Shown: piece after piece, positions 1-64,000 of the stretch
Layout: each line of letters begins with the position of its first letter
Numbering within the stretch: position 1 is the first letter of the stretch
DNA from: Bacillus sp. ISL-18
GTDB lineage: Bacteria > Bacillota > Bacilli > Bacillales > Cytobacillaceae
Assembly (NCBI RefSeq): GCF_018613415.1
Contig: NZ_JAGGQG010000024.1
Span: 62,001 to 126,000, forward strand
DNA length: 64,000 bases
Direction of reading: 5' to 3'
Program-made: the position numbers and the translations under genes
Notes under the pieces: generated by a model
What the model was told of the DNA's origin: nothing
The model's input: the letters and a program-made list of their open reading frames with translations, nothing else
Databases searched by the model: none

Positions 1-914
1 TCCAGCAATTGTTCAATGGTGTAGCTGGCCAGCTTTGCAATCGGCTGAGCAATCGTGGTTAAACCTGGATCAGCGATTTCCGCGTGGATGGTATTGTCAA
101 AGCCAATAATCGAAATATCATCAGGAACCGATACACCCGCTTTTCGTGCTTCATTAATAAAAATAGCAGCAATTAAATCGGTGGTCGCAAAAACCGCGGT
201 TGGCCTTTCTTTCAATTGAAAAATTTGATTCGCGGCCAATTTCGCTTCTTCTATTTTGGATTTGGCTTCAATCACTTGAACGTCAGCAGGGTTAACCCCT
301 TCATAAGCAACAGCCTTTTTAAACCCCTCTACACGCAGCCGGCCGCTCGCTCGTTGTGGTTCGGTAATGACGGCAAAAGTCCGGTGTCCCTTTTGACAAA
401 GGTAACGTCCTGCTAGATAACCGCCCCTGATATCATCAGTCGTGACAACGTGTGAATCAAGCGCAAGGTGGTCGACCGAGAACAGAACGCAAGGGACGTT
501 TTGATCATGAAGGTTTCTTAATTTTTTTACATCCTTTGGCTCGGTCGCAATGATAATTCCGTCCACTTGTTTCTTAATCAACAGGTCCAAATAATCATGC
601 TCACGCTCCAGCTGATAATCGGTACTGCATAAAATAATCGAATAACCCAAATCCCGTGCATTATTCTCCAGCGCACGGGCTACCTCTGCAAAGAATGGGT
701 TCGCGATATCGGGAACCAGCACGCCAATCGTGAAGGTCTTTTTCCCGGTTAAAGCGGCAGCCACACTGCTTGGCTGGTATTCTAGGTCCTTCATAATATC
801 CAGCACCTTGTTTTTGGTTTTTTCACTGATCCGGCCTGTATTATTTAAAACTTTCGATACCGTAGCAATCGACACATTGGCCTCTTTTGCTACATCATAA
901 ATAGTAGGTTTCAT
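1..914 (-). CDS. LacI/GalR-family transcriptional regulator (3' end outside window)
   Basis: This is a DNA-binding repressor or activator of sugar genes. Reading from the ATG at 914, the first 50 residues are a classic LacI helix-turn-helix (TIYDVAKEANVSIATVSKVL) followed by the hinge helix (SSVAAALTGKK). A periplasmic-binding-protein-like effector domain then starts at TIGVLVPDIANPFFAEVARAL. About 304 residues are visible and the reading frame runs off the window, so only the last few dozen residues are missing. It is the last visible gene of the minus-strand run that begins with the sugar-binding lipoprotein at 7634, 56 bp after the GH105 gene. It therefore probably controls that operon through the palindromic sites at 7663-7740. 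The effector sugar cannot be read from the sequence. Confidence 0.93.
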   Translation of the reverse strand, partial: MKPTIYDVAKEANVSIATVSKVLNNTGRISEKTKNKVLDIMKDLEYQPSSVAAALTGKKTFTIGVLVPDIANPFFAEVARALENNARDLGYSIILCSTDYQLEREHDYLDLLIKKQVDGIIIATEPKDVKKLRNLHDQNVPCVLFSVDHLALDSHVVTTDDIRGGYLAGRYLCQKGHRTFAVITEPQRASGRLRVEGFKKAVAYEGVNPADVQVIEAKSKIEEAKLAANQIFQLKERPTAVFATTDLIAAIFINEARKAGVSVPDDISIIGFDNTIHAEIADPGLTTIAQPIAKLASYTIEQLL

Positions 915-970
915 GGCATTCCCCTCTTCTCCCACTACGTGAAGTTGTTTTCATCATTATACTATTTTGT

Positions 971-2089
971 TTAGTTGCTTAACAAACCCTCATGTTGCAG
1001 GACCTCGGAAAGTAAGACAATCGCCAATGCCTGACCATATGCAGTCGGTGCAATAATAATTCGCTTATAATCTTCCTTTTCCTTCCCAATCGCCGTACCA
1101 GCCGAAACATTTAAGACAGTTCCATCCTCAGCGATGTTAGCCAATACCGCTTCGACCGCTTTTCGACAAACCGCTATATAGCTTGAGTCTAATAATCCAA
1201 GACGAATTCCTTTTAATATTCCTGCCGCAATGGCACTCGACCCGGAAACTTCCGTATAGCTATCGGAATCATCAAGCAGCGTATGCCACAAACCATTTTC
1301 AGACTGAAGGGCGACTACTCGGTCCACCTGTGCTTTAAAGGTACCCGCCATCTTCTCATAAGCATCAGTGGATAGTTTGCCTTTTAACGTTTCAATTAAT
1401 TCCGGGGCAGCTAAGGTATACCAGCTGTTCCCGCGGCACCAATACGCCTCACTAAAATGGTGGTCATTGTCAAAATCATAGCCATGATAGAAAAGAGAAT
1501 CTTCTTGATTAAACAAATGGTCAATATGAAGATTCACTTGATAAGCCGCTTCATCGATCCAAGCTTGCTGACCATATTTAATCCCCATTTTACTTAAGAA
1601 CAAAACCACCATAAACAGAGTGTCAATCCAGATTTGTCCTTCATTCAGCTTCAAATCATGTTTGGTATCGCCAGAGGTTACATGCTGAAGCCCATTTTCC
1701 TTTGTTCTTGGCGCCTGATTGATGATCCAGTCGACCCATTCCAAAGCTAGGGTTTCCCTCTCTTCATAGTCCATTAACGTTAACATTGGGGCAGTGGTAT
1801 TGATATTTTTAAGCGGTAAACCGCACTGAATTTGATCCTCTGCCCAGTTCCTAATATATTCACGATAATCCGGAAAAGCATCATCCCCGGCTAGATTTTT
1901 CAAACCGAGCAGTCCAACTCCCTGCGGCCAATCCCACTCTTCCATTCCAAAGTCCCTTGGGAAGTAGCCGATTTTTTCTGCATCGCCCACCTCTTTCAAG
2001 GAATCTTCATTCGAAGGCCGTTTTAAATCCAGCAGCTGGTTCGTTATTTTTAACACAGCTTCACGAACATCCGTTAGTACTTTTGTCAC
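971..2089 (-). CDS. GH105 (YteR/YesR-like) unsaturated rhamnogalacturonyl hydrolase
   Basis: Predicted cytoplasmic enzyme of 372 residues that removes a 4,5-unsaturated uronic acid from the non-reducing end of oligosaccharides released by polysaccharide lyases. The protein has the alpha/alpha-barrel character of GH88/GH105. The segment GQIWIDTLF (about residues 148-156) holds the Asp expected for hydration of the enol ether, and CRGNSWYTL lies near 215. Length agrees with the family and there is no signal peptide, so the substrate must be imported by the permeases encoded just upstream. The start is a GTG at 2089 preceded by GAGGTGATGAAGG. The assignment to GH105 rather than GH88 rests on remembered family appearance; the exact substrate (rhamnogalacturonan or another uronide) is inferred. 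Confidence 0.85.
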   Translation of the reverse strand: MTKVLTDVREAVLKITNQLLDLKRPSNEDSLKEVGDAEKIGYFPRDFGMEEWDWPQGVGLLGLKNLAGDDAFPDYREYIRNWAEDQIQCGLPLKNINTTAPMLTLMDYEERETLALEWVDWIINQAPRTKENGLQHVTSGDTKHDLKLNEGQIWIDTLFMVVLFLSKMGIKYGQQAWIDEAAYQVNLHIDHLFNQEDSLFYHGYDFDNDHHFSEAYWCRGNSWYTLAAPELIETLKGKLSTDAYEKMAGTFKAQVDRVVALQSENGLWHTLLDDSDSYTEVSGSSAIAAGILKGIRLGLLDSSYIAVCRKAVEAVLANIAEDGTVLNVSAGTAIGKEKEDYKRIIIAPTAYGQALAIVLLSEVLQHEGLLSN

Positions 2090-2104
2090 CCTTCATCACC
2101 TCAT

Positions 2105-2932
2105 TTAATCTTTCAATCCGGAGCTGGCGCCTGTATCCATAATGTACCGTTGGAAGACGGCATATAAAATCGCCATCGGAAGAATCGAAATCACGGAAGC
2201 AGATAGCAGCAAGACCCAATCAATATTGTTGGCCCCGACGATACTTCTTAACGCAACCTGAATCGTATACTTGTTCGGATCGCTGATAACGATTAACGGC
2301 CAAATGTAGTCATTCCAACGCCACTGGAAAGATAAAATCGCTAAGGTAATGACAATCGGTTTCGCGATCGGTAACATCAGTCTAAAAAAGATTCGGCCTT
2401 CGCTCGCTCCGTCAATTCGGGCTGCTTCTATTAAATCATCAGGTACTGTCATGAAATACTGTCTAAACATGAAAATCCCGGTTGCTGTATTAATAGAAGG
2501 AATAATTAATCCCCATAAACTATCATAAAGGTGTAGCTTTTGAATCACCATGAAGGTTGGATTCATGATAACTTCCGTCGGTAACATCGTCGTGGTTAGG
2601 ATACAGAGGAAGAACACCGTCAGCCATTTGTATCGGTATTTTGCCAAGGCAAACCCACAGGAAGCACTGGCAAGGATGGTTAAGGCCGTTGTGGTCACGG
2701 TGACGATCAGCGTATTCCCTACATATTTCGTAAATTCCATGGTTTTCCAGGCGTATTCATAGTTCTCAAATGAAAACTTTTTAGGAAAGATATGAAGCGG
2801 ATAGGAAAACAATTCACTTCCCGGTTTAAAGGAACTTAATAAGAACCATAGAACAGGAATCAAGAACAAGAGTGCTAATAACCCCATAATGGTAGTAAGG
2901 AGAACAGTTGTGAGCCTATTTCGATACGTCAT
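2105..2932 (-). CDS. Carbohydrate ABC transporter permease, MalG type
   Basis: Inner-membrane permease of 275 residues, one half of the translocation pore of a CUT1 sugar importer. Six hydrophobic segments are apparent, and the cytoplasmic EAA loop that docks the ATPase reads EAARIDGASEGRIFFRLMLP near residue 190. The start overlaps the stop of the MalF-type partner by four bases (ATGA), which indicates translational coupling. No ATPase gene is present in the operon. As is known for Bacillus CUT1 importers, a shared ATPase of the MsmX type probably energises it. The likely substrates are oligosaccharides carrying unsaturated uronic acid, judging from the GH105 enzyme encoded directly downstream. 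Confidence 0.95.
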   Translation of the reverse strand: MTYRNRLTTVLLTTIMGLLALLFLIPVLWFLLSSFKPGSELFSYPLHIFPKKFSFENYEYAWKTMEFTKYVGNTLIVTVTTTALTILASASCGFALAKYRYKWLTVFFLCILTTTMLPTEVIMNPTFMVIQKLHLYDSLWGLIIPSINTATGIFMFRQYFMTVPDDLIEAARIDGASEGRIFFRLMLPIAKPIVITLAILSFQWRWNDYIWPLIVISDPNKYTIQVALRSIVGANNIDWVLLLSASVISILPMAILYAVFQRYIMDTGASSGLKD

Positions 2933-3891
2933 TGTTTACCCCTCTCTTCAACCTTTAGATTAATGACGGCAAAGATCAGCAGGATGATAAATAAGATCAT
3001 CGATACGGCACTGGCATAGCCGATATTCTGATTGTTAAATCCTGTCTGATAAATGTATTGAACAATAAACGTATTATCATTTCCCGGTCCGCCGTTTGTC
3101 AGTGACTGAACTAAGGCAAATTCTTTCATAAAACCAATCGACGATAGCATGATGACCATAAACGAGGTGGGTCTTAGGGACGGCAAGGTAATATGGAAGA
3201 ACTTTTGCCAGCCATTCGCTCCGTCAATTTCTGCCGCCTCGTAATAGGATTTAGAAATGTTCAGCAGGGCGGAAATGAAGATTAGCATATTGAAAGCCGT
3301 TCCTCCCCATGCTGACGCAATCAAAACGGTTAACAGCGCTAAGTTTCCATCTGTAGACCAATGAACAGGCTCAAATCCCATGAGTTGAATGATATAATTG
3401 ATAAACCCGAAATCTTCTCCAAACATCCAGCGAAAAATGACCCCTACTACAATCGGTGAAATCAGCCAAGGAAGGAAGAAAATGACTTTTGCCACTGACT
3501 TCCCTTTGGTATATTTGCTGACTAAAAGCAATGAGATACATAAAGAACTGACGTACAATGTTGGGACACCGATAATCGTATACGTAAATGTCCGCCCAAG
3601 TGCTTTGTAAAAACTAGAATCGTGGAAAAGGTTGATATAATTTTGCAATCCAATAAAGTGAGCCTCTACCCCGGCATAATCTGTAAAAGAATAATAGATA
3701 CCCAGGATGGCCGGCCAGGCGAAGAACAGGGTAAATAGAACCATGTTCACGACGACAAAAGCAAGGGCCCATTTTTGATTTCGATCCTTTCTCTTTGGTG
3801 CTACTTTCTTAACACTTACTTGTTTGACACTCGAGTAATTCACTGTCAAATCGGTATCCGGCGTTATACTCGACTTTTTGATGATTGACAT
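2929..3891 (-). CDS. Carbohydrate ABC transporter permease, MalF type
   Basis: Inner-membrane permease of 320 residues, the second half of the CUT1 pore. After a charged N-terminal tail of about 38 residues come the membrane segments, with an EAA loop reading YEAAEIDGANGWQKFFHITL near residue 220. The ATG at 3891 has an excellent ribosome binding site (GGAGGAGG, 7 bases upstream), so the start is firm even though it lies 83 bases inside the 3' end of the upstream 831-residue gene. That long out-of-frame overlap is unusual for an operon of this kind. The downstream MalG-type gene overlaps by four bases. Confidence 0.95.
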   Translation of the reverse strand: MSIIKKSSITPDTDLTVNYSSVKQVSVKKVAPKRKDRNQKWALAFVVVNMVLFTLFFAWPAILGIYYSFTDYAGVEAHFIGLQNYINLFHDSSFYKALGRTFTYTIIGVPTLYVSSLCISLLLVSKYTKGKSVAKVIFFLPWLISPIVVGVIFRWMFGEDFGFINYIIQLMGFEPVHWSTDGNLALLTVLIASAWGGTAFNMLIFISALLNISKSYYEAAEIDGANGWQKFFHITLPSLRPTSFMVIMLSSIGFMKEFALVQSLTNGGPGNDNTFIVQYIYQTGFNNQNIGYASAVSMILFIILLIFAVINLKVEERGKQ

Positions 3892-6304
3892 ACAATTCCT
3901 CCTCCTTCATGGTCAATGTGCCAACCTGCTGATTCTGGTATGACCACTCCTCGTCCGCGATGTGAATTTCCGATTCCGATTGTTCCTGCATGAAATGACT
4001 AAAGGTCTTATGCTCATATTCCGAAGAACAGATACACACGATTTTGTGTGAAGTTCCACAGGCCCGAGCTTCCCTAAAAGTGACGGCACCTTCCTTTATA
4101 AGTTCAAAGCCCTGGCTGAAGTAAATTCCTAGATAGGTTTGATCCTTCCTGACAAACAGCCAATTCCCTTTTTCGTTAATCTCATCCAGCTTCCAGAAAG
4201 GCAGATACGCGTGAATGAATGGTAGGAAAGGTTCTTGTAACCGGTATTCCATCAGCATGTACTGCTTATATTGACGGATATTTGGGCTGATTCCATTCCC
4301 AGCCCAGAAGCTAGGCCGGTTTTCCCCGCTATACACCGATTCTCCCGGATGATTAATCCAGACTTGGGTATTATCCTGACCTAAGGCAATATTCATCGCA
4401 TGCTGCTGATGGCCTCTTTTAAAAGCATTGAAGTTAATCGCTGAACTCATACAATAGTTCTTCGTTTTGTAATTATAGGTATAAACCTTCTTAATTCCCT
4501 GGATATACTGGGAAACAAGCGCCTTTGATTCGTCTTCGATAAAATTCTGCTCTAACTGAGGCGGAGTGTAGTCTGAGATACAGAATAAGGTCGTCGATCT
4601 CAGCGCATGGTTTAAATTTCCCTTCTTCCAGGCGATAAAGGCTAGATTAGCGACCTCGCCCAGCTCCATTGCCTTTAAATCATGTTCATATACTCGCCCG
4701 TAGGTTGTGGACATCGTTTTTCCCTGAAGATTAATCGCAATAATTTCAAAGGTGATATCCAACGCTTTTTTAGCCAAATCTCGAATTGAAGCGTCCGGTG
4801 CCGATTCATAGAGACTGAAGAACCCGATTAAATCAATTGGCAGGTAGGTAGTTGAGTTCCATTCGGAAAAACCATAGTCGAAAAAGACGTCAAACCACTC
4901 TTCCAGGCGCTTTTTACCGATTTCATACTGTTCCATTCCGGTTCTGTTACTGACGGTAAACACTCTTTCTGGATACATATGGCCGGCAAGGTACTGTGAA
5001 ATATGGAAAAGCAGGGCATGATTTTCACTGAAATACCACATGACATCGTTGCCAGGCTCATCAATCCAATACCTGAAATTCACAGCGAGCTCCTCGATTT
5101 CACGATGAAAATCGGCTGGGATAATGTCTTGATACTTAATCGTAAACCCAAGCAATGGAGCGAGCCTGAAATCGGCACAATCGCCCTTTTTCTTAATCTC
5201 GTTAAAGCAGCTTTTGATATGTTGAATGGCACGGGAATCGACGACGCCATTAAGGTGTGCCAGGGCAATCCCCACATTTAAGTCCAGGGCATCTCTTTCC
5301 GTAAAGAACTCCAAAATCTCCTTCTTTCGTTCAGACAATTCATCTGAAAAGGATCTGGAGGAATAATCATTGGCAAGAATTGCGGTCACCAATCTTCTGC
5401 TAATCTCCACTTCCCCATCGACCACGACACCAATATCGAAATAGGCAAGTCCATTGGCGGAAAGTTCACTGATTGGCATCAGTGTAATCTTGTTTTCATC
5501 CAGGTTATTTACCTGAAAGAAATAATCATAGGGTGATTCGGTCCCTTCACCTGATTCTTTTACTAAGACCGGATTTAATAAATGATTACGATTGACATTC
5601 ACAAACAGGTTGGGAAACAGATCGATATGATTGGAATCAAGACAGATTTCCAGGCTGCCAGAATCATAGAGATCTTTTGAAAAATAAAAAGAAGTCAACA
5701 ATTCTTCTGCTTTCTTTATTTTTTCCGGAGACGCATTGACAGGAATGTAGGCATCTAACGGCTGTTCACCCGTATAACGCAGCTCCATGAAATAGTTAAC
5801 ATCTCTCTCGGCCAGATCATCCATATAAATAACGATCTCATTCGTTCCCTTTTGCAGGTTCAAGTGAATTGGTGTATAGGAGGCTAGATTTCTTGTATAA
5901 GGAGTGTAGCTAATCTGTTTACGATTGTTGACCCAAATCTCGACACTTCCGCAGGTACTGAGCGTAAAGGGAAGAGTTTCTTCCTTTTCTGTAACGATAT
6001 AGGTTTTACCGTAAACACTTAACACGTGTGGAGTGGGAATAAAGGAAGAAAACTCAAAGCGTGTGTTTTCAAAAGGGAAATAAATATGATGAAAAGGTGA
6101 ATCAGTCAGTTTAATATCATTCTTTAAGCGCTCTTCTAAAAATTGTTTTCTACCAGGATAGACAATTTGTACATATTCCTCCGTCAAATTAACAGGCTGC
6201 TCAAACGTATCTTTTTCAGATTCATAGGGTTCGATGCTTAAATCGGTATAAATCCAACGATTCAAAGGTTGGTTGGGTTGAACTTGATATGTATAGCGTT
6301 CCAT
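3809..6304 (-). CDS. Unrecognised 831-residue protein, possible glycan-active enzyme
   Basis: I do not recognise this family with certainty. The protein has no signal peptide and no membrane segment, so it is probably cytoplasmic. Residues 100-180 look like a beta-sandwich of the kind that decorates glycosidases (GSVEIWVNNRKQI, then LQKGTNEIVIYMDDL). Residues 340-620 look like a helical toroid: repeated long helices with Trp and aromatic pairs (DVMWYFSENHALLF, FDYGFSEWNSTTYLP, TTYGRVYEHD). The C-terminal 200 residues are again beta-rich. This sandwich, alpha-toroid, sandwich order is common in polysaccharide lyases and glycosidases. It lies between the binding protein and permease genes of a uronide-importing operon, so a role in cleaving the imported oligosaccharide is a reasonable inference. 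It overlaps the next gene by 83 bases. Confidence 0.75.
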   Translation of the reverse strand: MERYTYQVQPNQPLNRWIYTDLSIEPYESEKDTFEQPVNLTEEYVQIVYPGRKQFLEERLKNDIKLTDSPFHHIYFPFENTRFEFSSFIPTPHVLSVYGKTYIVTEKEETLPFTLSTCGSVEIWVNNRKQISYTPYTRNLASYTPIHLNLQKGTNEIVIYMDDLAERDVNYFMELRYTGEQPLDAYIPVNASPEKIKKAEELLTSFYFSKDLYDSGSLEICLDSNHIDLFPNLFVNVNRNHLLNPVLVKESGEGTESPYDYFFQVNNLDENKITLMPISELSANGLAYFDIGVVVDGEVEISRRLVTAILANDYSSRSFSDELSERKKEILEFFTERDALDLNVGIALAHLNGVVDSRAIQHIKSCFNEIKKKGDCADFRLAPLLGFTIKYQDIIPADFHREIEELAVNFRYWIDEPGNDVMWYFSENHALLFHISQYLAGHMYPERVFTVSNRTGMEQYEIGKKRLEEWFDVFFDYGFSEWNSTTYLPIDLIGFFSLYESAPDASIRDLAKKALDITFEIIAINLQGKTMSTTYGRVYEHDLKAMELGEVANLAFIAWKKGNLNHALRSTTLFCISDYTPPQLEQNFIEDESKALVSQYIQGIKKVYTYNYKTKNYCMSSAINFNAFKRGHQQHAMNIALGQDNTQVWINHPGESVYSGENRPSFWAGNGISPNIRQYKQYMLMEYRLQEPFLPFIHAYLPFWKLDEINEKGNWLFVRKDQTYLGIYFSQGFELIKEGAVTFREARACGTSHKIVCICSSEYEHKTFSHFMQEQSESEIHIADEEWSYQNQQVGTLTMKEEELYVNHQKVEYNAGYRFDSELLECQTSKC

Positions 6305-6325
6305 ACGAATACCTCACTTAATAGG

Positions 6326-6355
6326 GAGGGAATACTGAAACACCAATATTCCCTC
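6326..6355 (-). promoter_or_regulatory. Stem-loop between binding-protein gene and rest of operon
   Basis: GAGGGAATA (6326-6334) is perfectly complementary to TATTCCCTC (6347-6355), with a 12-base loop. On the transcribed strand it directly follows the stop of the binding-protein gene and has no run of T after it. It is therefore more likely an mRNA-stabilising or partial-attenuation hairpin than a full terminator. Such hairpins are known after binding-protein genes, where they keep that product in excess over the permeases. Confidence 0.65.
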
Positions 6356-6365
6356 TCATGATTTA

Positions 6366-7634
6366 TTATTTTGCGTATTGTTCCGTAAATGTTTTTTCTA
6401 CATTGGCAATCGCTTGATCAATAGACTCTTCTTTATTTAGAACTTTAATGACTTCTTGTTTTAGAGCATCTACCGCTTGCTTATCAGAAGTTAGCTGTAA
6501 TTTATCATTAACCGATCTTGCTACGGCAGCAACTGGATCTGAAGAGCTGATTTCATTACGATATACATCATAAGCACTTGTAGCGGTCGCGCTAGCATTG
6601 TAATCGACATTTGCTCCCTCTACTACTGGAAGATAGCCGCCTAAACCTGCCATTTTTGCATAATTTTCTTTTGTATATAACCAATCAATAAATTTCTTGG
6701 TTTCTTTTTCTACCCCAGATCCTTTGAATTGGATCACATAGTTACCACCTAGGTTAGTAGAACGAACCTTTTCGTATGGCATATAAACAGATTGCCATTT
6801 GAAGTTTTTAATATTTTTGTCAAAATCTTTTAACTGCCAGTTACCAGAGTAATAGGCTGCAACCTGGCCGCTTTTGAACATAGCGGATGCATCCTGGCCG
6901 GATAACCAAACAGAGGTTGGCATGATTTTGTTGTCATTTAATTTAACAAAGGTTTCCAAACCTTTTTTGGTTTCAGCATTTGTGGTATACTTTCCGTTCT
7001 CATTCACAAATCCTTTACTTCCAAATTGGTATAAGAATGAACTTAAACGGTGTGAAGATGGATCCATAACTAAGCCGTATTTCGCATCTGTTTTATCAAG
7101 GACGATCTTTAAATCACTGATAAATTCATCCCAAGTCCAAATATCTTTGTCACTTGTCGGAACTTTTACACCGGCTTTATCAAATAAATCTTTATTAATA
7201 TATAAGCCGACGGCAGTTAAATCGATTGGAAGGGCTACAGCCTTATCATCGATGGTGATAGCCAAATTCTTGTCTACCCCTTTGCTATCCAACGTGGAGG
7301 ACAAGTCAGCCAATTTATTTTTCCAAATTGGACTAAATCCTGTTACCCTTGCTAATGCTGGCGGATTACCGGATTTCACCATGTTTGTAATCCTTGTAAC
7401 AAAGTCACTGTACGGTACATCAACCACTTGAACATTGACCCCAGTTTCTTTTTTATATTCTTTGGCCATTTCTGTTAAAGCGCCGCCTTCAACCGTATCG
7501 CCAGATACAAAAAACTGGATTTTCTTAGAACTCGATGATGATGCCTGTCCTGAACTTGAATTAGAACAAGCTGAAACTACTAGAAGCAAGCAGGATACCA
7601 ATAAAGCCAAACCTAATTTGATCTTCCCTTTCAT
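6366..7634 (-). CDS. Extracellular sugar-binding lipoprotein of a CUT1 ABC transporter
   Basis: Solute-binding protein family 1 lipoprotein (422 residues) that captures the oligosaccharide outside the membrane and delivers it to the two permeases encoded downstream. The start used is the ATG at 7634, preceded by GAGGTGG. The frame stays open further upstream but lacks a ribosome site there and would spoil the signal peptide. The signal peptide ends in a clear lipobox (LLLVVSAC) followed by a Ser/Gly linker. The mature part shows the usual pattern GDTVEGGALTEMAKEYKKETG and the closing DAWLYTKENYAKMAG-like helix region. It is the first gene of the minus-strand operon. LacI/cre-like palindromes lie 29-40 and 95-106 bases upstream of the start. 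Confidence 0.93.
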   Translation of the reverse strand: MKGKIKLGLALLVSCLLLVVSACSNSSSGQASSSSSKKIQFFVSGDTVEGGALTEMAKEYKKETGVNVQVVDVPYSDFVTRITNMVKSGNPPALARVTGFSPIWKNKLADLSSTLDSKGVDKNLAITIDDKAVALPIDLTAVGLYINKDLFDKAGVKVPTSDKDIWTWDEFISDLKIVLDKTDAKYGLVMDPSSHRLSSFLYQFGSKGFVNENGKYTTNAETKKGLETFVKLNDNKIMPTSVWLSGQDASAMFKSGQVAAYYSGNWQLKDFDKNIKNFKWQSVYMPYEKVRSTNLGGNYVIQFKGSGVEKETKKFIDWLYTKENYAKMAGLGGYLPVVEGANVDYNASATATSAYDVYRNEISSSDPVAAVARSVNDKLQLTSDKQAVDALKQEVIKVLNKEESIDQAIANVEKTFTEQYAK

Positions 7635-7662
7635 TCCATCCACCTCTTTACGTTTATGTAGA

Positions 7663-7674
7663 GTAAGCGCTTTA
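7663..7674. promoter_or_regulatory. LacI/cre-like operator in the leader of the binding-protein gene
   Basis: The site reads GTAAGCGCTTTA, a near-palindrome around CG that fits LacI-family and CcpA (cre) operators. It lies in the presumed transcribed leader, 29-40 bases before the start codon, where a bound repressor could block the polymerase. A LacI-family gene ends this operon. Confidence 0.6.
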
Positions 7675-7728
7675 TTCATAAGTAAATAGAAAATTGCTGA
7701 AATTCCCATCAATCCCATTTTATTATGG

Positions 7729-7740
7729 GAAAGCGCTTAC
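7729..7740. promoter_or_regulatory. Second LacI/cre-like operator
   Basis: GAAAGCGCTTAC is a near-palindrome with the same AAGCGCTT core as the site at 7663, 66 bases away. It may be a second operator for the local LacI-family regulator or a CcpA site; sequence alone cannot decide. Confidence 0.6.
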
Positions 7741-7864
7741 CTTATGTGCCCATTATATTCCAATCCCAAATCATTTTCAATACATTTTTAAAATTCTAAT
7801 AACTTTTTTTAAGTTGCTAAGATTACTATTTATAGTCATCTTCTAAACATGTAAACTATTGGTG

Positions 7865-7892
7865 TGCATGGGGACGGTTCTCGTGCTTCTCC
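7865..7892. repeat. Dispersed repeat copy (GGGGACGGTTCTCGTGCTTC core)
   Basis: One arm of the dispersed repeat family also found at 10347, 11271, 20104, 21763, 22700, 23139 and 37352. Here only a half unit is present, between the two divergent sugar operons. Confidence 0.7.
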
Positions 7893-7922
7893 ACATTATT
7901 ACAATCTTTCTCATGCTAGTAA

Positions 7923-7936
7923 GTTAAGCGTTTACC
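7923..7936. promoter_or_regulatory. LacI/cre-like operator upstream of the GH95 gene
   Basis: GTTAAGCGTTTACC, 32-45 bases upstream of the GH95 start, resembles the two sites on the other side of the divergent region. Common control of the GH95 gene and the transporter operon is a plausible inference. Confidence 0.55.
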
Positions 7937-7967
7937 CTTATAAGATCATAAAAGGAGAGAATTAACG

Positions 7968-10343
7968 ATGAAGTTACGATATGATCGGCCGGCTAGATCT
8001 TGGAAGGAGGCGCTTCCGATTGGGAATGGGCGTCTGGGTGCCATGGTTTTTGGCGGAGTAGAGAAGGAACATTTGCAATTAAATGAGGATACGTTATGGT
8101 CAGGAACCCCGAAGGATACAAATAATCCAAAGGCAAAGGAAATACTTTCTGAGGTTCGTAAATTGATCGTTGAAGAGAAATATGTAGAAGCAGATCAATT
8201 ATGCCGGAAGATGATGGGACCATACACACAATCCTATTTGCCGCTCGGCGATTTACACCTGCAATTTTATCATGGAGATACTTTTCATTCCTATGAGCGC
8301 AACCTGAATTTACAATCAGGGACGGTTCATGTGGACTATAAGATTGGGAATGTCCACTATACACGTGAAATGTTTGCCTCCTTTCCGGATCAAGTGATGG
8401 CCATTCGACTTACGGCCAGTAAACCAGGCTTCTTACATTTCTCAGTCAATCTGGGGAGTCCATTAAAGTTTACGACGGCTCCCGATCAAGATCAGTTTGT
8501 TCTTAGTGGTATTTGTCCCGAGCATGTTGATCCTTCTTATTATCATACGGACGATCCGATTCAATATGGGGATCCAGATAAGACGGAGGCCGTAAAATTC
8601 GAAGGACGTATAGGGGTAAACGCTGAAGATGGCTGTATTCAGGTTGATCATGATGGCCTTCACGTTACGGAAGCTACAACCGTTACCCTGTACTTTAGTG
8701 CAGCGACAAGCTTTAACGGCTATGATAAATCGCCAGGAAAGGATGGGAAGAATCCTTCTTTAGCTGCAAAAGCATTTTTAGAGAGGGCCATGGCGAAATC
8801 TTTTGAAGAACTAAAACATTCCCATATGGAAGACTATCAGTCATTATTTAATCGTGTGGAGCTGGACTTGGAACCCAGCATGGCTCCGGAAAACCTGCCC
8901 ACCGATCAATGGATCTTAGATTATGGGGCACAGGATCCAAAGCTGGTGGAATTACTATTTCAATATGGGCGCTATTTAATGATTGCCAGCTCTAGGCCCG
9001 GTTCACAGCCGGCTAACCTTCAAGGAATTTGGAATCGTGAGGTCAGGCCGCCATGGAGCAGCAACTATACCTTAAACATTAACGCTCAAATGAATTATTG
9101 GCCGGTTGAAACCTGTAATCTTTCAGAATGCCATGAACCTCTTTTAAACTTTATTGAGGAACTAGCTCAAAACGGCAAGAAAACGGCTTCCATTAATTAT
9201 GGATGCAGCGGATGGACGGCGCATCATAATGCAGATATTTGGCGCCAATCTGGTCCAGTTGGTGATTACGGACATGGTGACCCAGTTTGGGCTTTCTGGC
9301 CCTTAGGAGGAGTTTGGTTATCTCAGCATCTGTGGGAACATTTTACCTTCGCGAAAAATCAAGCTTATCTTCGCGAAACGGCCTATCCCATTATGAAAGA
9401 AGCCGCCCTTTTCTGTTTGGATTGGCTGATCAAGAACGGTAAAGGAAATTGGGTCACAGCTCCCTCTACCTCGCCTGAGCACAAATTTAGGACGGCAGAT
9501 GGACAACTGGCTGCCGTTAGCATGGCCACGACGATGGACATGAGTTTAATTTGGGATTTGTTTACGAATTGCATTGAGGCTGCAGAGGTATTGAAAATAG
9601 ATGACCCTTTCCGCCATCAATTAACCGCAGCACGTGATCAATTATACCCGATGCAAATTGGCCGCTATGGACAGCTTCAAGAATGGATACATGATTTTGA
9701 GGACGAGGATCCTCACCATCGGCATGTATCACATCTTTTTGGCGTTTTTCCTGGGCGCCAGCTTACCGATTCTGAAGGAAGGGAACTCTTCGATGCTGCC
9801 CGAAGATCGCTGGAAAGAAGAGGCGATGATGGTACTGGCTGGAGTCTTGCCTGGAAAATTTGTTTGTGGGCACGGTTTAAAGATGGGGATCGAGCTCATA
9901 GATTAATTTCTAATCTTCTTCAGCTCGTAACTGAGGAGAACAGCCAAAGTCAAAAGGGCGGCGTTTATTCCAATCTTTTTGATGCGCATCCCCCCTTTCA
10001 AATTGACGGGAATTTTGGATTTACAGCAGGACTAGCCGAAATGCTGGTTCAGTCGCATTCTGGTGCCATCCACCTGCTGCCGGCCCTTCCTTCTGCCTGG
10101 TCAACTGGATATGTGAAAGGATTAAGAACACGCGGAGGATTTGAAATAACTATTAAGTGGGAAAAGAATGCATTTGAGAGTGCTGAAATCTACTCCCATT
10201 TAGGAGGACCTTGTCATTTAGAGATAGAACCATCCATAGAAGTGACGGTAGATGAGCAGAAAATACCTGTAAAAAAGATGTCTACTAACAGGATATCCTT
10301 TGATACACTAGCAGGACAGAGGTATATGCTAAAAAGAACTTAG
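7968..10343 (+). CDS. GH95 alpha-L-fucosidase / alpha-L-galactosidase
   Basis: Glycosidase of 791 residues removing terminal alpha-L-fucose or alpha-L-galactose from oligosaccharides. It begins with the family's typical [21 protein letters not shown] and LNEDTLWSG blocks. The (alpha/alpha)6 catalytic part holds NINAQMNYW (about 370-378), with the Asn pair that activates water in GH95. SPEHKF (about 501-506) holds the candidate general-acid Glu, and QIDGNFGF (about 678-685) holds the conserved Asp. There is no signal peptide, so it works on imported sugars in the cytoplasm. The ATG at 7968 follows AAGGAGAG. It is transcribed away from the transporter operon and shares its control region. Galactosidase versus fucosidase activity cannot be settled from the sequence. 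Confidence 0.93.
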
Positions 10344-10346
10344 AAT

Positions 10347-10390
10347 CACGGGGACGGTTCTCATGCTTCGAAAACATGAGAACAGCCCTA
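10347..10390. repeat. Dispersed inverted repeat, imperfect palindrome
   Basis: ACGGGGACGGTTCTCATGC is followed after a short loop by its imperfect inverse, CATGAGAACAGCCCT. It starts five bases after the GH95 stop and may act as its terminator hairpin. It is also the left boundary of the block that carries the recombinase remnant. Confidence 0.7.
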
Positions 10391-10452
10391 GTATTTGAGA
10401 AGCAAAAGAATGACGAATCGACAGCGTTTCGACTCTATTCCCTATATGTTTT

Positions 10453-10735
10453 ACTAATCAAACGTTTATTTAAAAATTCCGAAAGGGTTCAGCCCTCTAA
10501 TTTACTCTATAAAAGTAGTAAAAAAATTGTCGAGTAACGTTAAACTATTTTACCAATAAAACTTCAATTTCCCGGAAAATTCTATTGTTATCGACTCAAC
10601 CTACAACCTTCTCGTCAATTCCCAATATTTCGCAACTAATCAAACATTTGTTTAAAAACAAGCCTATCCACGTCATCTTTGAATTTGTTACTCCAATAAC
10701 ATAAAAAGAATGTCGAGAGCAGCCAACTATTTTAA
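10453..10735. repeat. Two diverged direct repeats of about 100 bp
   Basis: Unit 1 (10453-10550) and unit 2 (10635-10735) share in the same order ACTAATCAAAC.TTT.TTTAAAAA, TACTC..TAA, AAAA.AATGTCGAG-like and AACTATTTTA blocks, spaced 182 bases apart. No reading frame of note crosses them. The rest of the gene-free stretch 10391-10894 is AT-rich with no further feature that I can see. Confidence 0.5.
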
Positions 10736-10894
10736 TAGGAACCCTTGTAAAAACATTTTCCTTTCTCTACTTCATCCAAATTGAAAGATGTTTATCTTCA
10801 AATTACAGTTGGAACCTTTTGTTTTTCCAATCTCTAACCACTAGAAAAGAATTTCTCTAAGAGTGTTAATTTTTAAGAATTAAAAGCCACCAGA

Positions 10895-11218
10895 ATGGCG
10901 GCTGGGCTATTAAGACAGTGTCAGTCACGGAATGACTGGTTATTTCCACTCAGTAATAAGTTAGAACACCTCCATGTCAAATCGATAAAAAACACTTTGA
11001 TTAAGTGGAGGGATAAAGCTGATCTTGACCCGAATATTTCTGCTCATACTCGGAGACATTGCTTTTCCACCCATCTTTTAGAGGATGGCGTAGACCCAGT
11101 GTTTATCCAACAAATGCTTGGACATAAGAGTCTGAAAACAACACTTATGTACCTACATATAGCCTCTAAAAGCTTAATGGTATGGATCATTTACCTAAAA
11201 AATCAAAGGCACAACTAG
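10895..11218 (+). pseudogene. C-terminal remnant of a tyrosine recombinase (integrase/XerC-like)
   Basis: Only the last third of a tyrosine recombinase remains. The sequence shows the catalytic HTRRHCFSTHLL block (His-x-x-Arg), then the helix ending QQMLGHKSLKTT (Gly-His) and a Tyr a few residues on (LMYLHIA). The first catalytic Arg and the whole DNA-binding N-terminus are missing, and in-frame stops lie just upstream. After LHIA the frame shifts: the natural continuation (NGMDHLPKKSKAQLAHLT) is in another frame from about 11175. The block is bordered by inverted copies of the dispersed repeat at 10347 and 11271. It resembles integrases that travel with small transposons. A functional short protein is unlikely. 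Confidence 0.8.
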
Positions 11219-11245
11219 CTCATTTAACTAGTTATGCCTTTTTGC
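11208..11245 (+). terminator. Terminator-like hairpin after recombinase remnant
   Basis: GGCACAACTAG pairs with CTAGTTATGCC across a short loop and is followed by TTTTT on the plus strand. Confidence 0.7.
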
Positions 11246-11270
11246 GCGCAAAACCTCCGATTGTCCGCTA

Positions 11271-11292
11271 TAAGAACCGTCCCCATGCTTCT
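11271..11292. repeat. Dispersed repeat copy, inverted relative to 10347
   Basis: TAAGAACCGTCCCCATGCTT is the reverse orientation of the unit at 10347. The two copies enclose the recombinase remnant, and this one touches the last bases of the ROK kinase gene. Confidence 0.7.
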
Positions 11293-12145
11293 ATAAGCTA
11301 TCCCAGGCGAGTAAAAGGGAACCGGTGATTCCTGCTCTATCCCCTAACCCAGGACTTACAATATAATCGGATAGATCCGGGAGTATGACATAATTATTGA
11401 TCAATTCTTTCAGATGTTTTTTTATGGCTGTAAATACTTGTTGCTGGTGCATAACTCCGCCGCCAAGAATAATTTTTTGGGGTGAAAGAATTAAAATGTA
11501 CTGCATCAACGCTTGAGCAATGTAATACCCTTCTAAATCCCAGACTTCCTCACGATGGACAAGGTTCATCCCCTTATCGCCCCACCTTTCTTCGATAGCG
11601 GGACCCGCTGCTAGTCCTTCTAAACAATCATGATGATATGGGCATCTTCCTCCATATGTATCGTTTGAACGGCGCCGTACTAAAATATGCCCCATTTCCG
11701 GATGTGATAGTCCCTGGAGCAGCCTTCCTTGAACCATCGCTCCAGCACCAATCCCCGTTCCAATCGTGATATATAAGCAGCTGTCCAACCCTTGGGCGGC
11801 CCCAAGTTTGGCTTCCCCTAACGCAGCAGCATTAACATCCGTATTAAACCCGATGGGCACCTCAAAGGCCTCTTGGATTGTTTTTACAAACGGGTAATCC
11901 CTCCATGCCGTTTTAGGTGTTGAAGTGATATAACCGAAGGTAGGGCTGTGCTTGTTTATATCGATCGGGCCAAATGACCCAATTCCAATCACGTCCAAAT
12001 CAAACTTTCTAAAAAATTGAATAACCTCTTTTATCGTTTCTTCTGGAATAGTGGTTGGAATTTGAATCTGGTCTGTAATATTTCCCTCTTTGTCTCCTAC
12101 GGCACAAACAAATTTGGTTCCTCCTGCTTCGATGGCGCCCAACAT
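11291..12145 (-). CDS. ROK-family sugar kinase (fructokinase/mannokinase, GmuE-like)
   Basis: Cytoplasmic ATP-dependent sugar kinase of 284 residues. It has the N-terminal phosphate-binding loop AIEAGGTKF, the catalytic region GFNTDVNAAALGEAKLG and the second glycine motif TIGTGIGAGAM. The zinc-site signature follows: GHILVRRR, then CPYHHDCLEGLAAGPA (His, three Cys). This combination is typical of the fructokinase/mannokinase branch that includes B. subtilis GmuE. The start at 12145 is chosen because AGGAGG lies nine bases before it. The longer frame to 12172 has no such site. It is the last gene of the mannosidase operon, so the sugar released by GH38 (mannose) is the obvious candidate substrate, forming mannose 6-phosphate. 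Confidence 0.9.
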   Translation of the reverse strand: MLGAIEAGGTKFVCAVGDKEGNITDQIQIPTTIPEETIKEVIQFFRKFDLDVIGIGSFGPIDINKHSPTFGYITSTPKTAWRDYPFVKTIQEAFEVPIGFNTDVNAAALGEAKLGAAQGLDSCLYITIGTGIGAGAMVQGRLLQGLSHPEMGHILVRRRSNDTYGGRCPYHHDCLEGLAAGPAIEERWGDKGMNLVHREEVWDLEGYYIAQALMQYILILSPQKIILGGGVMHQQQVFTAIKKHLKELINNYVILPDLSDYIVSPGLGDRAGITGSLLLAWDSL

Positions 12146-12186
12146 CCTGCTTTCCCTCCTCTGAAAATTCAACGTGCATTCATTCT

Positions 12187-12211
12187 AAAAAAGGGGGGGA
12201 AATCTCCCCCC
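12187..12211 (-). terminator. Hairpin with T-run between GH38 and ROK kinase genes
   Basis: On the minus strand GGGGGG, a six-base loop and CCCCCC are followed by TTTTTT. It could partly terminate transcription after the GH38 gene and lower kinase expression. The perfect G/C stem is short but strong. Confidence 0.6.
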
Positions 12212-12221
12212 TCATCAGCTG

Positions 12222-15200
12222 TTATGTTAACTTTACAATAAAAGTCTTAATTTCATATGGTTTGATCTCAAACGTAAAGGCCTGATCTTCCCTAACCTCC
12301 GAAATACCTCTTTCCATTAAGTCGCATTCCTGCCATGAGTCAATATGGAAATCACTTGCTACCTCCACAGTTCCTCTTGCACCAGCAAATTCATGCAGTC
12401 GGATAATGAGATGATCCTCATTTTCTCCTTTTTTAACGGCATCCACAATAACATTCTCTGCCGCAACATTAAACAGTGAAACATTTTGTGTATGGCCTTC
12501 CGCATAGGTCAATGGAGAATTAAGCTCCCAAGCCTGCCGTACCGTATTTCCTTCATACCAGCTTCCCTTATGAGGAAGGATGGAATACGTAAACAAATGT
12601 TCACCTTGGTCAGCCTCTACATCAGGATAGGTAGCCGACTTTAACAGGGTAAGGCGGATGACATTATCTTTGATATCATGTCCGTATTTGCAATCGTTGA
12701 GTAAGCTGACACCATAATCTCTTTCAGAGAGATCTGCCCATTGATGACCAACTGATTCAAATCGTGCGTGATCCCAGCTCGTGTTCCAATGAGTTGGACG
12801 TTTTACATTTCCATACTGAATATCATAAGTTGCTTCGGTTGCCCGGATTTCAACAGGAAAAGCTACCTTCAACAATTGGTTTTGCTCATGCCAATCAATC
12901 TTTGTTTCAAAATCAATTCGCGGACTTGCAGCATAGAGAACCATTTTCTGATTGATCACGGAGTTTGTGTATCCCCAAGTAAACTCAACAACACAACGAA
13001 CTGGACCATTTTCAATAACGCTTGCTTCTTGTAGAGTCGAAATCTCTTTCATCTTTTCTTGATAATAGAGATCAATATCCCAGGCATCAAACCGCATTGG
13101 TTTATCCTCAAAAACCTGGAACACATTCCCCCGCGCATTAGGGGCTAAAACATTTCTTTGATTTTTCTTGTCATAGATTTTTGTCAGCTGACCATTTTCA
13201 TTCCAGGAAATAACATAATAGTCGGATGAAATACTAGTATCAGAAACAGTAAACGACGAACTAGTTGCATTTGTTCCCTTTTCGTAAAAGATAGAGCTTT
13301 TTCCGAGAGATGGCACTTTATCAACTTGAACAAGCCATGCTCCTTCAGAGGTTTGCTGGGCATCGAGCACCTCACCTACCTCGTTCTTCCACAATAATTC
13401 TCCGGTTGTGTTCGTGTTAATTTTAACGGTATCATTTCGCTGCCAAGAAGAGGAATTATAAATGGCGAACGATTGTTGTCCGGTCATTCCTCCTAATGAC
13501 TGGGAAGCTTCCTTCCAAGCCTTCACCGCAAGATCATATGCTTGTGCATATTCCAGTTTACTATCTTCGTAAACCTCACGAATGGATGAACCTGGAATGA
13601 TATCATGGAATTGATTCCGCAGGACAATTTTCCAGCTTTCCTCTAAATCTTGGACAGGATAGGCAGACCACGAACCCGAAAGGATACTGCTCAAGGTATT
13701 AAGCCATTCTGTTTCCCGAAGAAGCAGCTCCATTTTGCGGTTCATCCGTTTATTATAAGCCTGAGATGTATAGGTTCCACGGTGATACTCCAGATAGAGC
13801 TCTCCATCCCAGGTATGAACATATTGGTCTGTATTTTCTACAGTCTCATGAAGGCGTCTAAAATACTCATCTGCTCTTCCTGTCTTAACAGCCGGCAGGC
13901 CAGGCATCTTATCTAATTTTCTTCTCATTTCCAGCATTTCACGATTAACGCCGCCTCCGCCATCTCCATAACCGTAGGAAATGAGCAGCTCCTGGTTTAC
14001 AGCTTTATCACGATACGCTTCCCAAACCCCTTTTACAGAACGGGGGGTAATTTGTCCGTTGTATGTATAGAACCAGCGGTCATCTTCAGGAGTCGTGACA
14101 AAATGAGTTAAAATTTCCGTTCCATCGATCCCTCTCCATTTAAACGTATCATGCGGCATTCGATTGTACTGACTCCAACTAATTTTCGTTGTCATAAAAG
14201 TCTTAATGCCGGATTTCACTAAAATTTGCGGAAGGGCCCAGCTGTACCCGAAAACATCCGGAAGCCACAAATATTCACATTCTTTTCCAAAGTGTTCCCG
14301 GAAAAATTTCGTACCCAGCAGTAATTGACGAACAAGCGATTCACCTGACGTTAAATTGCAGTCCGCCTCCAGCCACATTCCACCTTCAGTTTCCCATCGT
14401 CCTTCCTGAACCTTTTTTTCAATCTGCTTATAAATCTCCGGATAATCCTTTTTAATATAATCATATAATTGCGGTTGCGTTTGTAAAAAAACGTAGTCCG
14501 GATATTTCTCCATTAAACGGAGAACCGTCGAAAACGAGCGGGCTGCCTTTTCTCTTGTATGTTTCAGCCTCCATAGCCAGGCGACATCGATGTGGGTGTG
14601 CCCAATCGCGGTGACCGTTACGGGATAGTTTTTCGGAATTTGCTCTATTTCTTCATTTAAACTAGCTTGCGCCTGGTAAAGGGAATCATAGAATCCTTCT
14701 GAACCCGGGGAAGACCAATCGACTAACAGGAAGGCCCGGTCTAATGCCTTTAATAAAGATTGTCTTTCCGGCTGATTTTCCTGCAAATACTCTATTGTTG
14801 CAAGGGCCGCTCTTGCGGTGTAATATAAATCATCCACCTTTTCATCCATGCAGGCAATAAAAGCCGTTTTCAACTGATGTTCCTGCAGGGTCGGCTTACC
14901 TCCACCTTCGAGTCCTGACCAAAGCCGGAAACACAGTTCAATGGTGGTACCTGAATAGCTTCCATCCAAAAATACCTCCTGATGATTCATGTCGACTCCT
15001 TGGTATGGCTCTCCGTTTATGTAGAGGAGAGACTCAAACCCTGAGTTATTTCCACCGCCTGTTTTTCCAAAATCAAACACTCCAACAACTTTTTGCTGCC
15101 CCCATTGTTCAGGGATTGGTATGAGCGTTTTTAGCCAAATGTATTTATCTCGTCCTTCCCAGCGTTCACCTACATTCATCGTCTCCCACGGTCCATCCTC

Positions 15201-15332
15201 AGGAGGCTTTTGCGCAATCTTTCCTTCCTCATCTTCTTGGGCTTGAAATGAGGCCACCGGCAGAATATTTCTATAACGATAGGAATCTAGTTCTTGTATC
15301 CTTCTCTCTAGCTTTTCAGTAGTCCAAAACAT
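12222..15332 (-). CDS. GH38 alpha-mannosidase
   Basis: Large cytoplasmic exo-alpha-mannosidase of 1036 residues, the usual length for bacterial GH38. The zinc-binding start of the catalytic domain is IGHTHIDVAWLWRL (about residue 242; His and Asp ligands). The nucleophile Asp is in LPDVFGYSW (about 357), and a further His ligand is in NQFHDIIPG (about 572). An N-terminal helical and beta region precedes the catalytic domain, and long C-terminal beta-sandwich domains follow. It lies between the second set of permeases and the ROK kinase, which suggests that imported alpha-mannosides (for example trimmed N-glycans or mannan fragments) are hydrolysed here and the mannose then phosphorylated. The linkage preference is not readable. 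Confidence 0.95.
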   Translation of the reverse strand: MFWTTEKLERRIQELDSYRYRNILPVASFQAQEDEEGKIAQKPPEDGPWETMNVGERWEGRDKYIWLKTLIPIPEQWGQQKVVGVFDFGKTGGGNNSGFESLLYINGEPYQGVDMNHQEVFLDGSYSGTTIELCFRLWSGLEGGGKPTLQEHQLKTAFIACMDEKVDDLYYTARAALATIEYLQENQPERQSLLKALDRAFLLVDWSSPGSEGFYDSLYQAQASLNEEIEQIPKNYPVTVTAIGHTHIDVAWLWRLKHTREKAARSFSTVLRLMEKYPDYVFLQTQPQLYDYIKKDYPEIYKQIEKKVQEGRWETEGGMWLEADCNLTSGESLVRQLLLGTKFFREHFGKECEYLWLPDVFGYSWALPQILVKSGIKTFMTTKISWSQYNRMPHDTFKWRGIDGTEILTHFVTTPEDDRWFYTYNGQITPRSVKGVWEAYRDKAVNQELLISYGYGDGGGGVNREMLEMRRKLDKMPGLPAVKTGRADEYFRRLHETVENTDQYVHTWDGELYLEYHRGTYTSQAYNKRMNRKMELLLRETEWLNTLSSILSGSWSAYPVQDLEESWKIVLRNQFHDIIPGSSIREVYEDSKLEYAQAYDLAVKAWKEASQSLGGMTGQQSFAIYNSSSWQRNDTVKINTNTTGELLWKNEVGEVLDAQQTSEGAWLVQVDKVPSLGKSSIFYEKGTNATSSSFTVSDTSISSDYYVISWNENGQLTKIYDKKNQRNVLAPNARGNVFQVFEDKPMRFDAWDIDLYYQEKMKEISTLQEASVIENGPVRCVVEFTWGYTNSVINQKMVLYAASPRIDFETKIDWHEQNQLLKVAFPVEIRATEATYDIQYGNVKRPTHWNTSWDHARFESVGHQWADLSERDYGVSLLNDCKYGHDIKDNVIRLTLLKSATYPDVEADQGEHLFTYSILPHKGSWYEGNTVRQAWELNSPLTYAEGHTQNVSLFNVAAENVIVDAVKKGENEDHLIIRLHEFAGARGTVEVASDFHIDSWQECDLMERGISEVREDQAFTFEIKPYEIKTFIVKLT

Positions 15333-15357
15333 ATTTAAACACTCCTTTAAATAGTGA

Positions 15358-16182
15358 TTAACCTTTGGAAGCTCCGCCTAGGCTGAAGCCTTGGGACATA
15401 AATCGCTGCGAAAACATATATAAAATGACTGAAGGCATCGTATAAATCATCGAAAAAGCAGCCAGCTTTCCGTATTCAATCATTCCAAAATTACCGAAAA
15501 ACTGAAAAATCGTTACGGAAGCAGGAAATTTATCCGGCGTTTGGATTAAAATGTACGGGACGAAAAAGTTTCCCCAACTTCCGGAGAAGGTAAAGATCGC
15601 GACCGTGCAAATTCCAGGAATCATTAAAGGGGCAACCACTTTCCTTAGACCAGCCCAAACGGATGCACCATCAATCCACGCCGATTCTTCCAATTCCAAT
15701 GGCACAGAATCCATAAAATTTTTCATCATCCAAATCGCATAGGGCAGCCCGGATGCTGTTAAAAACAAAATCGTCCCGATAAGAGAATCCTGTATATGCA
15801 AATATAGAAAGAGCTGATAGACAGGCACCATCACTGCAGTAATCGGCAACGCTGTCATGAACAAGATCGTATACATAAAGGACTTTTTAAATTTCAGCGC
15901 ATATCGTGATAATGGATAGGCTGCCATGATGGCCACAACGACAACCAGCACGGATTGGCCAAATGATAAAAATAACCCGATTCCAAAGGAACGAATATTG
16001 GCTGGATCCGTCAAGATCGAAGTGAAGTTCTTAGCCGTAAAGGAACTGGGCATTTTCAAAGCTTGCTGTGCATTAGGATCAAACGATGCAAACAGTACCC
16101 ATAATAGTGGGATGATAAACAAAATACCAATAATGGTTAAAATGATGTATGGAACAACTTTTTCAGTTTTGTAACGGTTCAC
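15358..16182 (-). CDS. Carbohydrate ABC transporter permease, MalG type (mannoside operon)
   Basis: CUT1 permease of 274 residues with six hydrophobic segments and an EAA loop (LEESAWIDGASVWAGLRKVV). The start is taken as the GTG at 16182, which follows GGGAGGAG at ideal distance and lies 14 bases after the MalF stop. The longer ATG frame to 16242 would overlap MalF and lacks a ribosome site. It partners the MalF-type protein encoded upstream. The operon encodes no ATPase, so a shared MsmX-type ATPase is expected from what is known in Bacillus. Confidence 0.93.
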   Translation of the reverse strand: MNRYKTEKVVPYIILTIIGILFIIPLLWVLFASFDPNAQQALKMPSSFTAKNFTSILTDPANIRSFGIGLFLSFGQSVLVVVVAIMAAYPLSRYALKFKKSFMYTILFMTALPITAVMVPVYQLFLYLHIQDSLIGTILFLTASGLPYAIWMMKNFMDSVPLELEESAWIDGASVWAGLRKVVAPLMIPGICTVAIFTFSGSWGNFFVPYILIQTPDKFPASVTIFQFFGNFGMIEYGKLAAFSMIYTMPSVILYMFSQRFMSQGFSLGGASKG

Positions 16183-16196
16183 TTCTAACTCCTCCC

Positions 16197-17117
16197 TTAA
16201 ACATTGACCTTCATGGAACGGATATAAAACAAGCTTGCACAAATTCCAATGAGGAGCAGAATTAAGGATATGGCCGTTCCATAGCCAAGTTGGTAATTTA
16301 CAAAAGCTTGGTTATACATAAAGATAGGAAGAGTTTGTGTAGATGTGCCAGGCCCGCCGCCTGTCATCGCAAATATTAACGTAAACACACCTAACGTTTG
16401 CAAGGTTACTAGAATCATATTGGTAACAACGGATCCTTTCACCATCGGCAAGACGATACGGAACAATACTTGAAAACGGGAAGCTCCATCTACCACGGCC
16501 GCTTCTTCCACACTTTTAGGAACATCATCTAAGGCTGCCTGGAAAACCAGCATCGAAAAGGCCGTACCGTGCCAGATATTAGCCACTACCACACTCACCA
16601 TTGGAAAGGTATACAGCCATGTGACCGATTTTAGACCCATATGCTGCAGGAGCATATTTAGCGTTCCATTATCACTTAAAAAGGCCACCCAGCAAAAAGC
16701 GACGACAATTTCAGGGGTTACCCAGCCGGCAATGATAATAATGCCGATGATCCGGCGAAATGTTTTGTTTTTCTCTTTCATTAGGACAGCCAGAATAAAC
16801 CCTAAAACTTGCTGGCCAATGACGGCAGAAAAAAGCAAGAACACGATCGTTTTGACGACACTAATGCGGAAATTAGGATCTTGAAACATCGTGATAAAGT
16901 TTTGAAAGCCGATAAACTGAACACTTTTTGCCTCTGTACCTGTTAAAGATAGATTCGTAAACGCAAAGTAAAAAGTGAGTAAAATGGGGCCGACAAAAAA
17001 GACAAGCAATAGGATCCAAGCAGGAAGCAAAAAGAGAACCGATTTCAGCAGCGTATGATCCTTTTTCATTTTCTGCTTGATTGTGACTGTTTGTGATACA
17101 ACCGTATTTGTATTCAT
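16197..17117 (-). CDS. Carbohydrate ABC transporter permease, MalF type (mannoside operon)
   Basis: CUT1 permease of 306 residues. A charged tail of about 24 residues is followed by the first membrane helix (SVLFLLPAWILLLVFFVGP), further helices and the EAA loop (VEEAAVVDGASRFQVLFRIV). It is encoded between the binding protein and the MalG partner. The transported substrate is inferred to be an alpha-mannoside from the GH38 gene in the same operon. Confidence 0.95.
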   Translation of the reverse strand: MNTNTVVSQTVTIKQKMKKDHTLLKSVLFLLPAWILLLVFFVGPILLTFYFAFTNLSLTGTEAKSVQFIGFQNFITMFQDPNFRISVVKTIVFLLFSAVIGQQVLGFILAVLMKEKNKTFRRIIGIIIIAGWVTPEIVVAFCWVAFLSDNGTLNMLLQHMGLKSVTWLYTFPMVSVVVANIWHGTAFSMLVFQAALDDVPKSVEEAAVVDGASRFQVLFRIVLPMVKGSVVTNMILVTLQTLGVFTLIFAMTGGGPGTSTQTLPIFMYNQAFVNYQLGYGTAISLILLLIGICASLFYIRSMKVNV

Positions 17118-17145
17118 TTCACACCCCGTCCTATTTTTAGAATTC

Positions 17146-17176
17146 GGCTGTCTTTTTGGGGTTCAAAAAGACAGCC
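17146..17176 (-). promoter_or_regulatory. Stem-loop after the mannoside-binding-protein gene
   Basis: GGCTGTCTTTTT (17146-17157) pairs perfectly with AAAAAGACAGCC (17165-17176). On the minus strand it follows the binding-protein stop by 17 bases and precedes the MalF start. As in the two other binding-protein-first operons here, it may keep the binding protein more abundant than the permeases. The A/T part of the stem could also give partial termination. Confidence 0.65.
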
Positions 17177-17193
17177 TTTCATTCCTTTTTCGA

Positions 17194-18567
17194 TTACTTT
17201 TCCATTACCTTATCAGAGCCAACAATTTTTGTTACATTCATTTGATATTGCTTGGCAGCCTGATTAGGGGTGATTTTTTCTGTTACAACATCCTCGACAA
17301 GTGATTGAATTTGCGTGGATACTGTTGGGTATTTATCAACAGCTGGGCGGAAATGCGTAAATTTCAAAAAGTCAGTTGCTTCTTTAAACATCGGGATATT
17401 TTGATACTCTTGCTCTTTGGCAACATCATTACGAGGAGTCAAATTCCGTTCTTTCGATAGGAGTGAAAGATTATTTTCTTTGCTTGACGCAAATTCAATA
17501 AATTCCCAAGCTACATCTTTATGATGTGAATTTTTTGGAATAGCTAGTGCCCATCCACCGGACATGGATGTGGTTCCAGGAGCTTGTCCATGTTGTGTTG
17601 GCATTGGGGCAAATCCTAACGTCTTAAAGGCTTCAGGCCAGGGTGCAGCACCCGTCTCACCCCAGTTACCTGTCTGCCAGAATCCATCAAGTCCGATAGC
17701 AAGCTTTCCTTTAGGCATTAACTGCTGGTAAGCCACTGAACCACCCTGTCCATTTAATACCTGGGAAAGATTTGGTCCAAGCTTCTCCTTATATACTGTA
17801 TGGATAAAATTGAATGCATCTGTAAGCCCTTGGCTTTTTACAATCCACTTGTTCGATTCGTTATCATATAGAGGGGTTTCCGTACCATATAGCAGCATCT
17901 CAAATGTTTGCATTGATGTTGCTTCCCCAGTTGCTTTGCCTGAATTCATCCATAATGGAGTGACACCTGGCAACTTGTCTTTTATCGTTCTAGCTGCTTG
18001 CAGGATATCATCCCACGTTTTAGGCTCCCACGGAACCGGAAGACCCGCTTTTTGGAATAAATCTTTGTTATACCAAAGTCCCCGGGAATCGGTGTTGTAA
18101 GGGACCCCATAAATTTTCCCATCCTGAGCCATTACACCTTTTTTAACACTGTCATTATAGTTGCTCCAGTCACTCCAGTCCTTGATCTTATTATCAAGTG
18201 GCTCTAAATATCCTGCACTTGCATCTGAGTTCACCATAAAGGTATCCTCTGTAACGATGTCAGGTGCCGTATTGGGGGATTTCAACATTAGAGCAATTTT
18301 GGCAAAATAATCACCTTCTGAAACATTAAGCGGGGCAAGCTGAACATCTACCTTAGGGTGATCCTTTTCAAATTGCGGAATGATCTCTTTATTGAGCCAA
18401 TCCGTTAGCCCTTTGTTCGTTCCTCCCCCAGATCGGTAGGTGATTTTGACTACTTGTTTATCACTGCTGTTTGAGGATGCACTTTGATTTGAACACGCTG
18501 AACTTAATAAAACACTGCCGGTGATAATGGAAACAGCCGTAATTTTCTTCAACATTTTTCTGTTCAT
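17194..18567 (-). CDS. Extracellular sugar-binding lipoprotein (mannoside operon)
   Basis: Family 1 solute-binding lipoprotein of 457 residues. The signal peptide ends in the lipobox VLLSSACS and is followed by a Ser/Asn-rich linker. The mature domain shows typical family features: KDLFQKAGLPVPWEPKTWDD and SGGWALAIPKNSHHKDVAWE. It is the first gene of the minus-strand operon that continues with two permeases, GH38 and ROK kinase. A cre-like box lies 34-47 bases upstream, and divergently there is a GntR/LacI hybrid regulator that probably controls it. Confidence 0.94.
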   Translation of the reverse strand: MNRKMLKKITAVSIITGSVLLSSACSNQSASSNSSDKQVVKITYRSGGGTNKGLTDWLNKEIIPQFEKDHPKVDVQLAPLNVSEGDYFAKIALMLKSPNTAPDIVTEDTFMVNSDASAGYLEPLDNKIKDWSDWSNYNDSVKKGVMAQDGKIYGVPYNTDSRGLWYNKDLFQKAGLPVPWEPKTWDDILQAARTIKDKLPGVTPLWMNSGKATGEATSMQTFEMLLYGTETPLYDNESNKWIVKSQGLTDAFNFIHTVYKEKLGPNLSQVLNGQGGSVAYQQLMPKGKLAIGLDGFWQTGNWGETGAAPWPEAFKTLGFAPMPTQHGQAPGTTSMSGGWALAIPKNSHHKDVAWEFIEFASSKENNLSLLSKERNLTPRNDVAKEQEYQNIPMFKEATDFLKFTHFRPAVDKYPTVSTQIQSLVEDVVTEKITPNQAAKQYQMNVTKIVGSDKVMEK

Positions 18568-18600
18568 AACTCTCTCCCCTTTTACCCTTATTCTCTTATC

Positions 18601-18614
18601 AGAAAGCGGTTACA
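18601..18614. promoter_or_regulatory. cre-like catabolite box
   Basis: AGAAAGCGGTTACA differs little from the CcpA consensus (TGWAANCGNTNWCA). It lies just before the mannoside-operon start codon, which suggests repression by preferred carbon sources. Confidence 0.6.
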
Positions 18615-18705
18615 AAATTGATCAAAAAAATAGGATTATTATTCTGCTTTGATAGTTCATTCCTCCCTTAACATCATCTACCAACTTAGTATACCAACAG
18701 CATAA

Positions 18706-18728
18706 TTGATATATTTGGCATATGTCAA
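18706..18728. promoter_or_regulatory. Probable operator of the GntR/LacI regulator (site 1)
   Basis: TTGATATATTTGGCATATGTCAA is an imperfect palindrome (TTGA.ATAT...ATAT.TCAA) in the divergent control region. It shares the half-site TTGATATATT with site 2 at 18921. Control of the mannoside operon is inferred. Apart from these sites and the cre box, the 391-bp region 18568-18958 is AT-rich without further recognisable features. Confidence 0.5.
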
Positions 18729-18920
18729 TATATTAATTAAATTTTCTTTATATTCATAAAAGTAAATTCAAAAGACCTAGGTAACAGCATTAGATTTCTA
18801 CTTATCTTTTATTTTTCAAGTATCTATTGGATTATTTTTTAAACCCTTTACTATGTTTATTACTTCATGAGAATAAGGAGACATTGTAAAATAAATGATT
18901 TGTAACAATTTGTACTATAT

Positions 18921-18937
18921 GATATATTCAATATATC
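18921..18937. promoter_or_regulatory. Probable autoregulatory operator (site 2)
   Basis: GATATATTCAATATATC is a perfect 17-bp palindrome (7-bp arms), 22-38 bases before the regulator's ATG. On the reverse strand it contains the same TTGATATATT half-site as site 1. Its place suggests that the regulator represses its own gene. Confidence 0.6.
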
Positions 18938-18958
18938 AACTATCAGGAGTGAAAATAG

Positions 18959-20092
18959 ATGGAAACTCCATTATATGAAAAAATTTATCTTAACTTACTA
19001 ACCCAGATTGAAACGGGTCAATTAAAACCAAGGGATCAGGTTCCCACTGAGAAAGAATTGGCTGACCAATATCAGGTCAGTAGAATAACTTCTAAAAAAG
19101 CGCTTGAGAAATTAGTGCAAATCGGAGCGATCGAACGCATCCGTGGCAAAGGTTCCTATGTATCTCAAACACTTCCTGATTTCGGAACCATTCATCCAAG
19201 GACTCAGTCGGAACAAAGTGATCCTGGGATTCAAGAAATGAATGCGTTAATCGGACTAATCATTCCTGAATTTTTTAAGGATTGCTTTGGCAGGCAAATA
19301 ATGAGTATTATTGAGAAACGCTGCTCGGAATTGAAGTTTAACTTATTAGTGAAGTTGACATATGGAAGCCAGGAAGCGGAGGAAGAAGCCATTAATACAA
19401 TGGTTCAGCAGCAGGTGAAAGGCATCATTATTTTCCCAGTTCACGGGCAGCATTATACAACAAGCTTACTGCGATTGGTTCTGGAGGGTTTTCCACTGGT
19501 ATTAATTGATAGATATTTAAAAGGAATTCCAGCTTGCGCCGTCTATACGGATAATCAAACGGCGGCTCAGAATCTTACAGAATTTCTTTTCTCGCGAGGA
19601 CATGAGCATATTGCTTTCGTTTCACCTCCAGAGGAATATACATCTTCCATCGAAGAGAGAATCCAAGGGTTTAAAACCGCTTATTTACAAAAGGAAATTG
19701 CTGTTAGCCCAAACTATATCCTAACAGATATGTTTAGTACATTGCCGACGTTTGATCGATCCGCTGAGTTTGTCGAGGATCAGATTAAGCTGTGCAATTT
19801 CATTCAGGAAAATTCTCATGTAACGGCATTTATCGCCTGTGAGTATGAAATCGCCTGTGTCTTAGCACAAGTACTGAAATCTCTTGGGAAATCTATTCCA
19901 TCTGATTACGCTATTGCTTGTTTCGACCATCCCGCCTGGTTATATAATGATATGATTTTCACTCACATCAAACAAGATGAAGAAGCAATTGGATCTCAAG
20001 CAGTCGAATTACTACTCAAACAAATTCAAGGACAAACCGTCCCCGTACAAAATATGGTAGATTACAAGTTAATCGAAGGAAATACCATATAG
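18959..20092 (+). CDS. GntR-family regulator with LacI-type effector domain (AraR-like architecture)
   Basis: Transcription factor of 377 residues. Residues 1-70 are a GntR winged helix (YEKIYLNLLTQIETGQLKP, EKELADQYQVSRITSKKALE, RIRGKGSYVSQ). From about residue 95 a LacI/GalR-type sugar-binding domain begins (LIGLIIPEFFKDCFGRQIMS) and runs to the end. The AraR repressor of B. subtilis has the same domain order. It is divergent from the mannoside operon and the intervening DNA holds two palindromes with a common half-site, so it most likely senses a sugar from that pathway. The ATG at 18959 follows CAGGAG. Confidence 0.92.
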   Translation: METPLYEKIYLNLLTQIETGQLKPRDQVPTEKELADQYQVSRITSKKALEKLVQIGAIERIRGKGSYVSQTLPDFGTIHPRTQSEQSDPGIQEMNALIGLIIPEFFKDCFGRQIMSIIEKRCSELKFNLLVKLTYGSQEAEEEAINTMVQQQVKGIIIFPVHGQHYTTSLLRLVLEGFPLVLIDRYLKGIPACAVYTDNQTAAQNLTEFLFSRGHEHIAFVSPPEEYTSSIEERIQGFKTAYLQKEIAVSPNYILTDMFSTLPTFDRSAEFVEDQIKLCNFIQENSHVTAFIACEYEIACVLAQVLKSLGKSIPSDYAIACFDHPAWLYNDMIFTHIKQDEEAIGSQAVELLLKQIQGQTVPVQNMVDYKLIEGNTI

Positions 20093-20103
20093 AAGCATAG
20101 GTA

Positions 20104-20158
20104 GAAGCATAGGGACGGTTCTCATGCTTCGGAAGCACGAGAACCGTCCCTATGCTTC
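20104..20158. repeat. 55-bp near-perfect palindrome of the dispersed repeat family
   Basis: The arms 20104-20123 and 20139-20158 are perfect 20-base inverted repeats. The centre (ATGCTTC.GAAGCAC) is itself a hairpin with one mismatch. It is the fullest copy of the repeat family in the window, made of two head-to-head units. It starts 12 bases after the regulator's stop and could terminate or protect its mRNA. Confidence 0.9.
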
Positions 20159-20207
20159 CCCACATTTTTCTATTAATTTTGATGTACTTTTTAACCAAAA
20201 AGAAAAC

Positions 20208-20238
20208 GGCTTAGAGGTTCTCCTCTAAGCCCTTTTTT
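20208..20238 (+). terminator. Bidirectional terminator between regulator and nucleosidase remnant
   Basis: GGCTTAGAGG, TTCT, CCTCTAAGCC form a perfect ten-pair hairpin followed by TTTTTTT on the plus strand. On the minus strand GTTTTCTTTTT follows. It serves the GntR gene and the convergent nucleosidase remnant. Confidence 0.85.
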
Positions 20239-20259
20239 TACAGAATGGAGCACCCACTC

Positions 20260-20530
20260 TTATTTTTTTATTGTTGATATATATTGTTTCACAACATCAT
20301 ATACATATTCTTGGTTTGCTGCTGCAGTATTAGGATTATAGGCGCCTCCATTTGTTTTATTGTTAGAGAGGATTCTAATACCTAAAAAAGCTATATCATA
20401 AGCACCGGCAATTTGTACAGCCGAGGCACCTTCCATCTCTTCTACAGATGTACCGTACTTTTCATGAATCCAGTTAATACGGTCCACTTCATTGTTCCAA
20501 AAGTCAGCTGACCCGATCGTCCCTTCACTA
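20260..20530 (-). pseudogene. Truncated copy of the secreted nucleosidase (3' third only)
   Basis: This stretch matches 23258-23526 almost base for base but ends abruptly at about 20530, after CGTCCCTTC. Only the C-terminal part (from about GSADFWNNEVDRINW) remains. The signal peptide, substrate-binding N-terminus and riboswitch leader are absent, so no working enzyme is expected. The conserved Met-Glu-Gly region reads EEMEGASAVQIAG, with some changes relative to the intact copy. The repeat extends leftwards through the terminator, which shows duplication of a block. Confidence 0.9.
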
Positions 20531-20626
20531 GCTAATCATGATTACTACTAGTTTCTCTAACATTTGGGGCGCAGTACATAGGAACCTTATTTTTTTACGT
20601 TTCACAAAGAATTTTCCACCCGCATC

Positions 20627-21136
20627 TTAACGAAAGTTCTGTTCAATGAATTCTTGTTCTTCCTCGGGTGTAAACAACCGTGTCGCAACTCCGATGGTCC
20701 CACCTTGAAGGGAAAGAATTTCGTTGTGTGCTTCCACCGCGTTTTCGAATTTCCCTTTGTCCCACTCGTTCAAGATTTCTAAATAAACGTCTTTGTTGTC
20801 ATAATCCGTTTCATCTAATGTTTTTAGCAATTCGTCAATTCTTTCAGGTGTCATTTCGGTTGCTCCGTCCTTTTCATCTGCAGCAACTTTTTGGTGCGTC
20901 ATACGGTGAAGAATCCATTGGAATTCGTCTTCTTTAGGTATATAATTACCTTCCGTAATTTTCTTTTCAAGCTTGGCATCGCTTTCGACTTTCGTATCAA
21001 GCGAAGACTCGGCATCAGCTACTGTTTTTTCGCTCCGATTGTTAGTCGCTTGATATATTAGGACACCGACAATAATGACCCCCAACACCGCAACAGTCGA
21101 AAGTCCTATCAATAGCCCTTTTAAAAATTTCTCCAT
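20627..21136 (-). CDS. Membrane-anchored 169-residue protein, copy A (possibly DUF6241)
   Basis: Function unknown. One N-terminal membrane helix (residues 6-29, GLLIGLSTVAVLGVIIVGVL) is followed by an acidic linker and a soluble, probably extracellular, helical domain. The soluble part contains WILHRMTHQKVAADEK, EMTPERIDELLKTL and LSLQGGTIGVATRLFTPEEE. From memory these motifs recall the Bacillus DUF6241 family; I could not check this. It is about 90% identical to the protein at 36214-36723. It is divergent from the 61-residue membrane protein. GGGCGGTTGGGTAA precedes the ATG, giving a weak ribosome site. Confidence 0.85.
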   Translation of the reverse strand: MEKFLKGLLIGLSTVAVLGVIIVGVLIYQATNNRSEKTVADAESSLDTKVESDAKLEKKITEGNYIPKEDEFQWILHRMTHQKVAADEKDGATEMTPERIDELLKTLDETDYDNKDVYLEILNEWDKGKFENAVEAHNEILSLQGGTIGVATRLFTPEEEQEFIEQNFR

Positions 21137-21224
21137 TTACCCAACCGCCCTTTTTATACCTAATTATTGTAATTCTTATATTACGGATTTCAAAACAAAT
21201 AGTTTCAAAAATATGGGTGAGCCC

Positions 21225-21332
21225 CTATTTTTCCAAACTATATAATACCATTTTTATAGCAATGATCCATCCTTGTGCACCGAGGAAACTACCAGGAAGC
21301 CCGTTGCCGTACGTCCGCATGGTCTTATTCAT
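21225..21332 (-). CDS. Possible 35-residue peptide in the divergent region, copy A
   Basis: A short frame starting MNKTMRTYGNGLPGSFLGAQ lies upstream of the 169-residue gene on the same strand, with AGGAAT ten bases before its ATG. The second cassette keeps the frame (36792-36920; 42 residues with a different C-terminus). Of four substitutions in the shared 90 bases, two are silent, so the coding evidence is weak. Function unknown. Confidence 0.35.
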   Translation of the reverse strand: MNKTMRTYGNGLPGSFLGAQGWIIAIKMVLYSLEK

Positions 21333-21357
21333 ATGAGCATTCCTATTGTTACAAAAC

Positions 21358-21411
21358 TGACATAATTGTAATCTGGATGACATATAATTTATCAATCACC
21401 TAGGAAGGAGG
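21358..21411 (+). promoter_or_regulatory. Control region of the 61-residue gene, copy A
   Basis: TGACATA occurs twice exactly 20 bases apart (21358 and 21378), the second running into a TATAAT -10 box (21383-21388). A very strong ribosome site (GGAAGGAGG) follows. The same layout is kept before all three gene copies. TGTAAT-N5-TGACAT inside it resembles the 11-bp-phased direct repeats bound by OmpR-type regulators such as WalR, but this is only a resemblance. Confidence 0.55.
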
Positions 21412-21419
21412 AAAAACCT

Positions 21420-21605
21420 ATGGATAATCGTATCTTCTTGTTTCTTGCTACAATTTTATCTGGTTTTGCACTTATAAGAGTTCCTTTAGCTGGTTCATTC
21501 CTTGAAGGCGTTTCACCTGTAACAAATATCCTTGGCATTCTAACCGTTATTGTCTTCTCACTTGTCTTAATTTATAAAGGTGTAAAAGGCTTGTTCCAAA
21601 AGTAA
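21420..21605 (+). CDS. 61-residue two-helix membrane protein, copy A
   Basis: Small protein of unknown function with two predicted membrane helices (about residues 4-22 and 33-54) joined by a short loop (AGSFLEGVSPVTN), and a Lys-rich C-terminus (KGVKGLFQK). The ATG at 21420 has an ideal GGAAGGAGG site. Near-identical copies are at 22813 and 37008. The gene is followed by its own terminator. Its size and hydrophobicity would also suit a regulatory or toxin-like peptide, but nothing shows this. Confidence 0.85.
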   Translation: MDNRIFLFLATILSGFALIRVPLAGSFLEGVSPVTNILGILTVIVFSLVLIYKGVKGLFQK

Positions 21606-21621
21606 AGAGGATTCAGATGGG

Positions 21622-21648
21622 GAGCACTCTATATGGGTGCTTTTCTCA
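21622..21648 (+). terminator. Terminator of the 61-residue gene, copy A
   Basis: AGCAC pairs with GTGCT across a loop, followed by TTTTCTCATTT. The same hairpin follows each of the three copies. Confidence 0.7.
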
Positions 21649-21762
21649 TTTATTGCTCTATTAACAGCACAATATACAAACAAATAGTTTTAGTGGTCCA
21701 ATCGCTCCTAAATCTGCTCAACCGAATGAAGTCTTAAGATAGGCAGAACAGCTCCATAAAAA

Positions 21763-21785
21763 AGAAGCATGAGAACCGTCCCTGT
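21763..21785. repeat. Dispersed repeat copy at right edge of cassette A
   Basis: GAAGCATGAGAACCGTCCCT is a half unit of the family. The identity between cassettes A and B ends here. Confidence 0.7.
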
Positions 21786-21862
21786 GATCTTTCAAATCCG
21801 GTCTTTTTTAAGCCTCTAATTAATATAATGACTTAGTTAGCTTATATTCAGAGGTGAACATT

Positions 21863-22531
21863 TTGGAGATTTTTGGATTGTCTTTTGCGGTTCTTTTGGA
21901 GGTTATTTTAATCAATATTGTATTAAGCGGGGATAACGCAGTTGTAATCGCAATGGCATCACGTAATGTTCCAAAGAAGCAACAAAAGAAAGCCATCTTT
22001 TGGGGAACATTTGGAGCTATTATTTTACGTTTACTATTTGCAACAGCGATTGTTTATCTACTAGCCTTACCTTTCGTAACTTTTATAGGCGGTCTTCTTC
22101 TAGTGTATATTGCCATAAAACTTCTAATAGCTGATGATGAAGACGATCATAGAGAAGGCGGTTCAAGTTTAATTTCAGCTGTCAAAACCATTATTACTGC
22201 TGATGCCATCATGTCTCTTGATAATGTCCTAGCTATTGCTGGTGCGGTTGAAGGAAATATAGCCGGTATAATGATTGGAGTTATTGTTAGTATTCCTCTT
22301 GTTGTTTTTGGCAGCCAATTCATATTAAAAGCAATGGAAAAGTACCCAATCATCTCTTATGCTGGCGCTGGAATATTGGCTTGGACAGCAGGTGAAATGA
22401 TCGTTAGAGAACCAAAGTTCGAATATATTCTTCCAGACGATTTACATTTATTGATTCCTACTGCTATTACCGTTCTCGTCATATGTTTAGGTTATTTATC
22501 CAATAGGATAAAAACAGCTAAAGAAAGTTAA
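21863..22531 (+). CDS. TerC-family integral membrane protein (YjbE-like)
   Basis: Membrane protein of 222 residues with about seven hydrophobic segments. The two family signatures with acidic residues inside the membrane are present: NIVLSGDNAVVIAMA near the start and DAIMSLDNVLAIAGA near residue 115. TerC proteins of Bacillus are linked to manganese export and metalation of secreted enzymes; that is family knowledge, not shown here. I prefer the TTG at 21863 because AGAGGTG lies at the right distance. The GTG at 21854 has no ribosome site. It lies between two copies of the 61-residue gene without obvious linkage. Confidence 0.9.
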   Translation: MEIFGLSFAVLLEVILINIVLSGDNAVVIAMASRNVPKKQQKKAIFWGTFGAIILRLLFATAIVYLLALPFVTFIGGLLLVYIAIKLLIADDEDDHREGGSSLISAVKTIITADAIMSLDNVLAIAGAVEGNIAGIMIGVIVSIPLVVFGSQFILKAMEKYPIISYAGAGILAWTAGEMIVREPKFEYILPDDLHLLIPTAITVLVICLGYLSNRIKTAKES

Positions 22532-22653
22532 GGAAGAGTGAACTGGAATTTATCTATTTCAACTTTGCTTCATTCATATATAATTAAGGTAATGGATCCC
22601 CGAACATTGACAACCTTCTTGAGGAATTAAAAGATATAGAAAGACAATCTTAG

Positions 22654-22680
22654 AGGCGACAATATTTTGTCGTTTTTTTT
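22654..22680 (+). terminator. Terminator downstream of the TerC gene
   Basis: GGCGACAATATTTTGTCGTTTTTTTT: GCGACA and TGTCG pair and a T-run follows. Just before it a short open stretch (DNLLEELKDIERQS) may be the tail of a lost gene. Confidence 0.75.
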
Positions 22681-22699
22681 GTTGGGTAAAATTACTACA

Positions 22700-22714
22700 T
22701 AAACCGTCCCTATG
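22700..22714. repeat. Partial dispersed repeat (AAACCGTCCCTATG)
   Basis: A short remnant of the dispersed repeat core between the TerC gene and the second 61-residue gene. Confidence 0.5.
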
Positions 22715-22750
22715 ACTTTATTTGTAAGAACAATCTCTTCGTTACAAAAT

Positions 22751-22806
22751 TGACATATTCGTAATCATAATGTCATATAATTTATCAATCGCCTAGGAAG
22801 GAGGAA
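22751..22806 (+). promoter_or_regulatory. Control region of the 61-residue gene, copy C
   Basis: TGACATA (22751) and TGTCATA (22771) are 20 bases apart, with TATAAT at 22776-22781 and AGGAAGGAGG before the start. The layout matches the other two copies although the surroundings differ. Confidence 0.55.
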
Positions 22807-22812
22807 GAACCA

Positions 22813-22998
22813 ATGGATAATCGGATTTTCTTGTTTCTCGCTACCATTTTATCTGGTTTTGCACTTATAAAAGTTCCTTTAGCTGATTCATTCCTTGAAA
22901 GCATTTCACCTGTAACAAATGTCCTTGGCATTCTAACCGTTCTTGTCTTCTCACTCGTCTTAATTTATAAAGGTGTAAAAAGTTTGTTCCAAAAATAA
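22813..22998 (+). CDS. 61-residue two-helix membrane protein, copy C
   Basis: Paralogue of the proteins at 21420 and 37008, with a handful of substitutions (KVPLADSFLESISPVTN in the loop). Two membrane helices and the C-terminal KGVKSLFQK are kept. Unlike the other two copies it has no 169-residue neighbour. Its promoter, ribosome site and terminator are conserved with the gene, so the unit appears to have moved as a block. Confidence 0.85.
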   Translation: MDNRIFLFLATILSGFALIKVPLADSFLESISPVTNVLGILTVLVFSLVLIYKGVKSLFQK

Positions 22999-23015
22999 AG
23001 AGGAATCAGATGGGA

Positions 23016-23041
23016 AGCACTCTATATGGGTGCTTTTTTCA
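23016..23041 (+). terminator. Terminator of the 61-residue gene, copy C
   Basis: AGCAC...GTGCT stem followed by TTTTTTC. Confidence 0.7.
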
Positions 23042-23138
23042 TTTATTGCTCTATACAACACATATGCAAACAATCTCACCCGTTCGTCAAACTCTGGGCG
23101 TTACCTGGTTTTGAAACAAGATCCGCCTCTAGTCACAA

Positions 23139-23157
23139 AAAGAAGCATGAGACTCCC
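23139..23157. repeat. Degraded dispersed repeat copy
   Basis: AAAGAAGCATGAGACTCCC keeps the GAAGCATGAGA part of the family. Confidence 0.5.
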
Positions 23158-23203
23158 ATTGGATTATGGTAAAAAATTTGGATGTATTGCATCATTTAAA
23201 AGA

Positions 23204-23240
23204 AAACAGCTTAGAGTTTCACCACTAAGCCGTTTTCATA
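23204..23240 (-). terminator. Terminator of the secreted nucleosidase gene
   Basis: On the minus strand GGCTTAGT and ACTCTAAGCT form a stem followed by GTTTTCTTTT. A closely related hairpin lies at the same place behind the truncated copy (20208-20231). Confidence 0.7.
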
Positions 23241-23257
23241 GAATGGAGCACCCACCC

Positions 23258-24133
23258 TTATTTTTTTATTGTTGAGATATATTGTTTCACAACATCATAT
23301 ACATATTCTTGGTTTGCTGCAGCAGTATTAGGGTTATAGGCCCCGCCATTTGTTTTATTGTTAGAGAGGATTCTAATACCTAAGAAAGGTACATCATAAG
23401 CATCGGCAATTTGTGCAGCCGCAGCACCTTCCATCTCTTCTACAGATGTACCGTACTTTTCATGAATCCAGTTAATACGGTCCACTTCATTGTTCCAAAA
23501 GTCTGCTGACCCAATCGTCCCTTCCACAACCTTACCTTTCGTATATAAGTGCTTTACCGCATTAGCTGCTGCGAGCAGCTCTTTATCTCCTTCATAGTAG
23601 CGAACCTTATTAGCATTCGCATCTGCTCCGCTTCCTTCAGAAGCCATTAAGTCCATTGGAATCCATTGACTCGGGTCCATTCCCTCGCCTGCATTTTTCG
23701 TTTCTGTTTTTAATGAACCGATGTTGGTTACTCTTTTTCCTAATACAATATCAAATACGTTTAAAGACGGATCATGTCCTCCAGCTGTTCCTTGATTGAT
23801 GATCGCAATCGGCTTATATTTTTCAATCGCCAGAGCTGTAACGGCTGCCGTATTTTCCATTCCCTTGCCTGTTTTTGCAACAATAACAGGATAACCATCC
23901 AGTTTTCCTTTATAGAATACAAAGGTTCCTGATTTTTCTACTTTTACTTTTTCTAATTTCTTCGCGAAATTCTCAGCTTCTATTGGCATTGGACCTTCAA
24001 TAAGAATCGGTCTTGCGGCACCTTCTACTTTTGTTTCATGTAGTAATGAAGACTTCCAGCCTGCGAGCATCGATAAGAGCAAGATCGCAATCGCTGTCCA
24101 TGAGACATACTTGTTTAGAAATCCCTTTTTCAT
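23258..24133 (-). CDS. Secreted or membrane-anchored purine nucleosidase (MTA/SAH nucleosidase-like)
   Basis: Nucleoside phosphorylase/nucleosidase-fold protein of 291 residues with an added N-terminal membrane helix (residues 10-26), so it probably acts outside the cytoplasm. The fold's motifs are present: INQGTAGG (substrate loop, about 112-119), VEEMEGAAAAQIA (the Met-Glu-Gly motif that binds ribose) and FLGIRILSNN, where the usual catalytic Asp of RxxSD is replaced by Asn-Asn. It would hydrolyse purine nucleosides or methylthioadenosine to the base and sugar. A guanine-class riboswitch in its leader supports a role in purine salvage. The ATG follows AAGGGGAA. A truncated copy lies 3 kb away. 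Confidence 0.88.
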   Translation of the reverse strand: MKKGFLNKYVSWTAIAILLLSMLAGWKSSLLHETKVEGAARPILIEGPMPIEAENFAKKLEKVKVEKSGTFVFYKGKLDGYPVIVAKTGKGMENTAAVTALAIEKYKPIAIINQGTAGGHDPSLNVFDIVLGKRVTNIGSLKTETKNAGEGMDPSQWIPMDLMASEGSGADANANKVRYYEGDKELLAAANAVKHLYTKGKVVEGTIGSADFWNNEVDRINWIHEKYGTSVEEMEGAAAAQIADAYDVPFLGIRILSNNKTNGGAYNPNTAAANQEYVYDVVKQYISTIKK

Positions 24134-24185
24134 TAATTATTCCCCTTTTCTCTTGTTGTGGATGTACTCGTTGTTCGTTCCAAAG

Positions 24186-24226
24186 AAAAAGGTCTAGAGC
24201 GGTAGAACCTTTCTACCTCCTAGACC
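24186..24226 (-). terminator. Riboswitch-controlled terminator of the nucleosidase leader
   Basis: On the minus strand GGTCTA...TAGACC with an inner GGTAGA...TCTACC stem is followed by TTTTTCTTT. Its 5' arm (24220-24244) can instead pair with the 3' end of the aptamer (24316-24336). Confidence 0.85.
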
Positions 24227-24323
24227 TACGAAAAGTCAAAGTATCAATAGTTTAGCAAAAAAACCCCTTCACTAAACATACATTGGCAGCCATAAAAATG
24301 ATGGCGTGTTAGACAATACTTTA

Positions 24324-24394
24324 ACTCGTAGTCTAGTTCTTACATTGGGAACCAGGTAGAAACGCTCAGACCCTATTTCTGAGTATATACGAGT
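24324..24394 (-). ncRNA. Purine riboswitch aptamer, guanine class
   Basis: Read on the minus strand, ACTCGTA at 24394 pairs with TACGAGT ending at 24324 (P1). CTCAGA/TCTGAG form P2 with loop AATAGGG (consensus GATATGG). The joining strand GTTTCTACC is the hallmark of purine aptamers. TGGTTC/GAACTA form P3. The base before the 3' P1 strand is C, the residue that selects guanine or hypoxanthine rather than adenine. The P3 loop (CCAATGTAA) is two bases longer than usual. Downstream pairing possibilities fit an OFF switch that acts by termination. Confidence 0.85.
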
Positions 24395-24413
24395 AATGCT
24401 ATTTAAGATGATT

Positions 24414-24419
24414 ACTATA
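24414..24419 (-). promoter_or_regulatory. Possible -10 box for the riboswitch transcript
   Basis: TATAGT on the minus strand, about 20 bases upstream of the aptamer; no good -35 box at 17-bp distance. The rest of 24430-24670 is AT-rich with nothing recognised except one GGTGTGACAGGCAC motif at 24610. Confidence 0.35.
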
Positions 24420-24670
24420 CTAGACTAACAAATATCCAATGGGTTTACAACCGGAAAGGTGAACAATAATTAAAATTAAAAGTAAATCGTTCGTTTTTAC
24501 ATGATAAAAAAACATTTTTTGTGTTTTTTAAGTAAATTAATTCTTATTTAACTTCTTAAATTCATCGACCTATCCCCTTGCTTCTTTATCAGATTTCAAC
24601 AAAACTCAAGGTGTGACAGGCACTAAACTTAAAGGGCAGAGATACAATTACGCTCTGCTCTCTTACTACA

Positions 24671-24714
24671 TAAATGTGCCCATTACTTCTGATACAGAGA
24701 TAATGGGCTTATTT
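24671..24714 (-). terminator. Terminator of the isomerase operon
   Basis: GCCCATTA.TTCT...AGAGATAATGGGC hairpin with flanking AAAT/ATTT, 43 bases after the isomerase stop. A nearly identical hairpin is at 36054-36090. Confidence 0.75.
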
Positions 24715-24756
24715 ATGTTGAGCATTTCCCCACTTTATCATTCGTAATTTTATCTT

Positions 24757-25296
<540 letters not shown>

Positions 25297-25341
25297 TCAT
25301 TCCTCCTTGGACGGATAATCATTATAAAAACTTATAAAACT

Positions 25342-26226
25342 CTAATTTCCTACAAATTGATTCCTATTTGAAAATATCCCCATTGCTCTTTTTACATCTT
25401 TTTTGATAGCGGCTTTTGCAGCGACCGTAAAGTCATGATAGAAAAGATTTTTGTGATGATCGATATAATCTTTTACAGCTAGTGCACCTGCGTTTGCGGC
25501 ATAGCTATAGTAATTAATCTTTCTTACGCCGGAAGTAATAACGGCTACATAGTCTTCTTCGCTTAATCCGGAACCGCCATGCATAACAACTGGTCTTCTA
25601 ATATTCTCTGAAATCATTTTTAGTCGTTCTACATCAAGATTTGGCTCCTTGATATACATACCATGAACGGTTCCAAAGGAGGCAGCTAATGCATCAATTT
25701 CTGTTCTCTCAACAAAGTCTTTTGCCACTTTTGGGTCTGTATAATAATCAACTGAGTCACCTTCACTAAGATGCTCTTCCCCTTGGGTTTCTTCACCGCC
25801 AATACCGGATGAAGTCATCATTCCAAGCTCCGCTTCGACTGAGACGTTATGCTCATGTGCATATTTAACGACTTCGTCCACCGTTCTGATATTCTCTTCA
25901 TAACTCATATGTGAAGCATCAATCATCACGGAGGTAAAACCGATGTCGATTGCTTTTTTGACATTTTCGAGATTTGAGCCATGATCAAGGTGTACGACTA
26001 CCGGAACACTTGCTTTTTTAGCAAATTCCACAAGAATCGGTCCCATGATTTCGAGCGGGGTAATTTCAAAGTGCACCTCTGCATGTGACAAAATAATCGG
26101 AACCTGTAATTCTTCTGCTGCTTCAACGACAGCCCTTGCAGATTCCAACGTTGGGCAGTTAAACGCGCCAACCGCGTAATTTCCTTCTTCCGCTTTTAAT
26201 AAAATTTCTTTTAATGTAACAAGCAC
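25342..26226 (-). CDS. Class II ketose-bisphosphate/ketose-phosphate aldolase (FbaA/GatY-like)
   Basis: Zinc-dependent aldolase of 294 residues. Visible active-site blocks are HLDHGSNLE (catalytic Asp and zinc His, about 80-88), VEAELGMM (Glu, about 132-139), FGTVHGMY (zinc His) and MHGGSGLSEED (zinc His and phosphate loop). A serine-rich phosphate site (SYAANAGA) follows. It would cleave a ketose phosphate to dihydroxyacetone phosphate and an aldehyde. In this operon the likely donor is the product of the PfkB kinase gene 14 bases upstream. The exact sugar is not readable. Confidence 0.93.
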   Translation of the reverse strand: MLVTLKEILLKAEEGNYAVGAFNCPTLESARAVVEAAEELQVPIILSHAEVHFEITPLEIMGPILVEFAKKASVPVVVHLDHGSNLENVKKAIDIGFTSVMIDASHMSYEENIRTVDEVVKYAHEHNVSVEAELGMMTSSGIGGEETQGEEHLSEGDSVDYYTDPKVAKDFVERTEIDALAASFGTVHGMYIKEPNLDVERLKMISENIRRPVVMHGGSGLSEEDYVAVITSGVRKINYYSYAANAGALAVKDYIDHHKNLFYHDFTVAAKAAIKKDVKRAMGIFSNRNQFVGN

Positions 26227-26240
26227 TATTAAAATCCTCC

Positions 26241-27257
26241 TTAAAGTTCTATTGGTTCTCTTTTCGGAAATTCCTTATACATGTTAACAAGCCGTTCGTA
26301 GCTTCTAACTCCGGACGTACTGTCCTCTGCAGATAAGGAAGAGGCAGCCGCTGCGGTGCCTAATTTCATAGAATCCGGGAGGTCCAATCCTTTTAATGCT
26401 CCGTATAATACTCCGGTCACATAAGCATCTCCTGCACCTACTGTTCCCTTAATCCAGTGCCGGTCCAGCAATAGGGAAGGGATACTATAGGTAATCGATC
26501 CGTCGTATCCAAAGCTGCCTTCCGGAGTATGGATCACAACCCAGTCTTTAACTCCTAATTGCTTCAATTTAAAAAGAGTCCTTTTTATTTTTGAGATAAT
26601 TAATGCACCTGATGAATCTCTTAAACTGATACCCACACTTTTACCTGCCTCGAGTTCATTGATTACACAGTAGTTTGTATATTTTAAAGCCGGCGGGACA
26701 AGTGTTTCATACCTGTTACTATTTTCACTAACAATATCAATCGATGTTTTAATGCCCAAATCTTGTGCTTGTTTCAAAACCTTTGCCATCTTTGTCCCAA
26801 ACTCAAGATCCTCCTGGTCTAATGATTCTAATAAAAGAATGTAAGCTATATGGAGAATCTTCGAGTTCAGCTTTTCCAACTCAATCATTTTCTCATCAAA
26901 TAAACTTGAATTGCCTCGGTAGGTAAAAAAGGTCCGGGTATGGTCATTCTCATCTTGAATCACATCTGTAAAGGGAGTATCTCCAATCACTTTCACATGG
27001 CTCATATCGATGTTTTTATAGTTTCCTAGTTTGTCTTTAAGAAAATGACCCTTATCATCGTCTCCAAGAAGTGCGATGATCTCAATCGGCAGGCTGTGAT
27101 CCATTTTTGCTAACGTAATCGCACAATTGGAGACCGCCCCTCCATTTGACCTTGAAATGCTTCGGATTGTTGTCAATTCAGATTTATTGGGATACTTTTC
27201 AATTTTCTTAATTTCATCTACAGCAATTGTTCCTGCAAATGCGATTCCCTCATTCAA
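26241..27257 (-). CDS. PfkB-family carbohydrate kinase
   Basis: Ribokinase-fold kinase of 338 residues. The N-terminal substrate loop contains SNGGAVSNCAITLAKM, and the C-terminal signature KGTVGAGDAYVTGVLYG holds the catalytic Asp and anion hole. It phosphorylates a sugar or ketose with ATP in the cytoplasm. It is encoded between the importer and the aldolase, so it most likely phosphorylates the ketose made by the isomerase, at C1 if the aldolase is to give dihydroxyacetone phosphate. The next gene starts 14 bases after its stop. Confidence 0.92.
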   Translation of the reverse strand: MNEGIAFAGTIAVDEIKKIEKYPNKSELTTIRSISRSNGGAVSNCAITLAKMDHSLPIEIIALLGDDDKGHFLKDKLGNYKNIDMSHVKVIGDTPFTDVIQDENDHTRTFFTYRGNSSLFDEKMIELEKLNSKILHIAYILLLESLDQEDLEFGTKMAKVLKQAQDLGIKTSIDIVSENSNRYETLVPPALKYTNYCVINELEAGKSVGISLRDSSGALIISKIKRTLFKLKQLGVKDWVVIHTPEGSFGYDGSITYSIPSLLLDRHWIKGTVGAGDAYVTGVLYGALKGLDLPDSMKLGTAAAASSLSAEDSTSGVRSYERLVNMYKEFPKREPIEL

Positions 27258-27339
27258 TTGATCACCTTCTTAGTGATCATAGCCCAAACCATATACCTAT
27301 TGATAACTTCGTTTCATCCATAGGCTTTGGAATGATAGA

Positions 27340-28338
27340 CTATGCTCTTCTTTTTTTAATGACATCCGCATAAACAGCCACTAATATGACAATCCCTTTA
27401 ACGATATATTGCCAAAACGAACTTACTCCCATCAGGTTTAACCCATTGCTTAGTACACCAATAATGAGAGCACCGATTACAGTACCGCCGATCCTGCCGT
27501 AACCACCTGTCATACTCGTTCCACCTAAAACAACTGCGGCAATCGCGTCAAGTTCTGCTCCAGTTCCTGATGTAGGCTGCCCGGAGAACATACGAGATGC
27601 CAGGACAATACCAGCTACAGCTGCCATTAAACCACTGAATGTATAAGCAAAGAACTTTACTTTTTTGATATTAATACCGGCAAATTTAGCCGCTTCCGCA
27701 TTTCCGCCGACCGCATACATATAACGGCCAAGCTTGGTTTTATTCATGATTAGATAACATACGACTAATAGAATAATTAAATATAGTACCGGCATAGGTA
27801 ATACTCCGCCAATATAACCGGAACCAATGGAGTTAAACGATTCTGACATGACCCTGATTGGTTTACCATCAGAGATTACATATGCGGCACCCCTCGCGAT
27901 ATTCATGGTTGCAAGAGTGACAATGAATGGAGGTATGACAGTGGTAGCTGAAACATAACCATTCACAGCACCAATTAGCATTCCCACTAAAAGACCTACA
28001 GCAACTGCAGCAATAACCGGTGTTCCCAATAAGGCGATCAGTCCCGTTGTTACCACTCCTACTACCGCCATGATGGATCCTACCGATAGGTCAATACCGC
28101 CTATTATTATGATCATCGTCATGGCTAAAGCCAAATATAGATTGGTAGAAGTTTGTCTTAATACATTAAGCAGGTTATTGGAATTTAGAAAGTTGGGATT
28201 GACCATCGATATGACGATGCATAAGACTAGCAATCCTATAATGATTCCTATATTATTTCGAACAAAGCTTATGATCCCACCCCCGACATTTGGAGCGGAA
28301 TGGGCTTTCTTGTTTACATTGATAGACACTTGAGACAT
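27340..28338 (-). CDS. RbsC-like sugar ABC permease
   Basis: CUT2-type permease of 332 residues with eight to ten hydrophobic segments. Family blocks are GGIDLSVGSIMAVVGV (about 80-95), PPFIVTLATMNIARG and GAELDAIAAVVLGGTSM. The ATG at 28338 is coupled to the RbsA stop one base away and preceded by GGGGGT. Together with the ATPase and lipoprotein encoded upstream it forms a complete monosaccharide importer. Confidence 0.95.
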   Translation of the reverse strand: MSQVSINVNKKAHSAPNVGGGIISFVRNNIGIIIGLLVLCIVISMVNPNFLNSNNLLNVLRQTSTNLYLALAMTMIIIIGGIDLSVGSIMAVVGVVTTGLIALLGTPVIAAVAVGLLVGMLIGAVNGYVSATTVIPPFIVTLATMNIARGAAYVISDGKPIRVMSESFNSIGSGYIGGVLPMPVLYLIILLVVCYLIMNKTKLGRYMYAVGGNAEAAKFAGINIKKVKFFAYTFSGLMAAVAGIVLASRMFSGQPTSGTGAELDAIAAVVLGGTSMTGGYGRIGGTVIGALIIGVLSNGLNLMGVSSFWQYIVKGIVILVAVYADVIKKRRA

Positions 28339-28339
28339 G

Positions 28340-29839
28340 TCAATTACCCCCAGTCGCGTAATGCATAATGGTTTCTTGGTTAAAACGATCTTTATTCAAT
28401 ATCGTTTGGATTTTGCCTTTGCACATGACGGCAACTCGATCACTCATATTGATCACTTCAGGCAGTTCCGAGGAAATCATGATAATAGAAACGCCTTCTT
28501 TGACTAATTGGTTCATGATAGAATAGATCTCCGCTTTTGCCCCTACATCGACACCTCTAGTAGGTTCGTCTAGAATTAAAACTTGCGGTTTGGTGGCCAG
28601 CCATCTCGAGATTAAAACCTTTTGTTGATTTCCACCACTTAGATTCTTTACTTCTTGCTCCGGGCTTGGTGTCTTAATCTTTAGGTCTCTTATATAGTTA
28701 TTTGTTTCATTGCTTTCATATTTAGAATTAACCCTGAAGAATTTCATGAATTCATCCAGTATCTTGATTGTTAAATTATATTGAACCGATTGTGTTAGGA
28801 ATAATCCTTCTTCTTTACGATTTTCCGTTACATACGCAATTTTATTTTTTATCGCATCATTTGGATTTTTAATTGTAACTTTACTTCCCTTTACAAATAT
28901 TTCACCCTGTTCGAAAAGATCCAAGCCAAATATGCACTTCATAAGTTCTGATCTGCCGGCGCCTACTAATCCAGAAAAACCAAGGATTTCACCTTTCCTG
29001 AGTTCAAAACTAGCATTTTCAACAACGCCCTTTTTCGTTAAATTACTAACTTTTAAGACACATTCATCTGATGCGGTAAAGTCCCTGACATAGTAATTGG
29101 TTAGTTCCCGGCCGACCATCATGGCGATTAATTTATCATATGTTGTATCTTTTGTTATCACTGTGCCAATATAAGTTCCATCACGCATGACAGTGATTCT
29201 ATCCGTGATTTCAAATAATTCATTCATTCTATGGGAGATATAGACCATTCCGACGCCTTGCTCTTTTAAATTTCTAATCGTTTTGAACAAGAACTCCACC
29301 TCTTTTTCCGTCAATGATGAGGTTGGTTCATCCATTACAATGATTTTTGAATTAAAGGATACCGCTTTAATGATTTCAATCATTTGCTGTTGAGCGACAT
29401 TTAATTTGTTCACTGCTGTATGTGCAGCTAATCCCAAGTCAAAAACGTCTAAATATTTTTGAGCATTCTCATACATGGTCTTTTGATCGATAAACCCCGT
29501 TTTTGTTAGCGGTTCACGACCTAAGTAGATATTTTCGGCTATCGATAAATAAGGGACTAAGCTGATTTCTTGGTGGATAATACTTATGCCGTATTTTTGG
29601 GCATCTTTTACACTACTAATCTGAACTTCATTCCCATTTATATAGACTTTCCCTTCGTCAATGCTATAAATGCCATTCAATATTTTCATCAGTGTTGATT
29701 TACCTGCACCATTTTCCCCAAGAAGTGCATGAACTTCGCCCAATTCCAATTCGAAATTCGCGCCCTTTAAAGCATAAACCCCAGGAAACCGCTTTGTTAC
29801 ACCTTTCATTTCCAACAGTTTACCGCTCATATTCTCCAC
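28340..29839 (-). CDS. RbsA-like sugar ABC ATPase with two nucleotide-binding domains
   Basis: CUT2 ATPase of 499 residues. The first domain has Walker A GENGAGKST (about 41), a degenerate signature LNVAQQQMIEI and Walker B IIVMDEPTSSL. The second has a degenerate Walker A GLVGAGRSEL, signature LSGGNQQKV and Walker B VLILDEPTRGV. This asymmetry is normal for RbsA-type proteins. It powers the RbsC-like permease. Confidence 0.96.
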   Translation of the reverse strand: MENMSGKLLEMKGVTKRFPGVYALKGANFELELGEVHALLGENGAGKSTLMKILNGIYSIDEGKVYINGNEVQISSVKDAQKYGISIIHQEISLVPYLSIAENIYLGREPLTKTGFIDQKTMYENAQKYLDVFDLGLAAHTAVNKLNVAQQQMIEIIKAVSFNSKIIVMDEPTSSLTEKEVEFLFKTIRNLKEQGVGMVYISHRMNELFEITDRITVMRDGTYIGTVITKDTTYDKLIAMMVGRELTNYYVRDFTASDECVLKVSNLTKKGVVENASFELRKGEILGFSGLVGAGRSELMKCIFGLDLFEQGEIFVKGSKVTIKNPNDAIKNKIAYVTENRKEEGLFLTQSVQYNLTIKILDEFMKFFRVNSKYESNETNNYIRDLKIKTPSPEQEVKNLSGGNQQKVLISRWLATKPQVLILDEPTRGVDVGAKAEIYSIMNQLVKEGVSIIMISSELPEVINMSDRVAVMCKGKIQTILNKDRFNQETIMHYATGGN

Positions 29840-29855
29840 CTCGTTAAATTAGAAA

Positions 29856-29882
29856 GGGTGACACTTATATTTCTAGTCACCC
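29856..29882 (-). promoter_or_regulatory. Stem-loop between rbsB-like and rbsA-like genes
   Basis: GGGTGAC and GTCACCC (29856-29862 and 29876-29882) form a perfect seven-pair stem. It lies 29 bases after the lipoprotein stop and has no T-run. This is the third binding-protein gene in the window followed by such a hairpin. Confidence 0.65.
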
Positions 29883-29910
29883 ATTAATCTAAATCATTAT
29901 TTACTGCTGC

Positions 29911-30867
29911 TTACTGCCATCCATCTGTGCCGTATTTATCAACATTATCTTTGTTGATTAAGAATGTCTCAACTGGATTTCTCTTCTCAAACTTTTCACC
30001 TTTTAGCACTTTGTATGCTACATCAACTGATTGCTTTCCGATTGAGATTGGTGATTGTGCACCTGTTCCAACAAGTGGTCCGCCTTCTTTAATTGCTGCT
30101 TTGGCATCCGGAGAACCATCTACACCATAAATGGCAATGTCTGTTTTATTTGCTGCTTTTGCTGCTGCTAATGCACCTAACGCAGTTGGATCATTTCCGC
30201 CCATGATTGCAACGATATCAGGATGAGCTTGAAGGATATCTTCGGTGATGCCTAGAGCTGTCTGTAAATCTCCTTTAGCATCTTGTTGTGCTACAATTTC
30301 AAAATTTTTCCCTTTAATGGCTTCCATAAACCCTGCAATTCTATCATTGATAGAATTCATTGTTGGGCTGTCAAGGACGGCAATCTTTCCGCCATTTGGA
30401 AATCTTTTCACAAGATCTTGGCCATCTACTCTGCCTGCATTTTTGTTATCAGAACCAACGTAAGCGGTAACATATTTAAAGTCTTTAACTTCTGTATCAT
30501 AGTTGATAATCGGTATATTGGCTTCTTCGAGCATCACTAATGCAGGTCTAATACCTTCCCAATCCACTGGATTTAGGAAGATCCCATCAATTCCCTGAGC
30601 AATCATGTCTTCAATTTGATTAATTTGAAGTTCCACGTTCATTGCTGGATTTGTTGTAATTAGCTTGTCGCCATTCGCCTCTACCTTTTCACGGATGGAC
30701 TTTTCAAGCACTTGGAAGAATGGATTGTTCTGTGTCATAGATGTGTAACCAAAAACGTAATGTTTTTTAGATTTTCCAGCAGATCCACTGGCTTGATCGC
30801 TTTTGTTACATGCAACTAACGCAAAAGCCAGCATTGCAACTAAGAAAATTGAAACTAATTTTTTCAT
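29911..30867 (-). CDS. RbsB-like sugar-binding lipoprotein
   Basis: Periplasmic-binding-protein type 1 lipoprotein of 318 residues. The signal peptide ends in AFALVACNKS (lipobox with Cys). The mature part has the family pattern QNNPFFQVLEKSIREKV, QIEDMIAQGIDGIFLNPVDWEG and NDPTALGALAAAKAA. It binds a monosaccharide, judging from the CUT2 partners. It is first in the operon, with a cre/LacI-like site about 140 bases upstream. Confidence 0.94.
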   Translation of the reverse strand: MKKLVSIFLVAMLAFALVACNKSDQASGSAGKSKKHYVFGYTSMTQNNPFFQVLEKSIREKVEANGDKLITTNPAMNVELQINQIEDMIAQGIDGIFLNPVDWEGIRPALVMLEEANIPIINYDTEVKDFKYVTAYVGSDNKNAGRVDGQDLVKRFPNGGKIAVLDSPTMNSINDRIAGFMEAIKGKNFEIVAQQDAKGDLQTALGITEDILQAHPDIVAIMGGNDPTALGALAAAKAANKTDIAIYGVDGSPDAKAAIKEGGPLVGTGAQSPISIGKQSVDVAYKVLKGEKFEKRNPVETFLINKDNVDKYGTDGWQ

Positions 30868-31003
30868 TGGTATGCCCCCTCTTTACTATGTAGATAATTT
30901 TTCCGAGTCAGGATGTAAGCCCTTTCTCTTGAAAACATCATACCAAGGACAACCTAACACGTCTTTTCAATTAATTAACAATTTTTATAAAAATTTAACT
31001 TTT

Positions 31004-31017
31004 ATTAAGCGCTTACG
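31004..31017. promoter_or_regulatory. cre/LacI-like palindrome upstream of the sugar importer
   Basis: ATTAAGCGCTTACG has the AAGCGCTT core seen at 7663 and 7729. It probably subjects the importer operon to CcpA control. The remaining stretch to 30868 is AT-rich and must hold the promoter, which I cannot place exactly. Confidence 0.55.
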
Positions 31018-31040
31018 TTTTCTCTATAAAAATATAAACA

Positions 31041-31080
31041 TAAAAAGGGCGGCACACTGCTGCTAGCAGGTGCTCACCCT
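31041..31080 (-). terminator. Terminator of the two-component gene unit
   Basis: AAAAGGG...CCCTTTT with inner TGCT/AGCA pairs forms a hairpin after the response-regulator gene. It separates this unit from the importer operon. Confidence 0.7.
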
Positions 31081-31177
31081 TTTGAAGATTATTGAACTTT
31101 TGCAGTCCGTTTTATACATTGTTTTGGCGCTGCTAAATGTGTCTCTTGATTTACGCTTCAGGCACTGATGTCTTTTT

Positions 31178-32410
31178 TTAGCTGTTAGTATCCATCATAT
31201 ATAGCTGCTTCACAGCACCTTTTCGATATTGATTGGGAGAAACACCGACAACCTTTTTAAAAGCCGTACTAAAATAATGCTGGGATTCATACCCGACTTG
31301 TTCTGCTATTTCATAAACTTGTAAATTAGTTGAATTCAGCAGCTTAATTGCTTTTTTTATTCTCATATCGGTAACCAAAGCTGTAAAGGATGTTCCCAAT
31401 CCTTGTTTAATCATCCGGCTTAAATAGACAGATGAAACTTGTAATTGTTGGGCAATGGATTCCAGAGTCAACTCAGGATTCGAATATTGTTGGCAAATAT
31501 AATTTTTTGCGCGTCTTACAATTGGAGAAATATGAGACTCCTCAAGAACCTTTGTTTTACAACTCTCATAAACAGAAGGAATTGCAGCAAAATCCCCTAG
31601 AATGGACTCTGAATAAAGAGTCGGGGATACCTTTAAGTAGGACTCGATACTCATTTCTATTTTTGAAAATGATTCAGCCTGAACTTGTCCCCATAATAGG
31701 ATGAAAATTAGACCAGATGAATCACTAAAAACCAGCTTTTGCTGTTTTTCCAACACTTCTAAAATAACATTCTTCATGCCGAATCGAAACAAATCCTTAT
31801 CCGACCCTAGTATCAGGGGCTGATTCATTTCCAATTCCTTACTGCGAACGACCGCTAGTAAATGAGGAACACCCACAGGCAGTTCCCAAAATTGCAGCTG
31901 CTCCTTAATTTCATCGGCTGTCAAATTTCCTTCCACCCAATTTCGACAAAATTGTTCTTGAATGAACGATGTATTCTGTGAAATGTGGCTCGAGGCTATT
32001 TCTAAATACTTCCTTTGTGCCCTCGTGGTCTGTAGTTTACTGGCCACCTTTTTAAGGACTTCCGTTAAACTAGCAGGTTTGATGGGCTTTAAAATATAAT
32101 CCTCCACCTGTAACCGTAAAGCTTCCTGAGCATAGCTAAATTCATCATAGCCTGAAATGATTACGACACTGCACTTAGGAAGGCTGTCCCGAATATTTTT
32201 GATTAACGTCAGTCCATTCATAATTGGCATGTTCAAGTCCGCCAAAAGAATATCCGCTTTATATTTCAGCGCCAATTCTAATGCTTCTTCACCGTCTTCA
32301 GCTTCAGCTGCCACTTCCATCCCAATATGATTCCAATCGATGGAATACCGGATCCCTTCACGAATATTTGGCTCGTCATCTGCAATTATTACATTTAAAA
32401 GCTGCTTCAA
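31178..32410 (-). CDS. Response regulator with AraC-type output (YesN family)
   Basis: Two-component regulator of 410 residues. The receiver domain is N-terminal (VIIADDEPNIREGIRYS, phospho-acceptor Asp in ILLADLNMP near residue 55, Lys in DYILKPIKP). A central linker of about 170 residues follows, then two AraC helix-turn-helix motifs at the C-terminus (LESIAQQLQVSSVYLSRMIK and YEIAEQVGYESQHYFSTAFKK). I use the TTG at 32410, which follows GGGGTG and leaves a 35-base gap to the kinase gene. The ATG at 32449 would overlap the kinase stop and lacks a site. It presumably activates the importer operon directly downstream. Confidence 0.93.
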   Translation of the reverse strand: MKQLLNVIIADDEPNIREGIRYSIDWNHIGMEVAAEAEDGEEALELALKYKADILLADLNMPIMNGLTLIKNIRDSLPKCSVVIISGYDEFSYAQEALRLQVEDYILKPIKPASLTEVLKKVASKLQTTRAQRKYLEIASSHISQNTSFIQEQFCRNWVEGNLTADEIKEQLQFWELPVGVPHLLAVVRSKELEMNQPLILGSDKDLFRFGMKNVILEVLEKQQKLVFSDSSGLIFILLWGQVQAESFSKIEMSIESYLKVSPTLYSESILGDFAAIPSVYESCKTKVLEESHISPIVRRAKNYICQQYSNPELTLESIAQQLQVSSVYLSRMIKQGLGTSFTALVTDMRIKKAIKLLNSTNLQVYEIAEQVGYESQHYFSTAFKKVVGVSPNQYRKGAVKQLYMMDTNS

Positions 32411-32445
32411 GCATAACACCCCATTATTTATAGGATCTTTATTTA

Positions 32446-34236
32446 TCAACTCAATGGAAGAAGAATTTTTACAGTCGTACCTTTTCCTTTTAAACTATCA
32501 ATGTATAAACCATATGGATCCCCATGCGTTAGCTTAATCCTGGCTTGAACATTCATAACTCCATAGCCAATAGTAGTCATCTGCTTCGTTTCTTCCAAAC
32601 TATTAAAGTTAATGGCCAGATTTTCTCGTAATGCAGCTAATCTTTCCCCTTCGATTCCCGCTCCATCATCCTTTACACAAAGGACCAAATTCCCCTGATG
32701 TTCTTCCCCGGTAATGGAAATATACCCTGGTCCCCTCCTCTCTTTAATTCCATGGTAGATGGCATTCTCAACGATTGGCTGCAGTACGATCTTTATGACT
32801 GATATATTGGCAAGTTTGGGGTCTATTGAGATACTATAATTTAACTTTTCTTTATATCTGGCCTTTTGGATTTTCAAATAGCTTTCAATATGTTCTATTT
32901 CATTTGCCAATGGAATCAGGTCGTTGCCTTTACTTAGACCAATTCGAAAAAGCTGTGATAGGGAGTCCACCACTTCGGCCACATCCAATGCCCCTTTTCT
33001 CCGGGCCATCCAATTAATGGTGTCCAGCGTATTGTATAAAAAGTGCGGCTTAATATGGGATTGCAGGGCCCGTAATTCTGCCTCCTGCTTTTGCCTTCCC
33101 TGAATTTCGATTAGTGAAATAAGCTTGTTTATTTGTTCCAGCATTTTATTAAAACTGCGCCCTAGTTTCCCAATTTCATCTGCCCGATTGCCTTTATAGC
33201 GAATCGATAGGTCACCTGACTCCACTTGTTTCATAAAAGCATTTAATTGATTTATGGGTCTTGACATCGAAAAGGATATATAATACGAAGCACCAACTCC
33301 AAATGCAAAAACGATAAATAAAAAGCTAATCACGTAAAAGTTAATTTTATGTACTTCCATTACCGACTCATTTGTCGGAAATACCCCAATCGTCGTCCAA
33401 TTAGAAAATGGAGATCTTCTATAGATGAATTGCATGTTTTTCCCGTTAATCTTTTTGGAAAATGTGCCGGATGCCCCCTTTTTCAACCAGCTTACCTTTA
33501 TTTTGTCGACTAAAGAGTCTTGCGGGGAATAAATGACTTCCCCCTCATCATCGATTACCATTAAATAACCTGTCTTCCCTAACTTTACATCTTCAATGAT
33601 TTCCGATAACACCCGCAATTTTAAATCGATTAAGATAACTCCAATCACCGTCTGCGAATCTGGATCCAAGATCGCCCGAACCCCCGATACAATTTCACTA
33701 TTCTTATAATTTACATGGGTTTTGACACTTCTATCTGCCGGATGGCCAATAATTTTAAAAATACCGTTATTCTCAATCGCTTCCCGATACCAATTTTCTT
33801 TTATTAGAGACTTAATATTACGGGTATACATCTCATTACTGATAAATTTACCTTCTTCATTTATCACAAGAATCCCTGCAATTTCAGGGTTAACGGTTGT
33901 AAACCCTTGCAAAAATTGCTGCATTTGGTACTGATTATTTGCATTTGCCGCTTTCCCAGCCTGGAGAAAATGAATGATTTCCGGATTGAATGAGACTAGA
34001 TAGGAAATATCCTGCATATTTTCAACGTAAGATTCCAACGATTTGTTCGCCTGGCCGATCAACTGCAGTGTATGGTTTGTTTCCTGTTTTTCAATAATTT
34101 TATCTACCGCTATACCAATCAACGAGCTAAAACCGATGGAGGGCAGAATGCTGATTATAAGCAATAAAGCTATAATTTTATGACGAATGGGTAAATCATT
34201 CATTTCTAATGAGGTTATTTTTTTCAACATTATCAC
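32446..34236 (-). CDS. Sensor histidine kinase (YesM/LytS family) with extracellular domain
   Basis: Membrane kinase of 596 residues. A first membrane helix (about 22-44) is followed by an extracellular domain of about 250 residues of the Cache type. A second helix (about 300-322), a HAMP linker, the His_kinase block LQSHIKPHFLYNTLDTINW (about 391) and the ATP-binding domain (PIVENAIYHGI, DDGAGIEGERL, TIGYGVMNVQARI) complete it. It is encoded between a membrane-anchored sugar-binding protein and its response regulator. This matches the XylFII-LytS type of three-part sugar sensor described in clostridia. The ligand would be read by the binding protein. Confidence 0.94.
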   Translation of the reverse strand: MIMLKKITSLEMNDLPIRHKIIALLLIISILPSIGFSSLIGIAVDKIIEKQETNHTLQLIGQANKSLESYVENMQDISYLVSFNPEIIHFLQAGKAANANNQYQMQQFLQGFTTVNPEIAGILVINEEGKFISNEMYTRNIKSLIKENWYREAIENNGIFKIIGHPADRSVKTHVNYKNSEIVSGVRAILDPDSQTVIGVILIDLKLRVLSEIIEDVKLGKTGYLMVIDDEGEVIYSPQDSLVDKIKVSWLKKGASGTFSKKINGKNMQFIYRRSPFSNWTTIGVFPTNESVMEVHKINFYVISFLFIVFAFGVGASYYISFSMSRPINQLNAFMKQVESGDLSIRYKGNRADEIGKLGRSFNKMLEQINKLISLIEIQGRQKQEAELRALQSHIKPHFLYNTLDTINWMARRKGALDVAEVVDSLSQLFRIGLSKGNDLIPLANEIEHIESYLKIQKARYKEKLNYSISIDPKLANISVIKIVLQPIVENAIYHGIKERRGPGYISITGEEHQGNLVLCVKDDGAGIEGERLAALRENLAINFNSLEETKQMTTIGYGVMNVQARIKLTHGDPYGLYIDSLKGKGTTVKILLPLS

Positions 34237-34252
34237 TCAATTCCAAAACTGC

Positions 34253-35257
34253 CTATTTTGCATAATAGTTTTCTACATTTTTTTTGGACACCACCGTTAT
34301 ACCTGTATCCATTTTCGGAAGAATTTCGTTCGTATACGGATCATCGGGAAGTTTAATCAGGTCATGCCGAACATGAAACAAATATTGAAGAGACCAATAA
34401 CCCATGTTCCAAGTTCCCTGTGCAAGAGTAGCCGATATCGTTCCGTCCTTTATCATGTCTAGCATTTGTTTATCTGTATCAAAACCAATAATTTTTACTT
34501 GGCCAACTTTTTTTAAGAGAATGGCAGCTTCTCCTACCCCAACGCCGCCATTTGCCTCCGTTACAAAAATACCTTTTAAATCTGGATACTGTTTTAAAAT
34601 ATCAATTGCAACATTCTTAGAAACAATTTGATTCCCTCTTCCATCTTTAACAGCTACGATTTTAATATCAGGATATTGCTTTTCAAGCGTCTCTTTAAAG
34701 CCCGTCAATCGGTCAATTTGATTTTGCTGATTGGATAACGTGATGACTGCTACCTTTCCGGTACGATCAATCATATCCGCCATTTCATGGGCTACTGTAA
34801 CACCTGCATTATAATTATTGGTCCCTATATAGGAATAAGCATTACTCTTGGGAGCATCAGAATCAAATAGTACAACAGGAATTCCTGCATCTATGGCTTT
34901 ATAGATGGTTACATCTAGTGCATCCGGATGGATGGCCGAAATCGCAATTCCTGATGGTTTTCTGGCAATGACCTGCTCAAGAACCGTGATTTGCTCTTTT
35001 ACATCATATTGGGCTGCACCACGATATTCCACGGAGACATTTAGTGCCTGTGATGCATCCTCAAATCCTTTTAAAATATTTTTCCAATAATCGGCTCCTG
35101 CCTGAAATGTAACCATTACATATTTCTCACCAACTTCTCCGTGCAGACCTTTTGATTTTCCATCAAGACTTGCAGCAGCTTCACGGGATTGAAATTCTAT
35201 TAAATATATTAGAAAGGCAATGATTAATAAAGCATATACAGTCAAAAGCTTTTTCAT
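34253..35257 (-). CDS. Membrane-anchored RbsB-like sugar-binding sensor protein
   Basis: Binding protein of 334 residues with one N-terminal membrane helix (residues 3-20) but no lipobox Cys, so it stays anchored rather than lipidated. The binding domain has TFQAGADYWKNILKGFEDAS, QVIARKPSGIAISAIHPDAL and EANGGVGVGEAAILL. It is encoded directly upstream of the kinase (16 bases apart) and separate from the importer. A receptor role for the kinase is therefore more likely than transport. This agrees with the XylFII part of known XylFII-LytS systems. Confidence 0.9.
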   Translation of the reverse strand: MKKLLTVYALLIIAFLIYLIEFQSREAAASLDGKSKGLHGEVGEKYVMVTFQAGADYWKNILKGFEDASQALNVSVEYRGAAQYDVKEQITVLEQVIARKPSGIAISAIHPDALDVTIYKAIDAGIPVVLFDSDAPKSNAYSYIGTNNYNAGVTVAHEMADMIDRTGKVAVITLSNQQNQIDRLTGFKETLEKQYPDIKIVAVKDGRGNQIVSKNVAIDILKQYPDLKGIFVTEANGGVGVGEAAILLKKVGQVKIIGFDTDKQMLDMIKDGTISATLAQGTWNMGYWSLQYLFHVRHDLIKLPDDPYTNEILPKMDTGITVVSKKNVENYYAK

Positions 35258-35542
35258 TTGAAACCCCTTTCGATATTTAAGATATAAATCTATTATAAAA
35301 AAACCATTAGAATATATCCAGATTCTGCATACTTGTTCCGGATACCGGTTCCTCTACTGTAGTATCAGGTTGACCGCTCGTTCCAGCTACCATGGCGTTT
35401 CCAGTTGGCCGGTAGTAAAAACAAAATATAATGATTTTGGTTTTAAAAAGTATTTTCCGGGTATTCCAAATATCGACAACGTTTTAATTTAATCCTATTA
35501 CAATTAAACTATAGGAAAAAGTGATACGAGGGGGAAAATTGT

Positions 35543-36049
35543 ATGAAGTTACAAAGATTAATGAAGCTATTCTATCCTGTATTAATGATTTTTACATTGT
35601 TATTCCTGCCCTCACAGAGTTCACAAACATATGCAAAAGCGAACATTATAAAACCCCCGAAGGTGGAAAAAACAACCACCTACATAACTTCATTAAAACA
35701 GATTGATGGGAAATGGTTAGGGAAATTTGATTATATCCAATGGTATTTCGGCAAGTCTGCTGATAGAGAATTTCTAAAGGATTGCAAATGCCAGAAAGAA
35801 ATGGATGGTGCCCCAGACGGGTACTGGATACGAAACGTTAATCCTAAGATACGCACCTTTACCATTTCAAATCATGCCCAGTATATCTTACAGACACGTA
35901 GTTTATACGAAATCAAATGGAATGAAAAGGTAACCAGAAGTCAGTTTATTGCGTTCTTGAATCAGCGGGATAAGCACCATCAGATTCCTTTTCATCTAGA
36001 GATAACAAATGGAGTTGTAACAAAAATTACAGAACAATATATACCTTAA
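35543..36049 (+). CDS. Secreted hypothetical protein, 168 residues
   Basis: Not recognised. A signal peptide (MKLQRLMKLFYPVLMIFTLL, cleavage after about SQTYAKA) precedes a small domain rich in aromatic residues. The domain has a Cys pair (DCKCQKE) and the pattern WYFGKSADREFLKD, then GYWIRNVNP. The ATG follows GAGGGGG. It stands alone between the sensor unit and cassette B and has its own terminator. The preceding 285 bases hold no other feature that I can name. Confidence 0.75.
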   Translation: MKLQRLMKLFYPVLMIFTLLFLPSQSSQTYAKANIIKPPKVEKTTTYITSLKQIDGKWLGKFDYIQWYFGKSADREFLKDCKCQKEMDGAPDGYWIRNVNPKIRTFTISNHAQYILQTRSLYEIKWNEKVTRSQFIAFLNQRDKHHQIPFHLEITNGVVTKITEQYIP

Positions 36050-36053
36050 TATA

Positions 36054-36092
36054 ATAAGCCCATTATTTCTAATACAGAGATAATGGGCTTAG
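36054..36092 (+). terminator. Terminator of the secreted hypothetical gene
   Basis: AAGCCCATTATTTCT...AGAGATAATGGGCTT hairpin, five bases after the stop, almost the same sequence as the hairpin at 24671. Confidence 0.75.
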
Positions 36093-36213
36093 ATTCGCAA
36101 CCATATTTTCCCATATAAAACACCCCAAACGTCAGATTTTACTCTAACTTTTGGAGTGCAGTACATAGGGACCTTATTCTTTTACATTTCACAAAGAATT
36201 TTCCACCCGCATC

Positions 36214-36723
36214 TTAACGAAAGTTCTGTTTAATGAATTCTTGTTCTTCCTCGGGTGTAAACAACCGTGTCGCAACTCCGATGGTCCCACCTTGAAGGGA
36301 AAGAAACTCGTTGTGTGCTTCCACCGCGTTTTCAAAATTCCCTTTGTCCCACTCGTTCAAGATTCCTAAATAAACGTCTTTGTTGGCATAATCCGTTTCA
36401 TCTAATGTTTTTAGCAATTCGTCAATTCTTTCAGGTGTCATTTCGGTTGCTCCGTCCTTTTCATCTGCAACAACCTTTTGGTGCGTCATACGGTGAACAA
36501 TCCATTGGAATTCTCTTTCTGAAGGTATGTAAGTACCTTCAGTAATTTTCTTTTCAAGCTCGGCATCGTTTTCGATTTCCTTATTAAGCGAAGTCTCGGC
36601 ATCAGCTACTGTTTTTTCGCTCCCATTGCTAGTCGCTTGATATATTAGGAAACCGACAATAATGACCCCCAACACCGCAACAGTCGAAAGACCTATCAAA
36701 AGCCCTTTTAGAAATTTCTCCAT
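36214..36723 (-). CDS. Membrane-anchored 169-residue protein, copy B (possibly DUF6241)
   Basis: Second copy of the protein at 20627-21136, the same length. One N-terminal membrane helix, an acidic linker (here SLNKEIENDAELEKK) and the conserved soluble part with RMTHQKVVADEK and SLQGGTIGVATRL are present. Most differences fall in the linker, while the C-terminal domain is almost unchanged, which suggests that this domain is under selection. Function unknown. Confidence 0.85.
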   Translation of the reverse strand: MEKFLKGLLIGLSTVAVLGVIIVGFLIYQATSNGSEKTVADAETSLNKEIENDAELEKKITEGTYIPSEREFQWIVHRMTHQKVVADEKDGATEMTPERIDELLKTLDETDYANKDVYLGILNEWDKGNFENAVEAHNEFLSLQGGTIGVATRLFTPEEEQEFIKQNFR

Positions 36724-36791
36724 TTACCCAACCGCCCTTTTTATACCTAATTACTGTAATTCTTATATTACGGATTTCAAAACAAATAGTT

Positions 36792-36920
36792 TCAAAAATA
36801 TGGGTAGGCCCCTATTTTTTCCCCAACTAGATAAACCATTTTTTTAGCAATGATCCATCCTTGTGCACCGAGGTAACTACCAGGAAGCCCATTGCCGTAA
36901 GTCCGCATGGTCTTATTCAT
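36792..36920 (-). CDS. Possible 42-residue peptide in the divergent region, copy B
   Basis: Starts MNKTMRTYGNGLPGSYLGAQ as in copy A and continues to a different end (YLVGEKIGAYPYF). GGGAAT precedes the ATG. Coding status is uncertain. Confidence 0.35.
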   Translation of the reverse strand: MNKTMRTYGNGLPGSYLGAQGWIIAKKMVYLVGEKIGAYPYF

Positions 36921-36945
36921 ATGAGCATTCCCATTGTTACAAAAC

Positions 36946-36999
36946 TGACATAATTGTAATCTCGACGACATATAATTTATCAATCACCTAGGAAGGAGG
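36946..36999 (+). promoter_or_regulatory. Control region of the 61-residue gene, copy B
   Basis: TGACATA (36946) and CGACATA (36966) are 20 bases apart, with TATAAT at 36971-36976 and GGAAGGAGG before the start. Confidence 0.55.
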
Positions 37000-37007
37000 A
37001 ACAACCT

Positions 37008-37193
37008 ATGGATAATCGTATATTCTTGTTTCTTGCTACCATTTTATCTGGTTTTGCACTTATAAGAGTTCCTTTAGCTGGTTCATTTCTTGAAGGTGTT
37101 TCACCTGTAACAAATATCCTTGGCATTCTAACCGTTATTGTCTTCTCACTTGTCTTAATTTATAAAGGTATAAAAGGCTTGTTCCAAAAGTAA
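37008..37193 (+). CDS. 61-residue two-helix membrane protein, copy B
   Basis: Differs from copy A by a single residue (KGIKGLFQK instead of KGVKGLFQK); nucleotide differences elsewhere are silent. This suggests either recent duplication or strong selection on the protein. It is divergent from its 169-residue neighbour as in cassette A. Confidence 0.85.
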   Translation: MDNRIFLFLATILSGFALIRVPLAGSFLEGVSPVTNILGILTVIVFSLVLIYKGIKGLFQK

Positions 37194-37210
37194 AGAGGAT
37201 TCAGATGGGG

Positions 37211-37236
37211 AGCACTCTATATGGGTGCTTTTCTTA
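37211..37236 (+). terminator. Terminator of the 61-residue gene, copy B
   Basis: AGCAC...GTGCT stem followed by TTTTCTTATTT. Confidence 0.7.
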
Positions 37237-37351
37237 TTTATTGCTCTATATAACCACACAATATACAAACAATTAGTTTTAGTGGTCCAATCGCTCCTAA
37301 TCTGCCAAACCGAATGAAGTCTTAAGATAGGCAGAACTGCTCCATAAAAAA

Positions 37352-37380
37352 GAAGCATGAGAACCGTCCCCATGCTCCCC
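37352..37380. repeat. Dispersed repeat copy at right edge of cassette B
   Basis: GAAGCATGAGAACCGTCCCC plus ATGCTCCCC. The following 290 bases to the ComK-like gene show no clear feature. Confidence 0.7.
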
Positions 37381-37670
37381 AGATTTTTGTCCACAAAAAT
37401 GTCAAACTTTGACGAATTTTGTATACTTTAGTACATGGTTAAAAGGTCCTGATTACATTTAAATAATATTAGAGGAAATAACTCCCATGTTTACAATCCT
37501 ATTTCCAAACAATTGAATTGCTGAATACACCTATTATAACCAGGGGAAGAACCTGCAGCAAAAGAGGTGAAGGACACGTATCAATCTAGTAAACCTCAAC
37601 TAAGTTGCTTACAAAAAAGTTCGCGCCAATCTATATTAAGTATTTCAAAAAACAAATAGGGAGATGTTTT

Positions 37671-38240
37671 ATGATTATTGATCAGTTTTATTTATTGTAT
37701 GAAGACATCATTTTAATGACAGGTGAATATAACCACCATGGGTTGTTTTGCGCGAGAATCATGATCGGCGGACAAACATTATTAGTAAACAGGTCACCAA
37801 TACAGGTAATAGATGACACATTAAAATACATAGGATTCGATTTAAAAGGAGCCATCAAAGGTTCCAAATACTTACTGGGAAATAGCTATATGTGCCCCAT
37901 CATGGTCAATTCCTATAAGGGCATTTGTCTATTTCCTTATAAGTCCTCAAGAAAGGAAGATTGTGTGTGGTTTAACCCTGATCATATTGTCAAAACCAAG
38001 TCCCGTGGCTGTAAAACAGAAGTTGAGCTTAGCAACGGTGTTTCGATTATTATCGATTTAAAGAGGAACTTTTTTATAAACAAGATCGAGGCCGCCCAAA
38101 AATTGAAAAAGATATCCAGCGAAAGGGGAAACCATCCACATCCCCTCTCATACTTCAAAGCATCAGAAGAACAGAAACAAATTACCTGGCTAAAAGAAGG
38201 CAAATATAACTTTTCCTCTTTAGTTGAATTTAACGGTTAA
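37671..38240 (+). CDS. ComK-family protein (competence transcription factor-like)
   Basis: Protein of 189 residues whose middle part matches the ComK pattern: VNRSPIQVIDDTLKYIG (compare the ComK VNMKPLQIVD region), PIMVNSYKGICLFPYKSS and CVWFNPDHIVK, where ComK has LFP..SS...CGWISHVHV. ComK activates DNA-uptake genes in Bacillus. Whether this copy does so is unknown, since second ComK-like proteins with other behaviour exist in the group. I use the ATG at 37671, which follows AGGGAGATG. The longer TTG frame from 37605 has no site. Two small Xre regulators follow. Confidence 0.85.
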   Translation: MIIDQFYLLYEDIILMTGEYNHHGLFCARIMIGGQTLLVNRSPIQVIDDTLKYIGFDLKGAIKGSKYLLGNSYMCPIMVNSYKGICLFPYKSSRKEDCVWFNPDHIVKTKSRGCKTEVELSNGVSIIIDLKRNFFINKIEAAQKLKKISSERGNHPHPLSYFKASEEQKQITWLKEGKYNFSSLVEFNG

Positions 38241-38410
38241 CTGCCTTATATACAGCAAAAATGTATGCGCAATCATAAAATCATTAAAAAAAATGAAACA
38301 ATAGTTTTCAGGAAACTTCGACCCAAAACTAAGAGCACGGGCTAGATAATTGAAATTAGAAATAAACAATAAAAGGACAAAATACACTAATGATACTTAA
38401 GGAGATTAAA

Positions 38411-38638
38411 ATGAAAAATAATCGTAGGGCTCTTTTCGGAGTTCCATTGAGGAAATTAAGAAATGATATGAATCTAACACAATGGGGACTCGCCGACCGC
38501 TGCTCTATTGACCCTTCTTACATCAGTTTGCTAGAGAACAATATAAAAAGTCCAAAGTTAAGCACTGTCTTCATTATTGCTGATGGTCTTGGTATAAAGG
38601 CTTCTGAGCTAGTAAAGGCAATCGAGGAATACATGTAA
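38411..38638 (+). CDS. Small Xre-family helix-turn-helix regulator
   Basis: Protein of 75 residues that is little more than one Cro/CI helix-turn-helix (LRKLRNDMNLTQWGLADRCS, DPSYISLLENN, SPKLSTVFIIADGLG). The start at 38411 follows AAGGAGA; the upstream ATG lacks a site. It probably binds DNA as a dimer. Its target is unknown, but the neighbouring ComK-like gene and the second Xre gene are candidates. Confidence 0.9.
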   Translation: MKNNRRALFGVPLRKLRNDMNLTQWGLADRCSIDPSYISLLENNIKSPKLSTVFIIADGLGIKASELVKAIEEYM

Positions 38639-38791
38639 GTGAACATTTTTTTATTTAAAAATAGCAACTTATATATTTAGAAAGATAAACAAGTTCTTCC
38701 CGCATTTTTCCTTAAGCCAACTTTCGGGTAGTTAACTACGTTTGAATTCCTCTCCCCAAATTATGTAATTGGGGTAAAAGGGGATTTTCCC

Positions 38792-39055
38792 ATGAAAGAA
38801 CATGAGATATCGTCCATTGGAGAATTAATAGTACAGAAAAGGCGTGCTATAATAATGTCTCAGGATGAACTGGCATTTAATTGTAGGAAAACGAGGAAAG
38901 CAATCAGTAATATTGAAACAGGGAAAAGTTTGCCAAGTCTACCGGTCTTCGAAAAAATTGCACAAGCCCTAGGAATGGATGGATCTGAGCTTTATAAAGA
39001 AATAGAAGACCTGGGTTTAATTGATGATTTATTTCGAGATGAAAAAGACGAATAA
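38792..39055 (+). CDS. Small Xre-family helix-turn-helix regulator (second)
   Basis: Protein of 87 residues with a Cro/CI domain (LIVQKRRAIIMSQDELAFNC, RKAISNIETGKSLPSLPVFEKIAQALG) and an acidic tail. AAGGGGA precedes the ATG. It is only distantly related to the regulator encoded 150 bases upstream. No phage or plasmid genes are beside it. Confidence 0.9.
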   Translation: MKEHEISSIGELIVQKRRAIIMSQDELAFNCRKTRKAISNIETGKSLPSLPVFEKIAQALGMDGSELYKEIEDLGLIDDLFRDEKDE

Positions 39056-39061
39056 CAAATT

Positions 39062-39105
39062 GGGTTCAGCCCCTCACAACAACAAAGTAGTGAGGGACTG
39101 AACCC
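39062..39105 (+). terminator. Terminator after the second Xre gene
   Basis: GGGTTCAG.CCCTCAC...GTGAGGG.CTGAACCC forms a long hairpin; no clear T-run follows. The next 200 bases hold nothing else that I can name. Confidence 0.7.
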
Positions 39106-39314
39106 ATTACCCTTATATGGGCTTATTACAGTTAATTTCGCTTTATTTTCCAATACTTCTCCTAAAAGGTTGGCCTACCTTCTCTTAGTTTTACTTTTTT
39201 CAGTCTTTTAACATTTTCTTATTTTCTATTTCCCTTTTTACCTCCTCTTCAGCCGTTTATGGCATTATAAAAATGTAGGTTATGGCATTCAATTTGTGTA
39301 GTGCCTGGGCTAGA

Positions 39315-40394
39315 CTAGGCTATTTCCTTTTTATTTATACCGTGAATTATTGTTCTTTTCTTCAATTTCATAGCGTTCTTTTCAATTAAATGCCATGATA
39401 AAATCGAGATAATCAAAGTAATAGGTAAAGAAATAATAAAGTTTTCAACTGGCGATAGTTGGTTATTAAAATAGTGAGTTACGGTTTGTTGAATTGGAAA
39501 TGCAAAAATATAAAGTCCGTATGAAAAATCACCATATTTAGTGAAATTACTGAATTGTAGATTGGTCTGAAAAGAAAGGAAGAATAAAAGGTAGGTTCCT
39601 AATACAGGGAACACGTAGTCGAAGAATCCTAAATAGGTTCCTACTATAACACCAATAAGAGATGTGATTGCTAATCTACTATCGAGCTTTATTTCCTTTC
39701 GAAACAAATAGAATAGGGCTCCAGCATTAAAGTAGACAAATAGGCTGACGTACTTATATAAATATTCTAAATACCAGATTCCGTGGGTAAACTCTTTTAA
39801 GGATGTAGCTACCAAGCATAATGCAAACGATCCTAAAATGAGTTTTTTGTTTAACAACTTTAAAATACCCAAAAATGCCACTACAAAGTAAAAGAAAAAT
39901 TCAAACCAAAGCGTCCACAAAGAACCATTAACGCTAATTGGAAAAATATTAAACTTGAATACTCCAGGTAAATCATACTGTACACCAATCAAAGAAATGT
40001 TTAAGAACAAATATTTCCATGTATTCATATCTGAAAAATAACCTGTTATTGGTAATGTAGTCAAGAGTGGACCTAACACGAACACCGTTAAAAGTAACAT
40101 CACAATCAAAGCAGGAAAGATTCTTAGTACCCTAGCTTTTGAAAATCCCCAAAAACCACTAGAATTTTCGAAACTTTGAGTAATGAGAAACCCACTTATG
40201 ATAAAGAATATAATAACTGCCAAATGTCCAAAACCGGTTTGATTATTAGACAGCCGCATCAGCGGTTCTGATTCATCAAACCCTAAAGTTAAAGGAAATG
40301 AATGTGAAAAGATAACTGAAATAGCAGCTATAAATCTAATAATGTCAAAATTGTTTTTTCGTAAATCAAAACTGCTTAGGCTTCTGCCATTCAT
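39315..40394 (-). CDS. Acyltransferase 3 family (OafA/YrhL-like) membrane O-acyltransferase
   Basis: Integral membrane enzyme of 359 residues with about ten hydrophobic segments. The family hallmark is the N-terminal block FDIIRFIAAISVIFSHSFPL with the catalytic-type His. The Arg-containing IIRFIAA start and NGSLWTLWFEFFFY are also typical. Such enzymes move acetyl or other acyl groups onto extracellular polysaccharides. The gene lies beside an exopolysaccharide locus, so O-acetylation of that polymer is the likely role. The ATG follows TAGGTGG. The 438 bases between this gene and the next contain no feature that I recognise. Confidence 0.93.
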   Translation of the reverse strand: MNGRSLSSFDLRKNNFDIIRFIAAISVIFSHSFPLTLGFDESEPLMRLSNNQTGFGHLAVIIFFIISGFLITQSFENSSGFWGFSKARVLRIFPALIVMLLLTVFVLGPLLTTLPITGYFSDMNTWKYLFLNISLIGVQYDLPGVFKFNIFPISVNGSLWTLWFEFFFYFVVAFLGILKLLNKKLILGSFALCLVATSLKEFTHGIWYLEYLYKYVSLFVYFNAGALFYLFRKEIKLDSRLAITSLIGVIVGTYLGFFDYVFPVLGTYLLFFLSFQTNLQFSNFTKYGDFSYGLYIFAFPIQQTVTHYFNNQLSPVENFIISLPITLIISILSWHLIEKNAMKLKKRTIIHGINKKEIA

Positions 40395-40832
40395 TTAATT
40401 AACCACCTATTCTTATATTAATGCACTAGGGTATTTTACCATATCATTACCAATAGGTGAGGAGAAATTATTGGAAATTTAATACGAGGGATGTTATGAA
40501 CGTTTTCTTTTGGCATTTAACGAACTCCTCTTCATAGCAGCTATTTATTATGCGCAATGGGTTGGGCAATTCTCACTTAGCCATATGAGGCATAACCCAT
40601 ATAGCCGTCAAATTTAGAAAGAGAGGCCTCCTAATTTAAAGAAATGAAATCAATAGTAATACCTTCCTGTATTGTTTGAAGCAGGATAGAAAAATGAAAA
40701 ACCAATCACAATAATCTAGGAAACTTTAAAATTAGATTAACTAGAAAAATGTTAATTCATCTGCATATCGTGATTTAAAGGGTTTTAATTAACTGTTTTA
40801 CATCAATCTGTTGATTTTTCTCCAATAGCATA

Positions 40833-41515
40833 TCAATTATATAGGCGATTTCTATCCCATGTTACATTTTCTTTCACTTGTTTAGCTGGGGTACCAACAA
40901 TTACACAGTTACTCCCATATTTTTTTGTTAAGATAGATCTACTACCCACAATACTGTTATCCACTATTTCTGTTCCTTTTAATATTTGTACTTCGTGACC
41001 AATCCAAACATGATTTCCAATTACAACATCTTTAGAAAAATTTATCCTCTTATTTGAAGTTAGATCGATTATAGAGTGTGAATCGCTATTCAGTATATCA
41101 ATACCGAAAGAAAACATACAATCCTCACCAATGCTTATTTTACCATTCGGTTCAACCACTGAAATTCCAGCTTCCATAATAGTTGTTCCATCTCCTATTT
41201 CAAGGGTACAGTTATTATCTGCGTACCAAATTACTCCTCTTTTCATATAGCAATTATTTCCGATGTATAGTCTATGATTATCCCCATTAATATTAATTTT
41301 TAAATTTGATAGTCTCGTACCTTTCTCTATTTCAATTATATTTCTATTTCCATTTATACTTATTACAACATTTGATAAAAAAGCGCCCGAATACGATAAT
41401 TTGTTTGAATGACCCTTTATTTTTTTACTATTCTTTTCAAAATATAATAAAACCGAGAAATAAGCTTTTGAAATTCTTGATTTTCCGCTTGCTTCTGTTT
41501 AATTACTTCTCTCAT
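40833..41515 (-). pseudogene. Hexapeptide-repeat acyltransferase, frameshifted in an A7 run
   Basis: The intact-looking part from 41246 shows left-handed beta-helix repeats (LEIGDGTTIMEAGI, KISIGEDCMF, VVIGNHVWIGHEVQILKG, NCVIVGTPAKQVKEN) typical of sugar O-acetyltransferases. The same frame continues upstream without a stop through INGNRNIIEIEKGTRLS. A start with MREVIKQKQAENQEFQK lies at 41515 in another frame. The two frames meet at a run of seven A (41420-41426 on the plus strand as T). One more A would give a continuous protein of about 227 residues. So the gene is disrupted, phase-variable, or carries a sequencing error. Acetylation of the exopolysaccharide is the probable function. Confidence 0.85.
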
Positions 41516-41879
41516 TGTCCCCAATAATAACACCCTTTTTTTTTAAAAATTAAATAATGTAAAAACATTAGAAATTCCCTGTTTGATTAATATTGCTAAA
41601 TGATTGTATCATTAATTGTCATATTTGTTAATTCCCTGTCAAATTAAAATGCTCTTTTTCTATTAAACACTTTTATAAAAACAAACAACTATTCAGGGGT
41701 GATAGTCTTTGAACTCTTCCTAATTTCTATAAATAACTATTATTATTATAATTACCACAAATATTGCATATTTCCAAATTAATTATATTGAACCGAATCT
41801 CCAAAGATAGTAATATTAGTCAGTAATAATAAAACAAGCTATCAACATATTATTTATTTCATATATTATGGAGGAAAGT

Positions 41880-42863
41880 ATGAAGAAAAATGGAAGAAAA
41901 AAGTGGAAAATCCTTGGCTTTAGTATCTTAGGGATCTTTGTGTTAGGGATAGCCGCATTTGGATATGAATTCTACCAATTACAGCCAGAGAATCATTTTT
42001 CAACTGTTCCTGTAGTGGGAGCAAAAAGTACATCTAGTTCCACTACTAAAGATGAAAATGTTGAAGTAAAAACACCTATATTTAATGTACTTTTAATAGG
42101 TTCAGATCAAAGAAAAGGCGATAAATTAGGCCATACGGATTCTATGGTCCTCATTCATGTAGACTTAAATAAAAATCAGTATCATGCCGTAAGTATTCCA
42201 CGTGATACTCGTGTCCATTTAGATGGTTATGGTTATACCAAATTAACGAGTGTCCAATATATAAAGCAGGCTACAATCGGTTCTCAAAAAGGGATAGAAG
42301 CTGCTGTAGCTGCCGTAAGTGAGTTTATGGGTGTTCCGATAAATTACTACGTTGAAACCAACTATTGGGGCTTTCAATCAATGGTCGATGCTATAGGCGG
42401 AATTAAGATGGATGTACCGTTTGATGTGAAATTAACCCATCCATGGTATTCAGAGAATAAGAATAAGTTAATCAGTGCAGGTACTTATTCATTTGATGGA
42501 AAAATGGTAACAGAAGTTGTTCATGAACGTTATTCACTTAAGAATGGTGAATATGGCCGTCAACAATTACAAGAAGAGGCATTAAAGGGAATTGCCAAAA
42601 AGGCTCTAAAACCTAGCAATATTACCAAATTACCGGCTCTTGTTAAAACCATTCCTGACTTTATTGTAGCAACCAATATGTCCACATCCGATATGTTGAG
42701 CCTTGGTCTATCTGCAAAGGACTTTGATCCTGATAAGCAGTTAGTTTATCGGCAGATCCGTGGCGAAGGAAAGAAACTTTACGATGATATTTTAAAAGCA
42801 AACAACTACCAAATTGTGATTAGTCAACAGCAGGTTAAGGATATCGCAGTTAACTTTCAGTAA
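41880..42863 (+). CDS. LytR-CpsA-Psr (LCP) family glycopolymer ligase
   Basis: Membrane-anchored enzyme of 327 residues: short cytoplasmic start, one membrane helix (about 12-32), then the extracellular LCP domain. Family blocks are LLIGSDQRKGDKLGHTDSM, the conserved VSIPRDTRVHL (Arg and Asp that hold the pyrophosphate) and VVHERYSLKNGEYGRQQLQ. LCP proteins attach lipid-linked polymers such as teichoic acid or capsule to peptidoglycan. Beside the exopolysaccharide operon, attachment of that polymer is plausible. The start at 41880 uses the GGAGG that lies inside the longer frame. The 364 AT-rich bases upstream must contain its promoter. Confidence 0.94.
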   Translation: MKKNGRKKWKILGFSILGIFVLGIAAFGYEFYQLQPENHFSTVPVVGAKSTSSSTTKDENVEVKTPIFNVLLIGSDQRKGDKLGHTDSMVLIHVDLNKNQYHAVSIPRDTRVHLDGYGYTKLTSVQYIKQATIGSQKGIEAAVAAVSEFMGVPINYYVETNYWGFQSMVDAIGGIKMDVPFDVKLTHPWYSENKNKLISAGTYSFDGKMVTEVVHERYSLKNGEYGRQQLQEEALKGIAKKALKPSNITKLPALVKTIPDFIVATNMSTSDMLSLGLSAKDFDPDKQLVYRQIRGEGKKLYDDILKANNYQIVISQQQVKDIAVNFQ

Positions 42864-43007
42864 AAAATTTTACTACCATGGGTAATCACATTATTGATTG
42901 CCTATGGTAGTTTTTTGTTTTAGCAATAAAAAGAGGATGAATGGATCTTCTTTGTTAATATATTTTTTAGTAAACTATTATAAGCAATTATTCTGGGAGG
43001 ATTAATC

Positions 43008-44267
43008 TTGAAAAGAAGAAACTTTTTATTACAGTTTTTTATCGGAGTATTGGCCTTCTTGTTTGGGTATAAAATCAAACAAGACGATGAAAATATTTCG
43101 TTGTACCCTAAGCAGAAAAACACATTGTTTGGATATTATCCTGAGGATTATCGGAAAGATAATGAAAAGGACTACACAAATGCCTTTTCCCATATCATTT
43201 CTGAAATACAAAAAGTAGGGCATGGTTCCATTATTTTATCCCATAACAAGGTATATAAAGGGGATTTAATTATTACAACAAGTAATGTAAATATAAATGG
43301 CAAAGGAATATTAAAAGGGACCATAAAAATTGAAGGGGAAAAGAAACTATCTGAAACCGACAGATACAGCGGGACGAACAACATAACTATCAATGAAATT
43401 ACTATTGATGGTGAAGGGAAACGACACGGCATTACCATCCAATATGTTTATGGTATTACTATTGATGGAGTATTTTTTAAAGATTGTATAAGATCCATTA
43501 CAGTCAACTCTATAGATTACCGTCAACATGTTTCCAGATTAGACATCATCAATAATCATTTTATAGACTGCCAATACGCTTACTTTGTCCACAGAGGAAC
43601 GTCTAAACTTTACATTTGCGGAGATGTTAAGTTTTCTAATAATACAGATGAAAGTACACCCAATGCCTTAATAAAAAGAATTGCTACAATTGTTGCAGAC
43701 GGACAAGATGGCATTATTATAAATGGAAATGTCATGTTTGGAGGATCTGGAACTAATAAAAATATCTATATTAATAATGCAAATTGGATAACCATAGGAA
43801 ATAACAATCTCTTTGCTCCTAACGAAAATTGCATTCATATCAGGAATTCAAAAAACATTTCCATTTCTAGCGGCAACAACTGTGCCTGGGCTAAGAAGGA
43901 TGCAATACTTCTAGAAGAATGCAGTGCCTTTACAGTATCTAGTAATACTATTTCCTGGTACCAAAGTACCGGTTTGAATGTGCAAGGTTTCACAGGTAGT
44001 GGGATTGTAGTGAAAGACAATCAACTTTCCTATGGAAACATTAGCTCTAATACAATCCTTTTTCCTTATAGGAATGGGATAAGGCTAGAAAAGGCAGGGC
44101 GAACGACGGTAGGTATGAATACCATTCAAAATTTTGAAAGCAAAGATGAAGCCATATTTGCAGACGGTGACCTAAACCATATCCTTGGAAATTCATGTAT
44201 TGGATTTGTTAAGAAAAACAGTGTCTTAGGGAGCAATTCCATAGATAATCAATCATATGTTCATTGA
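43008..44267 (+). CDS. Secreted right-handed beta-helix protein (pectate-lyase-like fold)
   Basis: Protein of 419 residues starting with TTG after CTGGGAGG. An N-terminal KRRNFLLQFFIGVLAFL resembles a twin-arginine or signal-anchor segment. The rest is a string of beta-helix rungs rich in Asn and Ile (NITINEITIDGEGKRHGITI, NISISSGNNC, FTVSSNTISW). Such proteins cleave or modify polysaccharides. In this locus it may trim or release the exopolysaccharide. Catalytic residues cannot be named. Confidence 0.82.
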   Translation: MKRRNFLLQFFIGVLAFLFGYKIKQDDENISLYPKQKNTLFGYYPEDYRKDNEKDYTNAFSHIISEIQKVGHGSIILSHNKVYKGDLIITTSNVNINGKGILKGTIKIEGEKKLSETDRYSGTNNITINEITIDGEGKRHGITIQYVYGITIDGVFFKDCIRSITVNSIDYRQHVSRLDIINNHFIDCQYAYFVHRGTSKLYICGDVKFSNNTDESTPNALIKRIATIVADGQDGIIINGNVMFGGSGTNKNIYINNANWITIGNNNLFAPNENCIHIRNSKNISISSGNNCAWAKKDAILLEECSAFTVSSNTISWYQSTGLNVQGFTGSGIVVKDNQLSYGNISSNTILFPYRNGIRLEKAGRTTVGMNTIQNFESKDEAIFADGDLNHILGNSCIGFVKKNSVLGSNSIDNQSYVH

Positions 44268-44293
44268 TTAGTCAGCTGATAATAGAAAAAAAC

Positions 44294-44318
44294 AACCCGT
44301 ATCCTGTAGATACGGGTT
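44294..44318. terminator. Bidirectional terminator between convergent units
   Basis: AACCCGTATC, CTGTA, GATACGGGTT form a perfect ten-pair hairpin between the beta-helix gene and the end of the exopolysaccharide operon. Confidence 0.8.
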
Positions 44319-44329
44319 AAACCTATAAC

Positions 44330-45352
44330 CTATTCTAATGTATATTGCTTCTTAAAGTAATTCTGATATTCTCCACTAATGATTTGCTCCCACCACCACT
44401 TATTATCCATATACCATTGAACAGTTTGGGCAATCCCTGTTTCAAATGTAAAAGTTGGTTTCCATCCTAGCTTTTCTAGTTTTGTCGGGTCGATAGCATA
44501 ACGCTTATCATGACCTAAACGATCTGCAACAAATTCAATGAGGTCTTCTGACTTTCCTAATGTATTAATAATGGTTTTAACTACTTCTAAATTAGTCCGT
44601 TCATTATGACCGCCAACATTATAAACTTCGCCATTTACACCTTCATGTAAGACAAGGTCAATCGCTGCACAATGATCTAGAACATGAAGCCAATCTCGAA
44701 TATTTTTTCCATCGCCATAAACGGGTACCTTTTCATGATTTAATACGCGAGAAATGGTTAACGGAATTAACTTTTCCGGAAAATGAAACGGTCCATAATT
44801 ATTAGAGCAGCGTGTGATGTTGATAGGTAGGCCAAATGTTTCATGATAGGCTCTAACTAGCAAGTCAGATGATGCCTTGCTTGCACTATAAGGACTATTT
44901 GGCTGTAATGGCGTATTCTCTGTAAAGAAAGTTGTCGGATCGAAATCTAACTCCCCATAGACTTCATCTGTAGAAACATGAACAAATTTAGTCACCCCAA
45001 TTTGCTTCGCAGCATCGAGTAATACTTGCGTTCCTAAAACATTCGTATTTACGAAGATCTCAGGATCAGTAATCGAGCGATCCACATGACTTTCTGCAGC
45101 AAAATGAGCGACATAATCAAACTTTTCTTTTTCAAAAAGTGCCATGATGGCTTCACGGTCAGCGATGTCTGCCTTTACAAAATGATAGTTATCCTTGTTT
45201 TCGATTTCACGATGCTTGGTTAAATCCCCCGCATAGGTTAATAAATCTAAATTATAAATATCATAATCAGGATACTTTTTTACCATAAATTGAACAAAGT
45301 TCCCGCCAATGAAACCTGCTCCGCCTGTTACTAGAATCTTTTTTCTGTTCAT
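44330..45352 (-). CDS. rmlB: dTDP-glucose 4,6-dehydratase
   Basis: Short-chain dehydrogenase/reductase of 340 residues converting dTDP-glucose to dTDP-4-keto-6-deoxyglucose. The NAD-binding start is VTGGAGFIGGNFVQFM. HFAAESHVDRSI and STDEVYGEL are family signatures, and the catalytic Tyr-x-x-x-Lys is in NSPYSASKASSDLL. It is the last gene of the operon, 83 bases after rmlA. The genes for the later steps to dTDP-rhamnose (rmlC, rmlD) are not in the window. Confidence 0.97.
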   Translation of the reverse strand: MNRKKILVTGGAGFIGGNFVQFMVKKYPDYDIYNLDLLTYAGDLTKHREIENKDNYHFVKADIADREAIMALFEKEKFDYVAHFAAESHVDRSITDPEIFVNTNVLGTQVLLDAAKQIGVTKFVHVSTDEVYGELDFDPTTFFTENTPLQPNSPYSASKASSDLLVRAYHETFGLPINITRCSNNYGPFHFPEKLIPLTISRVLNHEKVPVYGDGKNIRDWLHVLDHCAAIDLVLHEGVNGEVYNVGGHNERTNLEVVKTIINTLGKSEDLIEFVADRLGHDKRYAIDPTKLEKLGWKPTFTFETGIAQTVQWYMDNKWWWEQIISGEYQNYFKKQYTLE

Positions 45353-45435
45353 TATTTCACCTCATGTTGTAATGCCCTAAGTATTTTGATAAGAAATCAT
45401 GCCAAATTTATAAAAAGGGAGAGCCCTAGGCATTA

Positions 45436-46314
45436 TTAATATTTTATACCACCATTTGCTACCTTTAACAGATACTGACCATATCCTGTCTTAGAAAACT
45501 TTTCTCCTGATTCTAGAAGTTGTTCTTTTCCAATCCAGCCATTAATATAAGCTATTTCTTCAAGAGCAGCGATTTTGATTCCTTGATGTTCTTCAATAGT
45601 TTTAACAAAATTCGTTGCCTCTACTAAACTTTGATGTGTACCAGTATCTAGCCATGTAAAGCCACGTCCAAGAAGCTCTACCTCCAGTTCACCCATCTTC
45701 AGATAAGCTTCATTAACTGAAGTAATTTCTAATTCCCCACGAGGAGATGGTTTCACATTTTTTGCAATTTCCACAATTCGATTGTCATAGAAGTATAAAC
45801 CAGTTATCGCGTAATTAGACTTTGGAAACTCTGGCTTTTCTTCAACACTTAACACTTTTCCTGTCTCATCAAATTCGACCACACCAAATCTCTCTGGATC
45901 TTGAACATGATAGCCGAAAACAGTAGCCCCAATTTCTTTTTGAGCCGCTCTCTGGAGAATTTTCCGCATACCTGAACCATAATAGATATTATCTCCTAAA
46001 ATCATAGCAACGGAGTCCTCACCAATAAACTCCTCACCAATAATAAAAGCCTGTGCCAGCCCTTCCGGACTCTCCTGTACTTTATACTGAAGCGATATAC
46101 CAAATTGTGAACCATCGCCTAGTAATGCTTCAAACCGTGGTGTATCCTCTGGAGTTGAAATGATCAGTATTTCACGAATCCCTGCAAGCATTAATGTGGA
46201 TAATGGATAAAAGATCATAGGTTTATCATAAATCGGTAATAATTGCTTACTTGTTACCATTGTTAGTGGATAGAGTCGGGTTCCACTTCCCCCTGCTAGA
46301 ATGATTCCTTTCAT
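45436..46314 (-). CDS. rmlA: Glucose-1-phosphate thymidylyltransferase
   Basis: Nucleotidyltransferase of 292 residues joining dTTP and glucose 1-phosphate. It begins [17 protein letters not shown] (nucleotide loop) and has [28 protein letters not shown] (metal Asp) and [20 protein letters not shown]. Length is typical. It supplies the dTDP-glucose for RmlB. Confidence 0.97.
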
Positions 46315-46340
46315 ATGTGTTCCTCCTGACAGTAGATTAA

Positions 46341-47837
46341 TTACTTACGGATATTTTGTAAACTATTCAAGACAAAATCTTTTTTGGTTATAACAAGTAA
46401 CAAAATATAGATAATGCCTCCAATTAAAATGAGTAAAAATAACTCCACATATGGTACCAAGTGCCCCAGATTGGGCTTTATAAATAATAATACTAAGCAC
46501 ATTATTAGACCAATAATTGTAAAAGTGAAATTGTTTTTTAATAGATTATTATACTGGTCCACTACTCCAATTTTTTTCCTTAATTTGTTATATGACATGA
46601 CCAATGAAATAACGGATGCTAACACTGGTCCAACAGCGATAGAGTATACTTTTAATATAGGAATTAATGCTAAAATCAAAACAATATTAATCGCCACTAC
46701 ATAAATGGAATTTCTTGAAGGCGTTTTTGTATCATTGATACAATAAAAGCTCCTATATACAAAATCCCGTGCGGTATTTATTGGGAAGGATATAAAAATG
46801 ATTGAACTTATCAAATACACCTGATGGGTATTATGGGCTGTAAAGTTTCCCCGTTGGAAAATAATTTCAATAATTAAATCACCAACAGCAATAAAGCCAA
46901 ATACAATTGGAATAATCATCATGTTAGTTAAATTAATGTAATTGACTAAAGAATCTTTTGCCGATTCAATGCTCTCTTCAAACTTTCTAGCGAGATTTGG
47001 ATAAAGCATGGTTATGATATTTAAGACAATCAAACCATGAAAGATATTAACAATTTGGTTCCCGTACCCAAAAATAGAAACATACCCTTTACCAAAATAA
47101 CTAGCAATAAAGTTTGAAAATACCAGCGATACTTGAAATGCAGCAGAACTTAATATGATTGGTGCCGTATTTCTTAGTAACATTTTGTAAATTGGATTTT
47201 GTGTTTTAAAATTTATAGTAATGTTTGTTCTCAACCCTCGTTGCTTCACAACCATGACAAGAAATTCAAACATAAAGGAAATCCCCAAAACAATGGTTAC
47301 CCCATAGATATTTGGATGTGAACTAAATAAAAAATAGCTTATGCTTACTACAGAAGCCAAAAGTCCTGCTAACTTGGGGGTGAAGAAATCTGAATTTGTT
47401 TGTAAATAAGCTGTTGAGATGCCAGAAATAACTTTAAAAATTTGTGAGACAGCTAATATAACCGTGAGAAGAAAGATTAATGATTGCTCATTACTCTTAT
47501 AATTTAAAGAAAACAATTTAACCAATGGACTTCCAAAAATCACAAACAATCCCACGAATCCAATACTTAAAAAGGTCAGGACAGTAACGTAGGTATTAAT
47601 TCCTTCTCTTTCTTCCAATGAGTATTTTTGGTTAGACAGCGAAGGAATTAATACGGTGGTAATCGCCGCCGATACGATTCCAGTAATACTTACAGTTAAT
47701 ACATTGGCCAAATTATAAGCATCCATCTCAACACTGACACCAAAATGGTTGGCCATAAACATACTTCTTGCCATCATCAGGACTTGTGTAATTAATGTTA
47801 ATAAAGCCACTCCTGAGAAATATCTAATGAATTTCAT
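46341..47837 (-). CDS. MurJ/MviN-type polysaccharide-precursor flippase
   Basis: Integral membrane protein of 498 residues with about 14 hydrophobic segments, of the MOP exporter superfamily. The N-terminal [35 protein letters not shown] resembles MurJ (given here as family appearance). In the middle of an exopolysaccharide operon it most likely flips the lipid-linked repeat unit outward, the job of Wzx. Two neighbouring genes supply the polymerase and initiating transferase. Confidence 0.9.
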
Positions 47838-47846
47838 TCATACCAC

Positions 47847-48899
47847 TCAATTTCTATTTATAGTATCTAATACGGCAAAATGCTGTGTAGCTTTACAGGA
47901 CAATTCAGAAATGAGGCTCTTTTCATAAGTTAACTCATAATTGAGGAGTGAGTTTTCTACTTCATCAAGGCTTTTACCGTTTGAAATGGAATCTAGTTCA
48001 AAATGTCGAATATTTATGCCTAGAAATTTCATAGTATTTAAGGTCTTATCACTATAAATAATTGGGCAAATTCTCTGATTCATTAAAAGGGACAGAATAA
48101 ATGAATGAAATCTGCATGTTACCATGGAATAGCATTCATCATATTTCTCAAGAAAACCTTTTATATCTCCATCGTAACTTACAATATCAATATTTTTTAT
48201 ATTGTCCACTTTTTCAATAACCTTATTTATAACTGTAAGATCACTGATTTCTTGTGTATCCTGGAAAGCAAAAAGCCGTACACTCTTATTTTTTGCATGA
48301 AGTCTTTTTATTAGGTCAACATTAAAATGAATATATCCTTCTATATTGTTGTTTTTAGGCCAATCAATAATAGATATTCCAATTAGATTACTATTTCTTT
48401 CAGGTCTATTTTCTAAGGTTTTCCCCAAAACAATATCTGGATGAACACTTATTTCAATTCCTTTATTATCAAGTGATTCAAAAGAATATTGATCTCTTAC
48501 AGTCAAGTGTGAAAGCTTCTTGAATGTACTAACATATTTTTCCTTATATTCATTGGTTTTAATAGGTCCGAAATTACATCCCAAAACGAATGTATCTTTC
48601 CTGAAGAATTTAAAAATCTTTATCGTTGTATCAAAAGTTTTCCATTGTTTTTTCCAATTTTCAGGTTCTTGGAACATAGAACCGCCAATGAACAGATACG
48701 CATCATATTTAAAAATATTTAATAATACCTCTTTACGACTTTTAAAGTTAACCCGTTTATGGTTGATAAATGCCTTTGCAGCTGATTGGTCATTGATTAA
48801 AAAGTCAAAATCAGAATTCTCGTACCTATTTACTAAGATATCTAGAAATAAATCATCACCTAAGTTATTATCAAAATATGCATCCACAGCTATTCTCAT
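47847..48899 (-). CDS. Polysaccharide pyruvyltransferase family protein (CsaB/WcaK-like)
   Basis: Protein of 350 residues with the family's start (AYFDNNLGDDLFLDILVNRY), a mid-protein GGSMFQEPENW and the C-terminal CRFHSFILSLLMNQ with a conserved Arg-x-His. Such enzymes transfer pyruvate from phosphoenolpyruvate as a ketal onto sugars, which adds negative charge to the polymer. The role here is inferred from the operon. Confidence 0.88.
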   Translation of the reverse strand: MRIAVDAYFDNNLGDDLFLDILVNRYENSDFDFLINDQSAAKAFINHKRVNFKSRKEVLLNIFKYDAYLFIGGSMFQEPENWKKQWKTFDTTIKIFKFFRKDTFVLGCNFGPIKTNEYKEKYVSTFKKLSHLTVRDQYSFESLDNKGIEISVHPDIVLGKTLENRPERNSNLIGISIIDWPKNNNIEGYIHFNVDLIKRLHAKNKSVRLFAFQDTQEISDLTVINKVIEKVDNIKNIDIVSYDGDIKGFLEKYDECYSMVTCRFHSFILSLLMNQRICPIIYSDKTLNTMKFLGINIRHFELDSISNGKSLDEVENSLLNYELTYEKSLISELSCKATQHFAVLDTINRN

Positions 48900-48941
48900 T
48901 TAGATTTATTACTCCTCTTATTGCGCAAAATTTAAATTTGT

Positions 48942-49838
48942 TTAATATAATTGTTCCCTTTTAAAAAATCTATTCTTAACGTTTAATAGGTGTTTCATTA
49001 TTTTAATTAGACCTAAGTTGTTTATGAGTGCGTCTACACTCCTAAGTACTGGCATTATTTCATATGGTGATATATCCTTCTGCTTTATTGAATTATCATC
49101 ATACTTTGCTAAAATAACTAAATATTGCTTTAAGAATTTTAAATCCCTTAAGATTGAACGATCTTTCGTATATTTCTTTATGACCAACAATATATATAAT
49201 TCACCCATTAACATGTCATAATGGTTTGCCATGGTATTATTTTCGTGAATATATACATTTGAACCATAGTAGTCTGTTTGGAAAAATACCATTGCATTGT
49301 ATAAAGTTTTCACCCAGAAATACCAATCTTCGCAATGAGATAATCCATCTGGAAAGTTAGCGGCTAACTCACTCTTAAAGACAACCGAATGAATAGGGAA
49401 AATATTTTTTCTTAATAGTACCTTTTTGATATTCTTTAGTGGTTTTACTTTTGATACTGATACTAACTTATTTTCTTTCCAATAGTTTGTGCCGCACTGG
49501 ACTGCATCAACTTCTGGATTACTTTCTAGGATGGCAACTGCTCTTTCTACCATATCTTTCTCTAGAGTATCATCTGAGTCTAAAAATTGAATATATCTGC
49601 CAGTTGCCCTTTCAATGCCTCTATTTCTTGCCATGGAACGACCGCTATTTTCAAAGTAATAATATTTAATTCTTGAATCATTAAACAAATTTACAATCTC
49701 TCTAGTTTGATCCTTCGAACCATCATCAATCACAACGATTTCTATATTATTGTAGGTCTGCTCCAAGCATGATGTTAAGGAGCGACTGATTGTCTTCATT
49801 GAGTTATAAGCTGGAATTATTATAGAAACTTTGTTCAC
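48942..49838 (-). CDS. Family 2 glycosyltransferase
   Basis: GT-A fold transferase of 298 residues: VSIIIPAYNSMKTISRSLTS, VVIDDGSKDQT and the metal-binding IQFLDSDDTLEKDM. I use the GTG at 49838, with AAGGGGGAA before it; the longer ATG frame lacks a site. It adds one sugar to the repeat unit; donor and acceptor are unknown. Confidence 0.93.
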   Translation of the reverse strand: MNKVSIIIPAYNSMKTISRSLTSCLEQTYNNIEIVVIDDGSKDQTREIVNLFNDSRIKYYYFENSGRSMARNRGIERATGRYIQFLDSDDTLEKDMVERAVAILESNPEVDAVQCGTNYWKENKLVSVSKVKPLKNIKKVLLRKNIFPIHSVVFKSELAANFPDGLSHCEDWYFWVKTLYNAMVFFQTDYYGSNVYIHENNTMANHYDMLMGELYILLVIKKYTKDRSILRDLKFLKQYLVILAKYDDNSIKQKDISPYEIMPVLRSVDALINNLGLIKIMKHLLNVKNRFFKREQLY

Positions 49839-49902
49839 CCTTCTATTCCCCCTTAAACAGACTGACATGAACAAAGTTATATCTCATGTCCAAATATAAG
49901 TC

Positions 49903-51177
49903 CTAATTTTGATCTAACTCTTTTAATTCTTCACCTTTTTGCCAGATAGTTAAGAAGAACACAAGTAATGCTACCATGATCATCGTGTAGTGATCTCTAA
50001 AAGGCTGCGTAATTAATGAGATAAACCCATAGATGATATAAAACAAGAAATAGAGTAAAAACGTACTTTTTTCAAATATATTTTTAACTGCTCTCACTGT
50101 AAGAACAGTATAGATATTAATAATCGACAGATAATACCATACTCCACCTTGAATGACTATTAAGGATAAACTATTAATTCCTAAGTTTTTATGGATTGTT
50201 TGGTGATTAAAATCTAAATTATTAATTCCCATTCCTAATCCCATCGCGTCAAAGTATCTGAAGGCAAGGTAATTTAAATAGGCTCGTTCATTTTCTGGTG
50301 ATGGAGTCCCATTTACAAAAAAGTCAGAAGCTAACTGAAGTAACTTATCAACTTGTTCCCGTATAACGTCACTAGACAAATAGGCAATCAAGCTAAGAAA
50401 CAGACCAATTATGAGGATAATAATAAAGTTGAAAACTGCCTTAAATGAAAACTTATTTGAAAAGTTTACATAAAATATAAATAAACCAAGGAATAGAATG
50501 ACTGTTGGAATAAACGATTTGTTCTCATTAAAGTAAGATAATATAAGCATGGTCGGAATTTGGACCCAAAATAAGATCAACCAGACTTTTTGTTTTTCCA
50601 TTAAATAATAAAAGAGATTACCTAATAATAAAGCACACCAAAAAATATTCAAAATACCCGTTCCAAAAGGACCAATAAATCCAGTCATATGGTCAAATGC
50701 ATACATTCCCCACGACAAGAAACGTCCCATCATAAAAGTCCCAGTGATAAACTGTAAAATGATAATCGGCACGTTTATCCAGAAATAAATATTTAGAAAT
50801 ATTAATATCTTCCTACCCAGCTTAAATAAAACGTCATATTCATATCTATTAGACATATAAGACGTGTATAATAGTAATGTTGCAGGTGTGAAAATCATTA
50901 AGATATTATTTATAAAAACCTTTCCAAATCCGTAAAAATATATATTTAAAAAAGCTATAACAACGAGTAAACCTACGGAAATAAACATCCAAAAGTGGTG
51001 TCCTAAACTTCCTTTAGCCTCATTTTTGGTTGATTGAAAGAAGATATAAATCAGTAAAAAAAGGTCAAAAATATACCAAGGTTCGTATAATACCTTAATA
51101 TCTCTTAGAAAAAAAACTAAGATTAATATCAAGAAAAGAATTACTTTGTCTGTTTTATTAATTGTAAGAGCATCCAA
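49903..51177 (-). CDS. Wzy-like polysaccharide polymerase
   Basis: Integral membrane protein of 424 residues with about 11-12 hydrophobic segments and one long extracellular loop near residues 275-330 (containing DVIREQVDKLLQLASD and GTPSPENERAYLNYLAF). This shape is typical for O-antigen polymerases, which have little sequence conservation. It follows a glycosyltransferase gene by two bases. Assignment rests mainly on topology and context. Confidence 0.75.
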   Translation of the reverse strand: MDALTINKTDKVILFLILILVFFLRDIKVLYEPWYIFDLFLLIYIFFQSTKNEAKGSLGHHFWMFISVGLLVVIAFLNIYFYGFGKVFINNILMIFTPATLLLYTSYMSNRYEYDVLFKLGRKILIFLNIYFWINVPIIILQFITGTFMMGRFLSWGMYAFDHMTGFIGPFGTGILNIFWCALLLGNLFYYLMEKQKVWLILFWVQIPTMLILSYFNENKSFIPTVILFLGLFIFYVNFSNKFSFKAVFNFIIILIIGLFLSLIAYLSSDVIREQVDKLLQLASDFFVNGTPSPENERAYLNYLAFRYFDAMGLGMGINNLDFNHQTIHKNLGINSLSLIVIQGGVWYYLSIINIYTVLTVRAVKNIFEKSTFLLYFLFYIIYGFISLITQPFRDHYTMIMVALLVFFLTIWQKGEELKELDQN

Positions 51178-51179
51178 TC

Positions 51180-51995
51180 CTATCGCTCTCCTATTTCCCT
51201 CTGAATTTTATTGCAAATGTTTTTAACATCCTTATTAAAGTAAAGAAATAACTTTACATTAAAAGGATGCCACCAGTGTTTTTTACGAAGAATCTTTTTA
51301 TTGTTTTTAATATAGGCTGCTTTATCACTTTTAAATGAAGTACTACCGTAATGATAAATAAATGTATTATCTGCCAAGATATTTTGGTATCCCTTTTTAA
51401 TTACCCTGCATGAAAAGTCTTCTTCTTCTCCATATCCTTTACCAAAATTCTCTTCATCAAAATATCCGACTTTATTTAATACACTTCTTTTTATAAACAA
51501 AGCATGACCTACTGCAGTAGGAATCACAGGATACTCGTCTTCAGAAACACGTTCAACCAAGTTTGAAAACTCGTTAATAGAATATCCAGCTGGTAATACA
51601 TTATCTTGGTTAAAGAATGGTACAGACGCAATGGTACCATTATTGGTAAGAGCCGTAACAGTTCCCACTTTTTCACTTGAGTAGGCCGCCTTATATAACT
51701 TATCTATCCAATAATTTGTCACAACAGTATCTGAATTTAATAAAATAACATCGTTTTGTGAGTATTTCATACCTTTGTTTACTGTTTTGACAAATCCTAA
51801 ATTTTCTTCATTCGTCAATAAGATTACATTATTCTGAGAAAAACTTTTCAATAATTGACTGATTTTGTCATTGGGAGACCTATCATTAATTAAAATTATT
51901 CGATTCTCTAAATTATTTTTGCATTCCAATACTGACTCAATACACTCTTTTGTTTCTTCATAACCATCATAAATCGGTATAATAATATCAATCAT
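51180..51995 (-). CDS. Family 2 glycosyltransferase (rhamnosyltransferase-like)
   Basis: GT-A transferase of 271 residues. IDIIIPIYDGYEETKECIES, LINDRSPNDK, VILLNSDTVV (metal motif) and GYGEEEDFSCRVIKKGY are typical of the WbbL-like branch, which often uses dTDP-rhamnose. The ATG at 51995 has GGAG six bases upstream and is preferred to a TTG 12 bases earlier. dTDP-sugar use would agree with RmlA/RmlB in the operon but is not proven. Confidence 0.92.
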   Translation of the reverse strand: MIDIIIPIYDGYEETKECIESVLECKNNLENRIILINDRSPNDKISQLLKSFSQNNVILLTNEENLGFVKTVNKGMKYSQNDVILLNSDTVVTNYWIDKLYKAAYSSEKVGTVTALTNNGTIASVPFFNQDNVLPAGYSINEFSNLVERVSEDEYPVIPTAVGHALFIKRSVLNKVGYFDEENFGKGYGEEEDFSCRVIKKGYQNILADNTFIYHYGSTSFKSDKAAYIKNNKKILRKKHWWHPFNVKLFLYFNKDVKNICNKIQREIGER

Positions 51996-52023
51996 TGCAG
52001 GCTCCAATCCTTATTAATCAAAT

Positions 52024-53346
52024 TCAACTATAAATTTTATTATTAATATTATTTACATGTTCATTAATGAGATCTAATTTAAAGGTTTGATTAATCGATT
52101 TATTTCTTTGCTGTAATGTATTTTTATCTAGCTTCCTAAATAAATTATTTAATTCCAATGGCGATGAAGCTTTAAAAATCACCCCGAAGCTCTCTTGAAC
52201 TAAATCCTTACTTCCTACATTATCTGAAATAATCACTGGTGTCCCATTGCTTAATGCCTCTAAGACTACAAAACCAAAAGTTTCCTTCCAAAGACTTGGT
52301 ATTACAAGTACATCAATAGACGAGAAAATAGAACTTAATTCGCTAGAATCATATCTCCCGTGCAGAAATACATTTGAAGGTACCTCTACCTGGGTTTCAT
52401 CACCATATAGATGTAATTCAAACTGATCATTCGGTAGGTCTTTAAAAGCCTCTAATAAAAAGAAGAAACCTTTATAATCCTTAAATGGACCCAAGTATCC
52501 AAGCCGAATCTTTGATGCCTCCGATTTATCAACCTTACCTTTGTTTATACCTCTATGAGTGATACCTACTACCTCGCCCTTAATTGAAGGCATATATTCT
52601 TTAAAGAGCTTCTCGGTTAAACTGCTGTTAAAATGGAAATAGTCAACCATCCTAAACATTTCAAAGTAATATTCTCTTAAATGTACATATTCTTCAGCAG
52701 ACTCCTCGCTAATATCCGCACTGGATCCTTCACTACTATTCACACCAACATTGTTCTTTTTTAGTAAAAACTTTTTTGCCTTCTTTAAAATGGGATAAAA
52801 AGGGGTTTGACTTAGTAATAATGCTTTTGTCCCTAAAGCATTCCTAGAACACTCAGCACACCCTTTGCCATTTTCAAAATCCGTGCAATTAATTTTTTTA
52901 TTATCCTTATATAGGTTAATGGTTGGACAAATTCCATAATAGTCATGTGTGGTATAAACAATTTTAATCCCAAGATTTTTTGCTGTAATTAGAAATTCTT
53001 TATGAATTCCCATAAGTGTATGAATATGAATTGTCTCTGGCATAATCTTCTTTAGAAAGTCTGTATATACTTCTGGTGATACAGAAACCATAAAATCTTT
53101 TGGCTCTTTCACACCTCTAAATATTGGAAGAGGTAATGAATTAATTAATTCATAATGCTCGATGTTACCCTTTGGATTTTTGTTCCGAATTATCCTTGTA
53201 TTCTTATTAAATAAGTCAACATTACCAGGGTATAAATGATAAACATTATGGGATTTAGCTTGTTCTTCCATAAGATCCACTGCATAGCGAGTAAGTCCAC
53301 CACTTCTCATCGGTGGAAGTCCAAGGGTGTAATGTAAGATTTTCAT
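52024..53346 (-). CDS. Family 4 glycosyltransferase
   Basis: GT-B transferase of 440 residues with MKILHYTLGLPPMRSGG at the start, IHIHTLMGIHKEFL in the acceptor half and the donor-site block PSLWKETFGFVVLEALSNGTPVI (given here as its key parts: Lys-Glu-Thr-Phe-Gly and the Glu-x7-Glu pattern). A cluster CTDFENGKGCAECSRNA near residue 155 could bind metal and is uncommon. I prefer the ATG at 53346, with GGAG ten bases upstream; the overlapping GTG at 53355 is too close to that site. Confidence 0.9.
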   Translation of the reverse strand: MKILHYTLGLPPMRSGGLTRYAVDLMEEQAKSHNVYHLYPGNVDLFNKNTRIIRNKNPKGNIEHYELINSLPLPIFRGVKEPKDFMVSVSPEVYTDFLKKIMPETIHIHTLMGIHKEFLITAKNLGIKIVYTTHDYYGICPTINLYKDNKKINCTDFENGKGCAECSRNALGTKALLLSQTPFYPILKKAKKFLLKKNNVGVNSSEGSSADISEESAEEYVHLREYYFEMFRMVDYFHFNSSLTEKLFKEYMPSIKGEVVGITHRGINKGKVDKSEASKIRLGYLGPFKDYKGFFFLLEAFKDLPNDQFELHLYGDETQVEVPSNVFLHGRYDSSELSSIFSSIDVLVIPSLWKETFGFVVLEALSNGTPVIISDNVGSKDLVQESFGVIFKASSPLELNNLFRKLDKNTLQQRNKSINQTFKLDLINEHVNNINNKIYS

Positions 53347-53351
53347 GTTAC

Positions 53352-54506
53352 TCACAGCTCCAAGAATAGCTTTTCATATTTGGTAATAATTAAATCCCAT
53401 GAATAATTTTCTTCTATTCTTTCTTTCGCCAATTTTTCTTTAGAGCGCAATTCTACTTCTGACAAGCCTTCTGCCTCTTTCATAATTTCAACAAGGGAAT
53501 TATTTTTTTTACTAAAATATAAGGCAGCATTTCTTGCCACCTCTATATTAAATTGAACATCTAGAAGAATATTTAAAGAGGTTGTTGCTAATGCCTCAAG
53601 TAATGATGGATTTGTCCCACCAACCTCATGACCATGGAAATAGGCAAATGCATTTTTCCTGACCTGGTATAATAAGTCCTCATCATAAATAGTTCCAACA
53701 AACTTAACTCTTGGATCAGAGTCAAACCCTGTAGTAGCTTTCAAATCATTAAAGAATTTGTTTTGTTCTATATTTGTGACGATTACTAGTGACTTATTCG
53801 TTTTAGATTTTATAAATTCTTTAATCATTAATTCATAGTTGTTTTCTGGAACGAATCGGCCAACAATTAAATAATAACCATTATCTAGTTTCCATTTATC
53901 CTTCCACTCATTGAATTTGTCCTTATTAATTTGAGCAGGAGCATTTACCGTTGCACCGTAAGCAATAAATGTAGTTTTTGGATTATACATTTTATAATCC
54001 TCTTTAATATAATCTTCAATTGCAATGGAATCACATATTACGAGATCTGCATTTTTTATCATTAATTTTTCAGATATTTTCCAGTACTTTCTGATAGGGG
54101 CACTCCATTTAGCACGTTTCCATTCATGTCCATCAGGATTCACTAATACAGGTATATTCAGCTTTTTAAACTTTCGTTTATAAAAGGAAATAAATGGCCC
54201 TATTCTACATGCTAATATATATACTAATGCATTTTTTACGTTGTTTTGCTTTATATATTTATAAATTTTATCAAGAGCCATTATATCGTAATAGACAGCT
54301 TTAGCAGGACCTATTTCCGGAATTTTAACATTAAAACATCTTGCACCATTATGTTCAAATTCATCTTCAATTTCCGATGATAAGCAAGCCACATGGTATT
54401 TAATTTCGTCAGACTTTTGATACTCTGTTAACTTTTCTACAAAAGTTTCAAATCCTCCATATTGAGAAGGAATCCCCTTACTTCCAATAATAAAAATGTT
54501 TTTCAT
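53352..54506 (-). CDS. Family 4 glycosyltransferase with DUF1972-type N-terminus
   Basis: GT-B transferase of about 384 residues. The start NIFIIGSKGIPSQYGGFETF is the hallmark of the DUF1972 group, which includes rhamnosyltransferases adding the second sugar in streptococcal capsule synthesis (Cps2T). The donor-site region reads HEVGGTNPSLLEALATTS. The ATG at 54506 is chosen by homology although its ribosome site is weak; the frame is open to 54593. The gene starts soon after the initiating transferase, which fits an early step. Confidence 0.9.
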   Translation of the reverse strand: MKNIFIIGSKGIPSQYGGFETFVEKLTEYQKSDEIKYHVACLSSEIEDEFEHNGARCFNVKIPEIGPAKAVYYDIMALDKIYKYIKQNNVKNALVYILACRIGPFISFYKRKFKKLNIPVLVNPDGHEWKRAKWSAPIRKYWKISEKLMIKNADLVICDSIAIEDYIKEDYKMYNPKTTFIAYGATVNAPAQINKDKFNEWKDKWKLDNGYYLIVGRFVPENNYELMIKEFIKSKTNKSLVIVTNIEQNKFFNDLKATTGFDSDPRVKFVGTIYDEDLLYQVRKNAFAYFHGHEVGGTNPSLLEALATTSLNILLDVQFNIEVARNAALYFSKKNNSLVEIMKEAEGLSEVELRSKEKLAKERIEENYSWDLIITKYEKLFLEL

Positions 54507-54596
54507 CGCTGCCGAACCACTCTTTCTTATTAAGGCTATTTTCCTATTACAATAGACTTTGAACAACACCCTATATCCAGGTGGTTTATTCAATCA

Positions 54597-55277
54597 TCAA
54601 TAAGCACTATTAGGAAAGAATATAATTTTAACCGTCTTCATAATAATTTTAATATCAAACCATATTGTTCTGTGATTAATATACCTCAAATCTAACTCAA
54701 CCATTTCCTCAAAACCGATCTCATTTCTCCCGCTTACCTGCCAAAGCCCGGTACAACCAGGGGTTACCATTAAACGCTGTTTATCATAATCTGAATATAT
54801 TGCGACCTCCCGAGGTAGAGGCGGTCTTGGACCTACTAAACTCATGTCCCCTCTTAAAACATTAATCAGCTGTGGCAGTTCATCAATACTCGTTTTCCTG
54901 ATAAACTTTCCAATCTTTGTTATCCGTGGGTCGTCCTTCATTTTAAACATCGCACCAGATACTTCATTATGTTTGAGAAGTTCTGCTAATTTTTCCTCCG
55001 CATTGGAAACCATTGAACGAAATTTATACATTTCAAATTCTTTCCCATTCAACCCTACACGCTTTTGTGAGAAAAATATTTTCCCCTTTGGATCTTCTAT
55101 CTTTATTAAGATGGCGATAGCTATAAATAGAAGGCTCAAAAATAGAATTCCCAAAGAAGATCCGATAATATCTATAAGTCTCTTGGTAACAAAATACGCT
55201 TTACCGTTATTAACCCGAACTACTCTATTTTCTCTCTCTAAATAAACTTCATTATGATTTGCTAACTCAGACACCAA
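54597..55277 (-). CDS. Undecaprenyl-phosphate sugar-1-phosphate transferase (initiating enzyme)
   Basis: Polyprenol phosphoglycosyl transferase of 226 residues. One membrane segment (about 34-60) is followed by the catalytic core: KRVGLNGKEFEMYKFRSMV, KTSIDELPQLINVLRGDMS (Asp-Glu pair), VGPRPPLPREV and PGCTGLWQVSGRNE. It starts each repeat unit by linking a sugar phosphate to undecaprenyl phosphate. The sugar could be glucose or galactose, given the GalU gene upstream. Confidence 0.96.
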   Translation of the reverse strand: MVSELANHNEVYLERENRVVRVNNGKAYFVTKRLIDIIGSSLGILFLSLLFIAIAILIKIEDPKGKIFFSQKRVGLNGKEFEMYKFRSMVSNAEEKLAELLKHNEVSGAMFKMKDDPRITKIGKFIRKTSIDELPQLINVLRGDMSLVGPRPPLPREVAIYSDYDKQRLMVTPGCTGLWQVSGRNEIGFEEMVELDLRYINHRTIWFDIKIIMKTVKIIFFPNSAY

Positions 55278-55291
55278 GCCCTACCCTCTCT

Positions 55292-56185
55292 CTATAAAAT
55301 TAATTTTTCTTCTTTTAAGGAAGATACTAGATTATTTAGGTAATCAACCATATCTTTATGAAGGTCTTCGTGCTGAAGCGCAAACTCTATAGTTGTTTTG
55401 ACAAAACCAAATTTTTCACCAACGTCATAGCGATCCCCTTCAAAATCATAGGCAAACACTCTTTGAATTTGATTTAGCTTTTGAATCGCATCTGTCAATT
55501 GTATTTCTCCGCCCGCCCCTTTTTCTTGTTGATCCAAGAACATAAATATTTCCGGAGTTAAAATATAACGACCCATAATCGCTAGATTAGATGGAGCAGT
55601 ACCTTGCTTTGGTTTCTCTACGAAATGATTAACTTGATATAATCTTCCATCTTGTGATAAAGGATCAATAATGCCATAGCGATTTGTTTCTGATTCAGGA
55701 ACTGGCTGAACACCAATTACCGATGAAAGTGTTTCTTCATATTGATTAATTAATTGACGCAAACAAGGTGTATCTGCTTGAACAATATCATCGCCTAACA
55801 GAACAGCAAAGGGTTCATTTCCAATAAAGTTTCGGGCGCACCAAACCGCATGTCCAAGTCCTTTTGGTTCTTTCTGACGGATGTAATGGATATCTGCTAG
55901 ATTCGTTGAAAATTGGACCTTTTCTAAAAGATCAAACTTTTCCTTTTCATTTAAGTTTTGCTCCAGCTCCAACGCCATATCGAAGTGATCCTCAATAGCA
56001 CGCTTCCCTTTACCGGTAACAATGATAATATCCTCAATGCCAGAGGCCACTGCTTCTTCTACAATGTATTGAATAGTTGGTTTATCAACGATTGGGAGCA
56101 TTTCCTTTGGCATTGCCTTTGTTGCGGGTAAAAACCGAGTTCCTAACCCAGCTGCCGGGATAATGGCTTTTCTTACTTTTTTCAA
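55292..56185 (-). CDS. galU: UTP-glucose-1-phosphate uridylyltransferase
   Basis: Enzyme of 297 residues making UDP-glucose. Signatures are [25 protein letters not shown] nucleotide loop (first residues), [26 protein letters not shown] and [13 protein letters not shown]. It is the first gene after the EAR-like RNA and opens the biosynthetic half of the operon. Confidence 0.97.
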
Positions 56186-56330
56186 TTTAATTCCCCCTGT
56201 AGTTATTTCTTCTATCTACTAAACTCTTTCCTAATGCCGTATGTGGACAAAAAAATAAATACCTAATGGAATTGCAAGTGCTTTCAGACGTGCCTTTTCA
56301 TTAGATATTTATGAAATTCTTATTTAAAAC

Positions 56331-56461
56331 GGGCATCTAACCCAGCCTCACACCATGCTCTCGACAACTGGCATCTTTGGTTAGGGAGAGATCCCCTTCC
56401 TTAAGCATGGTCGAGTGCCCCCATTGATAACGGACAGGGAGCCTCGCCGAAATAGGTGTTT
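56331..56461 (-). ncRNA. EAR-like (epsC) antitermination RNA in the exopolysaccharide operon
   Basis: The 320-base gap between the phosphatase gene and galU contains a GC-rich, clearly structured block in otherwise AT-rich DNA. On the minus strand it holds TTTCGGCGAGGCTCCC, GGGGGCACTCGACCATGC and GGGGATCTCTCCC. Long-range pairs are possible: CTCGAC with GTCGAG, and GACCATGCT with AGCATGGTGT. In B. subtilis the EAR RNA lies at the equivalent place, between the kinase/modulator genes and the biosynthetic genes of the eps operon. There it lets polymerase pass terminators over the long operon. The identification rests on position, structure and remembered consensus. Confidence 0.72.
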
Positions 56462-56509
56462 AACCTAAATTTGATAGTAATCTATGTTTATTTAAAAAGG
56501 CATATTATC

Positions 56510-57271
56510 TTAAAATATTAAAAATTTCTTTTTCTTTTTTATAGGCATAGGGATTTCTTTCATAACACTTTTTCCATTGATAAGAAGATCCGCATTCTCT
56601 TTAAATAGATATACATAATCCGGTCCATATTCTTCCTCAATGAAGTCGAAAGCTTCTAGCATTTTAAAGGAACGATTTATCACATTGTGGGCATCGGAAG
56701 CAATAAAGTGAGTTAAGTTCGCTTCTATGATTTGCATAGAAAAGTTCTTGATCTTTTTTCCAAAATAACCGCATAGACTCGATGCTGTCACTTGGGTTAA
56801 AGCGCCCTTTTCAACCAAATTATATAGCAGCTCAGGCCGCTCTATGAGCTCTGAATTTCTTTCAGGATGGACAATAATTGGCGTTAATCCTTTTACTTGA
56901 ATATCGAATAAAAGTTTTTCCGTATATCTTGGAACATGATTAGAAGGAAATTCAATAAAGATATATTGGCTATTATTTAACGTCTGAATCTCATCCTTTT
57001 CAAAATCCTCTAGGATTTCACCATAAATTCGGGGCTCTTGGCCAGGAAGAATCGTAACATTAACTCCTGCATCCTTTAGTGCCTGGTTTAACTCAATCAC
57101 TTTGGTTACAATTAGATCTTTACGATTATCATAGAGGCTATTTAAATGAGGGGTGGCGATAATGGTATGAATCCCTTCTTTTTCTGCTTCTCTAGCCATC
57201 ATTATACTGTCTGAAAAGTCCTTTGCTCCGTCGTCAATTCCCGGCAATATATGACAATGAATATCTACCAT
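56510..57271 (-). CDS. Tyrosine-protein phosphatase, CpsB/CapC (YwqE) family
   Basis: Manganese-dependent PHP-domain phosphatase of 253 residues. Metal-binding blocks are VDIHCHILPGIDDGAKD, IIATPHLNSLYDN, PIIVHPERNSEL and FIASDAHNV. It removes phosphate from the tyrosine kinase encoded just upstream and so cycles chain-length control. The ATG at 57271 follows GGAAGGG. Confidence 0.96.
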   Translation of the reverse strand: MVDIHCHILPGIDDGAKDFSDSIMMAREAEKEGIHTIIATPHLNSLYDNRKDLIVTKVIELNQALKDAGVNVTILPGQEPRIYGEILEDFEKDEIQTLNNSQYIFIEFPSNHVPRYTEKLLFDIQVKGLTPIIVHPERNSELIERPELLYNLVEKGALTQVTASSLCGYFGKKIKNFSMQIIEANLTHFIASDAHNVINRSFKMLEAFDFIEEEYGPDYVYLFKENADLLINGKSVMKEIPMPIKKKKKFLIF

Positions 57272-57371
57272 AACACACACCCTTCCAATTTTTTGACAAT
57301 AAAAACAACATTTTTAATCGTAACACTATACCTGCATCGAGTAAAGAGGTGAATATTGTCGAATTTTGTTA

Positions 57372-58073
57372 CTATACTCCGTAGTAGTAGTAGGTATTTG
57401 AGTCCTTCATTTCTTTATTGTTTAACACAACACCTAACAATTTACTTTGCGCTGCATCTAGCAGTTCTTTCGCTTTCACTAATTGATCTTTCTCCGTCTT
57501 CCCACTGGAGACTACTAAAATAGTTCCCTCACATTTATTAGCTAAAATCTGAGCATCTGTTACTGCCAGTAATGGTGGTGTATCAAATAGAACAACATCA
57601 AAGACTTCTAGTACATCCTGATAAAATTGCTCCATCGCCTTTGAGCTTAGCAATTCCGCTGGATTTGGCGGTATAGGGCCACTTGATAGCACAAAAAGGT
57701 TTTTTTCATCTGTTTCAAAAACTGCCTTTTCTATCGTCATTTGCTTTGTTAATACACTAGTTAAACCAAACGTGTTGGTCTGCTTAAAAGTATAATGAAC
57801 GGTTGGTTTTCTCATATCAGCATCAACAATTAATACTTTTTTTCCTTGTTGTGCAAACACCACAGCTAGATTTGCGGTAGTAGTGGATTTCCCCTCACCA
57901 GGTCCTGTTGATGTAACCATTAAAGTTCTGACTTCATTATCTATTGAAGAAAATTGAATATTTGTTCTGATAGTTCGGTACTGTTCCGAAATGGGTGATT
58001 TAGGTTCATACATGGTAATTAGATTTCTTTTATTGTTCATTATAGGTTTTCTATTATTTTTTTTAAGAGCCAA
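57372..58073 (-). CDS. Tyrosine-protein kinase, CpsD/CapB (EpsB/YwqD) family
   Basis: BY-kinase of 233 residues in the cytoplasm. Walker A is TSTGPGEGKSTTTANLA (about 55), Walker A' is VLIVDADMRKP, Walker B is VVLFDTPP, and a C-terminal Tyr cluster (NTYYYYG) is the autophosphorylation site. It needs the Wzz-like partner encoded upstream for activation. I choose the TTG at 58073, because GAGGTG lies at the right distance; it overlaps the upstream gene by 11 bases. A GTG at 58082 is the alternative. Confidence 0.95.
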   Translation of the reverse strand: MALKKNNRKPIMNNKRNLITMYEPKSPISEQYRTIRTNIQFSSIDNEVRTLMVTSTGPGEGKSTTTANLAVVFAQQGKKVLIVDADMRKPTVHYTFKQTNTFGLTSVLTKQMTIEKAVFETDEKNLFVLSSGPIPPNPAELLSSKAMEQFYQDVLEVFDVVLFDTPPLLAVTDAQILANKCEGTILVVSSGKTEKDQLVKAKELLDAAQSKLLGVVLNNKEMKDSNTYYYYGV

Positions 58074-58812
58074 TAGTCTCACCTCTTAATCTACTATTTC
58101 CTTCCGAACTTCTTTTCTTACTATTATTTATAGTTGAATTATCCATCTTCGTAATTGCACCTAGTACTGTTACACCGAGGAGTTTTTCAATTTCTTGCTC
58201 GTCTTTAACAGTATTATCAAAGTACTCAAGTAGGAATGATAATCCTACCCCAACCATAAGACCAAATACCATCGCGATTATAATATTTATTAATGGTCTA
58301 GGCTTAATTGGTGATAGTTCTTCAGTCACAGTTGCTTTTGCTAGTATACTAACATTATCAACATTCATTATTTTTACAATTTCATTCTTAAATACGTCAG
58401 CAGTTTTATTGGCAATCTTAGCGGAAGTTGCGGCATTTTCGTCCTGCACAGCAAGATTTACTACTTGAGAGTCTTTTTCGTTCTGAACTGTAATTTTTTG
58501 ATTTAACTCTGAAACAGTCATATTTAAATTCAAGTCTTTTATTACTTTTTCAAGGATTGCGGGACTCTTAATAATGACGTTATAGGTATTGATTAATTGT
58601 AGATTTGTTTGTACCTCATTATATTGGTACGTGGTTTTATCATTTTTCGCTTGATTGACAAGCAATTGAGTAGATGTTTGATAAATAGGTGTTAAGAAAA
58701 AGTAACTAATTAGCCCACTGATTATTATGGCAGCGAATGTGATGCTTAATATTAAACTAAGTCGTTTTCTAAAAATACTCAACAACTCTTTTAAACCCAA
58801 GGTTTCTTTCAT
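58063..58812 (-). CDS. Wzz-like chain-length modulator / kinase activator (CapA/EpsA family)
   Basis: Membrane protein of 249 residues with two membrane helices (about 18-40 and 175-197) around an extracellular helical domain. The Pro-rich motif before the second helix (SPIKPRPLINIII) is the family hallmark. The cytoplasmic tail would activate the tyrosine kinase. It is the first gene of the operon that continues to rmlB. Confidence 0.95.
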   Translation of the reverse strand: MKETLGLKELLSIFRKRLSLILSITFAAIIISGLISYFFLTPIYQTSTQLLVNQAKNDKTTYQYNEVQTNLQLINTYNVIIKSPAILEKVIKDLNLNMTVSELNQKITVQNEKDSQVVNLAVQDENAATSAKIANKTADVFKNEIVKIMNVDNVSILAKATVTEELSPIKPRPLINIIIAMVFGLMVGVGLSFLLEYFDNTVKDEQEIEKLLGVTVLGAITKMDNSTINNSKKRSSEGNSRLRGETIGS

Positions 58813-58851
58813 GTTGTCCTCCCTTTATTTTCCGAAAATAAACCAAAAACA

Positions 58852-58860
58852 ATTATAGCA
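58852..58860 (-). promoter_or_regulatory. Probable extended -10 promoter of the exopolysaccharide operon
   Basis: TGCTATAAT on the minus strand is an extended -10 box, about 40 bases before the first start codon. No good -35 box lies 17 bases upstream, which is usual for extended -10 promoters. On the plus strand another TATAAT (near 59011) probably serves the divergent SGNH-like gene. Confidence 0.5.
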
Positions 58861-59050
58861 TATTTTGGGCTATTGTTGACGAAATTTGTAAATTTCCCTG
58901 TATTTATAATTTCTTTGTTTTTTTTCTTTAATACTTTTATTATTTTACACCGAATTGTAATTTTTTGTAGATTAAAATCGAAATTGGAAGTAATTTTCAA
59001 ATCTTTTTTTGTTATAATGGATGTGCAGAATAATTTGGGGGTATTATAAA

Positions 59051-59842
59051 ATGAGAAAGTTTTTAACTATACTATTAGGCATAGCCTGCATCGGAGTCAT
59101 TATTGTGGGCCATTCCACTTGGAATAAAAAGATTGCAGAAGCTTCTAATCACGTTTCTATATCATCTTCTAATCATGCCGGTGAGATCTCGAAGCCTGCC
59201 TCTACCTCTACACAAGAAGATTTATTAGCTTATACTGCTAATTGGCCTTCTCAAGCTATCGAGGCTTTTAAAAAGGCCCTAAAAGAGAAAAGAGCTTATA
59301 AAGTCCTATTTGTTGGTTCTCCAGCGATTGGCTCTAACACATCTGGTAGTTTCCCTATTATAAAAGAAAAACTGATCGAGACATTCGGGAAAGAGAATAT
59401 TCAAGCGGAGTTAAAAACCTTTGATTCTTCCTCCACCCAATTCATTAGTGATCATCACACGGCTGAAATAGCAGCGAAAAAGGCAGATTTAATTGTACTC
59501 GAGCCATTTATTTTGCTGAATAACGGGGTTGTATTACCTGATCAAACGTTAAATGATGTAACAATGATTATGGACGATATTAAGGCAAAGAATCCTGACA
59601 CAACCTTTATTCTTCAGCCCTCCTATCCACTTTATCAAGCCAAAATTTATCCTAGTCAAGTAGCCATCTTGAAGAAGTTTGCAGAGAAAAATAAGATTGC
59701 CTATCTTGATCATTGGTCCGCCTGGCCGGATTCAAATACAGATGGCTTTAAAGAGTACCTACAGCAAGATATGAGTGCTCCCAGCGAAAAAGGGTATCAG
59801 GTATGGAGTAATTATTTAATTAAATACTTTACGAATCAATAA
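59051..59842 (+). CDS. Membrane-anchored SGNH/GDSL-like hydrolase, atypical
   Basis: Protein of 263 residues with an N-terminal membrane anchor (about 4-22) and an extracellular domain that looks like an SGNH hydrolase. There is a beta strand with VLFVGSPAIGSNTSGSF where the nucleophile block GDS is expected, then LIVLEPFILLNN, and SEKGYQVWSNYL near the end. The canonical Gly-Asp-Ser is Gly-Ser-Pro here and no clear Asp-x-x-His pair is visible, so the enzyme may be inactive or use other residues. It is divergent from the exopolysaccharide operon and may handle acetyl groups on the polymer. The ATG follows GGGGGT. Confidence 0.75.
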   Translation: MRKFLTILLGIACIGVIIVGHSTWNKKIAEASNHVSISSSNHAGEISKPASTSTQEDLLAYTANWPSQAIEAFKKALKEKRAYKVLFVGSPAIGSNTSGSFPIIKEKLIETFGKENIQAELKTFDSSSTQFISDHHTAEIAAKKADLIVLEPFILLNNGVVLPDQTLNDVTMIMDDIKAKNPDTTFILQPSYPLYQAKIYPSQVAILKKFAEKNKIAYLDHWSAWPDSNTDGFKEYLQQDMSAPSEKGYQVWSNYLIKYFTNQ

Positions 59843-59870
59843 GCGGACTCTGTTTAGAGTTCGTTTTTTT
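59843..59870 (+). terminator. Terminator of the SGNH-like gene
   Basis: CGGACTCT, GTTT, AGAGTTCG hairpin followed by TTTTTTT. Confidence 0.85.
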
Positions 59871-59966
59871 ATTTTTCTTTGTAAGCGTTTTAATATACAT
59901 AATAGTAGAAACTAGGTATCTCTGAAGTAAAATAAAAGAACCTCCTCTAAAAGAAGAAGTTCTTGT

Positions 59967-60225
59967 TTATGCCCATTCTAAGAATTCAACTAATTCACTA
60001 GACTTTGGCCCTTCGATTAACTCCGGAAGCACTCCATACTCTTTCAATAATCCATTGCTATAAAAAGCCCATATTGGCCGATCCGTTTTGCTTGATTCAT
60101 ATTATGGGTGCTCGGCCCGATGATCACATATCTATTTCCTGATTCGATTTTGATATCGTTGATTTCAAGTAGTGTTCTTTGTTTGACTTTCACTTAGAGC
60201 TGCTGGATTACGACAGCATTGGTCA
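59967..60225 (-). pseudogene. Remnant of tungstate ABC transporter ATPase (tupC)
   Basis: Reading from the ATG at 60225, pieces of an ABC ATPase are visible: a start MTNAVVIQQL with a stop, then VKQRTLLEINDIKIESGNRYVIIGPS ending at the Walker A loop (given as key parts). The sequence then jumps to THNMNQAKRIGQ, which is the switch-His region. The whole signature and Walker B core is deleted. The tail (PELIEGPKSSELVEFLEWA) is in yet another frame. It cannot be functional. A hairpin with T-run (59937-59965) follows. Confidence 0.75.
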
Positions 60226-60446
60226 TACTTGAATCCCCCCTTGACTCGGACCTTTATACAACATGAATCTCCAGAGGACAAAGAAATTAATGAGAAAACT
60301 TATCAATAATAACACCATCCCTAAAGCAAGCGCCGTATTAAAGTTTCCTTGCCTTGTCTCGAGGATAAATCGCTGTGGTCATCACTCTGGTTTCTCCTTT
60401 AATATTACTGTCGACTAACATAACCGCCCCTACTTCTGAGATCACC
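60226..60446 (-). pseudogene. Remnant of tungstate ABC transporter permease (tupB), C-terminal part
   Basis: From 60446 downward the minus strand encodes GRVISEVGAVMLVDSNIKGE and TRVMTTAI, the end of a TupB/WtpB-like permease. A frameshift follows, then ALALGMVLLLISFLINFFVL, the last membrane helix. The N-terminal two thirds are gone. It ends next to the tupC remnant in the natural operon order. Confidence 0.78.
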
Positions 60447-61153
60447 CTTCCAGCACTCAGGATTCTGGCCTGCTAGATACGATTATTCCTGTTTTTGTGT
60501 CCAAGTATAATGTGGATGTAAAAGTAATTGCTGTAGGAACTGGACAAGCCTTAAAAATGGGCCAGCAAGGCTACGCCGATGTGGTTCTTGTGCACGATCT
60601 TAAAAGTGAAGATCAATTTGTGAAGAATGGTTATGGTACATATGCTTGGAACGTCATGTATAATCAGTTCTTGCTTGTTGGACCATCATCAGATCCTGCC
60701 CATATTAAAGGTTAAACTTCAGCGGTAACAGCTCTTAAAAAAATCAGTACTGCCAAAGCCATCTTTATCTCTAGAGGAGATGATTCTGGTACTAATAAGA
60801 AAGAGATTGCTCTATGGAAATTAGCAGGCATTACTCCTTCTGGTACTTGGTACAAAAAGGCTGGGCTTGGTATGGGTGATACTCTCCGGATGGCAGAAGA
60901 ATTAGGCAAATATACCCTCACTGATGAGGCTACTTTCCTAACGAATAAAACGTCTTTAACGAAATTAGTGTACGGACAAAATGATTTATACAATCCATAT
61001 GGCTTGATTAAAGTAAAAGGAACGAAGAAACCAAATTCAAGTAAGACTTTCATTGATTGGTTAGTCAGCAAAGAAGGCCAAGGGATTATCGGAAAATATG
61101 GTAAAACCAAGTTTGGTAAACCACTATTTGTGCCTAATGCCTCTAAACGATAG
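60447..61153 (+). pseudogene. Tungstate-binding protein TupA, lacking its N-terminus and with a nonsense codon
   Basis: The plus strand encodes most of a TupA-type binding protein: STQDSGLLDTIIPVF, VDVKVIAVGTGQALKMGQQG, ADVVLVHDLKSEDQFVKNGY, then after an in-frame TAA (60713-60715) ISRGDDSGTNKKEIALWKLA through to TFIDWLVSKEGQGIIGKYG. The signal peptide and first residues are missing: the match stops exactly where the oppositely oriented tupB remnant begins. A natural tup operon has tupA, tupB and tupC on one strand, so an inversion or fusion has occurred here. Confidence 0.85.
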
Positions 61154-61177
61154 TCTATACAATTTAATAGTTTCTTA

Positions 61178-61204
61178 GGGAGCCTGTCGTAGGCTCCTTT
61201 TTTT
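61178..61204 (+). terminator. Terminator of the tupA remnant
   Basis: GGAGCCT, GTCGT, AGGCTCC perfect hairpin followed by TTTTTTT. Confidence 0.88.
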
Positions 61205-61318
61205 ATTCCTTATTATTACAAAAAATTTCCACTTCCATATATTTTAGTAGAAAAATAATTTATAATATTCTTAAAAGAGGACTTTTGTCTTATAGAATTA
61301 CGCTTAGGGAGTGAAGTC

Positions 61319-62620
61319 ATGAAAAGGTTAAGGGTTGTATTATGTTTATTGTTTTTGATCGGAATACCAATTAGCACACATGCTGCGGAATTGATACCGG
61401 TGCAAAAAAGTTTAAGCAGCAATATTATATCAAAAAGCCTACCAGGAACAGTTGTGAGGAAGTCCTTATCTGTAAATCCAGGGGATTATCCGTTAAAAGC
61501 AAGCAATACATATGTAGACTCTTTGTTTGATAGTTGGCGTACATATCACGATCTTTACTTCAAGTCAGTTATAAATTACTCAGCTACTGCTATAAATGTT
61601 CAAATGCTATATCAATGCGATTACTACCTTTTTAAAGATCCATATATTTCAATCGAGTTTTATAAGAATAATGCTGGGACCCTGCAGTACACGGGGGAAA
61701 CTAACTTTAATACTTCAGGTTATCGAAATGTTACACTGAATTCTTATACGAATAAATCCACCTTCCAAGGCCAACCCTTTATTTATATAAGAATCGGAGT
61801 TTCTGAGTATCCGACTGATTTTTATTACAAGGATGTTACCCAATTTAAGGCTGTCAATCCTTTCTATACACCTGACAAAACACCGCCGGCCAAGCCAACC
61901 GTTAATACCGTTGACGACAATGACACGATCATTACAGGCAGAGCAGAAGCAAATTCATATATCCTCGTAAAAAATGGGAGCGCCACGGTTGGCACGACTA
62001 AAGTCAGCCCTGCGGGGGTCTTTAGTATGTCGATGCCAAAACAACGCGCCGGAACAAAACTTACTGTTTATGCAAAAGATGCTGCTGGAAACCAAAGTAT
62101 AGGTACAACCATCACCGTTATCGATCGAACCCCACCAGGGAAACCAGGTGTTAGTTCTATTGGTGATAACCAAACTATAATAAATGGAACAGCTGAAAGC
62201 GGCTCTAGAGTAGAAATTAGAGAAGGGACTAGCGTCATTGGCCAAATTACTTCAACTGGCTCCTTTACTATTAAACTCACAGCCTTAAAGAAGGCAGGAA
62301 CCGTCTTAACGGTTTACGCCATAGATAAAGTAGGGAATCGCAGTGCAGGAAATGCTGTAACCGTCATGGATGTAACAGCTCCAGCAACGCCTATCGTAAA
62401 CAAAGTGACAAGTACCTCCACCTCCATCACTGGCAAAGCAGAAGCAGGTACAGGGGTTTATATTTTCTATGGATTCACATTGGTAGGACAAGCCACCAGC
62501 AATAGTGCCGGATACTATAGTGCGGCCATACCGGCTCAGAAACGGGGCATCAAACTAGAAGTACTGGCCATCGATAAAGACGGAAATCAAAGTAGTTCTG
62601 CTTGGGCAACCGTTTACTAA
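61319..62620 (+). CDS. Secreted protein with three bacterial Ig-like repeats
   Basis: Protein of 433 residues with a signal peptide (MKRLRVVLCLLFLIGIPIST, cleavage near THAAE) and a unique N-terminal domain (about 50-180, rich in Tyr). Three tandem Ig-like domains follow, each starting near TPPAKPTVNTV, TPPGKPGVSSI or APATPIVNKV. Each ends with a KDAAGNQS / DKVGNRS / DKDGNQS turn, about 80-85 residues apart. Such domains mediate adhesion or extend a surface protein. No sortase signal is present. The ATG follows GGGAGTGAAG. The next gene encodes a secreted peptidase. Confidence 0.88.
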   Translation: MKRLRVVLCLLFLIGIPISTHAAELIPVQKSLSSNIISKSLPGTVVRKSLSVNPGDYPLKASNTYVDSLFDSWRTYHDLYFKSVINYSATAINVQMLYQCDYYLFKDPYISIEFYKNNAGTLQYTGETNFNTSGYRNVTLNSYTNKSTFQGQPFIYIRIGVSEYPTDFYYKDVTQFKAVNPFYTPDKTPPAKPTVNTVDDNDTIITGRAEANSYILVKNGSATVGTTKVSPAGVFSMSMPKQRAGTKLTVYAKDAAGNQSIGTTITVIDRTPPGKPGVSSIGDNQTIINGTAESGSRVEIREGTSVIGQITSTGSFTIKLTALKKAGTVLTVYAIDKVGNRSAGNAVTVMDVTAPATPIVNKVTSTSTSITGKAEAGTGVYIFYGFTLVGQATSNSAGYYSAAIPAQKRGIKLEVLAIDKDGNQSSSAWATVY

Positions 62621-62661
62621 GGTAATAGATAGAAATCAATGATGAGTTGAGAGGAGCTCTT

Positions 62662-64000
62662 ATGAATACATTTAAACGATTATTTTGTATCGTCTTATCC
62701 TGCCTTCTAGTATTCTCTGTTTCTGCCGGAGGAACCGCACATGCAATCACAGCAGGTCAGGGCTATGTGATTATCAATAACGAGTCCACAGACGGAGATG
62801 GAACCGCCTATACAGGATCTTTTAAGATTAACAATCAGAACTATACGTTTAATAAACAATTAAAGTCCAGTGCTTATAAAATGGATTATGTTAAACCCTT
62901 TAATATCGCAAAAAACCAAACTAGTAAACTTCGTCGAAATATGTTGTCTACCTCGGCGTTTGCACTAGGAGACAGCAAATCCTTTTGGGTAGCCAATATT
63001 GAATCAGATTATGATTATGAAATTACGGCTCAATTGCTTTACAGCGGGACAACCTCATATGTGTGTCTATAACAATCAAATTACCGCTGCCGATGCTCAG
63101 AAACTAGGTCAAGAGTTTGAGACGAAAATAAAACCGATGGTCAATACCAACTTTGGGATGGAATCCGATGTTGATGGAAATGGAAAAGTAAATATCCTTT
63201 GCTATGATATCCAGGACGGCTTTAGCGGAACTGGCGGTTATGTGGCAGGATACTTTAATCCAAACGATCTCTTTGATTCTCCTTATTCCAATCAAATGGA
63301 GGTCTTCAACATCGATACCTATCCAACGATGGGAATGGGTTCTGGAAAAGATGTTTCACAAGCTTACAGCACGTTAGCTCATGAATTTCAACACATGGTG
63401 GACTTTAACCGCACGGCCTTTATCGAAGGCAGCACTACCCAAATGGATACGTGGTTAGATGAAGGATTATCAATGGCCGCTGAACAGATCTATACAGGCA
63501 GCCCCCTTACGGACCGAATTGATTATTACAATTACTCGGATTCGATTACCAATGGTCATTCGTTATTGTACTGGGATAATTACGGTGATGTATTGTCTAA
63601 CTACTCCTTGTCCTACTTGTTCTTCCAATATCTCAAGCTGCAAACAGGCCAAGGCGACAAAATATTTAAGGAAATCGTGGAGAATCCAAACAATAATTAC
63701 CTTGCAGTTGAGGCGGTAATCCATAAATACATTGACTCACAGATGACCTTTGGAAAATTTATGACCTCTTTTAGAGAGGCTTTATTATTGAAGCAGGCTA
63801 CTGGCCTGTATGGATTTAAAGGAGTACCTGCCTTTAATGCGCTGATCCCTAAGATCTACAACGGGTATGGAATGAATTTACACGGTGGCGGCGCAGTTAT
63901 TAAGTTAGCTGATCTACCGTTTACTGCACCCACAGATAAAGATTCAGGTATCACTTATACGCTTATAAATGACAATACCGGTGATACAACTCCTCCAGCG
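62662..64000 (+). pseudogene. Secreted M30-type (hyicolysin-like) zinc metallopeptidase, frameshifted; runs off window
   Basis: The first frame (62662-63072) gives a signal peptide ending near GGTAHA and a pre-domain up to YSGTTSYV. It then hits a stop at a TGTGTGT tract (63060-63066). From there another frame continues without a stop to the window end: YNNQITAADAQKLGQEFE, then the zinc motif in STLAHEFQHMVDFNRTAF, WLDEGLSMAAEQIY (third-ligand Glu region), and finally TGDTTPPA, which looks like the start of an Ig-like repeat. One TG more in the tract would join the frames. The gene is therefore disrupted, switchable, or misread. The start follows GAGAGGAG. Confidence 0.85.

Follow-up and report, generated by a model that had tools for sequence, protein, structure and literature searches.

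A guanine-type riboswitch and a putative PurR site precede the gene for a predicted exported nucleosidase in Bacillus sp. ISL-18

Introduction

Why should a guanine-type riboswitch stand ahead of the gene for an exported nucleosidase? The guanine-I switches known from Bacillus (those of xpt-pbuX, the pur operon, and pbuG) control synthesis, phosphoribosyl transfer, or uptake, whereas the switch considered here, which lies on a 64,000-nucleotide stretch of contig NZ_JAGGQG010000024.1 of Bacillus sp. ISL-18 (the whole of which is referred to as the window), precedes the gene for a hydrolase that appears to leave the cytoplasm. Titles and the beginnings of abstracts in the open-licence literature yielded no description of this pairing. 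In the main texts of PMC3766115 and PMC2258182, as far as these were available, the word "nucleosidase" is absent, and its sole occurrence in the accessible part of PMC11477304 concerns C. difficile and stands with amino acid metabolism, having nothing to do with a purine switch.

Results

The leader carries a guanine-type aptamer and an OFF-type expression platform

A sequence-only reading of the locus had described a guanine-class purine riboswitch, complete with P1, P2, the J2/3 strand, P3, and a guanine-specifying C, and had named a search with the Rfam purine model as one way to check it. When the window was searched with Rfam, RF00167 matched over its full length (model positions 1-102) with 74.0 bits, twice the gathering score of 37 (E 2.9e-11), and the individual elements, including the C74 equivalent, were as originally described (Table 1). 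All switch features of the leader are on the minus strand; L2 of the aptamer reads AAUAGGG. The only other match in the window at gathering level was an epsC RNA (RF01735; 56330-56449, minus strand, 85.6 bits).

Table 1. Features of the nucleosidase locus (window coordinates).
Feature	Position	Strand	Details	Basis
Exported nucleosidase (predicted), PNP_UDP_1 superfamily, 291 aa	23258..24133	-	N-terminal hydrophobic segment, E51, E234, R253, N257	
Purine riboswitch aptamer, guanine type (RF00167)	24309..24412	-		74.0 bits and covariation
P1 to P1	24324..24394	-		Rfam match and alignment covariation
P1	24388-24394/24324-24330	-		
P2	24378-24383/24365-24370	-		
J2/3	24356-24363	-	GUUUCUAC	
P3	24349-24355/24333-24339	-		
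L3	24340..24348	-	CCAAUGUAA, 9 nt (usual 7 nt CCGUAAA)	
C74 equivalent	24331..24331	-	specifies guanine over adenine	sequence and Rfam match
PurBox-like site 1	24486..24498	-	AAAAACGAACGAT, 11/13 to consensus AWWWCCGAACWWT	pair scan
PurBox-like site 2	24455..24467	-	inverted, ATTGTTCACCTTT, 10/13; 18 nt from site 1	
Intrinsic terminator	24182..24227	-	hairpin 24190-24227, U-run 24182-24189	folding energy
Antiterminator, 3' half	24220..24245	-	pairs with 24315-24336	duplex energy
Remnant of second copy of nucleosidase 3' end	20235..20526	-	94% to 23233-23524	similarity

Covariation was assessed in an alignment of 34 aptamers, of which 29 precede nucleosidase genes (drawn from a set of 30 such aptamers) and five are the other purine switches of the genome. 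Compensatory changes on both sides were present in 14 of the 21 aptamer pairs, and 95.2% of the cells were paired, which none of 500 shuffles reached. The binding core is that of guanine-I: C74 and a J2/3 of the form GU[U/C]UCUAC occur in all 92 distinct nucleosidase leaders (from 102 hits in the two overlapping genome sets described below), and J3/1 likewise fits this class in its first two bases. The window aptamer is, as judged from these features, an ordinary guanine-I riboswitch, for which binding of guanine is predicted by class.

Downstream of the aptamer, the terminator hairpin folds at -21.4 kcal/mol (z -3.8; 1 of 200 shuffles was as good). The 3' side of the aptamer can form 22 base pairs with the antiterminator segment, with two bulges (3 and 1 nt) in between, and the whole duplex of -26.6 kcal/mol competes with both P1 and the terminator. 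Thus, the terminator, the antiterminator, and the OFF-type layout that had been proposed all stood, with the coordinates previously given being right to a base or two. The antiterminator pairing is conserved; it exceeded shuffled sequences (z < -2) in 89 of the 92 leaders, and in 84 of them none of 100 shuffles reached it. The compensatory changes and the conserved antiterminator show that the switch is under selection.

By its fold energies, the window leader is a balanced switch, as the free fold (-61.8) lacks the terminator and the fold in which the aptamer is forced (-60.7) contains it. Across 91 of the 92 leaders, the terminator was already part of the free minimum-energy fold in 78 and was present in 87 when the aptamer was forced; for most relatives, energies alone consequently do not demonstrate switching, and the decision must be kinetic. 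A simple scan for terminators and promoters reported neither the leader terminator, the stem of which is interrupted, nor a sigma-A-type promoter for the leader.

Two further structures were noticed. A second antiterminator helix, between GGUAGAAA of J2/3 and UUUCUACC in the inner arm of the terminator, comprises 9 pairs in the free fold of the window leader; at least 5 such pairs formed in the free folds of only 7 of 91 leaders, and in 43 of 91 no more than 5 of 100 shuffles had an equally good complementary run. It was left as a curiosity. Separately, the linker between aptamer and terminator contains another hairpin (GUUUAG...CUAAAC; 24250-24277, minus strand), the 3' half of which includes seven consecutive U.

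Taken together, the leader is very likely a guanine OFF switch ahead of the nucleosidase gene, with ligand binding and termination expected from its class. When guanine or hypoxanthine is plentiful, the ligand would lock P1, the antiterminator could not form, and the folded terminator would stop transcription ahead of the gene. When purines are scarce, the 3' strand of the aptamer (CUAGACUACGAGUUAAAGUAUU) would instead pair with the 5' arm of the terminator, and the gene would be read. Such a layout in front of a gene for an exported nucleosidase supports the scavenging logic already put forward for this locus, that is, more enzyme at low guanine.

The enlarged L3 marks a lineage of switches

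The sequence-only reading had also called the P3 loop longer than usual. This was confirmed: L3 comprises 9 nt in 80, 8 nt in 10, and 7 nt in only 2 of the 92 distinct nucleosidase leaders. Among 55 purine switches used for comparison, it comprises 7 nt in 54 and 8 nt in the remaining one. The comparison group consisted of the five other switches of the genome, all with a 7-nt L3, 30 high-scoring loci from a search of the genus, and 20 weaker matches among those listed; the 50 genus switches were chosen regardless of the gene they precede, and no nucleosidase locus from the family search is among them. Also in the classical Bacillus guanine-I switches, with which the window shares the aptamer core, C74, and the terminator/antiterminator layout of an OFF switch, L3 has 7 nt.

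The long loop had been taken as a possible sign of a weakened loop-loop contact or of a ligand variant. Neither suggestion gained support. The bases of the L2-L3 kissing interaction are kept, L3 opening with CC in 92 of 92 leaders and L2 closing with GG in 90 of 92 (as parsed). In the purine aptamer, L3 sits far from the ligand pocket, and J2/3 and the first two J3/1 bases, including C74, fit guanine-I in 92 of 92 leaders. Despite the fact that L3 exceeds 7 nt in 90 of 92 nucleosidase leaders versus 1 of 55 other switches, a new ligand, for example, a nucleoside, by which the enzyme would be switched through its own substrate, is therefore very improbable. A precedent for such an arrangement exists in 2'-dG-III of Bacillus sp. 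VT712, which, according to the available part of PMC9295807, has the three-stem purine scaffold and precedes genes for purine nucleoside hydrolases. However, 2'-dG-III deviates in all three junctions, senses a nucleoside, and has been predicted to turn its gene ON, whereas the window leader combines J2/3 and J3/1 of guanine-I with an OFF layout. We consequently rejected the ligand variant as unlikely and read the long L3 as a lineage mark in which the kissing bases were kept. Enlarged as it is, and kept across several genera, this loop offers a natural series in which the tuning of a well-studied riboswitch by its loop-loop contact could be examined.

Switch and nucleosidase gene are an old pair

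A search of 193 genomes of the family (E 1e-40) returned 57 matches in 55 genomes, of which 56 were examined, the 57th being the remnant in the window itself. A switch was present at 43 of the 56: the window locus, all 29 of the 29 best relatives, and 13 of 26 further matches. The 13 switchless loci comprised two copies at 70% identity (L111 and L112), three at 61-62% (L114-L116), one truncated gene (L117), and seven at 41-48% (L118-L124); at none of them did an Rfam search up to E 0.1 reveal a purine switch. In a set of named genomes, 59 of 62 loci carried the switch, the exceptions being Vibrio, Pseudovibrio, and a truncated gene of Neobacillus. Judged by these counts, the switch has long accompanied this gene.

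Mapped onto a tree built from 28 proteins, the switch label has to change four times. In the same tree, the Vibrio and Pseudovibrio proteins (L093 and L094) were placed beside Fictibacillus (96/91), which suggests that the gene was passed to Gram-negatives and the switch lost; no switch was found at these two loci, the two examined. Relatives with 56-63% identity were seen in records of Vibrio, Pseudovibrio, Photobacterium, Pantoea, and Acinetobacter, hits on plasmids included.

The window also holds a remnant of a second copy of the nucleosidase 3' end (Table 1), which codes for 91 aa and near which the Rfam search of the window found no purine switch. A small-ORF region is likewise present twice (21312-21611, 87% to 22705-23004), and this segmental duplication (20235-20526 and 21312-21611) surrounds a DUF6241 gene and a terC-like gene. 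The latter, of the YjbE/TerC family (TIGR03717), lies at 21854-22531 on the plus strand; a yybP-ykoY riboswitch upstream of it was not found between 21100 and 24700, even at E up to 1.

A PurBox pair upstream of the aptamer points to PurR

Upstream of the aptamer is a pair of inverted PurBox-like sites that had been overlooked before. Scored against AWWWCCGAACWWT, which we take to be the PurBox consensus, the window pair reaches 21 of 26, a middling result that 3 of 100 shuffles attained. Across the relatives, when the 170 bases ahead of each aptamer were searched and any spacing from 8 to 30 was permitted, the position of the pair was nearly fixed: in 88 of 92 distinct regions, the best inverted pair had a spacing of 18 or 19 and started 84-101 nt before the aptamer. 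The control with reversed order gave lower scores and scattered spacing (most commonly 29 nt, in 16 of 92). When spacings of 14-20 were considered, no more than 1 of 40 shuffles equalled the pair in 71 of the 92 leaders, which are related and hence not independent.

The same kind of pair, about 90 nt upstream, precedes the genome's own xpt (0 of 100 shuffles), purE (1), and pbuG (1) switches. In the guaA and DUF3100 switch leaders it was not found (81 and 93 of 100 shuffles reached the best score). Of 30 further switches from the genus, 12 are preceded by a pair with a score of at least 22, all at spacing 18, and the genome carries purR (405 bits, cut-off 258.7). The near-fixed spacing and the occurrence of the pair in the xpt, purE, and pbuG leaders suggest that PurR probably also represses the nucleosidase gene, and we regard this second layer of control, which presupposes PurR binding, as highly likely. 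Bound to the two inverted PurBoxes, PurR would probably repress initiation unless PRPP is high.

PurBox pairs were also encountered at loci lacking the switch, namely in three of the seven distant relatives (L118, L119, and L120, with 0, 2, and 0 of 100 shuffles). They were not found upstream of L121-L124 (6, 81, 91, and 70 of 100 shuffles), nor at L111, L112, and L114-L116 (85, 98, 30, 24, and 39). Relatives with the pair alone would be compatible with the aptamer being a relic and PurR being the sole regulator; given the selection on the switch evident from its compensatory changes and conserved antiterminator, this notion is barely credible. Dual control by a guanine riboswitch and PurR is, in fact, on record for nupR of Bacillus thuringiensis BMB171, for which the accessible part of PMC9430930 describes tests of both. 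The likeness lies in the two elements sharing one leader and acting on nucleoside use; nupR itself, by the same text, is a regulator of nucleoside permeases, whereas the window gene encodes an enzyme.

The enzyme is probably not an MTA/SAH nucleosidase

The encoded protein matches PNP_UDP_1 at 139 bits and begins with a hydrophobic, export-like segment. It had been called secreted; export is consistent with this N-terminus, yet release from the cell is the less likely fate, because 61 of 99 parsed genes encode a lipobox-like motif (by a loose pattern) and the window copy has Trp in place of the lipobox Cys (LAGW), which makes an enzyme held at the membrane more likely. In the Vibrio and Pseudovibrio proteins, the N-terminus resembles a plain signal peptide (judged by eye).

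By name, the closest relatives would make it a nucleosidase for methylthioadenosine or S-adenosylhomocysteine (MTA/SAH). The best PDB matches, 5b7g (E 1.4e-61; 211.8 bits) and 5b7n (3e-61), were deposited as such; no paper on these entries or on 5b7p and 5b7q, which belong to the same closest group of solved relatives, was found in the open-licence literature. The protein passes the cut-off of TIGR01704 (MTA/SAH; 82.9 versus 73.8 bits), and four of eight plasmid records annotate the relative as MTA or MTA/SAH nucleosidase, the other four having no feature there. It does not, however, pass the stricter NF004079 (98.5 versus 169 bits), and the genome already has a full MtnN (L182; TIGR01704 364 bits, NF004079 300).

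The active site speaks in part against this name. E51, E234, and R253 are invariant in 28 aligned rows and presumably correspond to Glu12, Glu174, and Arg193 of MtnN (E. coli numbering). The site that we equate with the catalytic Asp197 of MtnN (E. coli numbering) is, in contrast, occupied by Asn257 in the window protein and by Asn in 28 of 28 rows, a change that the sequence-only reading had overlooked. Asp is found at the equivalent site in the genome's MtnN and its two DeoD enzymes, and Asn in its inosine/guanosine-specific PNP (TIGR01700, 383 bits) as well as in all six futalosine hydrolases read out of the 11 above cut-off in 61 genomes of the order. In low-molecular-weight PNPs, specificity for 6-oxopurines is set mainly by this Asn, and its replacement by Asp raises the kcat for adenosine 5,000-fold, as stated in the available text of PMC6128611; this rule comes from phosphorylases, and the window enzyme is a predicted nucleosidase. 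Asp does not exclude 6-oxopurines, as BsPNP233 of B. subtilis, which has Asp, accepts guanosine and adenosine alike (PMC3434127, available part). The 5b7 entries resemble the window protein at this very position: Asn is present in 5b7g and, for these entries, in both sequences shown.

As Asn257 is the residue of 6-oxopurine enzymes, the MTA/SAH annotation is probably wrong, and inosine and guanosine are favored; the active-site residues make 6-oxopurine nucleosides the likely substrate. The competing explanation, in which the same guanine OFF switch controls a true exported MTA/SAH (or adenosine) nucleosidase, would have guanine report general purine status and adenine be the useful product. 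It draws on the names of the PDB entries, one of which (5b7g) has Asn itself, on the TIGR01704 cut-off being passed, and on the fact that adenine also serves as a purine source. Considering the 6-oxopurine pattern in every aligned row, and that regulation through guanine and PurR suits a supply of purine bases better than the recycling of methionine, we deem it unlikely, albeit deserving serious consideration.

Discussion

The model in which a guanine OFF switch, a PurR layer, and an exported 6-oxopurine nucleosidase act together is, in our estimate, correct with a probability of about 0.82. According to this model, an ordinary guanine riboswitch governs a less ordinary gene, and the arrangement is conserved and probably doubly controlled. 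The enzyme, exported and held at the membrane, would probably hydrolyze inosine and guanosine outside the cell. The freed bases could then enter via PbuG and PbuX, whose genes in this genome are likewise preceded by a switch of this type and a comparable PurBox pair.

In this genome, the five remaining purine switches lie ahead of xpt-pbuX, purE, pbuG, guaA, and a gene for a DUF3100 membrane protein (names assigned from Pfam domains and by eye). The last of these loci (L005; 1501-1602 and 23-1475) encodes the DUF3100 protein and a 152-aa protein without Pfam match, neither of which had an NCBIfam match at E 1e-10; on account of its switch, the DUF3100 protein is a candidate purine transporter.

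To a wider proposition we give even odds: that the family annotated as "exported MTA/SAH nucleosidase" in many Bacillota in truth acts on 6-oxopurine nucleosides outside the cell. It would then be an unrecognized branch, of a "mine outside, import inside" type, of the regulon under PurR and guanine riboswitches, and its switches would form a distinct guanine riboswitch lineage in which the enlarged L3 is adapted to this gene. Regulation would here help to correct annotation, as the guanine switch, the PurBoxes, and the active-site Asn all point to purine scavenging, not to methylthioadenosine recycling. If true, the purine regulon of Bacillus would extend from synthesis and uptake to the release of bases outside the cell, and scavenging out there would be linked to the cell's own purine supply.
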